From assembly GCA_002105175.1 (NCBI GenBank), contig MCGE01000016.1, positions 565,501 to 629,500 of the forward strand: a stretch of DNA of 64,000 nucleotides, read 5' to 3'. Below, piece after piece: positions 1 through 64,000 of this stretch (position 1 is the first letter of the stretch; every line of letters begins with the position of its first letter). Origin of the DNA: Absidia repens (lineage: Eukaryota > Mucoromycota > Mucoromycetes > Mucorales > Cunninghamellaceae). The notes under the pieces are model-generated. The model worked only from the letters and a program-made list of their open reading frames with translations, was not told where the DNA came from and did no database searches. A program made the translations under genes and the position numbers.

Positions 1-11
1 TACTGGTACAG

Positions 12-1568
12 ATGGGACCTTCTCCTGAAAGGAACAATATTCAGCAACAGCAAGCGGCATTTGGATCTTCCTCTACCTTACCACCAAAACGACGGCCTGC
101 ATCACCTCCTTCTTCCTTCTCACCACCCAAACCTCAACAAGCACACATGGAGCAGACAAATGGATCTTCCTCTTTCGGGAATGGCAAACAGCAACGATCA
201 CACGATAGCTATGGCGAACCTGATGATGTTTCTTCGTCTGATGAGGATGATATTCTATCAAATGATCAAGAATGGCAACGACAACAGGAGGCTAGGCGGC
301 GGGATTATCTGGAATCATTGAAAAAAGACCAGCAGCATAAGCAACAACAAGAACAACTGCGAATGCAACAACATAAACAACAGCAAGAGCAACTCAGGAA
401 ACAACAGCAAGAGCAACTCAGAAAACAACAACAACAACAACAACAGCAGCAGCAGCAACAACAACAACAACAGCAAGAGCAGCAAGAACGACTTCGTAAA
501 CAGCAACAAAAGCAAAATGACAATCGATCCACTTTTGATGGAGCACCAAGGACTTCACATTATACCAAACCAGCTCCCAGTGAACCATTATTTGCCCCCG
601 AACGACCACAGCATCCAAGTGCAACAAGCTCTTCATCACGAACTTCATATTCCTCAACTTTTGATACGCCACCAGTAACGAAACCAATCGGACCCGATAT
701 GATCAAAAAAGCTGTCAAAGCAAGGACAAGGGGAAACGACCTATTCAAGTTGGGTTATTATACCGAAGCAGAAAAATCGTACAACCAAGCACTGGCGATC
801 CTTCCTGGCCGTCACGATATCACAGCCGTTGTCACCAACAACCGAGCGGCAGCGCGTTTAAAGAATGGACTATACCAGACTTGTGTGATAGATTGTGGAT
901 TTGTTATTGAATGGGCTCGACAAAAAAGCACTAGCGAATGTCATACAACAGTGGTGCTGGATGGGGATATTACAGTTCGATGGTATGATCAACTTGGAAA
1001 GGCACTTCATCGCAAGGCAGAAGCACTAGAAAAAATGACACGGCTGGTCGATGCACAAGAAACATACGAAGAGCTCCTCAAGATGGATGGAGGCGATACC
1101 AAAGCTAGGAAAGGACTTGAACGATGTCAACCTCCCAAACCGCCACCCCCACCACGACGCACGCCTGCCAAGCCAGCCACACCTGCACGTCCACAGCAGC
1201 AGCAGCAGCAACAGGCGACGAATTCAGCATCGGCATTCCCAGGTCTGGATTACAGTATCTTCGAAACCAAAAAAGCAGATGAACCACCACCAAGCAAAGC
1301 GGTAGCGGCGATGCGGGCAAGACAGGCGGAAATAGCAAAAGAAGATTGCGAGCGGATGGAAAAAGGGGACTTGGTAAATGCTAGGATTGATCAGTGGAAA
1401 AAGGGCAGAGAAAAAAATATTCGGGCTCTTTTGTCTTCTCTTGATACCCTCTTATGGCCTGGTGCTCAATGGCGCGGTGCTCCCATCAATGAACTGTTGG
1501 AACCCAAGAAAGTCAAGATTTGCTATATGAAGGCCATTGCAAAAGTGCATCCTGACAAAGTAAGCCTA

Positions 1569-1601
<33 letters not shown>

Positions 1602-1767
1602 AAATCACGATCTTTGGAACTGAATCATTGATTCGTTGTATTTTTTCATTTTTTTTTTCATATAGTTACCAGCATCAACCACAGTTGAACAAAAACTCTT
1701 GGCAAGTGGTATCTTCTCCGTGTTGAATCAGGCGTGGGATGACTTTAGGTCTGCCAACAAGATGTAG
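12..1767 (+). CDS. SWA2: auxilin-like TPR and J-domain protein (clathrin uncoating), possibly 5'-partial
   Basis: Two exons, 12..1559 and 1666..1767; donor GTAAGC at 1560 and acceptor ATAG ending at 1665 join in phase 0, giving about 549 aa. Residues 100-170 are almost pure Gln with Lys/Arg. TPR-like helices follow at about 230-360 (basic start IKKAVKARTRGNDLF). The C-terminus is a J domain with HPD inside KVHPDK, completed by exon 2, which ends SANKM. A C-terminal J domain after TPRs, with the WPG..W signature before it, is the layout of yeast Swa2/auxilin, which recruits Hsp70 to strip clathrin from vesicles. The frame is open from base 3, and TACAG just before the first ATG could be a splice acceptor, so upstream exons (for example a UBA domain) may lie outside the window. 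Confidence 0.85.
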
Positions 1768-2489
1768 GAACCGATTAGATTTTTTAGATAGCTTCGTAGT
1801 TATTAGTGTAGATATTTTATATTTTATATTTATTTTCGTTTATATATGACCCTCAATAAAATCCGTTATATTTTTTTATATTTTTACTTTGAAAATGTCT
1901 ATGTATGTTTTAAGGATGATTGGTTATAGTAATATTACATCATTTGGCAGGATCCAGCAAAAATATGTTATCATACGATTGGAAAGTTGATGTCTCGGTA
2001 GGGATTGTGTGGAGTATAGTGCAGATCAGCAAGAAGGTATAGAGAAAAAAAATTATTGTTGCAAATTTTTTCATGGACAGCGTAGTTCAAGTCACTTTCA
2101 CTTTGGAATTCTAATTTCAAAGACTTTGCGCAAACTTCAATTATTCTCACATTGATCTACTGGGTATTAGGGAGAACTTTATTGAAGTGTAATTTCAAAT
2201 AAACATGATATCCCTGACATTTTGCACCTTGGTAGGCGACCTTTGACACTGAACAGGCTTAAGCTTGGGGTTCATTTTGGTTTTTATTATACGAGATGCA
2301 AAAAGAAGAAATAAGAAAAATAATGGAGTTAGCTATCTGCATTGTGTCCAGTTTGGTAGAGACTACGCTGATAGAACAGAAATAAAGGTTGTCTTACATT
2401 TCAAACAAGCAAAAACTGACAATCAGCTATTTGTAGCGGTATGTTGCATTTGTATACATGACGATGCGATCCTTGAGAGAGAGAGAGAG

Positions 2490-2535
<46 letters not shown>

Positions 2536-2719
2536 TTTTTTGCTTATTATGGAAGTGTCCTAACTGGGACACTGGGAAAAATGCTTTATAATATAGTTGC
2601 AGCTGTACTCACGGCATGGTCTGCTTCATTGATATAATAGATCCACGATAAATAGGACCATGCTTGATGGCGAGTACTGATTACTTTATGTCAGTCATTG
2701 GGTATTTGGGATGATGCAG
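1768..2719. other. AT-rich intergenic DNA after the auxilin gene
   Basis: Contains the likely 3' end of the auxilin gene (AATAAA-like CAATAAAATCC near 1853) and a GA-rich microsatellite running into a 40-base poly(A) tract at about 2475-2530. No coding region or RNA gene was recognised; the reading frame across the poly(A) tract is only a lysine artefact. Confidence 0.5.
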
Positions 2720-3620
2720 TCATGGTGGGGTTCTGTAAAGAAAATGTACGGTAGGACACTCACAATACAACTATAATAATGGCTTTTAGTATTACATATC
2801 TAATGGTCGGAGGATAACTAATAAAAAAGATACATTTTATTGAAGTATATCAGGTAAAGACTAAACTGAAGGCGAGAGGTTTATTGTAACAAGGGATTCA
2901 ATGAATTAACATGAGCAGAATATTGAGCGAGTTGAAGGATGGTCGGCACCAAGCTAAAAGAACCACTGTAAAAAAGGATCTAATTTACTGTATAAGTGAC
3001 AATAAAGATGAGAAAGACTAAAGGGATATATATTTATTAAAACACAACGACGGTCAACACTAATCAAAAGGAAAGTCATCATAGTAAAAAGGAGTCTACT
3101 TTACAAGAATTGAAAGTGACTTATGGGACATTTTTTTATCGAAGGAAATACAAATAGATGAATTTTATCGAAATACAAATACAAAATATAAACAAACTAA
3201 CACTAAACTAAGCTATTGAAAACTGGAAACGGTCAACTAACGGTGTTTCCAAATCTTGAACCCAAAATGAAAGGGCTTCCTCATGCATGTTGTAATTCCT
3301 GAAATGAAAGCCCTTCTAAACTAGCCCTAACACTATTCTAAGATCACCATAACCTCAGAATAGTTGAATGGTGACTGAAAAAAAAAAAAAAAAAAAATGA
3401 AGGGAAAAAGAAAATGAAAAGAAAGAGAGACGAGAAAAAAAAAGCAGGAGTAAATAAAAAAAAAACATCCACGTGGGCGGGATTTGAAATGCTCTTTTGT
3501 AATGTATTATGGTGAAGAGAATACAGGTTTTCCGGTTGAACTTGAGACGTTTTGTTTTTTTTTTTAGACGAGAATAAACTCCGCTCGAGACGATTCAGCT
3601 TTCAATTTTGGACATTTTAT
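2720..3620 (+). repeat. dispersed repeat family R1, copy A
   Basis: The first of five related copies. It shows the family order: an AAAAAAGATACATTTTATTGAAG-like start (about 2825), a purine-rich middle, a block resembling CCAAAATGAAAGGG...CATGCATGTTGTAAT...CTTCTAAACTAG (about 3260-3320), a poly(A)/GA-rich stretch, and the CACGTGGGCGGGATTTGAA box at 3470. It has no reading frame of note. Boundaries are approximate because divergence is high. Probably a non-autonomous transposable element; alternatives are an LTR remnant or an expressed non-coding repeat. Confidence 0.6.
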
Positions 3621-3943
3621 TCAACATAGTTTAGACTAAATGATAATATGGTTTAGACAATCGTATATTCTATTTTAAACCGATCCCTTTTTGAAGACAC
3701 CTCTCCCAATATGTTTTTGCGTGCCTAATGGTTTACCCCTCTTTCTTTTTAGTATATTAAATTAATAAACGCTCTGGCGCTCCGCTGGAGCTTTTGGAAA
3801 TCTTTCGATTTACTGGGTGTCACAGTTTTTTTTATTAAAGTGTGGGTTTTGATGGGATAGGATTAAAGCCTCCGCCCTTTCGCACTTTGGTGGGCAGCCC
3901 CTTGGGGCCCATCCGTCGTTGTTCAGCGCTCAGTCAGGACTTT

Positions 3944-3984
<41 letters not shown>

Positions 3985-4132
3985 GCTGGTATGTACTCTT
4001 GTGGTATTACAAATAAATAAAATCTATCTTCTATTGAAACCAACCAAATGACTTTTTTGTTTGATGATGATGATGTTACCGGTCTCTTTTTTTGTACGCA
4101 ACATTCGAAACACTTCCACATTTTTACTTCAG

Positions 4133-4194
<62 letters not shown>

Positions 4195-4540
4195 ACTACT
4201 AAATAGCTTCTGGGGGAGCTTCCTCCAACAGAAGCAAAGATATGCCATTATCACCTCGGACGCAGCAGCATTTCAGTATGAAGCAGGGGAGATTGTGCTA
4301 TAAGAGAATAGTATGAGTGTACTGTTTTGTTGAAGGCAATGTTAGTATCCTCTTCATCTCTTATATGTTACTATACAGTATATTGTCTCTTATTTTACTA
4401 TTACCGTCTATTTTATCATGTCACTGCAATAAAGAAAATCACATTTGAAAAAATATTTGTGTACGCTGTTTTTGTGGAATACGTGTGTTGTTTTCGTGTT
4501 AAATATACTATTCTTTGAGGGATATGTGTTGTTATATATT
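3621..4540. other. intergenic DNA with a GC-rich island and homopolymer tracts
   Basis: Mostly AT-rich. A small GC-rich island at 3765-3945 can fold locally (GCTC...GAGC around CGCTCCGC near 3770-3792; GCCCCTTGGGGC at 3897-3908). A poly(T) tract at about 3946-3983 and a 60-base poly(A) run at 4133-4192 follow. No gene recognised. Confidence 0.45.
4133..4192 (+). repeat. 60-base poly(A) tract
   Basis: An uninterrupted run of A, the longest homopolymer in the window. It may mark the 3' end of a retrotransposed copy, or be simple slippage; no coding remnant is recognisable directly upstream. Confidence 0.9.
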
Positions 4541-4655
4541 GTAGGGTATATGTTGTGTTGTTTGTAGGGTATATGTTGTGTTGTTTGTAGGATATATGTT
4601 GTGTTGTTTGTAGGGTATATGTTGTGTTGTTTGTAGGGTATGTGTTGATTTGTTT
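4541..4655 (+). repeat. 23-bp minisatellite
   Basis: The unit GTAGGGTATATGTTGTGTTG plus TTT is repeated at 4541, 4564, 4587, 4610 and 4633 with an exact 23-base step and only one or two substitutions per unit. Degraded units continue to about 4695. There are no spacers, so it is not a CRISPR array. Confidence 0.9.
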
Positions 4656-4877
4656 TTGTAGAGTATGTATTATATTGCTTTGTAGGGTATAGTAGCGTTG
4701 TGTTGTGGAAGAGAAATACTCACAGTAGACATGTTGTATTTGTGAATACTCGTATGAACGGGGAGGAGGGGAAATGGGGTGTTTGTAAAAAGATGACTCA
4801 TACAATATCTTCCTCTATTGGCTGATTGGGGTATATTTGTAACAATATAAATCAACTGAATCTTCCATTGACAACAA

Positions 4878-5150
4878 AACTACGGTGCTACTAAATTGGA
4901 ATGTCTCGCCCTAGTATGGAGCCTGCAACTATTCAGGCCTTATTTACTTGGCAAAAAATTCACTGTCATATCAGACCACTCACCTTTACGATGGTTGGTA
5001 CAATCACCCAAAGTATCTGGTATTGTAGCAAGATGGATCCAATACTTGGCTGAATATGACTTTGAAATCAAGTATCGAACTGGACGAAAACAGGAAGCCG
5101 CTGATTTCCTATCCGGTCTAGGATACTGGTCGATCATCATTTTTATTTTT
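4878..5150 (+). pseudogene. fragment of Ty3/gypsy Pol, RNase H domain
   Basis: The frame through 4881 reads YGATKLECLALVWSLQ..., then SDHSPLRWL, WIQYLAEYDFEIKYRTG and KQEAADFLS. This is the conserved RNase H core of Ty3/gypsy (Metaviridae) polyproteins: the DH.PL motif, the F.I.YR.G motif and the final D. A stop lies just upstream at 4869, and after LSGLGYW the frame runs into low-complexity DNA. No reverse transcriptase, integrase or LTR is attached, so it is a truncated relic of under 100 codons. It lies about 550 bp before the Fanzor gene. Confidence 0.85.
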
Positions 5151-5691
5151 ATATTTTTTTATCACGTTCAGTACTCGCCGCCACTTTATTTTTTAGTATA
5201 AATACCCCACCTTTCCCCCGCCAATTCTCTTTTTTCTTAAGCTATCTATTATCATATATTTATCTCAATCTTTTTTATAAAATTCAGTACAAAGGCTTTT
5301 AACCACCAAACCACTGTCTTATTTTTATTTTGTTTCTATCGTCTATATAGAAACTTTCTTTTATTTTTTGTGACTACAAGTCCTCTTTTTTATTTTTACT
5401 GTGTGTTATACACTTATTTTTATTGAACCAACAAAGGTCAATACTTTTCTTTTTTTTATTTTACTCTTTCAAGTTTATTTTTTATAAACTTTCTCTACAG
5501 TTGGACTTTATCTACAAAAGTTCTGGTGCTCACTACTCTCAATTCTATTTTTGTCCGATTCAGGAACAAGTCATTTCAAATTCCGCCCAAGGAACAATCC
5601 GTTGGACTAAAATCACAAATTTAGCCGCAACAGCGTTTTGTTTTCTTTTCTTTTTAACAAACACCAATACCTCCAGGTCCCTATCATCAGT
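5151..5691 (+). promoter_or_regulatory. putative promoter and leader of the Fanzor gene
   Basis: T-rich DNA with a good TATA box (TATAAATA at 5197-5204, followed by CCCC) about 490 bp before the Fanzor ATG. The leader is pyrimidine-rich and contains ATG-initiated short frames (for example at 5423 and 5638), so either an upstream intron or leaky initiation is likely. Assignment to the Fanzor gene is by position only. Confidence 0.4.
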
Positions 5692-8600
5692 ATGGCCGCC
5701 AATCAATTGATTATCGAGGATGACTTGCTTAGATTGATGGATATGACACAGGATGATGTTATTCAACCCCTAACAACTTATGAAGGAATGACAGTTTTTG
5801 ATATCATTATGTACAAAAAACGGTGGAAACGACAGCAAGCGAACCTGCGTCATGGTAAGTGCTAAACAAATTAGTATGAGAAACAAGGTAATCTTACTAA
5901 TCTTTCTTTTTTTACACAAAAAGCTGAAGATGAACAAAGACGTGCGGAAAACGATGATGACACCGACAGTGATAACAGCGACGGTGATGCCTCCTCATTA
6001 TCAACTCGCGGCTCAACTTCAAGACAGTTGGCTGGGTCCAAGCGTAAGCGCAAACAAGGTACTCTCGAAAAGGTGGCCAAACGGGGTGGCTCTTTAATGC
6101 GAAAAAAAATTGGTCAAAAGAAATCAGTCCGTCCTTGCCCGGTTTGCCTTGAACATCATAGCTCTGAAACAGCAACCACTCATTCACGATCAACAAGTCG
6201 AAAATGCCCCTTCCGAAAACTGACTCGACTACAACAAGTACAACAAGAATTGGGTAAAACGACGACGGTTTGCCGGAAACAGGGACTGAAATCATTGCTG
6301 CGGATTGAAAACCAGGATCATCATCAACAAATTCTACAGGGAATCAGCGACGTTGTTTCGTACACTCGGGATACAGTCATAAAAGTGCACCTATTTATTA
6401 CATTTTATCTATATCACTCTTTGACGAACCACCAACCCATACCAAAACAGCTCTTTACGATGAGTTTTTTTTATGCTATCTTTCAAAAAGTCACTGGCAG
6501 CAACATCACCATCAACAATTCAATCAGCATGGATTTGGCGACAAATATCGACAATGTGTATCAGCAACTGAATCCAACAGAAGCGTCCCGACAAGCTTTT
6601 CTTGTACGAAAAATTCATGGAAAAGCGTATGCGAATATTCTGACTCCAATGTTGGCCCAATATGCGACAAAATTTACAAATCGAATTGTTGAGGACTTTA
6701 CGCAGTGGATGTCAAATTTATTTTCTTTACGTCTTCGTCAGCGAATGGTGCAACGCCAGAACCAACAGCATCAACAACAACAGCAACAGCAACTTCTCCA
6801 GCAGCAGGATCCTGAAGAACAAATATTAGAACAGGAACAACAAAAGGTAAGTAATACAATACAATAAAAGTATACAGAGTTCAATGTTTGATACTTACCG
6901 CCATGTATTGTATTCATAGGATTCGATTGAAAAAACTTGCAACGTATTGGGGCTTCACATCCTAGCAAGTCTGGTCAACAATGCGGATATTGCAATCGTG
7001 TCTTCTGATGCTTTGTCTCAACCTGGCATTACTGACGAAATAAAAGACGATGTAAATGCTGTACTAGATGATGGGAAAGTGGACCTTTTGTGTGTTTATA
7101 ATATGGCTGCTCTACAAGAACAAACTGATTCACTTGGAAAAGAAGTTGAAAATGCATACGGTGTTCTTCATGGACGTATCATGAACAGGGAAACCGGCCT
7201 TCGATCAGTCATTGCAATCGCTATCTCAAGAATTGGAACAATGTCAACCGAAGTAGCGGAAACCACGGATCCCACGATTGTTGCCTCTTTGATCCAATTA
7301 TCCACCAGACTCCACGAACTGCTTCGTCTGTACCAAGCTTCAACCCAATTGCTATTGAATATCTCAAATCACTTCGGTTTTCAACACCAGCTAAACGACG
7401 AACGATGGAATGACAACATGGTGAACGGTGTGATGACATCTTTGCAAACGATGATGGAACAGCAAGTGGATGGCGCAGATAACATCAACCAGGAAACGCA
7501 AGAACTTCTTGACTCCTTGGATCTTGCTATTATGGAGGTACGGCCCTTACTTGATGATCTCGGCGCTCGTCAGGATACATACACCAACCCACATCGCCAA
7601 TTTTTGGAAGCTCAACGACAATACTTCGACAACGATCAACTTGGAAATCGTCATTTGCTGAATAATTTGATCAACTATTGTCAACAGGCGGGGGCACCGG
7701 CAACATTGCTAGACAATTCGACTACGCAACTGTCAACTGGATATATTTCTCGCCATTGCGATATCTTCACGAAGTATGGTTATAACATTGTCCGCGCTTT
7801 TGACCAACACAATATCGACACCGCAAATGCAGTAAACCCAGTACAGACCGTAGTTCCTCGCACTTGGTGCTTTGAAGTAGTACGTGGACTTGATGAAAAC
7901 TCAAGAATAGGTCGACGCCGACGGTCAAAATTGGCAAAAACAATACAACAAATTATACCGACAAACGACAACCTTGACCGCCAACAATTATCGTACCTGT
8001 CGGACTTGTCATTTACATCCTTACAAAACACCATCGCCAACACTCGCCAGCAAATTCTTCATTCTGTTGAATACTTACAGGACCCTGAACACCACCAGGA
8101 TTTGTTACCAAGATGCTTCACACCTGGAGTCGATCACTTGATGAAAAAGCAACAAGTTTACAACTTGGTGCCGAAACCGTCCTACACAAAGAAAAGCATA
8201 AAAATCGACAATACATCCATGGGGCAAATCCTTCGATCAGTGGGCCTCACACAATATATCCATGGCGATGAAACATTGGCGAACATCCTCAATGTTGACA
8301 AAATCAGAAAAGGGAATGGGATGATATTTGCAAAGTACATCGTGACGAACGGATTTTCTGTATCAATCCCTTTCGACAAACCGATTCGAAATGATGCTGC
8401 TCTTCCTGATTTGCAACCTGAAGACTTCCAAGCGTGGGAATTCCCGTATTTGAATGTGTGGGGTGTAGATCCTGGCATGAATTCAATCTATGTGGCTAGC
8501 AATGGTTCAAGTGATGACGTTTACAATTACGCAGTGGAACAGGAGGGTAAGTGGCTATGGTGGTTTACTACAAGAACTATTGTTTATGTATTGACTTTTT

Positions 8601-8825
8601 CTTTTTTTCTTTGGTTTATTTACTAATATCGTTGCTAGGAGCTGCCCAAGATGATGATGCCGCCCAAGATGATGATGCCGCCCAAGATGACGATGCCGCC
8701 CAAGATGATGATGCCGCCCACGCTGATGTTGCCGCCCACGCTGATGCTGATGCTCAAGTCGATACTGACCACGAACAAGAGAGTAATTGAAAAGGACATC
8801 TAATGGCAGACAGACGACATTCTAA

Positions 8826-8857
<32 letters not shown>

Positions 8858-9786
8858 GTGTGTGTTAAGGTCATGAAATTCGACGTATATCCTCTATCGA
8901 ATATTATACTCGTGCAGGCTTCAGAAAAACGTCCAACAAAATCAACATGTTGAAAACTGAGGCAATTCGTACTGTGGAGGCGCAAATAACGACAAACAAA
9001 ACCACTGATTTGGAAGGGATACAAGCATACATTCAATCATCATTACAAGCCCTAGGTCCTTTGACTGAATTTTATGGGCAAGAGGCTATTCTCGGTCTGC
9101 AGTTCGCCAATTACCAAGGAAGACAAAAGATGGACGCCGAATTGGTAAATGTGTTGATTGATGGCGGCCACAAGTACAGACCTCCACCAGGTGCCATGGA
9201 AAGATCATCAAATATTGGCCAGACACAACAAAGAAGACGACGACGAACAAGGTCTTACGATACTGATGATCCACCTCCTCTTCCTCCGCCGCCGCCGAAG
9301 CTTAGGCAAGTTTATTTGATTTAAAAATGTATATGCAAGGCATAATAACATCTGTTGTACATATTTCTTATACATAGAAAATGGAAAAAGGCTCCCATAA
9401 ACAATGACAAAGACAAGGTACCGATTGTGGTTTTCGGCGACGCAAAGTTCGGCAGAAATAAAAAAGGCGAAGGATCCCTTGCTGACAAGTGTCGACATCT
9501 TTTGTCAAAGGCGGACAAGTCTGGGAAACTTGTTTTTGTGAATATGGATGAATATCGTACGTCGCAAGTATGCTCAAAATGTGGTCACAGAAAGCTCACG
9601 AACGCGGTGATTACCCGACCTGGTGAACAGGCGAAACGTATGTACGCAGTGTTAGCGTGTCGTCGCTGTAACACTGTGTGGCAACGGGACACCAATGCAT
9701 CTCGGAATCTGCGCGCCGCTTTTATGAACCTTGTCACTGCTGGAAGACGCCCTGGGCTGTTGGCAAGACCGACCACTGAACAATAA
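5692..9786 (+). CDS. Fanzor-type putative RNA-guided DNA nuclease (eukaryotic TnpB relative), intact
   Basis: Six exons, 5692..5854, 5924..6846, 6920..8546, 8639..8782, 8870..9305 and 9378..9786, join in phase to 1233 aa with no stop. The C-terminal third carries the OrfB/TnpB hallmarks: RuvC-I GVDPGMNSIYVA (Asp about 879), then RRISSIEYYTRAGFRKT typical of Fanzors, RuvC-II region VVFGDAKFG...KKGEGS (Asp 1119, Glu 1129), zinc ribbon CSKC/CRRC (1163, 1166, 1192, 1195) and RuvC-III RDTNASRNL (Asp 1202). Family knowledge: Fanzors cut DNA guided by an omega RNA encoded at the gene's 3' side. The N-terminus is acidic then basic, with CPVC...KCPFRK (about 100-130), and residues 300-870 are helical and unrecognised. 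The last intron uses a GC donor (GCAAGT at 9306). ATG 5692 was chosen as the first that keeps a compact exon 1; upstream in-frame codons from 5638 are pyrimidine-rich leader. Confidence 0.85.
8642..8736 (+). repeat. in-frame 18-bp tandem repeat encoding AAQDDD
   Basis: GCCGCCCAAGATGATGAT-type units, four near-perfect, then two diverged ones (AAHADV, AAHADA). They lie inside Fanzor exon 4, directly after the RuvC-I segment. The unit length is a multiple of three, so copy changes would not break the frame. Confidence 0.9.
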
Positions 9787-10065
9787 TCCACATAACAAAT
9801 ATGTGTTGATGTATACACGTAAGTTACAAGAAAATGAAACACAAAGATATTTCATTGGACTCACACTTTCCTTTACTCTCATCTTGGCTCACCTGTTTGT
9901 CTCACCTACTTTTGCCTGTCCCAATTACCTTTTCCCTTCATCCCAATTTATTTTACTTCCCTTCCCAACTTTATTTTGCCATCATCTAAAACCATTTTAC
10001 ACTCCGTCTCAAATTCAAGTTGACCAAGCTGTAATCCTCAGACTTAGAGCAGCACAGAATCATTA
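9787..10065 (+). other. 3' flank of the Fanzor gene; candidate omega-RNA region
   Basis: Lies between the Fanzor stop and the mariner insertion. Pyrimidine-rich (CTTTCCTTTACTCTCATC..., TTTTCCCTTCATCCC) with no frame of note. In described Fanzor and TnpB loci the guide RNA overlaps the 3' UTR, so this is where it should be. No clear hairpin or conserved boundary could be fixed by eye. If the mariner is removed, the flank would continue at 12017. Confidence 0.35.
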
Positions 10066-10252
10066 CAGTCATTCCGGAGTTAGATGTCGCACTTTTTGAA
10101 AATCATGTCGCTCCCCCGAAAAAAATCATGTCGCTCCCCCGAAAAAAAAATTGTCGCACTGCAAAAAAAAATTGTCGTACTGCAAAAAAAAATGTCGTGG
10201 TTTAAAAAAATGAAAGTCGTGCTTTTTGAAATAAAATGTGTATCAATGTCGC
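10066..10252 (+). repeat. left terminal inverted repeat of the mariner element
   Basis: Begins CAGTCATTCCGGAG and contains about eight spaced TGTCG boxes (TGTCGCAC, TGTCGCTC twice, TGTCGCACTGC, TGTCGTACTGC, TGTCGTGG, GTCGTGC, TGTCGCCC) separated by A-runs. It pairs with the reverse complement of the right end out to CAATGTCGC. The left end has one extra CATGTCGCTCCCCCGAAAAA unit compared with the right. Confidence 0.9.
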
Positions 10253-10328
10253 CCTTGTTTTTGGCTATCACCCCTTCATTTTTATTATTATTTGCCTTGT
10301 CTAAACTTCTGTTTTTGTGTTATTTACA

Positions 10329-11638
10329 ATGGAATTCAAAATTTTATTCGATGATGGTCAGGGGAACATTGTTGACGAGGATGGGAATGATCCTATGGCT
10401 GCTGATTATCCTGAACTAGATAAAGAACTGGAGATGCTCACAAACATGGAAATGTATTCAGCGTGTCAGTATGAACAACATCAACACAAGGAAGAACAAC
10501 AAGACGAAACTATGACGCAACAGCAACAGGTGAATACAGCTGCGAAACCCAAAAAGCGCCAATACAGCTCACACTCGGAAGACGTCAAATCTCTTGTCAT
10601 TGCATATCATCTTGAAAAACTTGTATCAGCAGCCAAGGCAGGAAAGGAATACGGGGTGGGACCGCGTGTAGCTCAACGATGGATAAAAGAATACAAGGAA
10701 TCTGGCAAGCAAGAGGAACCTGAGAATAACAAAACAAAACCTGGACCGAAGTCAAGATTAGGGGACGAACACAAACGACATCTTATTGAATTTATAGACG
10801 ACAATCCCTCGGCAATAATCGATCAGGCTGTTGATAGTCTCACCAAGCAATTTGAAGGACTCGTTATCAAGAAAACAGTGGTGCATAATTTCATGAAAAA
10901 TGAATGCAACTATCTCTTAAGAAGGCACATTTTCATCCTTTGGCAAGAAACAGCAATGCAACGATCGAAAAAAGATATGAATGGGTGTTAAAGTGGATGA
11001 ACACTGACATGGATTTCACTACTAACTGCGTTTTTATAGTTGAAGCGGCTTTCAACATCAACCAGCGTAGAACATTTGCATGGGCGGAAAAAGGCGATAC
11101 CCCCATTGTCAAGGTGGCGAAAACACGGGCGATATCTCATACAATACTGGGTGCCATATCTGTTGCAGGTGTTGTCAATATCAGTATTCGAAAACCACGG
11201 ACGAAACAGAAAAGGCAAAAGCGCGGTAGAAACGGAGAAAGCACAACGACAAAAAGGTCAAAAGGCACGACAACTGAACATTATGTGGACTATTTAATGG
11301 AGACTATGGATGTGATGGATCGATATCCCGAATTCAAAGGCTTTTATCTGGTTATGGACAACGCACCAATTCACAAGGCATTGGAAATTCAAACGATGAT
11401 TGAAGAACGTGGTTATCGTTGTATCTATCTTCCACCTTACTCCCCGGAACTAAATCCCATTGAACAATTTTGGTCCAAGGTGAAGTATTCAACAAAGCGA
11501 AGTCTGCTCATGGAAGACGAATGTCTCTCAACAAGGATCAAGGAAGCTTGCAATATGGTTACTCACAAGGATCTTCAAGGTTATGCCGGATATTCTGCTG
11601 CTCGTTTTGCCGATTGTCTCAAGAAATTACCGCTGTAG
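10329..11638 (+). pseudogene. Tc1/mariner (IS630-type) transposase, inactivated
   Basis: The N-terminal part (from 10329) has Gln-rich and helix-turn-helix-like sequence (SAAKAGKEYGVGPRVAQRWI). The C-terminal part, in another frame from about 10904, is the DDE domain: YEWVLKWM, VMDNAPIHK, LPPYSPELNPIEQFWSKVK, with 34 residues between the second Asp and the final Glu (DD34E). Two lesions are visible. First, the frame shifts by one base at about 10910, between KNECN and LSLKKAHFHP. Second, the first catalytic Asp, expected in the F(I/V)DEAAF motif, is Val (codon GTT at 11038-11040, FIVEAAFN). Either change alone should stop transposition, so the copy could move only if supplied with transposase from elsewhere. 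Confidence 0.9.
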
Positions 11639-11831
11639 ATTAGAAATTGTAGTTTAGTTACATTATATTATCGGCTTTATCAATTTTTTATTTGAGTCCC
11701 CAATAAAAACCGAATTGTCTTCATACTCTTTATACTCTAGTTGACTTGCGAACAATATAGATTAGTTATAGTGTGTAGTTGGGGTTTTTTTTATTTCATT
11801 CATTAGATACGCCAACCCAACGAAAATTAAT

Positions 11832-12014
11832 GCGACATTGAAAATCAAAAAATTGAACGAACATTTTATTTCAAAAAGCACGACTTTCATTTTGTTAAAC
11901 CACGACATTTTTTTTTTTGGTGTGCGACAATTTTTTTTTTGCAGTGCGACATTTTTTTTTTCGGAAGAGCGACATGATTTTCAAAAAGTGCGACATCTAA
12001 CTCCGGAATGACAT
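11832..12014 (-). repeat. right terminal inverted repeat of the mariner element
   Basis: Reverse complement of the left end, from GCGACATTG at 11832 to CTCCGGAATGACAT at 12014. It has the same series of CGACA boxes separated by T-runs but one unit fewer than the left end. Confidence 0.9.
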
Positions 12015-12311
12015 TACTGCACGTAAAAACTTTAACAGGACTGATTCGATCATGCAAGAAACACCCACAAATAAAAATATCGTAAGTCAATGTCAAAAAA
12101 AAAAAAAAAAGACTCCCTTATTCACCCTTCTATTTACTGAAAAGCGCCTCCTTTCTGTCGCAAAGTCTATAGCGGAGAATAAAATGCCTGCCCGAAAGAA
12201 AGAAAAATCTATTATTTCCTCCCTTTTTTTTTCTTTTTCTTTTTTGTCTTCCCCTATTCATATTTATTCATTGCCTATCTATTTACGCAACTTGTCCTAA
12301 CACTATAGGCA
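12015..12311. promoter_or_regulatory. CDC24 upstream region and possible leader intron
   Basis: Begins with the mariner target TA. GTAAGTCAATG at about 12081 followed by a T/C-rich stretch and ACTATAG just before the start codon look like the two ends of a 5'-UTR intron. No separate gene seen. Confidence 0.4.
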
Positions 12312-15235
12312 ATGGCAACTATTGATGCTCCTGTTCTCAATGATTCTATTACCAACAAGCAAGCTACACAGAGCAACTCACTCTACCATTCGTGTCGATA
12401 CGTTTTACAAGCTATATCGACTATACACCGCTTACAACCTTACTTGACAATATCTGATCCAATGACTGCAACAACTCCCATGTCTATACTTTGGCACTTT
12501 TGTCGACAAGGTTCTAGTCTGTGTATCCTCTACAACACTTTACGACCTGGCGCCCCTATTCCCGACGACCAGTCATCTACTTCATCATCAACCAATGTGC
12601 GAAAGCCAAAAGCCTATGTATACGACTTCCTTCTCGCCTGTCGGGATCAACTCCAGTTTTGCCCTGACTCTTTATTCACTTTGAAGGATCTGTTTGAAGA
12701 TGATACCAATGGTTTTGTTAGAGTAAGTGCAGCGCATATACTAAATAAATAAATTAATAGCTTGATTTTAAACTCATTTGACATTTCTCTCCTTTTACCT
12801 CGTGATATACACTAGGTAGTCAATATAGTGAAACGTGTAGTCGATAAGATGAAATCGGAAGGAATTATTGTTGTCCCATCACTGGATCGAGATTCTGACC
12901 CTCCAATACCCAAGGATAACCGCGACAAAATTGTGATTGAATTACTCAAAACTGAAAGGAAGTACGTCCAAGACTTGGAGATCTTGCAGGTACGTTCATC
13001 TTTATTATTCTTTCTTTCATATCCTCATACTCATTTCTTCCCAAATAGCATTATATGGATGAAGCACGAGCAAAAGAAATATTACCGCCTGACACTTTAC
13101 ATGAATTATTTGGGAACCTGAATGCATTGGTAGACCATCAGCGAAAATTTTTGGTAGAAATAGAGGATCAAGTCCATCGTGCCCCTGAAAGTCAACGTTT
13201 CGGACAACTATTTATCAGCAATGAAAAACCTTTTGCCGTGTATGAACCCTTCTGCGCCAACTTCCAAACTGCTCAAAATTTGGTGAACCGTGAAACCCAG
13301 GCGCTGGAAAAGCTATCTTATCTCTTATCTGCCACTTTTGAACTTCCCTCTATCCTTATCAAACCTGTGCAGCGCATATGCAAGTATCCTCTCTTGATGA
13401 AAGAACTGGTGAAAACAACTCCAAGTCACTGGCCATTTTATGATGAAACTAAACAGGGATTGGACGCCATCCAAAGGGTTGCTGCCAAGGTGAACGAAAC
13501 AAGTCGACTTCAAGAAAACCTGACTACGCTCCAGCTTTTAAAGGAACGTGTTGATGATTGGTCACCCTCTGACATTGATGGTTTTGGTGCTTTGCTTTTG
13601 CATGACAAATTTATGGTCTTCCGTGGTGATCCCGGTCGCGAATTGGTCGTTTACCTCTTTGAAAAATGCTTGTTTGTGTGCCGTGAAGAAAAAGACAAGG
13701 ATGGAACCAGCAACAAAAAAGCCCAAAAAAAGACCAAGAAAAGTATCGGTGGATCCAGTATGGCTGAAGGCTCTACTTCAGGTGGTCAACCAGCGCATGC
13801 CCGACTTAACGTGCGGGGAAGGATTTTGATATCAAGAATGGTTCAAGTGGTGGACTCTAGTCAAGATGGCACCTCCTCCTTGGAATTATTCTGGTCTGAA
13901 AAATATGTGCAGCCCGGTCAAAACTTCCATCTGGATTCTTTTACTCTCAAATGTCGTCACCCAGAACAGCTTCAACTATGGGAATCGTCACTCAATGATC
14001 TGATCAAGCAATCGAAAACGAGTCAAATCCACCATCACCATCACCACCACCCAGTAGATGCACACCCATCAACTTTAGCTGGCTCACCTCAACTACTATC
14101 ACCATCAACAACAACACCACACTTTTTGTCTCGCCTAGATTCCAATGCCAGTGACTCCAACTATAGCAACAAAGAATACGACGGTCATCGGCTTTGGGAT
14201 AATCACAGCATCGGGCAGCAATCACAGCCGCCTCTTTTACGACAACATTCTCACAATGCAGCATACGACATGACGCTTCAGCAGTTCCCGCATTCTGTTC
14301 GCATCTCACCATCTCACTATTCCGCTTCACCATCTGCATGCTCATCACCAAACCGATTGGAAGTTCATCACGGTTCTGATTATTTGCACTCTATACCAAC
14401 AACCGAACTCTTTACACAGCATCTCCTCGACGAACAGAATAACGACAATCAGGACGATGATTTGGACGATGATTACGACACATATTCACCGGTGATCCAC
14501 ACACCACAAACACCACGGTCATGTACATATATGCCCCAGAAGCAGCAACAGCAGCAGCAGCAATACCACCACAACCATCATCATGCTTTGGAAAAACAAT
14601 TACCAGCAATAATGCCGAACAACAATGACTCAGTCCCTTTCAGGCTACGATCTCAAAGCAGTCCGAATATTCACCCATCACAAAACGGTCATCCCGAAGA
14701 TCCATCACCTCCATTACCCACACACTCATACCATTTATCGCACAATCAACATCCCTATCAGCACTCAGGGATTGTGAAATTTGGCAAAAGAAAAAGCAAC
14801 GACGATCAAAATGCATCCAATTGCCACCCGATATTGGACACAACGACAAGCGCAACCAATGTAGGACCATCCCACCACCATCATTATTATCATCCCAATG
14901 CGCAGCAGCCACAGGACGCTTTGTCAGTGGGATCATCGTCATCACCAGCATCAGCTTCAGCACACGCAGCAACAATCAAACTTAAGGTCTATCATACTGG
15001 CAGCATCTATGCTCTTGTCATCCCATTGACAATCGACTATCCGGAACTGATAGACCGGATTGAACGAAAAATGAAATGTCACAGCACTGTCGCCAACTTG
15101 AATCACCTAATTGTCTCTAGGCTCAAATATCCAGATGAAGAGGGTGATTTGACGCGTCTTAGTTGCAACGACGACTTGCAAATGGCATTTGATCTTCATG
15201 CCCCAAAATGTTCCCTCAACCTTTATATCAGCTGA
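12312..15235 (+). CDS. CDC24: Cdc24-type Rho guanine nucleotide exchange factor (DH-PH-PB1)
   Basis: Exons 12312..12722, 12816..12989 and 13049..15235 join in phase to 923 aa. Residues 1-140 match the Cdc24 N-terminal region (SCRYVLQAI..., YDFLLACR). A DH domain runs from about 170 (ELLKTERKYVQDLEILQ) to 350 (KPVQRICKYPLLMKELV). A PH domain lies at about 371-516, then a long His/Gln/Ser-rich linker, and a C-terminal PB1 domain at about 839-923 (KLKVYHTG...YPDEEGDL). This domain order is specific to fungal Cdc24, which activates Cdc42 at growth sites through Bem1-type scaffolds binding PB1. Poly-His and poly-Gln runs in the linker are normal for this genome. The mariner element ends about 300 bp before the start codon. 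Confidence 0.95.
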
Positions 15236-15559
15236 TATCCTTTTTTTTTTTTTTGGATAGTTGTGACTCCCTCTTGTCCCTCTTCGTTATCTTTATTTAT
15301 TAGTAAATCGCTCGCCCCCCCCACCATCCACGACCTGCTTTATTACTACTCCTATTATTCTTAGTATTACTTCATACCTAGTGTTTATAGTCTTTAAAAC
15401 ACATTTTACCCGTTATTCCCCTTTCCTTTTTTTTTTCCCCCCCATTGTTTCTAGTAAAATGATTTTTTACTTAATAAAGATATCTTTGTTTGTTTATTGT
15501 TTTATCAACATGCATGTGTATTTGTATGAAATATAAACAGCTATCATAGCAGCAATGTT
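15236..15559. other. CDC24 3' flank
   Basis: T-rich with an AATAAA near 15472, probably the CDC24 polyadenylation region. Nothing else recognised. Confidence 0.5.
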
Positions 15560-15629
15560 CGCGATATGATGGGTCAGAGAATGGTTACTAAAAAAAGGCA
15601 TACTTTATTGAAGGACTCCCGATATGTAT

Positions 15630-15663
<34 letters not shown>

Positions 15664-16835
15664 AAACCAGCAATAGTAACACTGTTTGTTATCCAAAGGG
15701 TTAAAGAATGATTAATAAAAAGGTACATTTTACATTGGTATAACACTAAAGCTAAATATGAGGGGTTCATTGCAGCATGGGATTCGACGGAAGGATCTAT
15801 TGGGCAAAGCATGAGGAAGTATAAAGTATGTTTTGAAGAATGGTCAACACAAATTTAAGAGGATGGATATAATAAAATGGGAGCAAATAATATACTATCC
15901 AATGCCATGGGTAGCACAAAATGGATATCTTTGACTGAAACGTAAAAGGGAATGGTAGTAAAAAAGAGAGATCTATTGCATAAGACATGAGAATGACGAA
16001 TGGAAGTAAATAAAGACAGACATATTTTATTCAAACTATGGAAAAACTAAAACTAAACTAAGCTAATGAAGGCCCTCAAAAAAAAAGCTAACTCTTGGTG
16101 GTCCCAAATCCTGCATCCAAAATGAAAGGGTTTTCCCCATGCATCTTGTAAACCCTGAGCGGAAACCCCTTCTAAACTAGATCTGATACTAATCTAAGTT
16201 CATCATTACCCCATAGGAGCCACAATTGTGAAGAATTGAGGAAAGAAAAAAAGAAAAGAAAAGAGAGAGCTGCAAAAAATAAAATATACACATTCACGTG
16301 GGCGGGATTTAATTTTTTTTTTTTTGTTTCTGGTGTGGATTAGGTTGACGATTCATTTTTATTGTCGCATTTTTTTTAGTCGATACAAAAAAGGAAACCT
16401 CTCTTTTCTTTTTTCGAAAAGCATACCTAGTGCATACCATTATCAAAGTGATGACACCCTTCTCAAAACTGTATCATATTTCTGCATTTAACATGCGCAA
16501 CAAGGCTGCTCTTTCTTCTTTCGAAGCGTTTGCAGACAAGAAGGAACCAGTTCGGTCGAGTTCAGTGGCTCCTTTTCATCGTAAAATCGTTTGGCAGTTA
16601 CCGTAGAGTACATAGATTATCCCCTCTGATTGGACTACTGTATGCTACGTTATGTTTATTGTACAACAATACCTTCGACCACCTCCACATGCTCAACACT
16701 CATCTTCTCCTTATACCCTCACCTTGAAATAACTGTCATGGTGTTCCGTCATTCGTTTAGTTATTATAATTTATATATACAGCTGAATAAAAATATATCT
16801 TACCTTTATTACTATTAGTCTCTCATACGTCTAGT
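15560..16835 (+). repeat. dispersed repeat family R1, copy B
   Basis: One of the two most complete copies. It starts near CGATATGATGGGTCAGAG and AAAAAGGCATACTTTATTGAAGG (about 15594), has an internal GACATATTTTATTCAAACT at about 16018, the CCAAAATGAAAGGG...CCATGCATCTTGTAA...TTCTAAACTAG block (16120-16180) and CACGTGGGCGGGATTT at 16295. It ends near CTGAATAAAAATATATC (16783), which resembles an inverted form of the start. No protein-coding frame. Confidence 0.7.
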
Positions 16836-18319
16836 TTGTCTTTTTAAGATTATGTCCTGACTCGATAAGCATATCAATAAAAAGACAACCAAACTCCGCT
16901 TGACTATATACGGTGTGTTTGCATTGAAATAAAAACCAAGCACCTACTGCACTTACAGCACAGTAAACTTTGGGGCTTTTACTATCTCGAGAAATAACCA
17001 ATATTATGAGACGATATTGGTATCGTTGGAAAGCTATTGAAAAAGTGGATTATCAAAGTGACAATATCTTTCAATATCAAGCAACGATTGGTTTAAATAC
17101 AAGGGTGGAAAGAATTCATTTCCATTTTTGGAACACATGCTCTTATAGCGATTGATATTAAGGTTTGCTCTATGTTTTGGAATTTTCATATAAATCCCCA
17201 GGTTTTTTTTTTCACTTTTTTCACTTTTTTTCAATCTTTTTTCAAGACAAAATCAACCAAAGTATACAGTACATACTGCTGCCAGTTTGGAAAACACCAA
17301 GGTAAGTTCTTTTTAAAAAAGAAGCGTTTATACAGCATGTTTAACTTCAATACTAACTAACCTTCTTCTTTATAGACCACTTTTTATCAAGGCGCACAGG
17401 AATTGGTGGAACAGCACTTGGCAGTCAAGATTTGGCATTGGTGGGATCACAACAGAGTTGGTCGTATGGGGAAGGGCAAATCTTTTTAGTTTTGTTTTTT
17501 GCCTGACTTTCTCTGGTTCTTTGTAGGCTGTTAACTTGTCTAGCGGCATGCAAATTGGAAACCGTTATTGTTCAGATGGGGGGTTCGTTTGAATTCCTCT
17601 CCTTTGGTTATCGGAGCTATCAAAACCATAAAGGGCTTTAGTCTCGTGGGGATCTCTATACGGGTGACCTATGACGCCTACGTAGTAAGATTACTGTGCT
17701 GATCTCTCAAAAGACTAATTGGACTCTGGTGGGACCATCTGCCTTCTTGTCTGCCATTTGCTATTGCACCCCTTTTTACTCTGGATGGAAGCAAGGTAAG
17801 AAAAAAGAAAAAGAAAAAAGACTGTCTTCGAGAATGAATACTAAACAATCTTTCTTCTTCTTCCACTTCTTTTTGTGGTGGCGCAGGCCAACTAAGATTT
17901 ACCGTATCTCCTTGGTGGTAGATGGCAATCAAGTTTTACCGTTACATGTCTCTCAATTAAAGGCACTATCTGAATCAAGTCCTCTTCTCCTGACTCCTCT
18001 CAAATCAAGTACATATGAATGTGGCCTTTATCTCAAAACATTATCTGAATCAAGTCTAGCTACTACTCCAAAATTATTCTATTTGTCGTCATACAATACA
18101 CTATACCCCTTAGACATAGAAAACATTTATTTAATCAGTTATTTGATACAAAGAAAAAAAACACCCCTTGCTTTTATTTGACATTACAATCCATGTATTA
18201 CATTTACCTCAATAAAAACCCTTTTGAAGATATACAATATCTCTGTCTCTCTTTGTTTTTGGTGTGTTTACAGTACTTGTATGTATGTGGATGAGAAAGA
18301 AAAAACAAATAATTACAAT
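16836..18319. other. unrecognised stretch between two R1 copies
   Basis: Higher GC and less repetitive than its surroundings, with splice-like signals (CACCAAGGTAAGTTC at 17298, TTATAG at 17375, TTTGTAG at 17526, GGAAGCAAGGTAAG at 17792, GCGCAG at 17886). Short open segments do not join into one convincing protein, and none is recognised. The motif TATCTGAATCAAGTC occurs twice (about 17968 and 18045). It could be a spliced non-coding RNA or a decayed gene or element. Confidence 0.3.
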
Positions 18320-19745
18320 AGTGACATTGTTGACCATACGATGAGTCAGAGGATGGTTAATAAAAAGGCATACCTTTTTGAAGGACATTGGTAGATACAA
18401 AACTAAAGACGAGGGGTTTCATAGTAGCATAGGATTTAATAGTAGAATTCATTGGACAAAGCATAATAATGTATAAGGTGTGTTTTGAAGGATAGTCAAC
18501 ATTTATCGAATGGCATACTTAATTGAAGAACATTGGTAGATACTAAAACTAAAGATGTGGGATTGATAGTATCATTGGTGTTTAATGGAAGAATCTATTG
18601 GACGAAGCATGAGGAAGTCTAAAGTGTGATTTGAAGAATAATATATATATATATATATATTTAAAGGAATGGGTGTAAAATGGGAGCTAATGATACTATA
18701 CATGCTATGAGAAAGACAACAGGGTTATACTGTGACTGAAACATAAACGGGACTTGGAAAAAAGAGATCTATTACACAAGGCACGAGAATGACGAATGGA
18801 CACTTTTTCATTGATGCAAGTATAAAGAGACAGACTTTATTCAGATATAGATAAAAACAATGGACAAACTAAGACTAAACTAAGACTAAACTAAGACTAA
18901 ACTATGCTAATGAAGACTCCAAAAAGCCAACTATTGACGATCCTAAGTCCTAGAGCCAAAAAGAAAGAGTTTCCCCATGCATCTTATAATCCCTGAGCTG
19001 ACACCCCGTCTAAACTAGACCTGACACTAATCTAAGTCCACCATAACCTCAAAGAAGTTTTTTAATAAAGGAAAAAATGAAAAAAAAGAAAGAAAGAGAA
19101 AGAAAGAGAGAGGACAGGGGAATTGGGAGTAAATAAAACTTCACGTGGTCGGGATTTGAAAGGGTTTTTTTTTTTTTTTTTGGAAAGCAGTACTTTTTTA
19201 TTTTTCATTTTTGATTTTTACGACAATCAACAGTATATTAACATTATCAAGAGAATGGATTCTCATTCTCAAGACAGTATGATAACGGCTGCCAATTACC
19301 ATGGGCAACATGGGGTTTTTTTTTTGATGGTTTGGTAGACAAGATGGAACAAATTTCTGGCAAGTTCAGTTCATGGGGGAGGTCCACTGTAGAATAATTT
19401 GCCACTCTAATCCGTGAACAGTACATGAAAATTTAGTGAAGTGACCAATGTATTTAAATGACCTTACCTGCTGATGTTCGACCTAGTTTAGTTTACCGGC
19501 CTTCACTGTAGGATAGTTGTGTCATTCACCGTAGAATCATTTTAACTACAAGATCCTTCCAACTCCCCCCTCCCACACACAATTCCAATCCCCTCACCTT
19601 TATATAGGTATCGTAGCACTGTGCTATGCATTATTAGACTATACAGTTTAGTTTAGTTGCCAAGTTTTATATGTACTCTATATGTATCTGAATAAAATAT
19701 GTCTTGTCCTTATACTTTTAGATCATCTCTCATGCATTTACTGTA
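18320..19745 (+). repeat. dispersed repeat family R1, copy C
   Basis: Begins CCATACGATGAGTCAGAGG and AAAAAGGCATACCTTTTTGAAGG (18361). It has an internal triplication of AAACTAAGACT (about 18865-18900), a CCCCATGCATCTTATAATCCCTGAGCTG block (18970-19000), CACGTGGTCGGGATTTGAA at 19142 and the end CTGAATAAAATATGTCTTGTCC at 19689. An AT microsatellite lies at 18642-18660. Non-coding. Confidence 0.7.
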
Positions 19746-20116
19746 ACATATTTCTTCTTTTCAAATATATATATATATACCAACACTGGACGGTGCTGTT
19801 ATCGTACAGTATTGTATAATTGCGTGTAATGACACCATATCTATGCGATACGTTTTATAAGACACCCCATTCAAGAGACAAACATTTATCATTCCCTCCC
19901 CTGCCCTATTCATATCAAACTTCATCATCAGCCTGAGATGCTTTTTAAAATACACGCTTTTGTTTATTTCTGAATTCAAACAGTAAGAAAAGATAGAATA
20001 CAACAATAATAGAGATATGATATACATACATAATAAATAAGGTAAAAATATATAAAAAAATAAAATAAAATAAAAACTATCTAATAAATAAACTAATACA
20101 ACCTGCAAAATAAAAC
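19746..20116. other. intergenic, TRS120 3' side
   Basis: AT-rich with an AT dinucleotide run at 19765-19780. It probably holds the TRS120 3' UTR on the minus strand. No gene seen. Confidence 0.5.
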
Positions 20117-23100
20117 CTAATGGGAATCCACAATGGCCCAGTCATGATCATAGTACATTTCTCTTGTATGGACATCCTCCACATGGTACAAGAATTCGAA
20201 TCGACCTCTTGACAGGAAGCAGAGCGGGATCACATGGGTCACCTTACCACCAGCAGGAATTTCAGGTAGCACAATTTGATGTAAGCCTTGCATAAGAAGT
20301 TTTCCAGACAAATCGTATTCCTTGGCGCCACTGTTGTAACTTTGGACCGGCTGTACACGTAGGATTAGCTTGACGGGTCGAACTAGTTTTATATAACCGG
20401 AAAAAAGAAAGAAAGAGAGTTAGTTGTCAGACATCCATATTTTTTTTTTTGGGAGGGGGGGGGACCTACCTTGACGGTTTCGAATGGAGACGGGCATTGT
20501 AATAAAATCGTTGCAATCACATTGGAATTGACGATGCGCATCCTTTCGTACACTGGTTCCTTCTAAATCCACCAGAAATTCAATATCTTCCTTTTTCAGT
20601 ATGGTGAGTTGCTGTGAAGAAAGTCGGAGAGACGGGCGCAAATTGAGAATACCATGTCGACCTGTGGATTGGCATTGCCATGTTGCCTGAATGCGATCTA
20701 AAAGCTTTTCCCGATACCAAAACATACTTGATCTTGCGCGTTCTTGTTCAGGTGCCATCTTGGGTCCTTGTGATACTACAAATTGTTTGCTGGGTTCAAA
20801 GGACGGGATAGGTTGATTGCATATTTCTGCAGATAAGAACATTCGTTTGACAGGTAAAACCAATCTAAAGAAAATAAAAAATTTAGTTCAAAAAAAAAAA
20901 ACAAAAAACATCATTTGATTGTTTTTGTATTGATATTATACCTTCTTGTCCATCCAGGTTGTATGGAAAGTGTCGTTTGAATAGGTGTAGTAGAAGTGAC
21001 ATTGTTGATCTCATCATCCCATCGTCTTTGACTTTGAATGTAATGTCAAACGGTACAGTCCATGTATTGCGAATATCCATTGTTACTAGGCAGTAATCAT
21101 TTTTGTCCTGGTTTCGATCGAATGATTGTTGAGTCAATAGCACCAGTTCCTCTACATGGCGGTCCTGATCAATACTTGCATTTGAAGTTGGAGCAGAGAG
21201 TCGATTTTCATTTCCGTTCAACAAAGATCCATCATTGTTTTGAACGAGAGCACCGCCTTGTCGTAAATAAAGAATGTCCCAGTTCACTGGCTCCAAGTTT
21301 TGATAGACTGTCACCAGGACAGGTAGGTAGAGTTGACGAGTAAAAAAGTTGGTGGGTTCTGTCGTTGTCATAGTCGGAGATGAAGGTAAGGATTCAGGAG
21401 GAGAAGGAGATGATGTTGTATCCAATGAGGGACTTCCGAGTCTGTTCAAATAACCGTAGTCAATTTGGATATTACCACCGGAGCTAAAGAAAATTTTCGA
21501 TAATGTCAGTTTGCATTGTCTGAGACAGTTGAATGATGATTGCCCTTTTGTTTTCATTTACCATCCTCGTTTCCCATAAACATTGACAACTAGTTCGGTT
21601 TTTGCGCCAGGATCAAGGTATATTTTCTTGCCAATAGATTGTGCTGGATCTTTGTTTGAGCCTTCCCAAGAAAAGACATGCATTCCTTTGATGAAAAGTT
21701 CGAGTTCATATTGTTGTTCCATAGGCAGTTCAGGGTTTATGGGTAACGGATGTGTTGTTGTTGAGTCGCTGAATGATAGGGTGATAAAATCAACAGGTAT
21801 ATTTCCAATGTTCTCAATTTCCATCTTAATATGCGTCCTATTGATTGTATGAAGGACAAAACAAGTCAATACCTATATCATGTCTCCCTATTGTTCATCG
21901 GATACACACACTTACATTTCACCTTCGTAAAGCATAACCGCGCCATGCAATAAGGACGTTGTCGTTATTTTCAATAGTGGTTGATCATCAATGACCTTGA
22001 TATTGAAATAATCGACTGATTTTGGTTCTTCAGCGGTTTCTAATAAACAATACAAGTGTAGGGCCAGTCAGTATACATGGTGTACGTCTCGCCTCCCTTC
22101 CCCTAACCACCACGCATATTAACCCATCATGGTATCTTTACCTTCTTTTTTGCTTGCATTTTGAATAGCCCTGAGCCCAGAGTATTTGAATTTCACAAAT
22201 TGATCGTTGGTGGGTTGTTCATTGGAATTGTTATGGCCGCCATAGTCCTGTTTTTTGGGGGCGATATTGTAGATGAATTCTTGTTCCGCAAAACCGACGA
22301 TACGAATAATACAGCCACGAATCACTAGTGTTCCGCTTTCGTTCGGTGTCCCCGTCAGTCGAAGTGAGATTGTACCATAAGCAGGAATTGTTGCCGACAT
22401 TGGAACCGGCGTAAAAGGAACACCAGAAGTACTATATACAAGAAAATCAATCATTCAATACTTTACATGATTTCTTTTTGTCTAAAAAAAAAAGCTGTCA
22501 TACCTGAGCGTTGCATTTTGTAATTCCAAGTCAAAACCGAATGGATTCGTGAGCGTCACTTTGAATTCACAGAGTTCATTCTTGACAAGATTCACTTGAT
22601 TCTATTTGTACAAAATCAAATACGATACATTAATATCCACTCCCTTCGCCCCTTTCTTTGGTTCGTTGTTATTTTCATTCATTTACCTTTTGGTTCTTTT
22701 TTTGAGAGAATGGGTTATAAATGAAGGGATCACCCGCTGTTTTTGAGGCAAGAGCGACTTTGTTGATAATAGGATGTTCATACACAGCTTTTCGAGGAAT
22801 GGCTTGGATGGCTTCGATATTCGTGACTATATTGACGCCCCAATAGTTCACATTGCTTTCCACGTGCCCAGATCGCTTCCCCATCGAGACAATGCGTTGG
22901 ATAGATGATGCCAGACGTATTTGTTCATCCTTAGGAATGTATTGATACATGTTCTTCAACAAAACTGTGGTGTAATATAACATGGACCCGTAGTCTATGG
23001 CATAATTGAAGAAAAAAAAAAAGAGGCAGAGTTAACTAAATTTGCCCTGCCTTTACATCCAGATCCTAATGATTCAACTCTCCCAGATATATTTTTTGCT

Positions 23101-25689
23101 ATTACCTGGAAGTGCTTCCGCTATGGCTATACATTGTCGCAAAACATCAATCTGAAGAGTAGCCCAACCAATATTTGTGTTTTCTTTGAAGTGACTACCG
23201 GTGTGTGTTGCGGAGGTATCCTGATCATGCTGCTGCATAGCATTCAAAGCGCCACCATCAAGCACATTATGTTCTAAATAAAAAGGACCAGTTAGTTTTG
23301 GCTATATATATTAATTTTTAATTTTTTTGCTCCAATATAACTTACCTCCGATACCGTAAACTTCACAGATCCGTTTCAGAACTTGTAAAATGCCATGATT
23401 GTCGGTCTCCGTACTTTTGCTGCCATAATCTCTTGAGTTTGATAATGTAGCCCGGCTTTGGATCAAAAGAGGTAACATACAGTGAATACTTTCATGCATA
23501 GACCACGCCGCTTTTCGATAGTATCCAATAGTCGAGAGAATAGTACTCATTTGGGTCATAAAGTTGATCTAACAGAATGACCGAAAAAATAAAAAAAACC
23601 AATCAATTAGTTGTAATTACTGGACCCAAAGGTTGATTTTCACTTTTTTTTTTTTTTTTTTTTTTTTTGGTTGTACCTGATCCAACAAAGGAAGTTGGTC
23701 AAGCTTTGTTGACCACATGCGCATGACCCATTCAGAGATTTCATATTTGGGAATAGAGACTGGAGTGGAGGGTTTGGATCGGAGGGGGGAGGCATTGGCA
23801 TCGTCACGAAGAGGTGTTGGTGTGTTGGGCAAACTAGAGGCAGGTGGCAGATGAATCATATTGGCTTCAGATGATGATGGCGACGATGATATCTTTCCTT
23901 GGACTACCAGTGCCAAGACTTGATCATTCCATCCTTTGTTGACATAGACGGTAAGTAAAAGTCGAGATACCTTCATACAAGCTTCGGCATACACCAAACC
24001 AGGCATAGGAATAGATGAGGTGGTGTGTACTTTATTATAATATTGAATGAGGGCCGTGTATTGATCAATCATATCGGTGAATGATGATGGTGCTGGCTTT
24101 AAAGATATATCTTCCATACTTTGATCCTTGGTAGTAGTTGGAGATAATGGTGAATCTGTTGGCGTTGGTGGATCTGATTTTCGTGACACAATATGCTAAG
24201 ATGGGTATATCAATCAGTAACAGGAGTCTTGTATCGCTTTTGTGTTTTTTTATTTTATTTTATTTTGTTTTATTTACCCCAATATCGCCCTGTAAATATT
24301 CCAACAAAAGAGTAGCACATGTCAATCCTTCCATGGCACTTGCCAGCCATAAAAAGTCGGAAGATGATTTTGTCATTTCAACCGCTTGCTGGTAACTAAA
24401 AAATACAAAAATTAAGTACGAGGTTTTTATCAAAAGTCAGTTTATTTAGAAAAATTACTTACTGAGTGACAGCATCAGGTAGCCGTCCAGCCAATAGATA
24501 GAAATCAGCAAAAAGTTTCTTTATACGACCAGGAGTCCGTCGTTTTGTTTTTGAAAGATCTGAGGCACCTTGAGCACTATTGGTTCGGGACATACTAGGT
24601 GAGGGGATAGGTGGCATTGGATTCATTTTGTTAAAGCTGGACGATGAGGAGCTGTTGGTGTTCCCTGAAGCCATAGATGAAGCACGCTTCAAAAAGGAGC
24701 TTGAGGTAGACTGAGTTGGTGCTGGAGATGGCGGAGGCTGAGAAGCCCTATGTTGTAATCTGGCGCCGGTAGGTGTGCTTGCAGAAGGCTGTGGCATAGG
24801 TCCATTGCTTGTAGTCCGATCAAACTGCTGCTGTTGCTGCTGTTGTACCTGATGAAAAAGTGGTTTTTGTTGCGGTATATGGTATTGGATTTGCATTGGG
24901 GACTCTAGTGATGGTAACTGTTCAATCTTGGTAGCCTGTAATTAACATATACTAGTTTATCAGTATGCCACATACCATCCGTATCCTTGTCCTTTTCAAA
25001 TCACTTACAATATTGGCAAATTGGCTAAGAATTTCACTTGCAAAATCACAGACCATGGTGCTCATGTAGAACGACAGATTGCCCACATTCGGGATCATAA
25101 TAAGGCCTTTGGTGTCATCAGGCTGATTTTCTGTCGGATCAAAGGCAAAACAACGAGTGGCGATTGCTGTAGGGTATTTATTCAGGGTGTTAACAAAGTG
25201 CTTATATCCTTCACTGAGATCCTTGTCCTTCCATTCTTGACAGTCCATGATACCAATGACCTACATGTGAGTTTGATACGGAATTTGTGAGATTTCAAAG
25301 TGATGATGTAACTTGCCGTTATTTAAAATTAACTCACCCCGAATATACGACGATGAGGTTGGAAGTCTTCCAAGTGGGCATGATCCCGGCGATAGCTTGT
25401 TACAAATTGGAAGTGCATTTGACCTTCTTGAAACACTTGACTACTAAATTTGGCTACAGCAATAGATACAGTTTGTTAGTGTTTCTCGACAATGATGATA
25501 CTAAGGTTTTTTTACAGTCTTACCATTGGCACCGTTCTGTAGATCAGGAGTGACGTCGCCTAAACGAACAACACCAAATTGCTTGACAAGTTCGACATGC
25601 TTCCAAAAGGTAGATTTTTTGATGGGAGCCACAGGTACCAAAAGTACCTTAACACGACAAGATGATGTGATGTTGACAGCTAATTCCAT
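20117..25689 (-). CDS. TRS120: TRAPP complex subunit Trs120/TRAPPC9
   Basis: Sixteen exons (5' to 3'): 25689..25524, 25453..25338, 25260..25009, 24935..24463, 24395..24278, 24195..23677, 23568..23346, 23273..23106, 22994..22687, 22601..22504, 22431..22142, 22039..21916, 21837..21562, 21483..20942, 20864..20470, 20382..20117. All joins agree in phase except inside the exon 21483..20942. The product is about 1444 aa. Family marks: N-terminus VKVLLVPVAPIKKSTFWKHV...VRLGDVTPD; KKLFADFYLLAGRLPDAV; HYQQAVEMTKSSSDFLWLASAMEGL; C-terminal Ig-like modules (IPVDFITLSF, WTRRLVLPVKRMFL). Trs120 is specific to the TRAPPII exchange factor that activates Ypt31/Rab11 at the trans-Golgi. The summed coding length is 4334 nt, one short of a multiple of three, because of the apparent base loss at about 21022-21045. 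Confidence 0.92.
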
Positions 25690-25978
25690 CACAGTTTTGA
25701 ATCAAAGGCAAAGTAGGTGTTGGTAAAATGATGTAAAGTGTAAAATAAAAATGAAAAACAAATAATAAAAATTCTGGGAAGAGAGAATAAGGTTTTACTG
25801 TCGTCAAAAATGTAAAAGGCAGTAAAAAAAGAATGAGTTAAGGAGGGAAAAGTGGAAGAGGAAAAACAAGCGGAAGTTGAATGTTTTGCACAATGACATT
25901 TAATCAACCTTATATAATGTTTTTTCTCTACCTTTTTTCTTTTTCACTTTTCTTTCTCCTCATTGTTATTTTTTTTCA
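25690..25978. promoter_or_regulatory. shared promoter region of TRS120 and the 5-alpha-reductase-like gene
   Basis: The two genes diverge from this 289-bp AT- and T-rich interval. No clear TATA box was seen on either side. Confidence 0.45.
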
Positions 25979-26393
25979 ATGTATTTTCCAGAACCAACTT
26001 TAACCAATATACTTATTGGATCTGGTACCTTGATTTCAAGCATTGTATTGATCTCTCGGGAACTGAATCCCTCTACTCAGATGGGCTATTCCAAATTCGC
26101 GAAGTCATCGAAGGCGGTGACTATGGTATGAAAGCAAACAACAACACAACAACCCTCTTGCATACTAACAGCCTTCCCAACTTAAACTTCAATACATAGG
26201 TGCCATCAAAACAAGGTATGCTTATTATCTATTCGCCAAGTCTCCTTTTATGCTTTCTTGGTTGCCTCTGGTCACTCTCTCAGGCGGCTCACGTCAAACT
26301 CGTTGCAATTTTTTCTTTGGTTCATTTCCTGAAACGCATTTATGTAAGTACCATGCTATTTTTTATGAACATGGGTTAGTAATCTAATATTAC

Positions 26394-26445
<52 letters not shown>

Positions 26446-27077
26446 CTGGAATTATTGCCGTTATGTAGGAAGTGCTCTGTGTCCATCGCTACTCAGGTCA
26501 CGCCATTCTTAAGGATAACATTGTGATTGCATGTAGCTATGCCGGGTTTTCTTTGACTCAATTGTACTTTACTTCTTTGGTACCCCCTTCTGAAACGCAT
26601 CGCAAGGAAATAATGCTAGGTGTCATCCTATTCTTTGTTGGTGAAGGCTTGAATCACTATCATCATCTCATTCTGGCCAATTTGAGGAAAGACGGCGCTA
26701 AGGAATACAAGGTAATAGAAAAACAAGGAAACCAACAGCTGAGGGTATCAATTGTATTCAGGAACATGTTTTATTTTTATTTAGATTCCCAGTGGCGGTT
26801 TGTTTGACTACATATGGTGCCCGCATTATGTAAGTAAAAAGAATAAAAGGAAATGGAAAATCAACCGAACACACTAACATTTTTTTATACTTTGTAGCTT
26901 GGTGAAATCATCGCATTTGTAGCTATGACACTTTTATCGCAACACATGAACACCCTTATCTTCCAGTTGAGCTCAGCTAGCTACCTCGCTGTCCGTGCGT
27001 ACAACACTCGACTTTGGTATCAACAAAAATTCTCTGACGTGGCAAAGAAGGCCTGTCTGGTACCTGGATTATTTTAA
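25979..27077 (+). CDS. steroid 5-alpha-reductase-like membrane enzyme
   Basis: Exons 25979..26125, 26200..26343, 26469..26711, 26785..26829 and 26898..27077 are all in phase 0, giving 252 aa. The sequence has the family layout of a hydrophobic N-terminal half with HFLKRIYEVLCVHRYSG and a conserved C-terminal domain with IPSGGLFDYIWCPHYLGE and a final VRAYNTRLWYQQKF. These match the 3-oxo-5-alpha-steroid 4-dehydrogenase domain (SRD5A/DET2 family), NADPH-dependent reductases of the ER membrane. The substrate cannot be told from sequence: a sterol, a polyprenol precursor (Dfg10/SRD5A3) and an enoyl-CoA (Tsc13) are all family options. GGLF.Y and CPHY favour SRD5A over Tsc13. A 48-base T run lies in intron 2 (26396-26443). 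Confidence 0.85.
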
Positions 27078-27819
27078 TCACTTATATAATTCAGTATAGT
27101 TTATAGTTATTATTAGTAGTAGAAACAACTATTTATCATCTTTTTATGTCATTACATTTGATTAGTTGACTCTTGCATATTTTATCTTTATATCTCTTAT
27201 TATTCTCCCCTTCGCCAAATATATCACAATCAATAAAAATGGTTTATTTTATTTAATATCATGATCACACATCTACTATTATTTAATCTATGGATGGAAT
27301 GAAAAATATCTCCATTTTCAATTAATTATATCTCTACTAATTATAGCACAACTTTCAGGCTTCAAGAAGTTACTTACCAAGCTATCGATGTTTTTGGTAT
27401 GTGTATGCATCTCTCATTTTTATATATACCCCTTAGTCAGTTTCTTACCAAAGTACTAGGTTATATTTTTTATGACCCTTTTCAGTTGAGCTCGTCGAGA
27501 ATATCGTACGATGTGTGTTTATGATGCATGGTATGGAGAGGTTCGGCAAGAATGGAAAAGTGTTATCATTTTTGATTTACTGAGTTAAGCGGGATGGAAT
27601 TGACGTTTGATTTTTCATGAAACTGAGCACTTGTCGCCAGTTTGCATCTTAATACATCAAGAAGACCCTTGGCGCTCAATTTGGTTCCGTTATGACATCT
27701 TCTTTTATTATTATTAAGGGAGCAAACGTGATCAAAGCGGGTGAATTAGGGTGCAAGTGTCAAGTAGAACGCTCATGGATGAACTATAATTTCGACATCG
27801 TTTCACAATAAAATAAGTC
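27078..27819. other. intergenic after the 5-alpha-reductase-like gene
   Basis: AATAAAAATGG near 27233 is the likely poly(A) signal. The rest, including the moderately GC-rich part 27500-27780, shows no open frame or recognised element. Confidence 0.45.
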
Positions 27820-28830
27820 CGAGGATAAAAAACTTAAAGGAATATCTTATTGAAGCATGTTGACAGTTACTAAGACTACAGGAGAGAGTATTTACTAGAG
27901 GTTACATGAGGAGAGCTAAAAGGAGATATGAAGGATTGTTAATACTAATATAAAAGAAAAAGTGTAAAAATGGATTTACAATATTATACGAGTCATGGAT
28001 ATGACAAAAGAGACATCTTTTATTGGAGTAAAATAATAGATCTCAGAAGCGCTGGTACAAAAAAAAAAAAAAAAACGGGACGGGATATATTGCAAATGAG
28101 GGAGAGACTAATGAGAAATATTTCTTTGGAGCCTATAAAAAGAAACATATTTTATTTAGTTGTTGAAGATGTAGAGGTAAACTATAATATGACACTAAGC
28201 TAAACTAATCAAGGTTCCAAAAATTTAACTAATGGTGGTCTTTAATCTTGAAACCAAAATGAAAGGGTGTCCCCATGCATGTTGTAATCCCTGAGCTGAA
28301 AACCTTTCTAAACTAGACCTGATACTAATCTAAGATCATCATAACCTCAATGAGGTTAAAATTATGAAGAAAAAAAAAAGGAAGGAAAAGAAAGAAGGAG
28401 GAAATAAAAATTAGAAAGTGGGGAAATAAACTTCACGTGGGCGGGATTTGAATAATGTTACTTTCTGCTCCTGAGGATTTGGTTTTGTTTCACAACAATC
28501 AATCACATAATACCGCACCGTCGATTGGATGGTTCTTTTCTCATTATCTTTTAACATTTGATGCATCAAGTTCTCTTCCCTTGATATTTTTGCAGAAAAA
28601 ATGGAGCAATTCGGCCTAGTTTAATTTATCGCAATCCATAGACCCATCAGCCAAAACTGACCAACTTCAAATGTCTAAACGCTTGCTCTTATAAAAACAA
28701 CCGCACCTAGAAAACACTCAATAATGACGTGACTCTTCTTGTGGTCCACGAATATGATTTTACATTTACACTCACGAGTCTCCTCCATATTATATGACAG
28801 AAAAATAAATTATCTTTCGAGTAATATTTT
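27820..28830 (+). repeat. dispersed repeat family R1, copy D
   Basis: Starts near TCCGAGGATAAAAAACTTAAAGG and ATCTTATTGAAGCATG. Internal AAACATATTTTATTTAGTTG lies at 28143, CCAAAATGAAAGGGTGTCCC and CATGCATGTTGTAATCCC at 28253-28295, and CACGTGGGCGGGATTTGAA at 28434. It fades out near 28830. The family blocks are in the same order as in copies A-C; non-coding. Confidence 0.65.
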
Positions 28831-29516
28831 TTTATATGCAATTGGTGCATCTGGATTTTAAAGTGCAACTTTGTCTAAGGGATCCCCCCTGTTTTTTAAA
28901 AATGGGACGGCAAACTGAGCTTTAAACCTCGGCGAAAACGAGTTGGGAATTGTTAAAATGCTGCTTTATGGTACTCTGGTGACTCTAAACATTTCACCTG
29001 TCAATGCATATCTTTGTAAATGCAAGTATTGCTTTCAGGGAAATCTTTAAGATACAGTTTCTCTTTTAATATTACGATCGATCCTCTTGTTTTTTTTTAT
29101 TTTTGTTTTTTTTTGGGACATGACGACTTTCCTCAACATTTGAAGTAAAACAGCATATGATACCTTTTCTTAAAAATTGAAATTTCTTTGCCCCACTATA
29201 TTATGGGCATATAACTCGTTTATTCTTAACAAAGATGTACAGTATGTAAACATCAGGATGATCATATGACGTTGCTATTGCATTTGATCACCTTTTATGA
29301 TTTTCATATCTGCGTCAAAAGCATCATCCAGCATCACCTTTCACTTTTATCTAGAACATGGGATTCCTTTTTATAGTCATAGTAGCACAAAGAAAAAAAA
29401 ACAACATCAAGCGTCTGGTGATAGAGTTAGACAGACTCATATAAATTCAGTGTAGGTGAGATAATCAAGATTCCGTATATTTCTTTCACATATTCTACTT
29501 TCAATAAATATTCATT
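28831..29516. promoter_or_regulatory. intergenic and promoter of the small zinc-finger-like gene
   Basis: No gene in most of it. A TATA-like TATAAAT sits at 29440-29446, 71 bp before the next ATG, in an otherwise unremarkable AT-rich stretch. Confidence 0.45.
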
Positions 29517-29903
29517 ATGCCTTTCCGTTGTAAATGTGGCCGTACTTTTGAAAAGCCAGATACTTTTTCAAGCCATACTTCAGGGTGTGCTCCCTTTCAT
29601 CAACGAAGGTTATCATCATCGTCATCGCCATCGTCCAAAGTGACACCTTTGGATATGTCAAAAGTCCGCCGATTTTCTCTAAGGCCTGCCAACACTACTA
29701 TTATTTCTCCCACATCAACGGAACAATCATCATCACCCCCTTCTTCAGTTTCAAGTCCTTCATCATACTCTTCACCTTCACCATTGCCATCCCCTTCGTC
29801 TTCCATGGATTATCCAGTCTTCATGCCTACTGCTTTATCCATTCAAAATGCATTTGAAGGCGTTCGTCGGAGATCTCTATCTTATGGCGCTTCGTTGAAA
29901 TAG
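29517..29903 (+). CDS. small Ser/Pro-rich protein with a zinc-finger-like N-terminus
   Basis: A single exon of 128 aa. It begins MPFRCKCGRTFEKPDTFSSH and continues TSGC, so Cys, Phe, Leu-like and His spacing resembles a C2H2 finger. The first pair is CxC rather than CxxC and the last ligand would be Cys or a later His. The remainder is low-complexity Ser/Pro with RRFSLRP and RRRSLSYG, both of which look like basophilic kinase sites (R-x-S). A TATA box lies 71 bp upstream. Function unknown; it could be a small regulator. Coding status rests on the intact frame, the TATA box and the structured start. Confidence 0.6.
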   Translation: MPFRCKCGRTFEKPDTFSSHTSGCAPFHQRRLSSSSSPSSKVTPLDMSKVRRFSLRPANTTIISPTSTEQSSSPPSSVSSPSSYSSPSPLPSPSSSMDYPVFMPTALSIQNAFEGVRRRSLSYGASLK

Positions 29904-31244
29904 TACATGATGCCCACATTTTATTTTTCCTTTATTTATGATGATATGATATCACAGAAAAAATATTTCATTCTCACAGTCTGTCTATCTTTATCCTTTT
30001 TTTTTCAAAAAAAAAAAAAAAATACCCACACTCACTTCCTTCACACACAAATCAATATGATCCTTGCATTGCCTTACAATATTCAATTCCCGCTTGATCC
30101 CAAGAGCAACAACATCATTATACTGAAAATCTATGTCCTTATATTGATGCATACCTTTTTTTTTTTTCCTAGTTTTATCGTTTCTATGTCAATAAAAAAG
30201 CTTGACCTTATGTTTGGAGTGTTATTGTCCCGTTTTATCTATAAAAGAATTATGCTAACGTGACACCAATGTTTTGTGGGTTTCATCCAAAGTGGCAGTT
30301 CAAAGCCTATTTTTTTTTTTTTTTTTTTTACATCGTCAATAAACAAAACACATACAATACATGATTTTTTCTTGCCATTCCAATTTTGATTTCAGTTCCA
30401 AAAAATACTAAAAGCCGCACAGTGAATTCGAAAAAGCGCCCATTTCCACTATCATCATCATCACCATCAGTCATAATAAAAAAGTGTTCATTGACCATCA
30501 TCAACAGCATGCCAAATTTTATTGTAAAAATATAATAAACGAATCTAATCTAAGTTTTATTAATACTATGGGAAGCAAAATAGCTAAACTACCGCCATCA
30601 ACCAGGTCAAGGCTCAATTCAACCGCCACAACCTGTGAACCGGTATAAGTGAAAGGTAATCCACAAATCCGTTTTACCCTGTTGTACCTGTAGAGCCTTT
30701 TTTTTTTTTATGCAGTCTCACGCCCCGTCCCTTCCCCCCCCCTATTTCCTCGAGGACATTTGTTGCTATGGAGTAACGCCATCTTTGCCATAAAAGTGGT
30801 AATGCCATGATCAGCTGCTAGTGTGCGATATTTCCTTCATTATAATAAGGTTTTACAAATCGAAAGGGTTAGTTCGTTGCCACCAAATCAAGCATACAAA
30901 GTATGATTTTTTTTTCTTTCTATAACTACCTCATTCTAATATAAAGCCAAACCTTCTTGAATAACATGCCAAGCATAAACTAAAACCGGAGCCAAAGATG
31001 ACGCCTTGCTGCATTTTATAAAGATGAAAAGAGATTCAAAGTATATATATATATATATATATAAAGACGCACTATCATTGCCGACTGCTACAAAATGCCG
31101 CATACTATATCAATTAATCATCAACATATGTTTTATTCAATATAAAAACACCTTCATCCCAAAAGTAACACTGTCCATTTTCACATAAAAACAACACTAC
31201 TACACTACGCCACGCTATAGATACAAAAGATCAGAAGAATACCA
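29904..31244. other. long AT-rich intergenic interval
   Basis: Holds poly(A)/poly(T) tracts (30008, 30310), an AT microsatellite (31043-31062) and the 3' flank of the roadblock gene. Frames here are short and biased by homopolymers; no gene or RNA recognised. Confidence 0.45.
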
Positions 31245-31760
31245 CTATGATTGTACAGTTTCCGCAGGATTTTGGATCACCAATAGTACATATTCTTCAT
31301 CTATATTATATATGGATAATTCATTTTAGAGCAGTTCCCCTATATACTCTCTCTCTCTCTCTTCAATATCACTTTGTGTAAACTTACTGGGAGCAATCAT
31401 GACTTCATGTTTCTTGGTCCTAATCCGTAAAAATGTCAAGTCATTCTATTCACAAAAGAAAAAAAAAAAAAAAAAAAAAGGTATGATTCAGTTCAGTCCA
31501 TGGTCACAGGTGCTTTCCTATCATCTAGACGCATTTCTTTCTTTTTGTCACCCACTTACTTCTTCATCAAGGGCAGATACTGTGGATTGACTTTGTTTGA
31601 CCAGTGGACTGTACTGTAAAGCATATTCTTTGGTGCGTTCAGGTTCCATCGTCGTTCGAATAGTTTGACCAGAGTGATTCATGATGATGACGCCTTTGAC
31701 CCCTTTACGTCCCGAGATACGCTTGATCGTTTCTTCTATTTCCACGGATACTGAAACCAT
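31245..31760 (-). CDS. DYNLRB: dynein light chain, roadblock/LC7 type
   Basis: Exons 31760..31560, 31445..31388 and 31300..31245 join in phase to 104 aa. The sequence follows the roadblock fold throughout: VEIEETIKRISGRKGVKGVIIMNHSG, then NDLTFLRIRTKKHEVMIAP, then EEYVLLVIQNPAE. The length and the conserved LTFLRIR.KK.E.M.AP motif are characteristic. Roadblock dimers bind dynein intermediate chain and support retrograde transport along microtubules. The start codon at 31760 gives an N-terminus (MVSVSVEIEET) of normal length; the open frame extends upstream only into poly(A)-derived sequence. Confidence 0.93.
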
Positions 31761-32184
31761 AATTGAAGATTTGAATAAAAAAAAAAGGTGGTATGATTTC
31801 AAGAGATGGAGCGACGAAAAAAAAAAAAAAAAAAAGACAAGATGGGTTCAAATTTTATTGGGGCCTGAAATTTTTGACACCAAAAGAGTTGGAGGGCGGG
31901 CATTAAAAATAGCAAGATTTGTGGATGAAAGGTGTGCACCTTCCATCATTGTGAATCTAATAGTCCTCTTTTTTTTTTTTGCTATGATAGACGCCTCACT
32001 TTTAGATAGGTGTCAAGGTCCTATCATGCAACTTCATAGTTTAGTTTAATGGTTATGATTTATAGCTACGCCTGAATAAAATATGTCGTGTCTTTTTACT
32101 TATACATTATTTCTCATACAATTAATTGATCTTGTCGAATTGGCTTACCAAAAAAAAAAAAAAAAGGAATGCTGGTGTATGTAT

Positions 32185-32222
<38 letters not shown>

Positions 32223-32802
32223 AAAATAAGAAGAGTTTAGCACGGTCCGGTTTTGCAGTGTGGATGTGCTCAATAATTGGCTTAATTGTGATTCCGTATT
32301 AAATATGCTGTATGAACATGATAACTGATTGGAATGGATAATGGTTCACTATGATAATAATAACTGGTTCGGATAATGCACATGTGTGTATGATAACATA
32401 TGCAGAGTTGAGATTTTTTTAAACTTTTTGTGAAAGTCTATCCTATAAAGTAGTCTTTATAATATATCATATCATAGTAAAAGCAAAATTAAAATGGAAA
32501 GACAGTTGATAATATTTAGAATAAACGATAATGATCGTCGGTTTGAGCTTTTTATTAAAAAATATTATAAAAATACTACCTAAAGACAGGTAAACAAATA
32601 CTGAAGTCAAAAGATTCACAAAGGAGGGGGAGGAGGGAGGGAGGAAGAGAGTGGAGAGGGTATAAACATGGCAATAATAATAGTAATAATAGTAGTAGTA
32701 ATAATAATAAAATTAATGTGTACAAAACATAAGAAGAGTGGGGTGTGGAGAGGGAATGAGAGGGGGGCTAAAAATCAAAATCTAAGACATATATATTTTT
32801 TT
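31761..32802. other. intergenic with an R1 fragment and a (TG)n microsatellite
   Basis: Around 32050-32120, GCCTGAATAAAATATGTCGTGT matches the terminal block of R1 copies and is probably an isolated end fragment. A TG repeat covers 32174-32221, purine-rich GGAGGGAGG runs lie near 32625, and TAATAA repeats near 32680-32710. No gene seen. Confidence 0.5.
32174..32221 (+). repeat. (TG)n microsatellite
   Basis: Alternating TG with a few TATG interruptions at the left end. Confidence 0.9.
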
Positions 32803-35265
32803 TCACCAGTGTACTGTATCTAAATGCACCGATTGTCGTAGTGGAATCATTTTTTTCTGTTCACAGGAAGATGCCCAAGAATTACGCCGCTGATCGTGTT
32901 GCTTTTGCTGCTGTTGCTGTTGCTGGTCCGGTTGCTTTTTCCATTTACGATTGGGCTGCCGGTAAAAATCAGTCGAGCTACCATTGCTATTACCGCCGCG
33001 ATGTGTTTGGATGAAAGGACGAGACAAGATGGCTGGTTGATTCGAAGTATTGTTGCATGGAATGGGTGGAATTGCAGGTGCGGTGATGGGCATACCCGAA
33101 GATGAAGAGGGAGCATAGTGTTGATATTGATGATATTGATGCGCATGATGTTGATGTTGTTGCTGCTGCTGCTGCTGCTGATGATGATGATGGTTGTAAG
33201 GTACTTGCCGATAATGAGTTGGAACAGTGGAAGATGAAGACGAGGGAACGGCGCCACTGGCATGTTGTAAATTTGTTCGTTTTAATGAACGCTGTAGGTC
33301 GGCTAGACTGATTTCCTCTTCGTCATCTTGTTGAATTTGGTGAGTGTCAATATGAGCCAAAGAATAGAGTGGTGATGTGGTCGTTAATGATGATGGAATA
33401 TAATTTGCTGAGCTGCTAGCAATGTTGTCGAGTGATCGATGTACCGGATGTGCATCATTTGAAGAAGTTTGCTGATAATGATGGTGAGAAGGTGATAATG
33501 TTGTTCCAACCGTGTCCGGAATTTGAAGATTAGCGTTGGTGACATTGATTGGTTTACTACGAGTTGAGTGGTGATATTTGACATGCCGATCCTCCATTCC
33601 AGTAGTTGTATTTTTGTTGTTTATTTTGTCATTATGATCCAGCCGTTTTCTTTCGTCATCGTTCTCATCGTCAATGCGACCATCATTGCCGTCTAAATCT
33701 AAAGATGTCATAGATGAAGATCTAGCTGTTGTTTGACAATCCTGGAAATATCCCACGTGGTAAGTATCGGCAGGTGGCGGGACATGAGGTTGGGATATCG
33801 TCGAAGGTATTGCTGCTGGTGTGGATGATGATATTGGTGCTAGAGATGTACCTATCGGCATAAGTGGTGCTGTACCGTTGTGGTTGTCAATTTTTCGAGG
33901 CTCGATCCAATTTTTGACGTCGTTTGATCGTTTTTTCTTTAGGCGTGGAGCAGCTGTATTAACACGAGGTTTCATTTTGCTGGATCGAGCGGATCGTTTG
34001 CTGCTAGAGGAGGCAATAGAGGCACGACGTCGTAACGTAGGTTTGCGATGGCTGATACTAGTCATGTCACTGATAATACTAACTTGGTCGTCATCTGGAA
34101 TCGATTCAATCGGCGGGGGCACGGATACTTGGAGTTGAGAATCGTATGCCATGAGTTCACAAAGAGACTGTCGCCAAGCATCAATGCATTCTGACTTTTC
34201 CACGGAAAGTATCGGATGTTGATAACGTTTTTCGTAGTCTAAAGTGGATTTTGAGGTGTGATGGTGTGTATTCGACGCTGGAGTAGTAGTAGGATGTGAT
34301 GATATACCTGAAGTCATCTATTTAAAACAAAACAATGAAAAAAGAGTGAGTATACCATAATAAAAATTACCGTCTATTACCTGTTGATATGATTTCATCA
34401 AAGACAAAGGGTTGTTGACAATATTGCTCTCTTCCAAAGTCGTGTGCTGTGGGCGTTGATGTCTTCTAGAAAGCGTAATAGAGTCTTGCGATTGCATATG
34501 TTGTTGAGACATGATCTGTTGCTGTGATTGAGTAGATATTAAGGACGAAGAATGGACATAAGACTGTTGATGCTGTTGCTGAAGAATCTGCTGATGCTGA
34601 GGCTGTTGAGATGATAGCTGGAGCTTCATGGCCAAAGCAAATTTCCACATTTTGGTCAATACAAAGAGCCAACGTTCCAAATCCTTTTGTTTTTGAGCCT
34701 TCATGATATAGCAATTTCCATCAAATGTTCGGACACAAAAACACCTAGACTGTTTTTGAGAAAGCACTGGTAGCTTTTTTTTCTTGGAGCCACCGTTTGA
34801 AGAAGACGGTTTGAGGACAGAGACGGCGGAAATGTTGACAATATCCACAGTCCATTTTGGTAACTGATAATAACTTGCAAGAGGAGATGTTGTCGAAGAA
34901 TGGAGCTTGTGGCGGGATCTGCTTTTTGGTGTCGCAAGTAAAGGTGATGTCAATGATGTACTAGTAAATGATGGTAAAGACTGTAAAAGCATCTGATCGT
35001 TCAAAGGAGAATCAACGTGCGTGTTGGGTGGTAGTTTGACTTTTCGTGTCGAGAGACAGGTGAATGAGGTGCCATCAAAACGAAATAAACGCCATTGCCA
35101 TTGTTTCTTATCAGTTCTGAGATATAGGTGTCCCTCAAATACTGGAGCCGTTGCAGGAAGTTCTTCTTCAAATTGAGCTGTCAAGTCCGCTTTGGTAGTG
35201 TTCGTTGTTGCATCTATAGGGGGTGATGACGGATACAATGACAATAAACTATTTCGATATGCCAT
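32803..35265 (-). CDS. PH-domain protein of unknown function
   Basis: Exons 35265..34381 and 34317..32803 join in phase to about 798 aa. A PH domain lies at about 40-215, with FEGHLYLRTDKKQWQWRLFRF at the start, KWTVDIVNISAVSVL in the middle, and CFCVRTFDGNCYIMKAQKQK followed by LERWLFVLTKMWKFAL as the C-terminal helix. A disordered insert splits it at about 95-140. The rest is Ser/His/Gln-rich low complexity with one conserved-looking stretch (SECIDAWRQSLCELM). PH domains bind phosphoinositides or proteins at membranes; resemblance to fungal Skg3/Caf120-type proteins is only superficial, so no name is given. ATG 35265 is preferred because upstream codons are a poly-Ser/Phe leader. Confidence 0.8.
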
Positions 35266-35997
35266 ATTGAAAAAAAGAGAGAAAGAGAGTGAGAGGGAAG
35301 AAAGAGGGAAAAAATGTGTCCCTAAAAATTTTATTTTTATTTTCGGGTGATTGTTCCCAAAATGGAAATGAACCACTCTATCGCGATTTCCTGGGTATAT
35401 GAAAAAGAAGGCTTTTGAGCATAAACAATTCAACTAAAAACCGTGAAATCATTCCCAAGCACATGATAAAATGTTGTCAAGTCATTGCTTTTTTTATAAA
35501 GTTTGGCGTTGATAATGCCATTGATGCTGGGGCCCTTTCTTATCTTTTCTAATATGATAGGGTGACCATCGTACATATCATACAATGTATGTAGATCATT
35601 TCGCACTATGATATTGTGCTTTTTGAGGGGTAGCATTTGCCCCCCTTTTCATTGACCCGATTTCTCTGTTTAGCCAACCAGTGTCCTGAATTTAGGAGTA
35701 GAAGACAAATTGGTCTAAAATAAATTGGTGTCACTCGGATCATATTTAATTTCATACAGCAAATCATATATCAGTCACTTTTCATTCATACATACATCCA
35801 TATTCCCGCCCCTTTTTCAATAAATAAATAATGACATGAAAAAATAAAAAGGCAATTCCAAAAAAGGATAATATATATATAAAAAAGACAATAAACAGCA
35901 ATAATAAAGTAAAAAGACAAAGACAACAAACACATGAAAAGGCAATAGAAACTACAAGTCAAGAATATATTAAGAAATATGTCAAAGACATCAACAT
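35266..35997. other. intergenic between the PH-domain gene and SNU66
   Basis: Contains an open minus-strand frame of 68 codons (35430-35636) without any recognised motif, which I treat as chance, and AT microsatellite DNA near 35870. No confirmed gene. Confidence 0.45.
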
Positions 35998-38500
35998 TCA
36001 TCGTTTTTTATTGGATAAATCACTATTTTGTTCTAAACTACGCTTGACACCTAATTCTTTTGCAGCATCTGAAGACACTGCACCACGATTCCCAACACTA
36101 AGGACCACATGAGCATTACCAGTTCTTTGTTGTCGTTCCAGAAGCGCACCCGCTAGATTCAATGGTGTATCCGTACTGCTCATCATGTTGAGTTTCTTTT
36201 CTTCATCCATTTTTTGCATCCGTTTCTCAGTCTTGCCCTTGCCGGAGGTCTTACCATGGAATTTGTGTGATTGATACCGGAATGCCTAATAAAAACAAGT
36301 TTAATTTTTTTTGTTTTTTTTTAAAAAAAAAGTATTATCACGTTAGTATTTAAATATAGACATATATAAATACAGTTTTGATACAACATCCTCCCCCCTC
36401 CTTTTGATTTTTGTTTTTCCTCTTTCACAAATGTTTTACCTCCTTGGTTTTCAGTACGTGTCCTTGGTCATCCACATATTCCAAAAATACATCAGGTTTG
36501 TAATCAGCCATTCGCTTTTCATGTTCTCGTAATCGATCCCTTTCTTCACGTTCCTTTTGACGTTCAGCATCGTATTCCCTGTGTCGATCCCTTTCACCAG
36601 TTCCATTGTTACGGCGTTCAATTTGTCGTTTTAATTGCTGTTCCCGTTTTCGACTTTCCGCTTGCCATTTGATTTGATCGGACACGAGTTTATCCCTTGC
36701 TAATTGAGCTGGTGTTGCCTTTGCCATCAGTCCTATGCAAAGAGTAATAATGCGAGTTAGTGTATAATTTTTTTTTTTCACTTGTCTTTCATTCCATTTA
36801 CCTTTTTGACTGAGTAAGTTAAGCGTCGCAGCTAATCCACGTCCCACTAGAGGTTCATCATGCACTGGTTCGTCTTCCACAACAGGTTCAGAGGGAGAAG
36901 CTCGTGGAGGGGGTGTTGATGGTCTTTCTTCTTCATCCACTTCCGTCACAGTTGTCTTTTTGGAGTCGATCTTCTGTGTTTCATCATCATGATCATCATC
37001 GTCGACTGTTGGTGAGTTTTCCGCAAGACCTTGTCGTTGTTCGCGCACATAGATAGGTACATTGCCCACTGAGTTGAGGAATTCCGTTGTTTCTGATAGG
37101 ACCAATCCGCCTTCATCGCCACCACCAGTGTTGCTGTCGTCGTCTTCCGTTTGTTGTTGTGCAGTTTGAGATACCCGTTCTTCAGCAATCGATCGAGCAA
37201 TATCCTCAGGTGTCATTCGCTTCATTTGTTTCTTCTTCTGTCGATTAGCATCCCGCCGAGATCTTGATAAGGCTTCTTGTAAATCATCATCATCCACAAA
37301 GTTAGCATCTGCCGCAATTTGATAAGGTGCCTTTGGTGCTTGTTCTTCTTCCTGTTGTTGTTGTTGTCCATCCGTACCGTCTGCAGCCAATTGTGTTGTA
37401 TCCGCGTCATCCATAGTCGTTGTACGTTGTCGAATCTTCTTCTTCTTCTTCAACTTCTTTGGTTTCTTGAATGTAAGGTTGACTTCATCCTGGGTATAAT
37501 AGTCCTTGATGCCTTGGGTCTTGTCGTAGTCCAACGATTGCACCTGTTTCAGTTTATCCGCTACCGATAGTTGAGGTTGATTTGCTTGATGTTTCGCTCT
37601 TGTTGCTGCTACAGATGCTGCTGATAAGTTGCCCTGTTTGCCCAATACAAAACCTTCGCGCTTCTTGTCTTCGTCATAATGAGAGAGGATACTAGGTTTT
37701 TCGTTCTGACCAAGCAAAAATTCATCATCGTCGTAAGGGTTGTAGCCAGGCTTTTTCTTCTTGTTGTCCAAGTTCTTCAAAAGACGTTCACGATCTTCCA
37801 TATTCACATTGGTCAGTTCATCAGCAGAATCACCGCCATCTTCGCCATCGTTATCCAAAATGCCTCGGTCCTTGAGTGTCAGTATAGTTTCTTGTCCTTC
37901 TTCAAAATCAGTGATGTCATGTCCAACCTTGAGTCCGCGAAGATCAGAGGCCCTGTATCGTTGTTGTGGCTGTTGCTGTTCTTCATCCATATCAGCTAGA
38001 GCTTTGGCCCGTTGTTCCGCCAGTTGTTTTTCTCGCTGTCGTGATTTTCGAATCCAAGCCAAAGCACCACCATCTTCGTCATCATCATCTGCCAATCCCT
38101 TTCCTTTCAATTTTTCGTGCTGTTTCCTTCGGTTTTTGGATCTGAAATAAAGACAAGATCAGTTAGCAACTTAAATATGACTTTTTGACAGACAAGCAAA
38201 ATTAATTGTTCAGTAATACAGTATAGACACTTACTTTTCTATATTGTCAAGAATTTCTTTCTTTTTGGCAGCCTTAGCTTGTTCTTCTTTCTGTCGTTGG
38301 TAGTTGTCGTAGGCTTGTTGTTCTTCATCAATGGGTTCTTCCACTTCTTCGTCACCGCTTTCCGCCTCAGCAGCAATAGGTGGTAATCCCAAAGTCGCCC
38401 GATGAGCACTAAACAAAGATTATCAGTAAAAATATTTCATTCAATAATTTTCAACTAAAAAACGACAGACTTACTTGATTTCTTCCAAAGAATCTGACAT
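35998..38500 (-). CDS. SNU66: U4/U6.U5 tri-snRNP protein Snu66/SART1
   Basis: Exons 38500..38475, 38408..38235, 38141..36802, 36732..36440 and 36285..35998 join in phase to 706 aa. Family marks: start MSDSLEEINAHRATLGLPP; then W(I)RKSRQREK, DLRGLKVGHD and ILTLKDRGILD (SART-1 core); GYNPYDDDEF; and a C-terminus AFRYQSHKFHGKTSGKGKTEKR, which is the diagnostic SART1 ending. The protein helps hold the spliceosomal tri-snRNP together; the short N-terminal motifs in this family can bind the ubiquitin-like protein Hub1. Charged low-complexity Lys/Glu/Asp stretches dominate the middle. It diverges from PET100 across about 217 bp. Confidence 0.94.
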
Positions 38501-38717
38501 TGTAAGGAAGGCAAAGTGTAAAAATGTATGTGGAAAAAAAAAGTGAACAGCAAAGTATAGAAGAAAAAAATATAAATGAGAGAAGTCTTGAATGTCCGCT
38601 GCGCCCGAGTGACGGTGAAAATCAGGGTTTTAACGAAAATCATTTACCCTCCGCTTTTCCAATTTTCTTTTCTTTTCCCTTTCTTCTCTTACCTCTAATA
38701 ATAATACAGAAACAACA
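38501..38717. promoter_or_regulatory. shared SNU66/PET100 promoter interval
   Basis: A 217-bp divergent interval that is T/C-rich next to PET100. No clear core motif was identified. Confidence 0.4.
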
Positions 38718-39138
38718 ATGGCAGGACCACAATTAGAAATCGTTAAAGTAAGAAGTTTGATACGGAAACTTTCGCACTATGAAATTTATTTACTAATGAA
38801 TACACTTTTTATAGTTTGGTGTATATGTGTTTTTCCCTGTAGGTGTCATGTTATACTTTGGTGGTCCTCAATTCTACGACAACTATGTGAAAGGGATCAA
38901 ATTCTGGCCAGATTACAACACTACCTATGTAAATATTGACTAGGTGAAAAAAGGTTACCGTTGTATTCTTATCATTAATATCTTTGTCGTTTTATTATTA
39001 TTCTCTTCTCCATAGCAACCACCCACAACCTCTAAAGAGGTTCGAGAAGCTTTGGAAAAAATGAAATCAGATCGTGAAGATAAATGGATCAAGGCTTTAC
39101 AAGCAAAGAAGGCGAACCAGGAACAAGGCGAACAATAG
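38718..39138 (+). CDS. PET100: cytochrome c oxidase assembly factor Pet100
   Basis: Exons 38718..38747, 38815..38928 and 39016..39138 join in phase to 88 aa. The start MAGPQLEIVKFGVYVFFPVG and the continuation GVMLYFGGPQFYDNYV...FWP follow Pet100, a mitochondrial inner-membrane protein with one N-terminal membrane segment. A charged C-terminal helix (KEVREALEKMKSDREDKW) completes it. Pet100 is needed to assemble complex IV sub-modules. Size and motif order are typical of the family. Confidence 0.92.
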
Positions 39139-40165
39139 CTTTCAAGCAATTCATTTTATGCAATATGTGTGGATTGTTTGAGGACAAATTCTGGTGCTAG
39201 TGGTTAGATATAGGATTATACTATATTATAGTTTGTGTATAGTGTGTTGGTTTTTTTTTTTTTTTAGTCTATATATATTATTATTATTATCACATTTTTT
39301 ATTGATTTTGCTCTTGAATAAAAAATGCATTGATTTATTGACACTTGTCTTGATCCTTGTCAAAGTGTTATAGAAAAAATCCCTTTTTACCCCTGTCCCA
39401 TGCCCGCCGCTTTTTTTTTTTTACCCCGAAAAATATCACCCGATAATTCTCTAGAGTGCGTAGACTATGTAGATGAATTCGTACAATGACTTCTCGTTAC
39501 CTTGAAAAAATACTCCCATTCTACTCGTTTTCGTGATGTCTATCCTTTAAAATATTCTGCACTAAAATTAACATGACATTTTTCTGTTATCGGCCACATC
39601 ATTTAACAGTTTTAACATACCTGCCAAAAAAAAAAAAAAAAAAACTCCTTATCTTATACGCGACTCATTGGTGTCCGGCGTTTGAATATTACATTGATTT
39701 CCTTCTACATAAAGGTTATAACCTTTGATACACAATATAAATCATATTTTTATTCTAGATCTACATCTAATGTGAAGTCCTCTCGACAGTAGATGCGTGG
39801 TTGACGAGGTAGAGACAGCCTCATCCTGTTTTGGTTACTTTTTGAGCAAAAATAAATATCATCCTAATATAAATGAGGTCCTTTGATCACAAATAGGCCC
39901 ATAATATATCGCCGTTGCGTACATAATAAGTACTGTTTACGGGGTACAGTATAAGATTAAGCAAACCATCCTGTTTTTGGGCGAGCAGATAGTCCAAGAT
40001 TTCGGCATAGAAAAATTATTTTGGGGGTTCCCGCCTGGCGGGTTTTTTGTATTGCAATGTCAAGGCCAGGGCGGAATTCGAAATATTTCATTTTGAATTA
40101 TTATTGTGCAAAAAAAAAAAAAAACGTTGCGGAGACTTGATTTTTCGTTCTTTTTCTTTCGCTTT
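39139..40165. other. intergenic, PET100 to lipase
   Basis: PET100 polyadenylation region (GAATAAAAAATGC near 39316). A compact inverted repeat CCCGCCTGGCGGG followed by six T lies at 40029-40047. The remainder is AT-rich without frames or recognised elements. Confidence 0.45.
40029..40047 (+). other. GC-rich hairpin followed by a T run
   Basis: CCCGCC and GGCGGG can pair around a one- or two-base turn, directly followed by TTTTTT. In bacteria this would be an intrinsic terminator. Here it could be an RNA polymerase III stop or chance; no polymerase III A/B boxes were found nearby. Confidence 0.35.
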
Positions 40166-42845
40166 ATGGATTCCGAAGAAAAAAGACGACAACGGATTGA
40201 AAGCATCCGTGATGACTATCTAGCCGGTGAAACACCCGTTCTAGTATGCACTTTAATGAAAGGACCTTTTCTTTCCTCACCGTGGAACGACAAAAAGGTA
40301 GGATTATCCCTTTCCCTCATAGTATGCTATTTTTTAAAAAGTTGATTGTAATAAATCTATACTTTATAATTCAATCTTCATAGAGATCGCTTCGAGCAAC
40401 ATCTCCAGAAAAGTCACAGTTACAAACATCTGAAATGGCAAATGCTCCACCATCACCACGACGACCGCCACCGCCACCACAGGAAATACCAAGGTCAACC
40501 CACGATGAATCTACACAAGAATTCGACAGTGACAATGAACGAACGATACCCTACGACGTGTACGATATGGAACACACTGAACCAGAAAATGCCAGCCTTA
40601 ATATATCATCATCACCGCCCGGTTAGTTTATCTAGATATGAAATTAGTTGTCCTTGTGCGTCCTGCGCACGCGTCCATTTTAGTTTTAGTTAGCATACAT
40701 TATATATATATATATTCATTATAGTCCACTTTACCTTGTCATTTTATTGTTTTCTATCCACCATGAAATAAATCATCATTACCATTATATCATTATATCA
40801 TTGTCCTCATCAGGTGAAATTCTGGATCATTTACCTATAGGAAAATTTCTTCCTTTAAAACAGTATTTATCATTTTTTGACTCTTTTTTTTTCCTGCGTT
40901 CTTTCGTCTCTTGCTTTTCACTACGATTCCCCATATTAGTAAATAACTCTCCACTTGATGATGTTTGATCTTGTTCAAAATAGACTAGCTGAAGATGAAA
41001 TTATTTTTGACACTTCACTTGACGACAAATACATAGATCAATTTATCTCGACCATACCGAACACCTCATTGAATAAACGCCAACAACCTTATCCACGGTC
41101 CAAATATTATGAAGGATCACCGCCTATAGGTCGTCAACATATTCAAAATCGGCATCTATCGTCATGTCAATGCCTCAAATCGACCTCTGCAAGTCACCCA
41201 TTGTATGGCAGAATGATGGAATTGCTGTCCTTCACTTTAACGTTGCCTATCCTCACAGTATTCACTTTGATTGCTCTTTCGGACACCACCAAGCGCCGTT
41301 GGTGGGATCTGAAACGGCATGATTCAAATCAAAACCCCATGCACCAGCAACGTGTGCAAGACTTGAATTTAGATGAAGAAATCGCGCAAGACGAATCATA
41401 CTATGCAAGAAGATGGGGCTATGATTGCCACCAGCACAACGTGACAACCCAAGATGGTTACATTCTCAAAATGTATCGGTTTGCCCAGAAAAGGAAGATA
41501 CCGTGTGCGGCAGGAAATAGCGGTAATTCAAAAAAATTGTCGAAGACTTTTTTTTTTTTTTTTTTGAAACCTACCCCTTTTTGCTTATTTTTTTTTATTT
41601 TTAGAGCGTCGAAAATCCGTCTTGATAGGACATGGACTTTTCCAATGTTCAGGTAACCTTGTGCTCAATGAAAAGGATTCTTTGGTATTCGCTCTTGTTG
41701 ATGAAGGCTATGACGTTTGGACTGGCAACAATCGCGCGGTTGGTTCTTTAGAGCATACCTGTCTTTCTTCCGAAGATGATTCTTATTGGGAGTGGGGTCT
41801 GAAGGAATTGGCCTTATATGACTTTCCTGCTATGCTTGAATATATCTATGAAGCTACGGGACAAGAAAAGGCAAGTCAGAGTATGAACCAAAAGGAGGCA
41901 ATTATGATACTTTGCTAACCTAAATATACACACACGCATTATATATATTGCTGGAAGGTTGGATACATAGGTCACTCTCAAGGCAATGCACAAGTCTTCA
42001 TCGCGTTATCGTTACAACCAGAGCTGGCAAATAAAATGAGCTGCTTTATTGCCCTTGCACCTGCAGTTGTATCTGGCGCCCTGGTTACTACCTACCCTTT
42101 ACGTGCTTTAATTCATATGAACAAAAAAGTGTTTCGCCTTTTATTTGGTAAAGATAATATCAATGCAGCTTTACAATTATCCAAGCATTTACTAACACGA
42201 TTCTTTTAATTATATTGTGTTATATTATTTATAGGGAAAAAAGCATTTTTGGAAATCATGACTACTGCACAGCAGTACTTGCCGCCTTCTCTGATGTGTA
42301 CTTTGGCGTACAGTGTCTTTTCCTATCTGTTTACGTGGTGGGATTCTCATTGGGTGCAGCGACGCAAGATCAAATATTTCCAATTCACACCTCGACCCGT
42401 CAGCACAAGACTCATATTGGATTGGTTAGAAGGGTGGGGTCGTCAGGGAGTATGTCTACATGTCACCAACACCATCAATCAAAACAACAACAGCAACAAC
42501 GTCTTTGAAAGGATACCTTTGGCGATTATATATGGCGAAAACGACTACTTAGTAGACAGTGCCGCCTTTGTACGATCCTTTAAGGGATATGAAAATCATG
42601 GTCTTATGGAAGAAAAAGGAAGTCGACCCAGTCATCAGCATCAACAGCATGGACTTCCGCCATCCTCCACTTCAACAGAAACTCAACACTCTTTTTCCTT
42701 TCCCTCTTTGGAACTTGTCCATGTTGAGCGCATCCCAGCTTATGAGCACATGGATCCTATTTGGGCGCATGACTCTCGATTCACCACCAACCCGGTCATT
42801 TACGACGTATTGAAAAAAGCGAAATGGAAAACCGATAGATTGTAG
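40166..42845 (+). CDS. membrane-anchored acid lipase / steryl ester hydrolase-like protein
   Basis: Exons 40166..40297, 40384..40621, 40814..40862, 40984..41522, 41605..41870, 41958..42147 and 42235..42845 join to 674 aa. A disordered Pro-rich N-terminus is followed by one strong membrane segment (LLSFTLTLPILTVFTLIAL). The alpha/beta hydrolase then begins with YARRWGYDCHQHNVTTQDGYIL, typical of the acid-lipase (Tgl1/Yeh, lysosomal lipase) family. It has GHGL oxyanion-side sequence, DEGYDVWTGNNR, nucleophile GHSQG (Ser about 415), Asp about 575 in GENDYLVD, and His about 643 in YEHMD. Such enzymes hydrolyse steryl esters or triacylglycerol at ER and lipid droplets. Intron 5 uses a GC donor (GCAAGT at 41871), and exon 3 ends at a weak GTATTT donor chosen because it alone keeps the frame. 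Confidence 0.87.
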
Positions 42846-44100
42846 TTAGTCATCTTTAGTATACCTAGTATATACATGTTAGCCATTCAATAAAAGTCTT
42901 TTTTTTTTTTTTACACTTCATGTTTGTCTTGTCTTACTATCATATATTTTTTTATGCATGATGATAATTTTAAACACCGCATTGTACTTAACCTTTGCCC
43001 ATCCTTTTTCCTACATGGACTGAACCGTCGTGCTCAGGTCTACAAAAAAGTAGGGACAAACACGAATGCTTGAATAGTTTTAAAAACCGGAGTAGATGAC
43101 ACATAAAAAATAAAACAAAGACCATGTAGGTTGCATAAAAAATATAATGATTGAAGAGCATGGGAATGTATTTTGTTGAGTTTAGACCAACGGTCTCTTC
43201 ACCTTTTTTATTTTATTTTTATTTTTTTGCTCCAGGTAAACGTCTCGATGTTACACTTGCTAAAATACTTGGGCTAAGACAGCCAACTTTTAATACTTAA
43301 GTCTTTTCTTTTTACACGTAAAAAAAGGTAAATAAAATAGCAATTATTAATCATGGCACTTTGTTCCTTTTTTCATATTTACTATCATATCATACATGTC
43401 GTAGCATTATGAGCGGAAAAGATTTGTTGTCCTGTACATGACCAAAGGTATTCTCAGCATTTTTCATGTGGCATAATTTGATTTTTCTTTAGATTTCTAA
43501 TGAACTAAACTACAACAGCCAGTACGTCAAATGAAGAAGTTTAATAATTCAATTCATACTGTATGTATTTGCCATCCCCTTCCTTTTTTTTTTCTACTTA
43601 TTTTACATACTATACTCTAGCTATAATGTCATATATACGTATGATAGGTGACTCTCAACATGACAATAAGGGAACGCTCATCCAAAATATCATGTAAAAA
43701 AAATAAATAGAAAAATAAAATGTATTGGGAAAACCAACAGAATGCTTGTGGTGCCACCCTATCATATGAATTCCAGAATCTATGTATGTGATACAACAAC
43801 GCTAGGTTGTGGATTTTCGAAGCATAAATGCTCTATTTGGTTATATAATAATTGTATAATTTTTTTTTAGAAAAAAAGCAAAGACTTGGCGTGTGCAATT
43901 TATACTTTGTCATTTGCCTTTTCAGTCTGTCAGCAGTTTGGGGAAGGGACGTCGCCTGGCTAGCAGAATGACCAAATTAGGTACTCGGGGTTTGAATGAT
44001 TTGATGTTTGCATACTCCCTCGCTCTTTTTTTTCTTCTTCTTTTTTTGTTTCTTTCTGTCTTCACCGTTTTTTTTTTTTCAGCTGAAACAAAAAGACATC
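42846..44100. other. intergenic and DPL1 leader
   Basis: Lipase poly(A) signal (CAATAAAAG at 42888). From about 43880 a likely 5' leader of DPL1 begins. A small frame at 43968 and a T/C-rich tract ending TTTTTTTCAG at 44082 suggest a leader intron just before the DPL1 start. The middle is AT-rich with nothing recognised. Confidence 0.4.
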
Positions 44101-46605
44101 ATGACCAATTCTTTGCCAAGATCTAATAATGTTGTCTCTTCCATCTCAACATCAGGCATTCCTTGGAGATCATTGTATGAACAATTCCTAGTTTTGTCAA
44201 AGAACACCATGAACAGTCCTCGTCTGACGGTATTCAAGAACGTGGTTTTCCTTCTGGTACTTTATCATTATTGGAGCCGATTTTATGGCAAGGTGCTGGT
44301 TGGGGGTCCAGTGCGCGCTCTTCAAGACATGAAATCGTATATCAAATGGGTAATCATTGATCTATTAGGTACTGAATTGTATTCATTGTTTGAAAATACT
44401 CATTCCCGTTACCTTTTCTTTCCCTCTCTCTCTCTCTTTACCGGGGATTCTGGCTGTGTGCGAATTAGATTGTCTTCAAACAAATGCGTCGAATCCCTTC
44501 CGTTCAAGCGAAAATCGATGCCGAGCTGGAAAAGACTGTGCAAGAAATGGAACACTCCATGCTCTCTAAGGAAGGCGATATTGTGCATCATCACCGTTTA
44601 CCAGCCAATGGTTTGACTCAAGATCAAGTCATGGAAAGCCTACGAAGGTAAGTATATTTCAAAAAACAAAAAAACACCCATGTGTACATTGTTTTTCCTC
44701 AAGCCATTGATTACTTTCTATATATATTCTTTTTTCTTGGTATAAAGATTACAAAATATCAAATGCGCTGATTGGAAAAGTGGAAAGGTGTCTGGTACGG
44801 TTTATCATGGCGGTGAAGATTTGACTGAACTACTTGCTGAAGCATATCGTTTGTTCGCAGTGGCCAATCCTTTACATCCTGAAGTGTTTCCTGGTATTCG
44901 ACGTATGGAGGCCGAATCTGTGGCCATGGTTTTACATATGTATAATGCGCCTTCCACGGGCTGTGGCACAATGACTAGCGGTGGTACAGAATCGATTATG
45001 ATGGCTTGCAAAACCTATCGTGACATGTACAAGGATATCAAAGGCATATACTACCCTGAAATGTAAGTGGAATCCCCCCAGCAAGGACAGGTCAAGAGGA
45101 GACCAAAAGGAAAAAAAAAAGTATGTTACTGACGCTGCGCTTCCTTTTTGATCAATACGATAGGGTGGTTCCAGTTACAATTCATGCAGCATTCATGAAG
45201 GCGGCCGAATACTTCAACATCAAACTTATTCTTGTTCCTGTAGATCCTACTACTTACAAAGTCGATATCAAGCGTATGAATAACGCAATTACAAGAAACA
45301 CTATCATGGTATGTAAAAGAGAGGATTCTGCCGGGAAAAATGAGTGGAGGCCTAGATGTATTAACTAAGCGGGTGTTTTTCTTCTTCTCTCCCTTCTTAG
45401 ATTGCCGGATCTGCTGTCAACTTCCCTCATGGGATTGATGATGATATTGTGGCATTAGGACAATTGGCTTTGAAACACAAAATTGGATTCCATGTAGACT
45501 GCTGCCTAGGATCTTTTATCATGCCATTCCTGGAGAAGGCAGGGCTTCCTACTACGTCTTTTGATTTCCGGGTGGATGGAGTCACTTCGATCTCATGTGA
45601 TACTCATAAGGTAAAAAAGAAAAAAAGAAAAAAGAAAAAAGAAAATGAAAGTGGGTCTAATGCTCTTTTGCTTATTACATATAAATATATATATATCGTT
45701 GCTCTGAATGTCTTCCATAGTATGGCTTTGCTGCCAAGGGGTCTTCCATAATCATGTATCGTCATCCAAGCATTCGAAAATATCAATATTTCCTTTCGGC
45801 AGATTGGACTGGCGGGATTTATGCATCTCCAAGTGTGGCTGGATCAAGGTAGTACATATACATATATATATATATATTAATGGAGAAAAGGGTAAATTAT
45901 TCATTTCTTTTTTTTTGGGGGGTTTAGACCGGGTGCTTTGATTGCTGGATGTTGGGCTGCTTTGATGAAAATGGGCGAAGATGGCTATCTGGATACTTGT
46001 AAGCAAATCATTGATACTAGACAAAAAATTCAAAGAGGGTAAGTAAGGAAAAAAAAAACAAGCAAATATCATAAAAACAAGGTGTTTCGTCTCAATAGCT
46101 ACTAATCAATATTATATTATAGGATTGAATCTATACCGCAACTACATATCAAGGGGAATCCTATTGGTCCAGTTGGTAAGACTTTTTTTTTAAAAAAAGA
46201 AAAATAGGATGATTGGGATATCGTATTATATTACATATGGACTTACCGACCCATCCCTCTACCTCTTTTTTTTTTTTTTTTTTTTTCTTTCTTCGATCAG
46301 TTGCATTTGGATCAAAAGGCTCTATGAATATATACGATGTGGGTGACAAGCTCTCGAGCCGTGGTTGGAACATCAGTCCTCTACAAAACCCCCCTGCTTT
46401 ACATGTTTCGGTGACATTGTTATGGGTCAACAGTGCGGAACAATTTGTGAAGGATCTCAAGGAATCGGTGGATGAATTGGTGGCCGATCCTGACTGTGGA
46501 AATGGTAGCACGGCATCTATTTATGGAACAGCAGCAAGTATTCCCGACAAATCCATTGTGGAAGATGTAGCTGCTTCTTTTATTGACCTCCTATACAAGG
46601 CTTGA
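44101..46605 (+). CDS. DPL1: sphingosine-1-phosphate lyase
   Basis: Nine exons (44101..44349, 44469..44647, 44748..45062, 45164..45308, 45401..45610, 45721..45848, 45928..46038, 46123..46175, 46301..46605) join in phase to 564 aa. An N-terminal membrane anchor ([15 protein letters not shown]) precedes a PLP-dependent fold: [34 protein letters not shown] (phosphate cup), HVDCCLGSF, and SCDTHKYGFAAKG with the Schiff-base lysine at about 366. These match Dpl1/SGPL1, the ER enzyme that cleaves phosphorylated long-chain bases to a fatty aldehyde and phosphoethanolamine, the exit step of sphingolipid breakdown. The length is close to the usual 560-590 aa. All key residues are present. Confidence 0.96.
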
Positions 46606-47215
46606 ATGCAACGGCCGTTTTTTCTGTAGTGTAGAATAGCATTATTATCCCCCCTTTTTTACATTTAGTTTATTATCCTGTCTCCTCCATATTTTATATT
46701 CAATAAAGATAGTTTATTTTTCATGTCACAAAGATTAATCTTTGTTTGAATATGCGTTGTTTTAATCGATGTGCGGTTTTTATATTTATATATCATAACC
46801 TTCTTTTTTTTTTTTTTTTTTTTTGGTACTCTACATTTGAATGGGATATGGTCATACAGTCAAGAGCCTGGTCACTTAATGAAAATCACTGTGTGAATTA
46901 TAATTAGAGAAACCGATCTTCTGAACGTGATAAATATAAGATGCTCTTACCAATCGTCATTCCCTCCCCTTTATGATTATATAAAAAAGCCTGTGGTACC
47001 AGCGGAGTCGAATGTCAGATATATATCAAAATGGAATAAAAAGTGATCGACCCAATTGTAACATCGGATCCAAAAAAAAAAAAATCACACGCACACATAC
47101 ACATAATTACACATACATACATAGAAATTTATATATTATAGAAAACTTTATTTTCAAAGACGAGGATAATAATAAAAAAATGGGACTACAAGATAAAGTT
47201 TTTGTTTTATTTTGG
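46606..47215. other. convergent intergenic interval, DPL1 to MCM1
   Basis: The two genes' 3' ends face each other. CAATAAAGATAG at 46701 serves DPL1, and a 22-base T run lies at 46803. No other feature. Confidence 0.5.
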
Positions 47216-48473
47216 CTAGTAAGGTGGTTGACTAGTGCTACTATGGGGGTGTAAATAAGAGGGGGGATTGGTTGATGGGTAGTGTTGACTGACATCACTA
47301 TATGAAGGGTAAGGGGTGGGTGGGGAGCTATATTGATGCTGATGATGCTGATGATGCTGATGCTGAGGTGGCTGATGGTGGGTGATCTCTTGACGATAAT
47401 GTGCCTGGTGTGGGTAATTATCAGATACTGGTTGATGATAGTTTGAAGAATGTGACAATGGAACCTAATTGATAAATAAAAACAAAAAAAAGGTCAAATG
47501 AGGATCACTCTATCTATTTCATATAAATTTACCCCTACTTACTTTGTTATTTTGAGTTTGGTGATTTGAAAGACTAGAATGTTGCTGTGAGTATACGTTA
47601 TTTGCGCCATGCTGTTGGTATGCAAATCCATCATTATAGTCCTCCGATTTGATCATGTTCGTTGTACTACTATGATTTGGTTTGGGCGACATGGAAGGAT
47701 GTGGCTGAATTCCAAAAAAGAAACCAGTTAATCGATTCACCGTTATATGTTTATTTTTTTACCACACTTTTTTTTTTCTTTCTTACCAAATGCTGGTTAC
47801 TATTAGAATTCAACATCATATCATGAGAATCAGGGGCATTCAAACAAGACTGGATCAAATTTTTCCCCTCTGGTTTCGTCACAAGAGGTTGAAGCTTTGG
47901 CGTAGTAAAGGTGTATCTTTATCGACAACAAGAAAATATCATTGATAAGGTCAGCCAACGTCTTTTTTTTTTTTTTTTTTATCTTGGTGTTTTTTTTCTT
48001 ACACAAGACCAGTTTCAGAGACAACCAGCAATAAAACCTGTGTGCCTGTCAATGTACTTAGTTCATAAGCCTATAAACGATAAAACGTGAGAGAAAAAAA
48101 AACGTGATAAGTATGATAAGCTATCTTAAGTTAGAGAATCGCTTACCTTTTTCATGATCCCAGCTTGATCCAAATACAGTAAATAAATATGGTTAATCAT
48201 CAATAATCGATCTACCAAGTCATCATCATTTTTACCTTTTCTTTTGGAAAAAGAGATATGTCTCCGAGATTTATCTTGGATATATTCAATCTTGATTTTG
48301 CGTCGACCCGATCGTTTTCCGGGCTTGTTTCCTGAGCTATCGTCATCATCTGTATCATCATCCCCGCCCTGTTGAATAATGCTTGGCTGATCTGGTAAAG
48401 GTGCCGTAGGATGATAGTGTGGGGAAAACGACTGTGGTCCCCTTGGATCATAGTCGTGCGATAGGTTTTGCAT
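47216..48473 (-). CDS. MCM1: MADS-box transcription factor, SRF/Mcm1 type
   Basis: Six exons (48473..48236, 48163..48147, 48070..48003, 47916..47787, 47704..47543, 47464..47216) join in phase to 287 aa. The MADS domain (about 58-115) reads GRRKIKIEYIQDKSRRHISF, then SKRKAGIMKKAYELSTLTG, then TQVLLLVVSETGLVYTFTTP, with KLQPLVTKPEGKNLIQSCLN after it. This is the SRF-like class (human SRF, yeast Mcm1), which binds CArG boxes as a dimer and works with co-factors. An acidic DDDTDDDDS stretch precedes it, and the C-terminus is Gln/His/Pro-rich, a likely activation region. Exon 2 is only 17 nt long and encodes part of the DNA-binding helix (AGIMKK). Confidence 0.95.
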
Positions 48474-49055
48474 TGTTTTTTCTTACTGGATAAAGAAAAA
48501 TGCAGAATACTCAAGAGGTAAAAAAAAAAAAAAGGATACCAACGATAAAAAATAAAAAAGGTAAAAAGCTAAAAAAGCGAAAAAGAGAAAGAAGGAATAG
48601 ATATGTGTGAAAAAAAAAAACTTTTGATTTATTTGACCTTTTAAACTCCGTTAAACACCACCACAACAAGCAACCTTCAGTTTTGACCCAAACCTTATTT
48701 TCCCCTTCACCAATTCCCCCTTTTTTTGTTGACAAAGTTACACACTACTCTATCATTTTTGCGGTCATTAGATTCAAATATATTAATGGGACGATCTTTC
48801 ACCGAGTGTATGGTACGATGGTAAATCTTCTTTGATCTGGGGATAAGGGTAATAAAAAGCAGGATACTGGTTCAAACATGATTTTTATTAAGTTAGACGA
48901 CAGGAGATAAATAGATTGTTCAAGTGCAAGTAAAATACAATAAGATAATATATATAATAAAAAAAGTATACTAAATTCTAAACTATCGAAATGAGCACAT
49001 GACCACACAAAAACAATAAAAAATGAACTAAAACGGTACAAGGAAACTAGATATT
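48474..49055. other. intergenic, MCM1 promoter side
   Basis: Upstream of MCM1 (minus strand) and downstream of the zinc-cluster gene. Poly(T)/poly(A) tracts at 48520-48620; no gene seen. Confidence 0.45.
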
Positions 49056-51519
49056 CTACAAAGGGGAGTTGTCTAAAGGGGATAGGAATCGACATATGTC
49101 ATATAAAAGAGCGTAGCGGGGCTGAGGGTATTGATTGTACAAATGGAACATGGCAGCGTTGGAGTCAATAAGTGTCGCTGTCAGAGGAGAGGATGCCAAA
49201 GGAACCCGATGCCCAGCCATAAAGTCAGCAGCATCCAAAGCAGAGAAACACATGGACAGTTTTTGTTTTGCCTTGAGGGCCACATCCAAATTGTCGAGGT
49301 CGGTCAGACAACCAAGAACGTCCACGGCGACAAAAAGAAACACATCACCCAAAACTAAATGAATATAACAAAATGATATGAGCTATTTGACCTATTTTTC
49401 TATTCCTTCCATAAACTTACATTGGGAGTATGCTACATTGGTATCCAATTGGTTGATAATGAGAATGAGCATTTCTGAAAAATCCAAGCATGCCTTGGTA
49501 GACTTTTCGCGGATGTGGGATAAAACGTTGCTGTCGATGTCCATGGTATCATTGCCGTTTCCCACCTCGGCCTGTATTTTCAGTAAACATGAATGAAAGC
49601 TGACAACCACGTCCAAAAAGAAGAGAAACAAGGTCAACTGGATATCGTCTTTTGTTTGGTGAATGGTTGATTTCACAGTGTCAAAGTCATAGGGATCGTC
49701 ACAGAGTCGCAGATCGGTTGGGATATCTTTCCACCATTGCCTTGTCACCTGTTCAAACCGTAAAATCACTTCTAGAGGCATTTCCACCTTGGTTCCCAGG
49801 AGGATTTTTTGTACATGACCAAACACCATATAGACAGACGGGTGTAAAAAGATATCAAAAAAGTGGTTTTGGATGTCCAAGAATTTCTTTGTAAAGTCCG
49901 ATTCTCCAGGTAAAATTTCCAACCGAATAAAATCCACATCGTCGTGTCGCAAGGGACTGTCCATAAAAAAATCGACCGCCACACGGCACCAAATAGCAAA
50001 CACATAATGACGAGCAAACATGGCACGCTCCACCTTGGAAGATTGCGAAGGTATGAGATACGAGGACTTGAGATCGAGACAAATCATATAGGCCATTGCT
50101 TCCAGTTTCCGCATTTCCGAGATCCGCAAAGTGTTCATCAAGAAGCGTTTGAGAATGTTGACAGCCATCACGGTTTCCAGTCGCCGTCGTGGGTCGTCAA
50201 AAATATCATCCAGAGTGTCCCGGCATCGCCTGTAAAAATATTCCCCCATCCCACGCCGATCCACCATGCTTGAGAACCACTTGAGATCTTCGCCACCCTC
50301 ATCATCACCATCACTACTATTACTAGCTGACGTCGATATATAATGATGGCCGCAACATACATAAGAGCAAATCGCCATTGTCACCGGGCATGCCATAGGA
50401 TTTTTCAATTGTTGATAATGAGCCAAATAGGTCGGCTGGTGGACAAATGTCATGGAAGGATTGTAAGATTTGAGATACATATGCACAAGTTGGTCGATCA
50501 CCCATTTTGGATTATGGTGTAACAAGGCTGGGGTTGGAAACAGTGGAAGGTGATTCAGTGACACAGGATTGGAGGGGCGGTATAACAGATGGTTGCGTGT
50601 GAGTTTCACTGTGAGGGGGAAAAGTTTTCGATCATCGCACGGTTGAATAATGATGGGCGTGTTGAAATAAATGCCAGGATAACGAGGTGGTGGTCGCTGA
50701 GAGAGAAGTCGGCTAAGATGTTCAAGCCCACCCAGAGTGTTGATGCCGGTATCGATCTGCCAATGCCCATTGATCAAGGTTATTTTCCATTCCTTTCCCG
50801 TTTCCAATAAATATTCTCCCTGCGGTTGTTGCTGTGGCTGCGGCAGGGTCTCCTGGTCATTGTAGTTGCGTGTGAGAGATAGTAGTGTCGTAGAAACGCT
50901 GCTGTTATCACTGGTATCCATTATCATATCGTCGCAAATATAATCTTCCGTACAATTGCTTTTGTCGTTGCTGTTGCTGCTGCTGCTGCTGTTGTTGTTG
51001 ATATCACCTATACAGCTGTGGTTGTTCGTACTGGTGGTGGTGAAGGAGCCGCTGTCACTACAAGTATCGTTCAGCCACCATTGTAAAGCCGCAGTGGAAT
51101 CATATGTTAAACAATGTGTCGTTTTATTCTTCAGTGATATTGTTGGTGATCGAGATGCCAAAGAATAATTGTTGTTGTTTCGATAAAGGTCCATTTCCCG
51201 TTCCAGTTGCCGTACAGTCTGTTGTAGTAGATCCGCAGTGATTTGCATTTGCTTCAATTGCTTTGTGCCATCGACAGGTTCATTAGGATCATCCATGCGG
51301 TCGGTAGAGGGTAATATACACACCAAATGTAAGCGAGTACACCTTTTGCAATCTTCTGTATCGTCAGCACGAATACATTTTCTGTGATGTTTTCGGCATT
51401 CTAGAAAAGCAGTAAATGAATAAAGTTAGTTTGGGGTGAGTCAAAAAAAAAAATACTGATCAAACGAATTTTTCATGGTGCACTTAATTACCTGTGCATG
51501 AGATTGACTTGAATGACAT
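49056..51519 (-). CDS. Zn2Cys6 fungal transcription factor
   Basis: Exons 51519..51492, 51400..49421 and 49354..49056 join in phase to 768 aa. The zinc cluster is at the very N-terminus: SCTECRKHHRKC, IRADDTEDCKRC, TRLHLVC, that is C-x2-C-x6-C-x8-C-x2-C-x6-C, split by intron 1 after the first cysteine. A short leucine-rich coiled segment (LKQMQITADLLQQTVRQLEREMD) follows, then Ser/Asn-rich linkers and a fungal-type middle-homology region (about 270-650) with FVHQPTYLAHYQQL and MDSPLRHDDVDF. Such factors bind CGG-type half sites as dimers; the target pathway is not evident. Starting at ATG 51519 leaves only eight residues before the first cysteine-bearing motif, which is common in this class. 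Confidence 0.9.
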
Positions 51520-52368
51520 GGACCACCTGATATATTCAATAAAGTGAGAGGTTAAAAAAAGATAAGGGAAAGTTCGTCAAGACATCAATTCGAAGATAAA
51601 AAATAAAAGGAGACAGGAAAGGGTGAAAAGAAAGTGACGGCCACTGGTGCCTTCCAAGTTACAAACCCGAAAATTTACGGAATATTTGAAAGACCGACCG
51701 TTATGTTACAGACTAAAGTTATCACCTACTACATTTTTAAAAGTTACTACAATGATAGGGCTTTGGATCATTGGTTTTGGATTGAAACGTCCAATAATGT
51801 ATAATATGTTCCATGGACACAAAAAAAAAAAAAAAATAAATAAAAACAACTGCCCCCACCCCACCGCTCCCCACCGAACTGGGTTCGCTTACATTTAATG
51901 CTAGATCACAGTTTGGTCCTCACCAATTAATACCCACGCTCTTAAATATGGATACTATTTTCGTGTGAAAGAGCGTGTGTACATTATTTCAACAACGATG
52001 ATTTCATTGAAAAGAGTCCGGTTTTTCGCCTTTAGTTCATCTACTGCACATCCATAGTACAGGGTTGTTCAATGTTAAATGTAGTGGTACCTTAGTCTCA
52101 TTGTTTGGTATTACAATACCAGTCAGGTGTATAGTTTTTACAGTAAATCAAATTAATGGCTAACACATATCTTAGCTACACCAATCATGCCAATTTTATT
52201 TTTTACAAGCAGATTTAAATCATGCATCAATGTCTTCCAAGTCGGTAGCAGGATTTGGCTGTCCATTTCCTCCCTGCTGAATAGCGGTATTTAAATTACA
52301 AGTTTTGAAATTACTCGAAGAGAAAAGGGTTTGGCTCCTTTTCTTTTCATTCCTTCAATACAATCTCA
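51520..52368. other. intergenic between two divergent genes
   Basis: AT-rich, with a 17-base poly(A) at about 51821 and an imperfect CCCCACCCCACCGCTCCCCACC tract near 51853. No TATA or gene recognised with confidence. Confidence 0.45.
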
Positions 52369-52841
52369 ATGCCTATTTTGAACAAGGTCATAGCAGTAAC
52401 CACACTCATTCTCGGTATCACATCATCTTGTCAAGCTCAGCTAAGGTAAAGATTGAATATGTACGTAAATAATTGAACGGCCACCAACAAATCATTTTGT
52501 TCTTTTTCACTTTCCCCAGCGACGACCAACCTTTGCCTTGCAATGGCTACCCAGAACATAAGGATCTTCCTGTCAACTACTTCTTTTGGTTAGGTGCACA
52601 CAATGCTGGTCTTTCTGCTGATGCTTATGATTGCCCACACTCAAGCCAAGAAAGAACTGCCACTCAAATGCTTCAAGATGGTAAATTTTTACAGACGGAA
52701 TCATAGAATAAAAAACTGACCTCACATACGTTTGTGATTATGACAGGTATTAGACATTTGGATATCAATGTATGCTCAAGGTAACGAATCCCGGGAATCC
52801 TCTTTTTTGCCTAATCATCCAATATATCATACTCACTTGTT

Positions 52842-52882
<41 letters not shown>

Positions 52883-53983
52883 TCCATCGACTTGACAGAA
52901 ACGGTGAACCAGTTTTATGTGCGACATCAGGTACCAATACTGGTACTGTTGGGTTCTCAGGTTATTTGGACGAAATCTTGGATTATGTACGACAAGTTTT
53001 CCATCAGGTAGTGGTGTTGAACATCAATTCTGTGGTAAAGGACAACGCAGTTGGCGATGTGGTTACCTTCAAGCAATTAGAATCTGTCATCGATCAATTA
53101 TGTGAAAGCCAAGCAGATCGCACACTAGGCACCGACGAATATGAACAGTACAAATGCCCATTTATATATGTCCAACCGGAATATACCATGTCGTTCCCTA
53201 CATTGGGTGAATTGGTGAATTATGATCCCGAAGCGGCATCCTGGGAAGGCGATGGTGATCATGTTGGCGTGCAAAGCAGACTTATCTTGACTCACGGTGA
53301 AAGTATTCGACGCAACAGTGGCGATATGTCTCATTATTTCTCAAAGGTAAGTTCTTTGCTGAACTCTCTCTCTCTCCTACTCCTCTGTTGATTTTATTGA
53401 TTTTTACGTTTTTGATTTCTGACGGATAGGTTTACGCGCGTCACAGCAATCTTGATGGTCACGAATTATCCAACTTGGTGTCAAAAACGCATTCCATGTG
53501 CAAATCTAATGGTCCAATCAGTCTAGATGGTAAGAACACATGAGAGAGGACGATGAAGTTGAGACGATTACAACATGATGGAATCAGCTAACGCTTTACT
53601 TCTTTAGTGTACCCCGCCCAATGCGCGCAAGATGACAAAGTAAGATACATTGGTTGCCATTTATTCATAACAATGATTAATGTCCTCTTGCTACTTCTCT
53701 TTTTCTCTAGGCCAATGATATTTCGTTCATTGAAGATGCTATCCTCTCTGAAGAAGGATGTGACTTGAACTCCGCAAATGTCCATACCTACTTCAACATG
53801 ATTCAACTTGATCAATATCAACAGAACTTACCCTACCTGAAGGATTTGCAAGCTCGTATGAATCAACATAATCACGGTAAACTGGAAGGACGTATTGAAT
53901 CCGTGGCCCGCTCTGCTATGATTGATACCACCAAGGAAAACGACAAGCAGAAGAAGCAACGTCCATTCAAGGATGAACTTTAA
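52369..53983 (+). CDS. secreted PLC-like phosphodiesterase (PI-PLC X-domain fold)
   Basis: Seven exons (52369..52445, 52520..52680, 52747..52780, 52899..53346, 53430..53529, 53608..53639, 53711..53983) join in phase to 374 aa. A clear signal peptide is present (MPILNKVIAVTTLILGITSS, then CQAQL). The barrel begins FFWLGAHNAGLSADAYDCPH (His about 53, the position of the first catalytic His in PI-PLC), then GIRHLDINVCS and EPVLCATSG. Later segments (VVVLNINSVV, FIYVQP, LILTHGES) fit the remaining strands. Six or more cysteines suggest extracellular disulfides. Substrates in this family include phosphoinositides and GPI, but many fungal members are uncharacterised. The C-terminal 60 residues are basic (KENDKQKKQRPFKDEL) and resemble a KDEL-type tail, so ER retention rather than secretion is possible. 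Confidence 0.83.
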
Positions 53984-54699
53984 TTTTAGGTAGATTTAGC
54001 TGTTTATTGTATGTTTACTAGATTTATCAATGTAGATTATAGTATTGTTGTTGTTGTTAGTTTGAAATAAAACATGATTTGCCTTGAAAGTCTTCATTCT
54101 ATTTTTTGTTTTTGTCTTTACCTTATTGTTTATGATGCAGTTCAGCAAGAACGTAAAAGAAAGGGGGTTCATGGGGAATGCAAAGGATACTGTATTTATC
54201 TTTCTTGTCAATAAAAGAATGAGCTGCGTAATAAGATATGTGGCATTGATGAAAAGGGCCAAAGGTACATGGTTGATTTTTATAAAGACTTAAGCATTTG
54301 ACGTTGTCGATTTTGGATGGTGGGTAGAAGAATTGAAACATCAACGACGTTTACTCAAATAACTGGGGGGGCTCACATTCATATTTTTTAGTGCACTCCC
54401 ATCGTCATATCCTTATGCGCTCATTGCTGTTTATTTTTATGTTCTCATCGCTGCTTATCTTTTTATACGTCCATATTGTCTTTATTTCATGCGTCTAACA
54501 CAGCTATTTTTAAACCATTCAAGAAACCCTTCTCGCCTGTATTATATGCAAACTTGAGCGGATGGTTATCGAAGTCGCTCCAAACAACCCCCCCTTTTTT
54601 GCACAGACAAATAAACGTTTTTCTATGCGCACAAGCATTGTACTGTACAGTATGTACAGTGTAGGTATACCGTATTCATTCGACAAGGTAAGCTAATGA
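53984..54699. other. intergenic after the PLC-like gene
   Basis: GAAATAAAACATG near 54064 is the likely poly(A) signal. Short open frames overlap on both strands at 54084-54344 without recognised motifs. Otherwise nothing. Confidence 0.45.
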
Positions 54700-55770
54700 G
54701 ACAATGTAAAAGCATTAAAGGCAAGATATATTTTATTCAAATACATATAAATATATTCTGCAATACTAAACTAAACTGGTCTAATGCCAGCACATACTAT
54801 GACAGTATACTCAAAGGTAATGTAATTAGTGGCATCTTTTGGAGGATATGTTGTTGTAGAATAAATATAACATGATATATGCTAGTGCTGTAAAGTCAAA
54901 GTGAATAAGGTATATATTCTATATGCAAAAAAGTTAGTAACAAACTATTCTACAGGTAAGGGGTATCTAAGCGGGTCGAGTTACTCCACGTTGTCTCAAG
55001 GGAATAGAACAATTATCCTGCCGATATTCAATAGTGGCGGTTACTGTCATAAGAAGAGGACCACTATGCTAATAATGCTGCACGTTGTTGATTGTTGTAA
55101 AAAGGAATATAAACTTAAAAAACTAGCGTTCCATATTTGTATCCATCATCCAAAAATATTTGCTCACCAAATCCACATTTGTTCCCCTCCAAAAAAAGGT
55201 ATTTGAAATACCGCCCACGTGAATATTTATTTTAGCCGTTGTATTTTTCCTCTCTCCCTCTCTCTCTCTCTTTTTTTTTTTCTTCACCATTCAACTTCTA
55301 TAAAGTCATGTTGGGTTTAGATTAGCGCCACGACTAGTTTAGAAGGGCTTTTAGATCAGGGATTACAAGCTGCATGGGGAATCCCTTTCATTTTGAATCT
55401 AGGATCTGAAGACACCATCAGTTGGTTTTTTGAAACCTCCATTAGCTTAGTTTAGTATCAGTTTGTCCATAGTCTCGTATCTACTTCTAAATAAATCACA
55501 TCTCTTTTTAATTAATTTAATGAATATAAGCCATAAGTTTCTCTCATGTCTTGTACTGTACAATCAGATCCCTTTTTATCATTTCCCCATGAGATTAGTG
55601 TTGGTCATTCTTCCAAACTCACTTTAGCCACCCCTCATTCTCCTTCCGATAGTCGCTTCATTGAATTCCTTGTTACAATAAACCCCTCTCCTTTTGTTTT
55701 AGTATTTACGAATACGCTTGAATAAAATATGTCCTTTTTAAATAATATCTGACCCATCGGATAGTAAAGA
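54700..55770 (-). repeat. dispersed repeat family R1, copy E (inverted)
   Basis: Reading the minus strand gives the same order as copies A-D: CTATCCGATGGGTCAG and GGACATATTTTATTCAAGCG at 55770-55720, GGGGTTTATTGTAACAAGG, a CATTTTGAATC...CCCTTTCATT block with CCCCATGCAGCTTGTAATCC at about 55345-55400, and CACGTGGGCGGTATTTCAAA at 55221-55200. An outer GATATATTTTATTCAA on the plus strand at 54726 mirrors the far end. Orientation opposite to the others shows independent dispersal rather than local duplication. Confidence 0.65.
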
Positions 55771-56469
55771 AATGCTGCTATTGTAGCTGTTTTGTGATTT
55801 CTCAGGTTTACTTTAAGTTTGATACTCAATTGCAATACATGTCATTCGTATCATATACCTTTTGAGGAACAAAAAAAAAAAAAAAGGCCTGGTCAAAGCT
55901 ATTGTTCGCCTGACTATTGTCAATACCATACTATAAGTTTTGGTCGATGGTGCGTGGACGTTTTTCTATATATATTACGAAAGAATTGACTATATATATA
56001 TATGTATAAATGTATATATATATATATATTTGGATAAATTTATTTCATTCAAATAGAGATTAAGCGCAAAATCATAGGAAGGGTAAACTGGTCTGTACAT
56101 GTATATATATGTGTTTATCGTGTGTTTATTTGTCTGCGCAGCTGGAAACGGGTTTAAATGATATAGAAACGACATTGGGATATGTATATACTTATATGAT
56201 GCAACCAAACTAGTAAAGGATTGGCGTCGGTAACATCATGCAGTGCCGAAAAAAAAAAACTCTGGGGTGTATCTAAAATCAGTGAAGTGCATATTAAAAA
56301 GAATAGTTGATTCTAAGAATGAAAACAATATGTTCTCAAGTACAAAGTATATGTCATGATATGTAAAATGAGTTTTATTTCAAAGCAATTAAAAAAAAAT
56401 AAAATAAAAGGAGGAATGACTAAAGCTATGATACTAAACTAATATTGAATAAACGCAGTGTACACACGA
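55771..56469. other. intergenic, OPT gene 3' side
   Basis: AT microsatellites at 55995-56030, poly(A) at 55869 and 56249; probably includes the OPT 3' UTR. No gene recognised. Confidence 0.45.
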
Positions 56470-59400
56470 TCATAGGCAGTCCTTGCAGCAGTAATCCTTA
56501 TATTTTAAATCTACATATATTAAAAAAAATAAGCAAGGATGTTTGATATCGTTTAAATGTAAAAGCAACGTATTTCCTACCTGAGCGATTTCCAAACCAA
56601 GTGGGGAACGGATGTGGATTCCCATCACCACCACCCATCAATACAAATGCCACAAAGAAAACCATTAGCGATGTACCAGAGTCCAGTGCGGTAGAAAGCA
56701 AGTAGTTATATTTTACAAACCAATCACGTCTATAGCGTTTCATGTACCATTGGGAGAGGACAGTGAGGAAGACGGAGACCAGTACATATGAGGAGGCAGC
56801 CCCTGGCACTAGAGTCAATCCAATAAGAACCATGGGAATATTAACTAGATCAAAACCCACTTTTGGGTATATCCGATGAAGAAAATAACATGGTAAGGGT
56901 AAAAAGAAGCCAATCAAGAAAGCCCACAAGACAATAGAGTATTGCGTTGATGGTCCAAACATGGCAATTGGACCAATGGCTCCCCTAGAAAATTCCAAAC
57001 ACAAAACCGATGGATTGAAAAAAAACAAAAAAACAAAAAAACCAACAACGACCATTAGCATCGTATTACTTCGTAAGATTCCAGTCCCCCCCCCAGTATC
57101 CCTTTAACTACCATTATTGTTTCTTACCATGATATAGCTGCAGAGTTCATTGCTTGAAAGGCCGAGCCATTCCAGGTGCTGCTTCTTGTTTGAGGATCCA
57201 GTAAGACTTCCCGCTGATTTGTAACAATGATCTTCCGAAACAAAAAAAAAATGTCGGTAAGTTACCCGTTTCGGTTAATATCATCAATTTATAGACTTAC
57301 TATATTGATTAGGTAGTTGAAAAAGCACCCAATAACAGTTCCAAGCATTTGATTGAAAAATACCAACCTTGGGGGTATCTTCATATAGTGTCCAACCTTG
57401 AGATCGTTCGCCAATTTTCCTGCCTGTGCAAGTGTATTATAACCCAGTGTTTTGAAGTACATGTTTGCCACTAGATTGAACAATATGTTAACCAGAGATA
57501 AAAAAAAAAAAAAAAAAAAAGGATAAAAAAAAAGGTACCGTGCAACTTACCTGGCTGTCCTGGAAACAAGAATCCCCCAATCATTTCAGCAAACACATTG
57601 AGCCCAAAGCCTCGACCGGTCACTGCTTCAATCATATTGAGAGGTAGCGATAAAGCCAAGGAAACAAAGATGGCGGCAATGACACCCCACCAAGGTAAAT
57701 GACTTCCGTTGAATATAGCTACACCAATATTAAGCGCAATTCCAAACACAAATAAAAGGTGGTACCACCAATTGGGAATCTGCACATGCAAAAAAAAAAA
57801 AAGATTTAAGATCGGGCCATAATGAAGGGGCAATGCTATGTTTCTAATGACAATGTAATAATTCATATACCTCTTTATAGTTGGCCATCAAACGCATATG
57901 AATATCTGTAGTTACAACCAGCTTCTTTTTGGTCGAGACCATTGTATCCCAGATGAGTCGGCCATGGTAGAGTATAACGTGCGTGACCGAGGCAGTGACC
58001 GCAAAGTTGATGAAGACGTAGCCTACCGCGCCTACAGTTGAAAAATGAGGAGGACCGACCTCTTCCAGTTTTGTATAGTTGATGGAGTTGTCATAGTTGA
58101 GTACTTCATGTTGTGGATAAAGTTTGGATTCGAGCGTCGTTTCGTTGAAGGCGAAGAGCGAGTTGGACAAGAAGGGGAAGCTTCGGGCATTCCAAACATC
58201 ATAGTAATACAATAATGGAGCTAATATGTACAAAATAAATATGCCAGCATAAACGTTCATTTGTACATAGAGTGGGTATACGAGAGGAGATAAGAATGAC
58301 AAATAGTTCCAATCAAAGCTAAGCTGCAGGATACCAAGTCCTTCGTTTACTAAGAGAGGAAAGCAGAATAGAATATTGTTAGGATTAACATCATGATCAA
58401 TTCAAGCCATTGGGTATGAAACATGAGCTTTACCTGATAAACCACCAAAAAGTCTTTGGATCCAAATGGATTGCCCATTAGCAAAACAAGCTATAGAGAT
58501 GCCACCGATAAGGGGGAACATATACTGAGGGATAAGTTCATAAACGAATATAACGGCGAAAGTGATAAAGAAGAAGCGTGTTCGCCATTGTGCGTCTTCA
58601 CTCCCCGTATTGAGCGTTCGCAAAAGAGATATAGTCGGCAAGGAGGTCGGCCTTCAAGGATATCATAACGATAACGATCATAAAAACAAAAGAAGTGAAG
58701 GAAAAAAAAAAAAAAAGAGAAACCAAAAAAAACACAGGTAAGAGCGGAGCTTCAAGCGTAATCATGCAGTAGAAATTCTTACCAGATCATTTTTGTAGGA
58801 TAAACTAGTGTTTTCCGAAGTTGACCAGCAATTCCATATCCTACCAATTGTGTAGCTAATAACATAACGATGGATCCGAATGCACCTGGAGGATGTTCAT
58901 AATACAGCTGTTGAACAGCAAGAACCAAAGTGCCATACGCCGATGTGTTAGCTGACGACACCATTACATAAATGCATGTATGTTCTTTCAAATTAAAGGG
59001 GCAGGGATTTAACCAACCTCCAGTAGGCAAATAGCGCTCCATTGCTTTACATATTACATACGCAACCATTAACATAAAGGTAGTGGTTAAAGGAATACCG
59101 ATGGGTTTAAACAACATCAACTGGCATACCACTGCACTGATAGATGATAAAATCTACAGACATATGAGTAGTGATGTAATCAATCGCGATGAAGAGTAAG
59201 TGTGATGACGGTGTTGATAAAAAAGAAAAAAAAAAGAAAATTATGCTTCTGCCATATTCATCCTTAATCGCCCCTTGAATCTTGATCCCCTTGGCCCCTT
59301 TTTATCTTCTCTTTGCTTACCACTCCAACCAATAGTGATCGAAAAGTAAAAACGACCATTTCTGGATCATCCGTGGTAATGGCAAGTTTGTTGACAATGT

Positions 59401-59536
59401 CTACATAGCTTTCATCTTGTGGTTCCTTTTGAATGACCTTTTCAGTATCAATATTTTCAATTGGATCACTTGTTATATTAGATGTCGAGTCCAGCTCTTC
59501 TTGTATACTAGGAATTGTCGCTTTCTTTATACTCAT
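56470..59536 (-). CDS. OPT-family oligopeptide transporter
   Basis: Nine exons (59536..59321, 59153..58783, 58651..58434, 58349..57871, 57779..57551, 57470..57301, 57231..57128, 56984..56581, 56510..56470) join in phase to 743 aa. An acidic cytosolic N-terminus is followed by about 14 hydrophobic segments. Signature stretches are NPCPFNLKEH, WPTSLPTISLLRTLN, LGILQLSFDWNYLSFLSPLV, PPRLVFFNQMLG, TRSSTWNGSAFQ and WGAIGPIAMFG. These place it in the OPT family proper (yeast Opt1/Opt2), proton-coupled importers of small peptides or glutathione. The last exon, only 41 nt, supplies the Cys-rich tail DYCCKDCL typical of fungal OPTs. Substrate cannot be told from the sequence. It diverges from the elongin A gene across about 590 bp. 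Confidence 0.93.
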
Positions 59537-60122
59537 TTCAATTCAGTAAATTAAATCCAAATAAAAAGCAATGATAAGTATGGTAATGAAAAAAAAAAGG
59601 TAAGAGAGAAAGAGAGAGGAGAGAAACAGGAAATAAAAAAGATATAAAGAAAAAGAAACGAGTCTTTTATAAAGAAAAAGGGGATATACAACGGAAGGTT
59701 CAATGCGAGGTTTCCTTATATTTCCAATTAAGGATCAAGCCTCTGAAACTATGGAACTGTAGCATACTAATTGCCGTAGAAAAACGTCACTATTAATTTA
59801 TGTAGCTATTGAATGATTTATTCATCAGCTATTGTCAGTCATATTTGAACTTTAAAAAAATGAAGATTGGATTTTTTTTTTTTTTTTTTTGACTTGTGTG
59901 CTCTTCGAGCCCTAAATGAATGCTTTAACGGGGTTTAAATTATTCTCCCAAGATCATTCTGCTCAGTTTTTTTTTGCCTCTCAATTTTTTTTTTTATTAC
60001 TTTTTTTCGATTGTATGAACATATTGTTGAAGGAACAAGCACTCTGTGCATATTACGCTCCGTTACTTACATAATTAAAAACTCTGCTACGCAACAATAC
60101 TCATATTACAATTGATACTACC
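59537..60122. promoter_or_regulatory. divergent promoter interval, OPT and elongin A
   Basis: GA-rich next to the OPT start and T-rich next to elongin A. No recognised motif or RNA gene. Confidence 0.4.
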
Positions 60123-61793
60123 ATGCCTTCTCAAGTCAAGTCTCTACTTCTCATTTCTCAAGAGATCTTGACTAACAACATTGATGGTAAGAAGAAGAAG
60201 GCTGTACTTTTTATTGGTTCTAAGTTTTCCTTTTCTCTCTCTGTTTCACCTTTTACTGTAGGACTCAGCTATGTTGGGAATGTACCATACTGTCTTTTAC
60301 GGCCTTCACTGAAAAAAGCAACACCTCAACAATTATTCCTCATCGAACGTTTGAACCCGGTAAATTATCACCCTTGATAACACCTTCCATACTGTACCCT
60401 TCAAACTGACTTGCATTTCTTTTTCTTGTCGCTCCCATTAGCATCTCACTCCCGAATCAGATGGTAAGTGAACTCCAACATCCTTCTATAGTGTTATAAC
60501 TCCCTATTCTGGAAAGTTACTCACCCATTATTTGCCCTCTTTGTCTCTTCCTTCCAAAAAGAACTCTGGCTTCGACACATGTCCACTTTCAAGGATCTAA
60601 TTGATGCATACCACCAGGGTGAACACCAGGATCCAGCTTCATGGCGTGGTCTTTATCTGGTAAGGAAAGCAAAATGAAAAAAGAGCTACTAGTATCAGTG
60701 ATAATTTGATCGACGAACGCTGAACGTCTCTCTCACTACTTCATCATGCATTTGTCACTAGAAACGCTATCAGGAAAACGAAAAGCGCAAGAAAATCATC
60801 AGCGAAAAGGTCAAGAGCCAATACAACAAGATCCAGAATGAAAAGGCAGCTCGATCCATCAAGGTCCTCAAAGGTGTTGTTCGCGGGCGAACACATGATT
60901 CGCGTGAGTCACAAGACATATTTGTTGTTTAGTTTGTCTCTTTCGTTAACTAAGCTCTTGTCTTCTCCATATAGGAAGATTTTCATCATCAAATGGCAGC
61001 AGCGGCAGCAACAACAACAGCAGCAGCAGCAGTCGACTTTTTCTGGAAACCAAGAAAGCCGCCAACAAAACGTAAGTATTATTATATTTTGCTATGTACG
61101 AAGGGGGGAATTGTTATTTAACACTCTTTTCTGATAGAAATGCAATCTATCGAAGCCACGTACAAAAATCATACCACACCATCACCACCACTGCCGCCGC
61201 CACCACCACCAGCTCCAACTCAAGTAACATGAACGCCTCTTATTCAAGCACTGTAACGAACGTTTCAAAACCGCCATCACAGCTCGCCAAAGCATATCAT
61301 TCAAATCAAGCTCGATACGGCCAACCTACGCCTTTGCCACGTACATCCACCTACCCGCTCATCCCACCGCCTATTCTACCTCCATCCCATTCAACGTTAT
61401 TAGGAAATTATACCTCAACCTGCGGAAATTCAGATCGAATAAAACGACAAAAGGTATAAAGAAATTCCATCGAAGAAATGAAATGAAAATGAATACATTT
61501 GGGGGGGGGTAGGAGGTGAGAGGAATGATCACAGAACTAATATATTTTAACTTTTTATTTTTATTTTTTTTTATTTGGTAGACTACTGCTTCAAGTAAAC
61601 CAAACTTATCAAAATCACCATCCCAGTCATCCTCGGACCATCCTCACATGCAAACGAAGAGACCAGCAGCACTTGTAAATTACAACATATTTAACGAGGT
61701 AGGCTCAAACATATTTGGAACGTACAAATAGCGGGGGGGGGCATCATTATTCTAACGGTCATGTTCTGCTTTTTGTCTTTACAGTTAGGGTGA
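60123..61793 (+). CDS. ELOA: elongin A (transcription elongation factor SIII large subunit)
   Basis: Nine exons (60123..60186, 60262..60359, 60442..60463, 60562..60659, 60762..60903, 60975..61071, 61138..61453, 61582..61698, 61785..61793) join in phase to 320 aa. The N-terminal 120 residues carry the elongin A family pattern: an LxxxCxxxL-like BC-box helix (SLLLISQEILTNNID), YVGNVPYCLLRPSLKKATPQQLFLIERLNP, HLTPESDELWLRHM, and SWRGLYLKRYQENEKRKK. The remainder is Ser/Thr/Ala/Pro-rich and disordered. Elongin A binds elongin B/C and stimulates RNA polymerase II or targets it for ubiquitylation. The final exon has just two codons and a stop. At 320 aa it is close to other fungal forms and far shorter than the mammalian protein. 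Confidence 0.88.
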
Positions 61794-62256
61794 CACATAG
61801 TAACCAATCGAAAATCTTGATGATAGCTATGGTTATAGTTGGAATTGTAGTTTGTAGTTGTAGTTTGTAGTTTTAGTTTTATTTTGAATGCATGTATATA
61901 TTTTTACGACGATGTTAATGCTGTTGACCTTTATTGACATTTGTTTATTTAATAAAAATGGTATAGTTAGTTTGATATGACAATGTTATATTATGTATTT
62001 GACTAATTTTGACGGGGTTCTTCTTTTTGTGGTAAATTTTTTGACTGCATGATTTGAAAATGCCCTGAGCCATTATTTCTCGAAGACTGGCGGATTTAGA
62101 AAAACTTGACCGGCAATTGAACTAGGGCTGACGTTACTGCTAAAAAATTTAAATGGTACTTTTTTATTTTTTGACAGCTTTCTTTTTTTTCGTCCTTTCA
62201 CCTTTTTTTTTTTTTCTTCTTTTTCCCAACAAAACGCGCATTCTCATCTAATAACA
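61794..62256. other. intergenic, elongin A to CCT8
   Basis: Repeated TTGTAGTTTGTAG units near 61845-61880 and AATAAAAATGG at 61951 (poly(A) signal); a T/C-rich CCT8 promoter or leader at 62160-62240. No gene. Confidence 0.5.
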
Positions 62257-64000
62257 ATGGCCTTACGTGTCCCCAAAAGTACTCTTCCTCAACTCTTTAG
62301 AGATGGATACAAGGTATAATAAAGAGCCATAAATCCTGGGTGGAATAGATGAACTCGAATTATTTTTGATGTAGATTAACCAACACGTCATCTTTTTATT
62401 TTTAGATTCAGCAAGGTGTCGATGAAGCCGTTTTACGTAACATTGAAGCCACTCATGAACTTTCTGAAGTTGTGCGAACCTCTATGGGTCCCAATGGTAA
62501 TACAAAAAGACTAGTGATGAGGTCGAAGAGAGGATGTACACGCACATACGCACACACACGTAAAGAAGCACGTTGATTGATTTGATTATTCTTACTATTA
62601 TCATCATCATCACTCATCTAGGACGCAACAAGATGATCATCAACCATCTGGAAAAACTCTTTGTTACCAACGATGCCGCCACTATCATCCGCGAACTTGA
62701 AGTCGTCCATCCTGCAGCCAAGCTTTTGGTGATGGCATCTCAACAACAAGAATCAGAATTGGGTGACAATACCAACTTTGTCATTGTGTTTGCTGGTGCT
62801 TTGTTGCAAAAGGCCGAACATCTTTTACGACTTGGTCTTCATCCCTCAGAAATTGTACAAGGTTATGAACTTGCTCGTGATCGTGCTCTCGATATTTTAC
62901 CAGGTAAAAAGGAGCGAAAGACAACCCCACACACGCACACAGAGACTCTTTCTCTTCTCACTCATCCTTATTCCTTCTTTTTTTTTGTGTGTGTGTTTTT
63001 GATGATGTAGAATTATCGATTGGAACTGTGGGTGATTTATTCTCAAAGGACAATTTGAAAAAAGCCATCCGATCTGCCATCAGTGCAAAGCAAATTGGTT
63101 ATGAAGATTTATTAGGTGACCTTGTCGTGGATGCTGCTTCCAACATTATGCCCAAGAATCCTAAGGATTTTAATGTCGACAATATCCGTGTGGTCAAGGT
63201 GATGGGATCTAGTCTTCATGAATCTAGAGTCGTTCGTGGTATGGTGTTTGGTCGGGAACCTGAAGGTAAAGATGACGAGAGCGAAAAAAAAACAGTGGAT
63301 GATAAGAGAGAATCCGAAAAACTCACAACATCATGTTTTTTTTTGTTTTTTTTTTTGCTTGTAGGTGTTGTGCAAAACGTTTCAAAAGGAAAAATCGCTA
63401 TCTTCACTTGTCCTCTCGATGTTGCACAAACTGAAACCAAGGGAACTGTTTTAATTCACAATGCTCAAGAAATGCTGAACTTTAGCAAGGATGAAGAAAA
63501 ACATATGGAAAAGGTAAGCTAAAAGGGGATCACTTTTTTGCATGTTACGCACGTGGTTTTATATATTATACATATTTCCTTGTTGTTTCTGATGATGATT
63601 CTTTTTATTATATCTAAAACCCAGATTTTCCAAGAACTGGCTGATGCTGGCGTCAAGGTGGTTGTTACTGGTGCGGGTATTGGTGAATTGGCTTTACATT
63701 ACTTGAATAGATTCAACATCATGGCTGTCAAGGTTCTCTCCAAGTTTGATCTTCGTCGTTTATGTCGTGTGGTTGGCGGTACTGCGTTGGCTCGTATGGG
63801 TGCCCCTATGCCCGAAGAAATGGGTTACTGTGATGTGGTGGAAACCGTTGAAATTGGTAGCGACCGAGTGACTGTGTTCCGTCAAGAAGAAAATGAACAA
63901 GCCCGCACAACCACCATTGTGATCCGAGGTGCTACTCAGAACCATATGGATGATATCGAACGTGCCATCGATGATGGTGTGAATGTCATCAAGGCCGTCA
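62257..64000 (+). CDS. CCT8: chaperonin CCT subunit theta (3' end cut by window)
   Basis: Exons 62257..62313, 62406..62496, 62622..62903, 63011..63265, 63365..63513 and 63625..64000 join in phase, giving about 403 residues before the window ends. The start LPQLFRDGYK and ATHELSEVVRTSMGPNG lead into NKMIINHLEKLFVTNDAATI and GDNTNFVIVFAGALL, the group II chaperonin ATP site (GDGTN is GDNTN here, as in theta). KVLSKFDLRRLCRVVGGTALARMG and the region after it match Cct8. The subunit is one of eight in the cytosolic TRiC/CCT ring that folds actin and tubulin. The remaining 140-150 residues lie beyond base 64000. Confidence 0.96.

Follow-up and report, generated by a model that had tools for sequence, protein, structure and literature searches.

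Fanzor proteins characterised elsewhere cut DNA guided by RNA. Fanzor1-only elements with Mariner terminal inverted repeats (TIRs) and TA duplications were described by Bao and Jurka in 2013 (PMC3627910), and most Fanzor1 proteins are given as 600–700 amino acids long in the account of Xu et al. (PMC11423790). For the Fanzor1 of Spizellomyces punctatus (SpuFz1, PDB 8gkh) the TAM is reported as CATA, which ends in TA (PMC10432273), while Fanzor1 reRNAs as presented by Yoon et al. include the TIR and the TSD and run about 15 nt beyond (PMC10711439).

The DNA analysed here is a stretch of 64,000 nucleotides from the fungus Absidia repens, referred to as the window. It contains a Fanzor1 gene which, as modelled, is spliced from six exons and uninterrupted. 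Gene structure, Fanzor1 motifs, element ends and 12 copies were observed directly, and we consider it probable that this uninterrupted Fanzor1 is the only recognised gene, gypsy remnants aside, of an apparently non-autonomous, TA-inserting Tc1/mariner-like family which is moved in trans and whose Fanzor is RNA-guided. Contigs of the genome are denoted by C and a number, and copies are named after their contig.

Gene structure, Fanzor1 motifs and active site

The gene extends from 5692 to 9786, where the six exons join in phase to a frame of 1233 amino acids with no internal stop. A divergent paralogue on contig C1, described below, served for comparison.

5692..5854, + strand: Fanzor1 exon 1, placed by splice-site choice and joined frame
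5924..6846, + strand: Fanzor1 exon 2, with a CPxC...H...C motif common to the C1 paralogue
6920..8546, + strand: Fanzor1 exon 3, a long segment without match in the C1 paralogue, followed by the RuvC-I Asp D879 at 8468–8470
8639..8782, + strand: Fanzor1 exon 4, with an acidic 18-bp tandem repeat (AAQDDD) within RuvC, the repeat number differing between copies
8870..9305, + strand: Fanzor1 exon 5, RuvC, with a GC donor
9378..9786, + strand: Fanzor1 exon 6, with G1118/D1119, E1156 (9550–9552), the zinc ribbon C1163/C1166/C1192/C1195 (9571–9669) and D1202 (9688–9690)

The introns measure 69, 73, 92, 87 and 72 bp; four of the five donors are GT and the fifth is GC (AG/GCAAGT). Splice sites were picked from nearby GT/GC and AG dinucleotides, and of the 16 combinations that leave an open frame the set with the best consensus was taken, so that a few residues at the joins of exons 1/2, 3/4 and 5/6 are uncertain. 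All five donor/acceptor pairs are kept in each of the ten other full-length copies (11 including that of the window), the copy C15b being deleted across the first four introns.

The zinc ribbon encoded by exon 6 passes the Pfam model of the TnpB/Cas12f zinc ribbon, PF07282, with 45.5 bits against a cut-off of 26.3, and NCBIfam TnpB models match the protein below their cut-offs. A two-row profile of this protein and the C1 paralogue, spanning residues 831–1233 of the former, was compared with solved chains. SpuFz1 scored best (2.8e-9; 39.4 bits over two stretches, 23.6 + 15.8) and PpFz1 second (9.3e-4; 21.2 bits), followed by Cas12m (0.011; 17.7 bits), TnpB (0.027; 16.4 bits) and the viral TnpB-like L79 (13.0 bits). 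GtFz1, whose structure is also solved according to Xu et al. (PMC11423790), is absent from the chains listed for this comparison, which is counted against the favoured explanation. Single-sequence searches of the PDB returned no Fanzor, neither with the full 1233-residue protein (two chance-level matches) nor with its C-terminal part (weak matches, Cas12m and TnpB foremost). Residues 740–1233, run against a collection of 5.8 billion proteins that may not cover fungi, gave no match at 1e-3 among the 7987 candidates scored, and in scans of viral contigs no match was confirmed.

The C-terminal Fanzor1 motif, D...[TS][TS]xx-C4 zinc finger-X(5,50)-RD as defined in PMC3627910 with a D-to-TS range of 125–275, is found in the window protein as D879, TS1159–1160, C1163/C1166/C1192/C1195 and RD1202. 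The last Cys is separated from RD by 5 residues, and the D-to-TS spacing of 279 exceeds the published range by four because of the acidic repeat insert. The DPG at RuvC-I, which PMC10711439 gives together with a catalytic Glu at an alternative position as a Fanzor signature, is present as GVDPG at 877–881. To judge from its sequence the protein belongs to Fanzor1, which it resembles more than TnpB, Cas12 or Fanzor2 by profile score among the solved chains.

An intact Fanzor gene in a single frame across six exons had already been proposed by the first-pass annotation. The same model was recovered here, the numbering of D879, D1119, E1129 and D1202 was reproduced, and neither stop nor frameshift was found. 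Its assignment to Fanzor agrees with the PF07282 match and with the rank of SpuFz1 and PpFz1 as the two best solved chains, ahead of TnpB and Cas12; the profile search it had suggested as a check has now been run and places the C-terminal part with Fanzor1 at the scores given above.

Between the window protein and the C1 paralogue D879, G1118, D1119, E1156 and D1202 are conserved, as are the four cysteines, whereas E1129 faces a threonine in the paralogue. D1119/E1129, annotated earlier as the second catalytic motif, was rejected in that role on account of this threonine. In the structure-chain alignments E1156 (MDEYRTS) is matched by the Glu of DEYKTS in SpuFz1 and by that of DEFRTS in PpFz1. 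According to Xu et al. (PMC11423790) the loop that connects the fifth strand to the TNB domain bears the catalytic Glu, and metal binding in SpuFz1 is ascribed by Saito et al. to D383, E541 and D606, with N385 (PMC10432273). Because of the aligned Glu residues, the conservation in C1 and the location of the Glu before the TNB domain, the second catalytic residue is most likely E1156. Of the three RuvC motifs annotated earlier D879 and D1202 stand and the second is replaced, while the four zinc-ribbon cysteines are those of the domain that passes PF07282. An active RNA-guided nuclease is a plausible reading of the window Fanzor1.

With 1233 residues the window protein has about twice the usual size. 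Its local matches to the C1 paralogue are collinear and were used throughout, as a global alignment of the whole proteins mispairs the middle. One matched stretch ends at residue 339 and the next starts at 638; the 298 residues of the window protein in this gap correspond to 229 nt in C1. Conversely, C1 carries 1251 nt where the window protein has 3 residues, and is devoid of both the acidic repeat (about 893–954) and the arginine-/proline-rich stretch before 1098. By this comparison the extra length of the window Fanzor1 is made up of large insertions, and as those of the two proteins differ, they probably arose separately. A structure prediction of exon 3 alone was unusable, with a mean pLDDT of 35.

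The paralogue (L041 and L039, G000:C1:1072400-1079600) is another Fanzor1 gene, divergent from that of the window; its exons are apparently long and open, it retains the catalytic residues and it has a large repeat-rich insertion. A frame beside it reads like ribosomal protein P2. A DDE_3 match lies ~3 kb upstream, the inverted repeats flanking the gene are weak (best 22/25), and partial relatives of the C1 family are found at two loci on contig C11.

The mobile element and its copies

The gene is part of a larger unit with borders common to its copies:

3522..10033, + strand: whole mobile element including both flanking TA (element proper 3524–10031), borders common to the copies
3524..3549, + strand: left terminal inverted repeat, beginning with CAGGTTTTCC, 23 of 28 bases, TA included, matching the common right end
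4872..5057 (frame on to 5201), + strand: Ty3/gypsy reverse transcriptase RNase H remnant, PF17917 with 67.7 bits, residues 1–62 of the frame
5147..5597, + strand: gypsy LTR, a 451-bp match at 97.8% in a fragment on contig C5
9787..10053, + strand: expected position of the guide RNA, by analogy only, the scaffold reaching 10033 and the guide comprising some 20 nt of flank beyond the TA
10006..10031, − strand: right terminal inverted repeat, the window copy departing from the common form at 10024–10025, 7–8 bp inside the end

The element is 6.5 kb long with TA on both sides. The left border, TA followed by CAGGTTTTCC, is present in 8 of the 12 copies, two of them with a changed base; in C3 and C32 a tandem repeat modifies the left end, C25 extends to the end of its contig, and in C56 the end was not seen. 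The right border AAGCTG/TA is found in 12/12. All eight copies with paired ends have TA on both sides, the borders having been located partly by strings that include TA. The left-end pattern gave 16 matches at ≤3 mismatches and the right-end pattern 8, compared with 0 for reversed controls.

The genome holds at least 13 PF07282 loci, namely the 12 close copies and a decayed relative on C34 which carries a stop and is 46.8% identical over residues 1098–1220. In the copy alignment, which was used for frame, identity and splice sites, the ten other full-length copies are 98.5–99.9% identical to the gene region of the window, and upstream pieces go down to about 92%. Family fragments are also found on C30, C39, C38 and C5. 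The left flanks differ in all eight copies with a standard left end, and the right flanks in 11 of 12, C32 and C34a agreeing for 106 bases. Nine pairs of flanks were joined and C32 was dropped, its left flank coming from another fragment; the joined flanks of three of the remaining eight (C12, C15b and C34a) span a related repeat. The best of the three is C15b, where the related repeat aligns through at 80% over 190 columns; at the site itself this repeat reads TG, and 7 bases immediately to the left are missing from it, which is counted against the favoured explanation.

By its TA duplication and terminal inverted repeats the element appears to fit the Tc1/mariner-like class, and it was filed as mariner-like and non-autonomous. 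The extent annotated at first pass, 5692–9786, covers the gene and falls short of the real unit (3522–10033); the tie to mobile elements assumed there is borne out by a gene that is cargo of a TA-flanked element with terminal inverted repeats in 12 copies, and these 12 loci equally show the gene to be resident in this genome.

At the right end (window 10020–10031 and equivalents) short insertions or replacements starting about 4–8 bp inside the border occur in four of the 12 copies (C8, C12, C15a and C25), C79 is one base shorter, and seven share one form, with AAGCTG/TA constant; this variation looks like break-repair filler. The left ends of C32 (L034) and C3 (L035) contain a tandem repeat of ~26–28 bp within the inverted repeat, and both copies hold a long gypsy element, the C32 unit measuring 16.6 kb. 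C3 and C32 share their left flank and not their right, and the right flank of C32 is shared with C34a. We take this sharing as recombination or duplication, C3 and C32 not being clearly independent insertions; a 16.5-kb unit moving as a whole was considered for the two and dropped, as regional duplication explains the shared left flank equally well.

Some 95 bp separate the end of the gypsy LTR from the start codon of the Fanzor; this end is uncertain, as a further 41-bp match follows it in C3 and C32. In these two copies the gypsy element is longer and its LTR pieces are paired, the second copy of the LTR end lying 6.7 kb upstream. A TATA-like box at 5196 is located inside the LTR, and the LTR may supply the Fanzor promoter.

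Movement, guidance and state of the copies

In the explanation favoured here a transposase from another element would act in trans, cutting the Fanzor unit and pasting it at TA sites. The Fanzor, probably expressed from the gypsy LTR just upstream as promoter, would bind RNA read from the right end of the element into the flanking DNA. Guided by this RNA to the empty donor site it would cut beside an A/T-rich motif ending in TA, and repair of the cut donor site would restore the element.

The 3′ region after the gene is pyrimidine-rich. Folding of the right-end RNA is not stronger than that of shuffled sequences (z +1.43 for 9787–10033 and +0.37 for 9880–10033), which is counted against this explanation. 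Six nested folds of 80–300 nt ending at 10033 (z −0.74 to +1.82) have in common a hairpin whose outer stem comprises six pairs; this hairpin is missing from the minimum-energy folds of 9787–10033 and 9880–10033. The published RNA of PpFz1 is described as short with few pairs (PMC11423790). In a sliding scan the strongest fold windows were 4122–4271 (z −3.65, an A/T run) and 5322–5471 (inside the LTR; z −2.36 on one strand and −3.06 on the other), and both are away from the expected position of a Fanzor guide RNA. Counted in favour of the explanation, the left TA is preceded by two A/T bases in all ten insertions compared, comprising eight Fanzor copies and two short relatives; this bias may be a transposase or insertion preference in an A/T-rich genome. 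A bolder reading, which we hold to be rather doubtful, sees an outsized Fanzor1 lineage expanding by uptake of whole segments (the long segment and the acidic repeat in the window protein, the repeat-rich segment in its C1 relative), with a gypsy LTR adopted as promoter and a near-unstructured guide RNA using the mariner end as scaffold.

The frame is open in four of the 12 copies (C8, C25, C39 and C56), disrupted in seven and deleted in one, the losses counting against the favoured explanation. Outside the acidic repeat, and excluding C15b and 4 multiple changes, the 11 copies show 38 synonymous and 59 non-synonymous single changes. After correction for transitions the 38 synonymous of 97 changes compare with 28.6 expected (one-sided p 0.025), a rough figure, as the copies share ancestry; purifying selection appears weakly detectable, which also counts against the favoured explanation. 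A first pN/pS of 0.45 had ignored transition bias and was replaced by this weaker corrected test. These data bear on the strongest rival, by which the Fanzor1 is no longer a nuclease but a recently copied passenger whose frame is open only from the youth of the copies. The near-identity of ten full-length copies to the window gene region, the share of disrupted and deleted frames, the weak selection signal and the lack of a structured right-end RNA are as such a passenger would have them, whereas the full set of catalytic residues, the synonymous excess, though small, and the splice sites kept in 11/11 full-length copies argue against it. On balance the passenger is the less likely reading, yet one to be taken seriously.

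Regarding the source of transposase for the favoured explanation, no candidate was recognised in those parts of the copies that were read, where open frames were inspected mostly by eye and few were domain-searched, and the family therefore looks non-autonomous. The genome contains 41 DDE_3 matches, 36 of them over the cut-off and some being pieces of one gene; DDE_3 genes elsewhere in the genome are possible helpers in trans. No transposase with matching ends was found, which is again counted against the explanation.

Two 0.76-kb elements (L037 and L038, on contigs C63 and C67) have the left end of the Fanzor element on both sides, and L037 has this end in common with the Fanzor element over the 99 bp compared. 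L037 includes a 124-aa piece of open frame without convincing Pfam domain and not similar to the neighbouring transposase; this piece may be the head of the missing enzyme. A search for the full transposase from this frame matched only the two short elements.

Downstream of the Fanzor unit lies a separate Tc1/mariner-type element (10061–12019) with inverted repeats at 10061–10239 and 11861–12019 and a DDE_3 transposase (10305–11638) split over two frames. Other copies, in which similarity ends near 10040, do not have it next to them, and since this element has its own inverted repeats its transposase was rejected as part of the Fanzor unit. That the Fanzor has no TA element of its own and belongs instead to this neighbour or to the gypsy element, as a DDE_3 transposase 0.5–1.9 kb downstream and gypsy sequence directly upstream might suggest, is highly improbable and already contradicted: the downstream element is separate, in C3 and C32 the paired LTR pieces of gypsy do not enclose the Fanzor, and element ends stand on either side of Fanzor and gypsy together. 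Still more improbable is a host-domesticated Fanzor with a cellular function, for which the intact frame and the apparently long open exons of the divergent C1 member could speak, as the window copy belongs to a mobile multicopy family and the C1 family has two partial relatives on C11; the suggestion at first pass that this copy is kept by the host is not upheld for the cargo of a 12-copy transposon family with 8/12 copies disrupted or deleted and selection weakly detectable.

Comparison with described Fanzor elements

PUl denotes an oomycete. Like Fanzor1-only Mariner elements of the PUl-4 type (PMC3627910), the element described here carries Fanzor1 as cargo without a transposase of its own and has TIRs and TA duplications; unlike PUl-4, as far as its description goes, it resides in a fungus, encodes a 1233-aa protein with five introns in the gene and has a gypsy LTR directly upstream. 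With MCi-2 of Mucor circinelloides, in the same account (PMC3627910), it shares about a dozen copies with a near-identical 3′ Fanzor part and differing 5′ parts, whereas MCi-2 is described with 11–12-bp duplications and no recognisable TIRs instead of TA and TIRs.

At the protein level SpuFz1 (PMC10432273) is the best profile match, with the Glu and zinc-ribbon region aligned, but the window protein greatly exceeds it in length, an acidic repeat being inserted into its RuvC and a longer insertion preceding that domain. PpFz1 of Parasitella parasitica (PDB 9cf0, PMC11423790) is likewise a Fanzor1 enlarged by a RuvC insertion. Residues 988–1142 of its chain, where the cyclophilin-binding FRI domain presumably lies, are without a matched stretch, and a five-proline run (1091–1095) in the window protein sits in the part comparable to this FRI region.

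Among the titles and abstract openings listed for Fanzor, no report of this Fanzor element appeared. The element offers a multicopy Fanzor1 family with known ends, natural flanks as candidate guides, and open as well as broken copies in one genome, and is thereby well suited to asking whether mariner-like transposons persist with the help of Fanzors. How much a Fanzor core tolerates may be judged in part from the size of the protein and from the insertions that the two families carry separately. The arrangement of a Fanzor1 in a mariner-like element has been known since 2013, and the locus described here is a new example of it, unusual in size.
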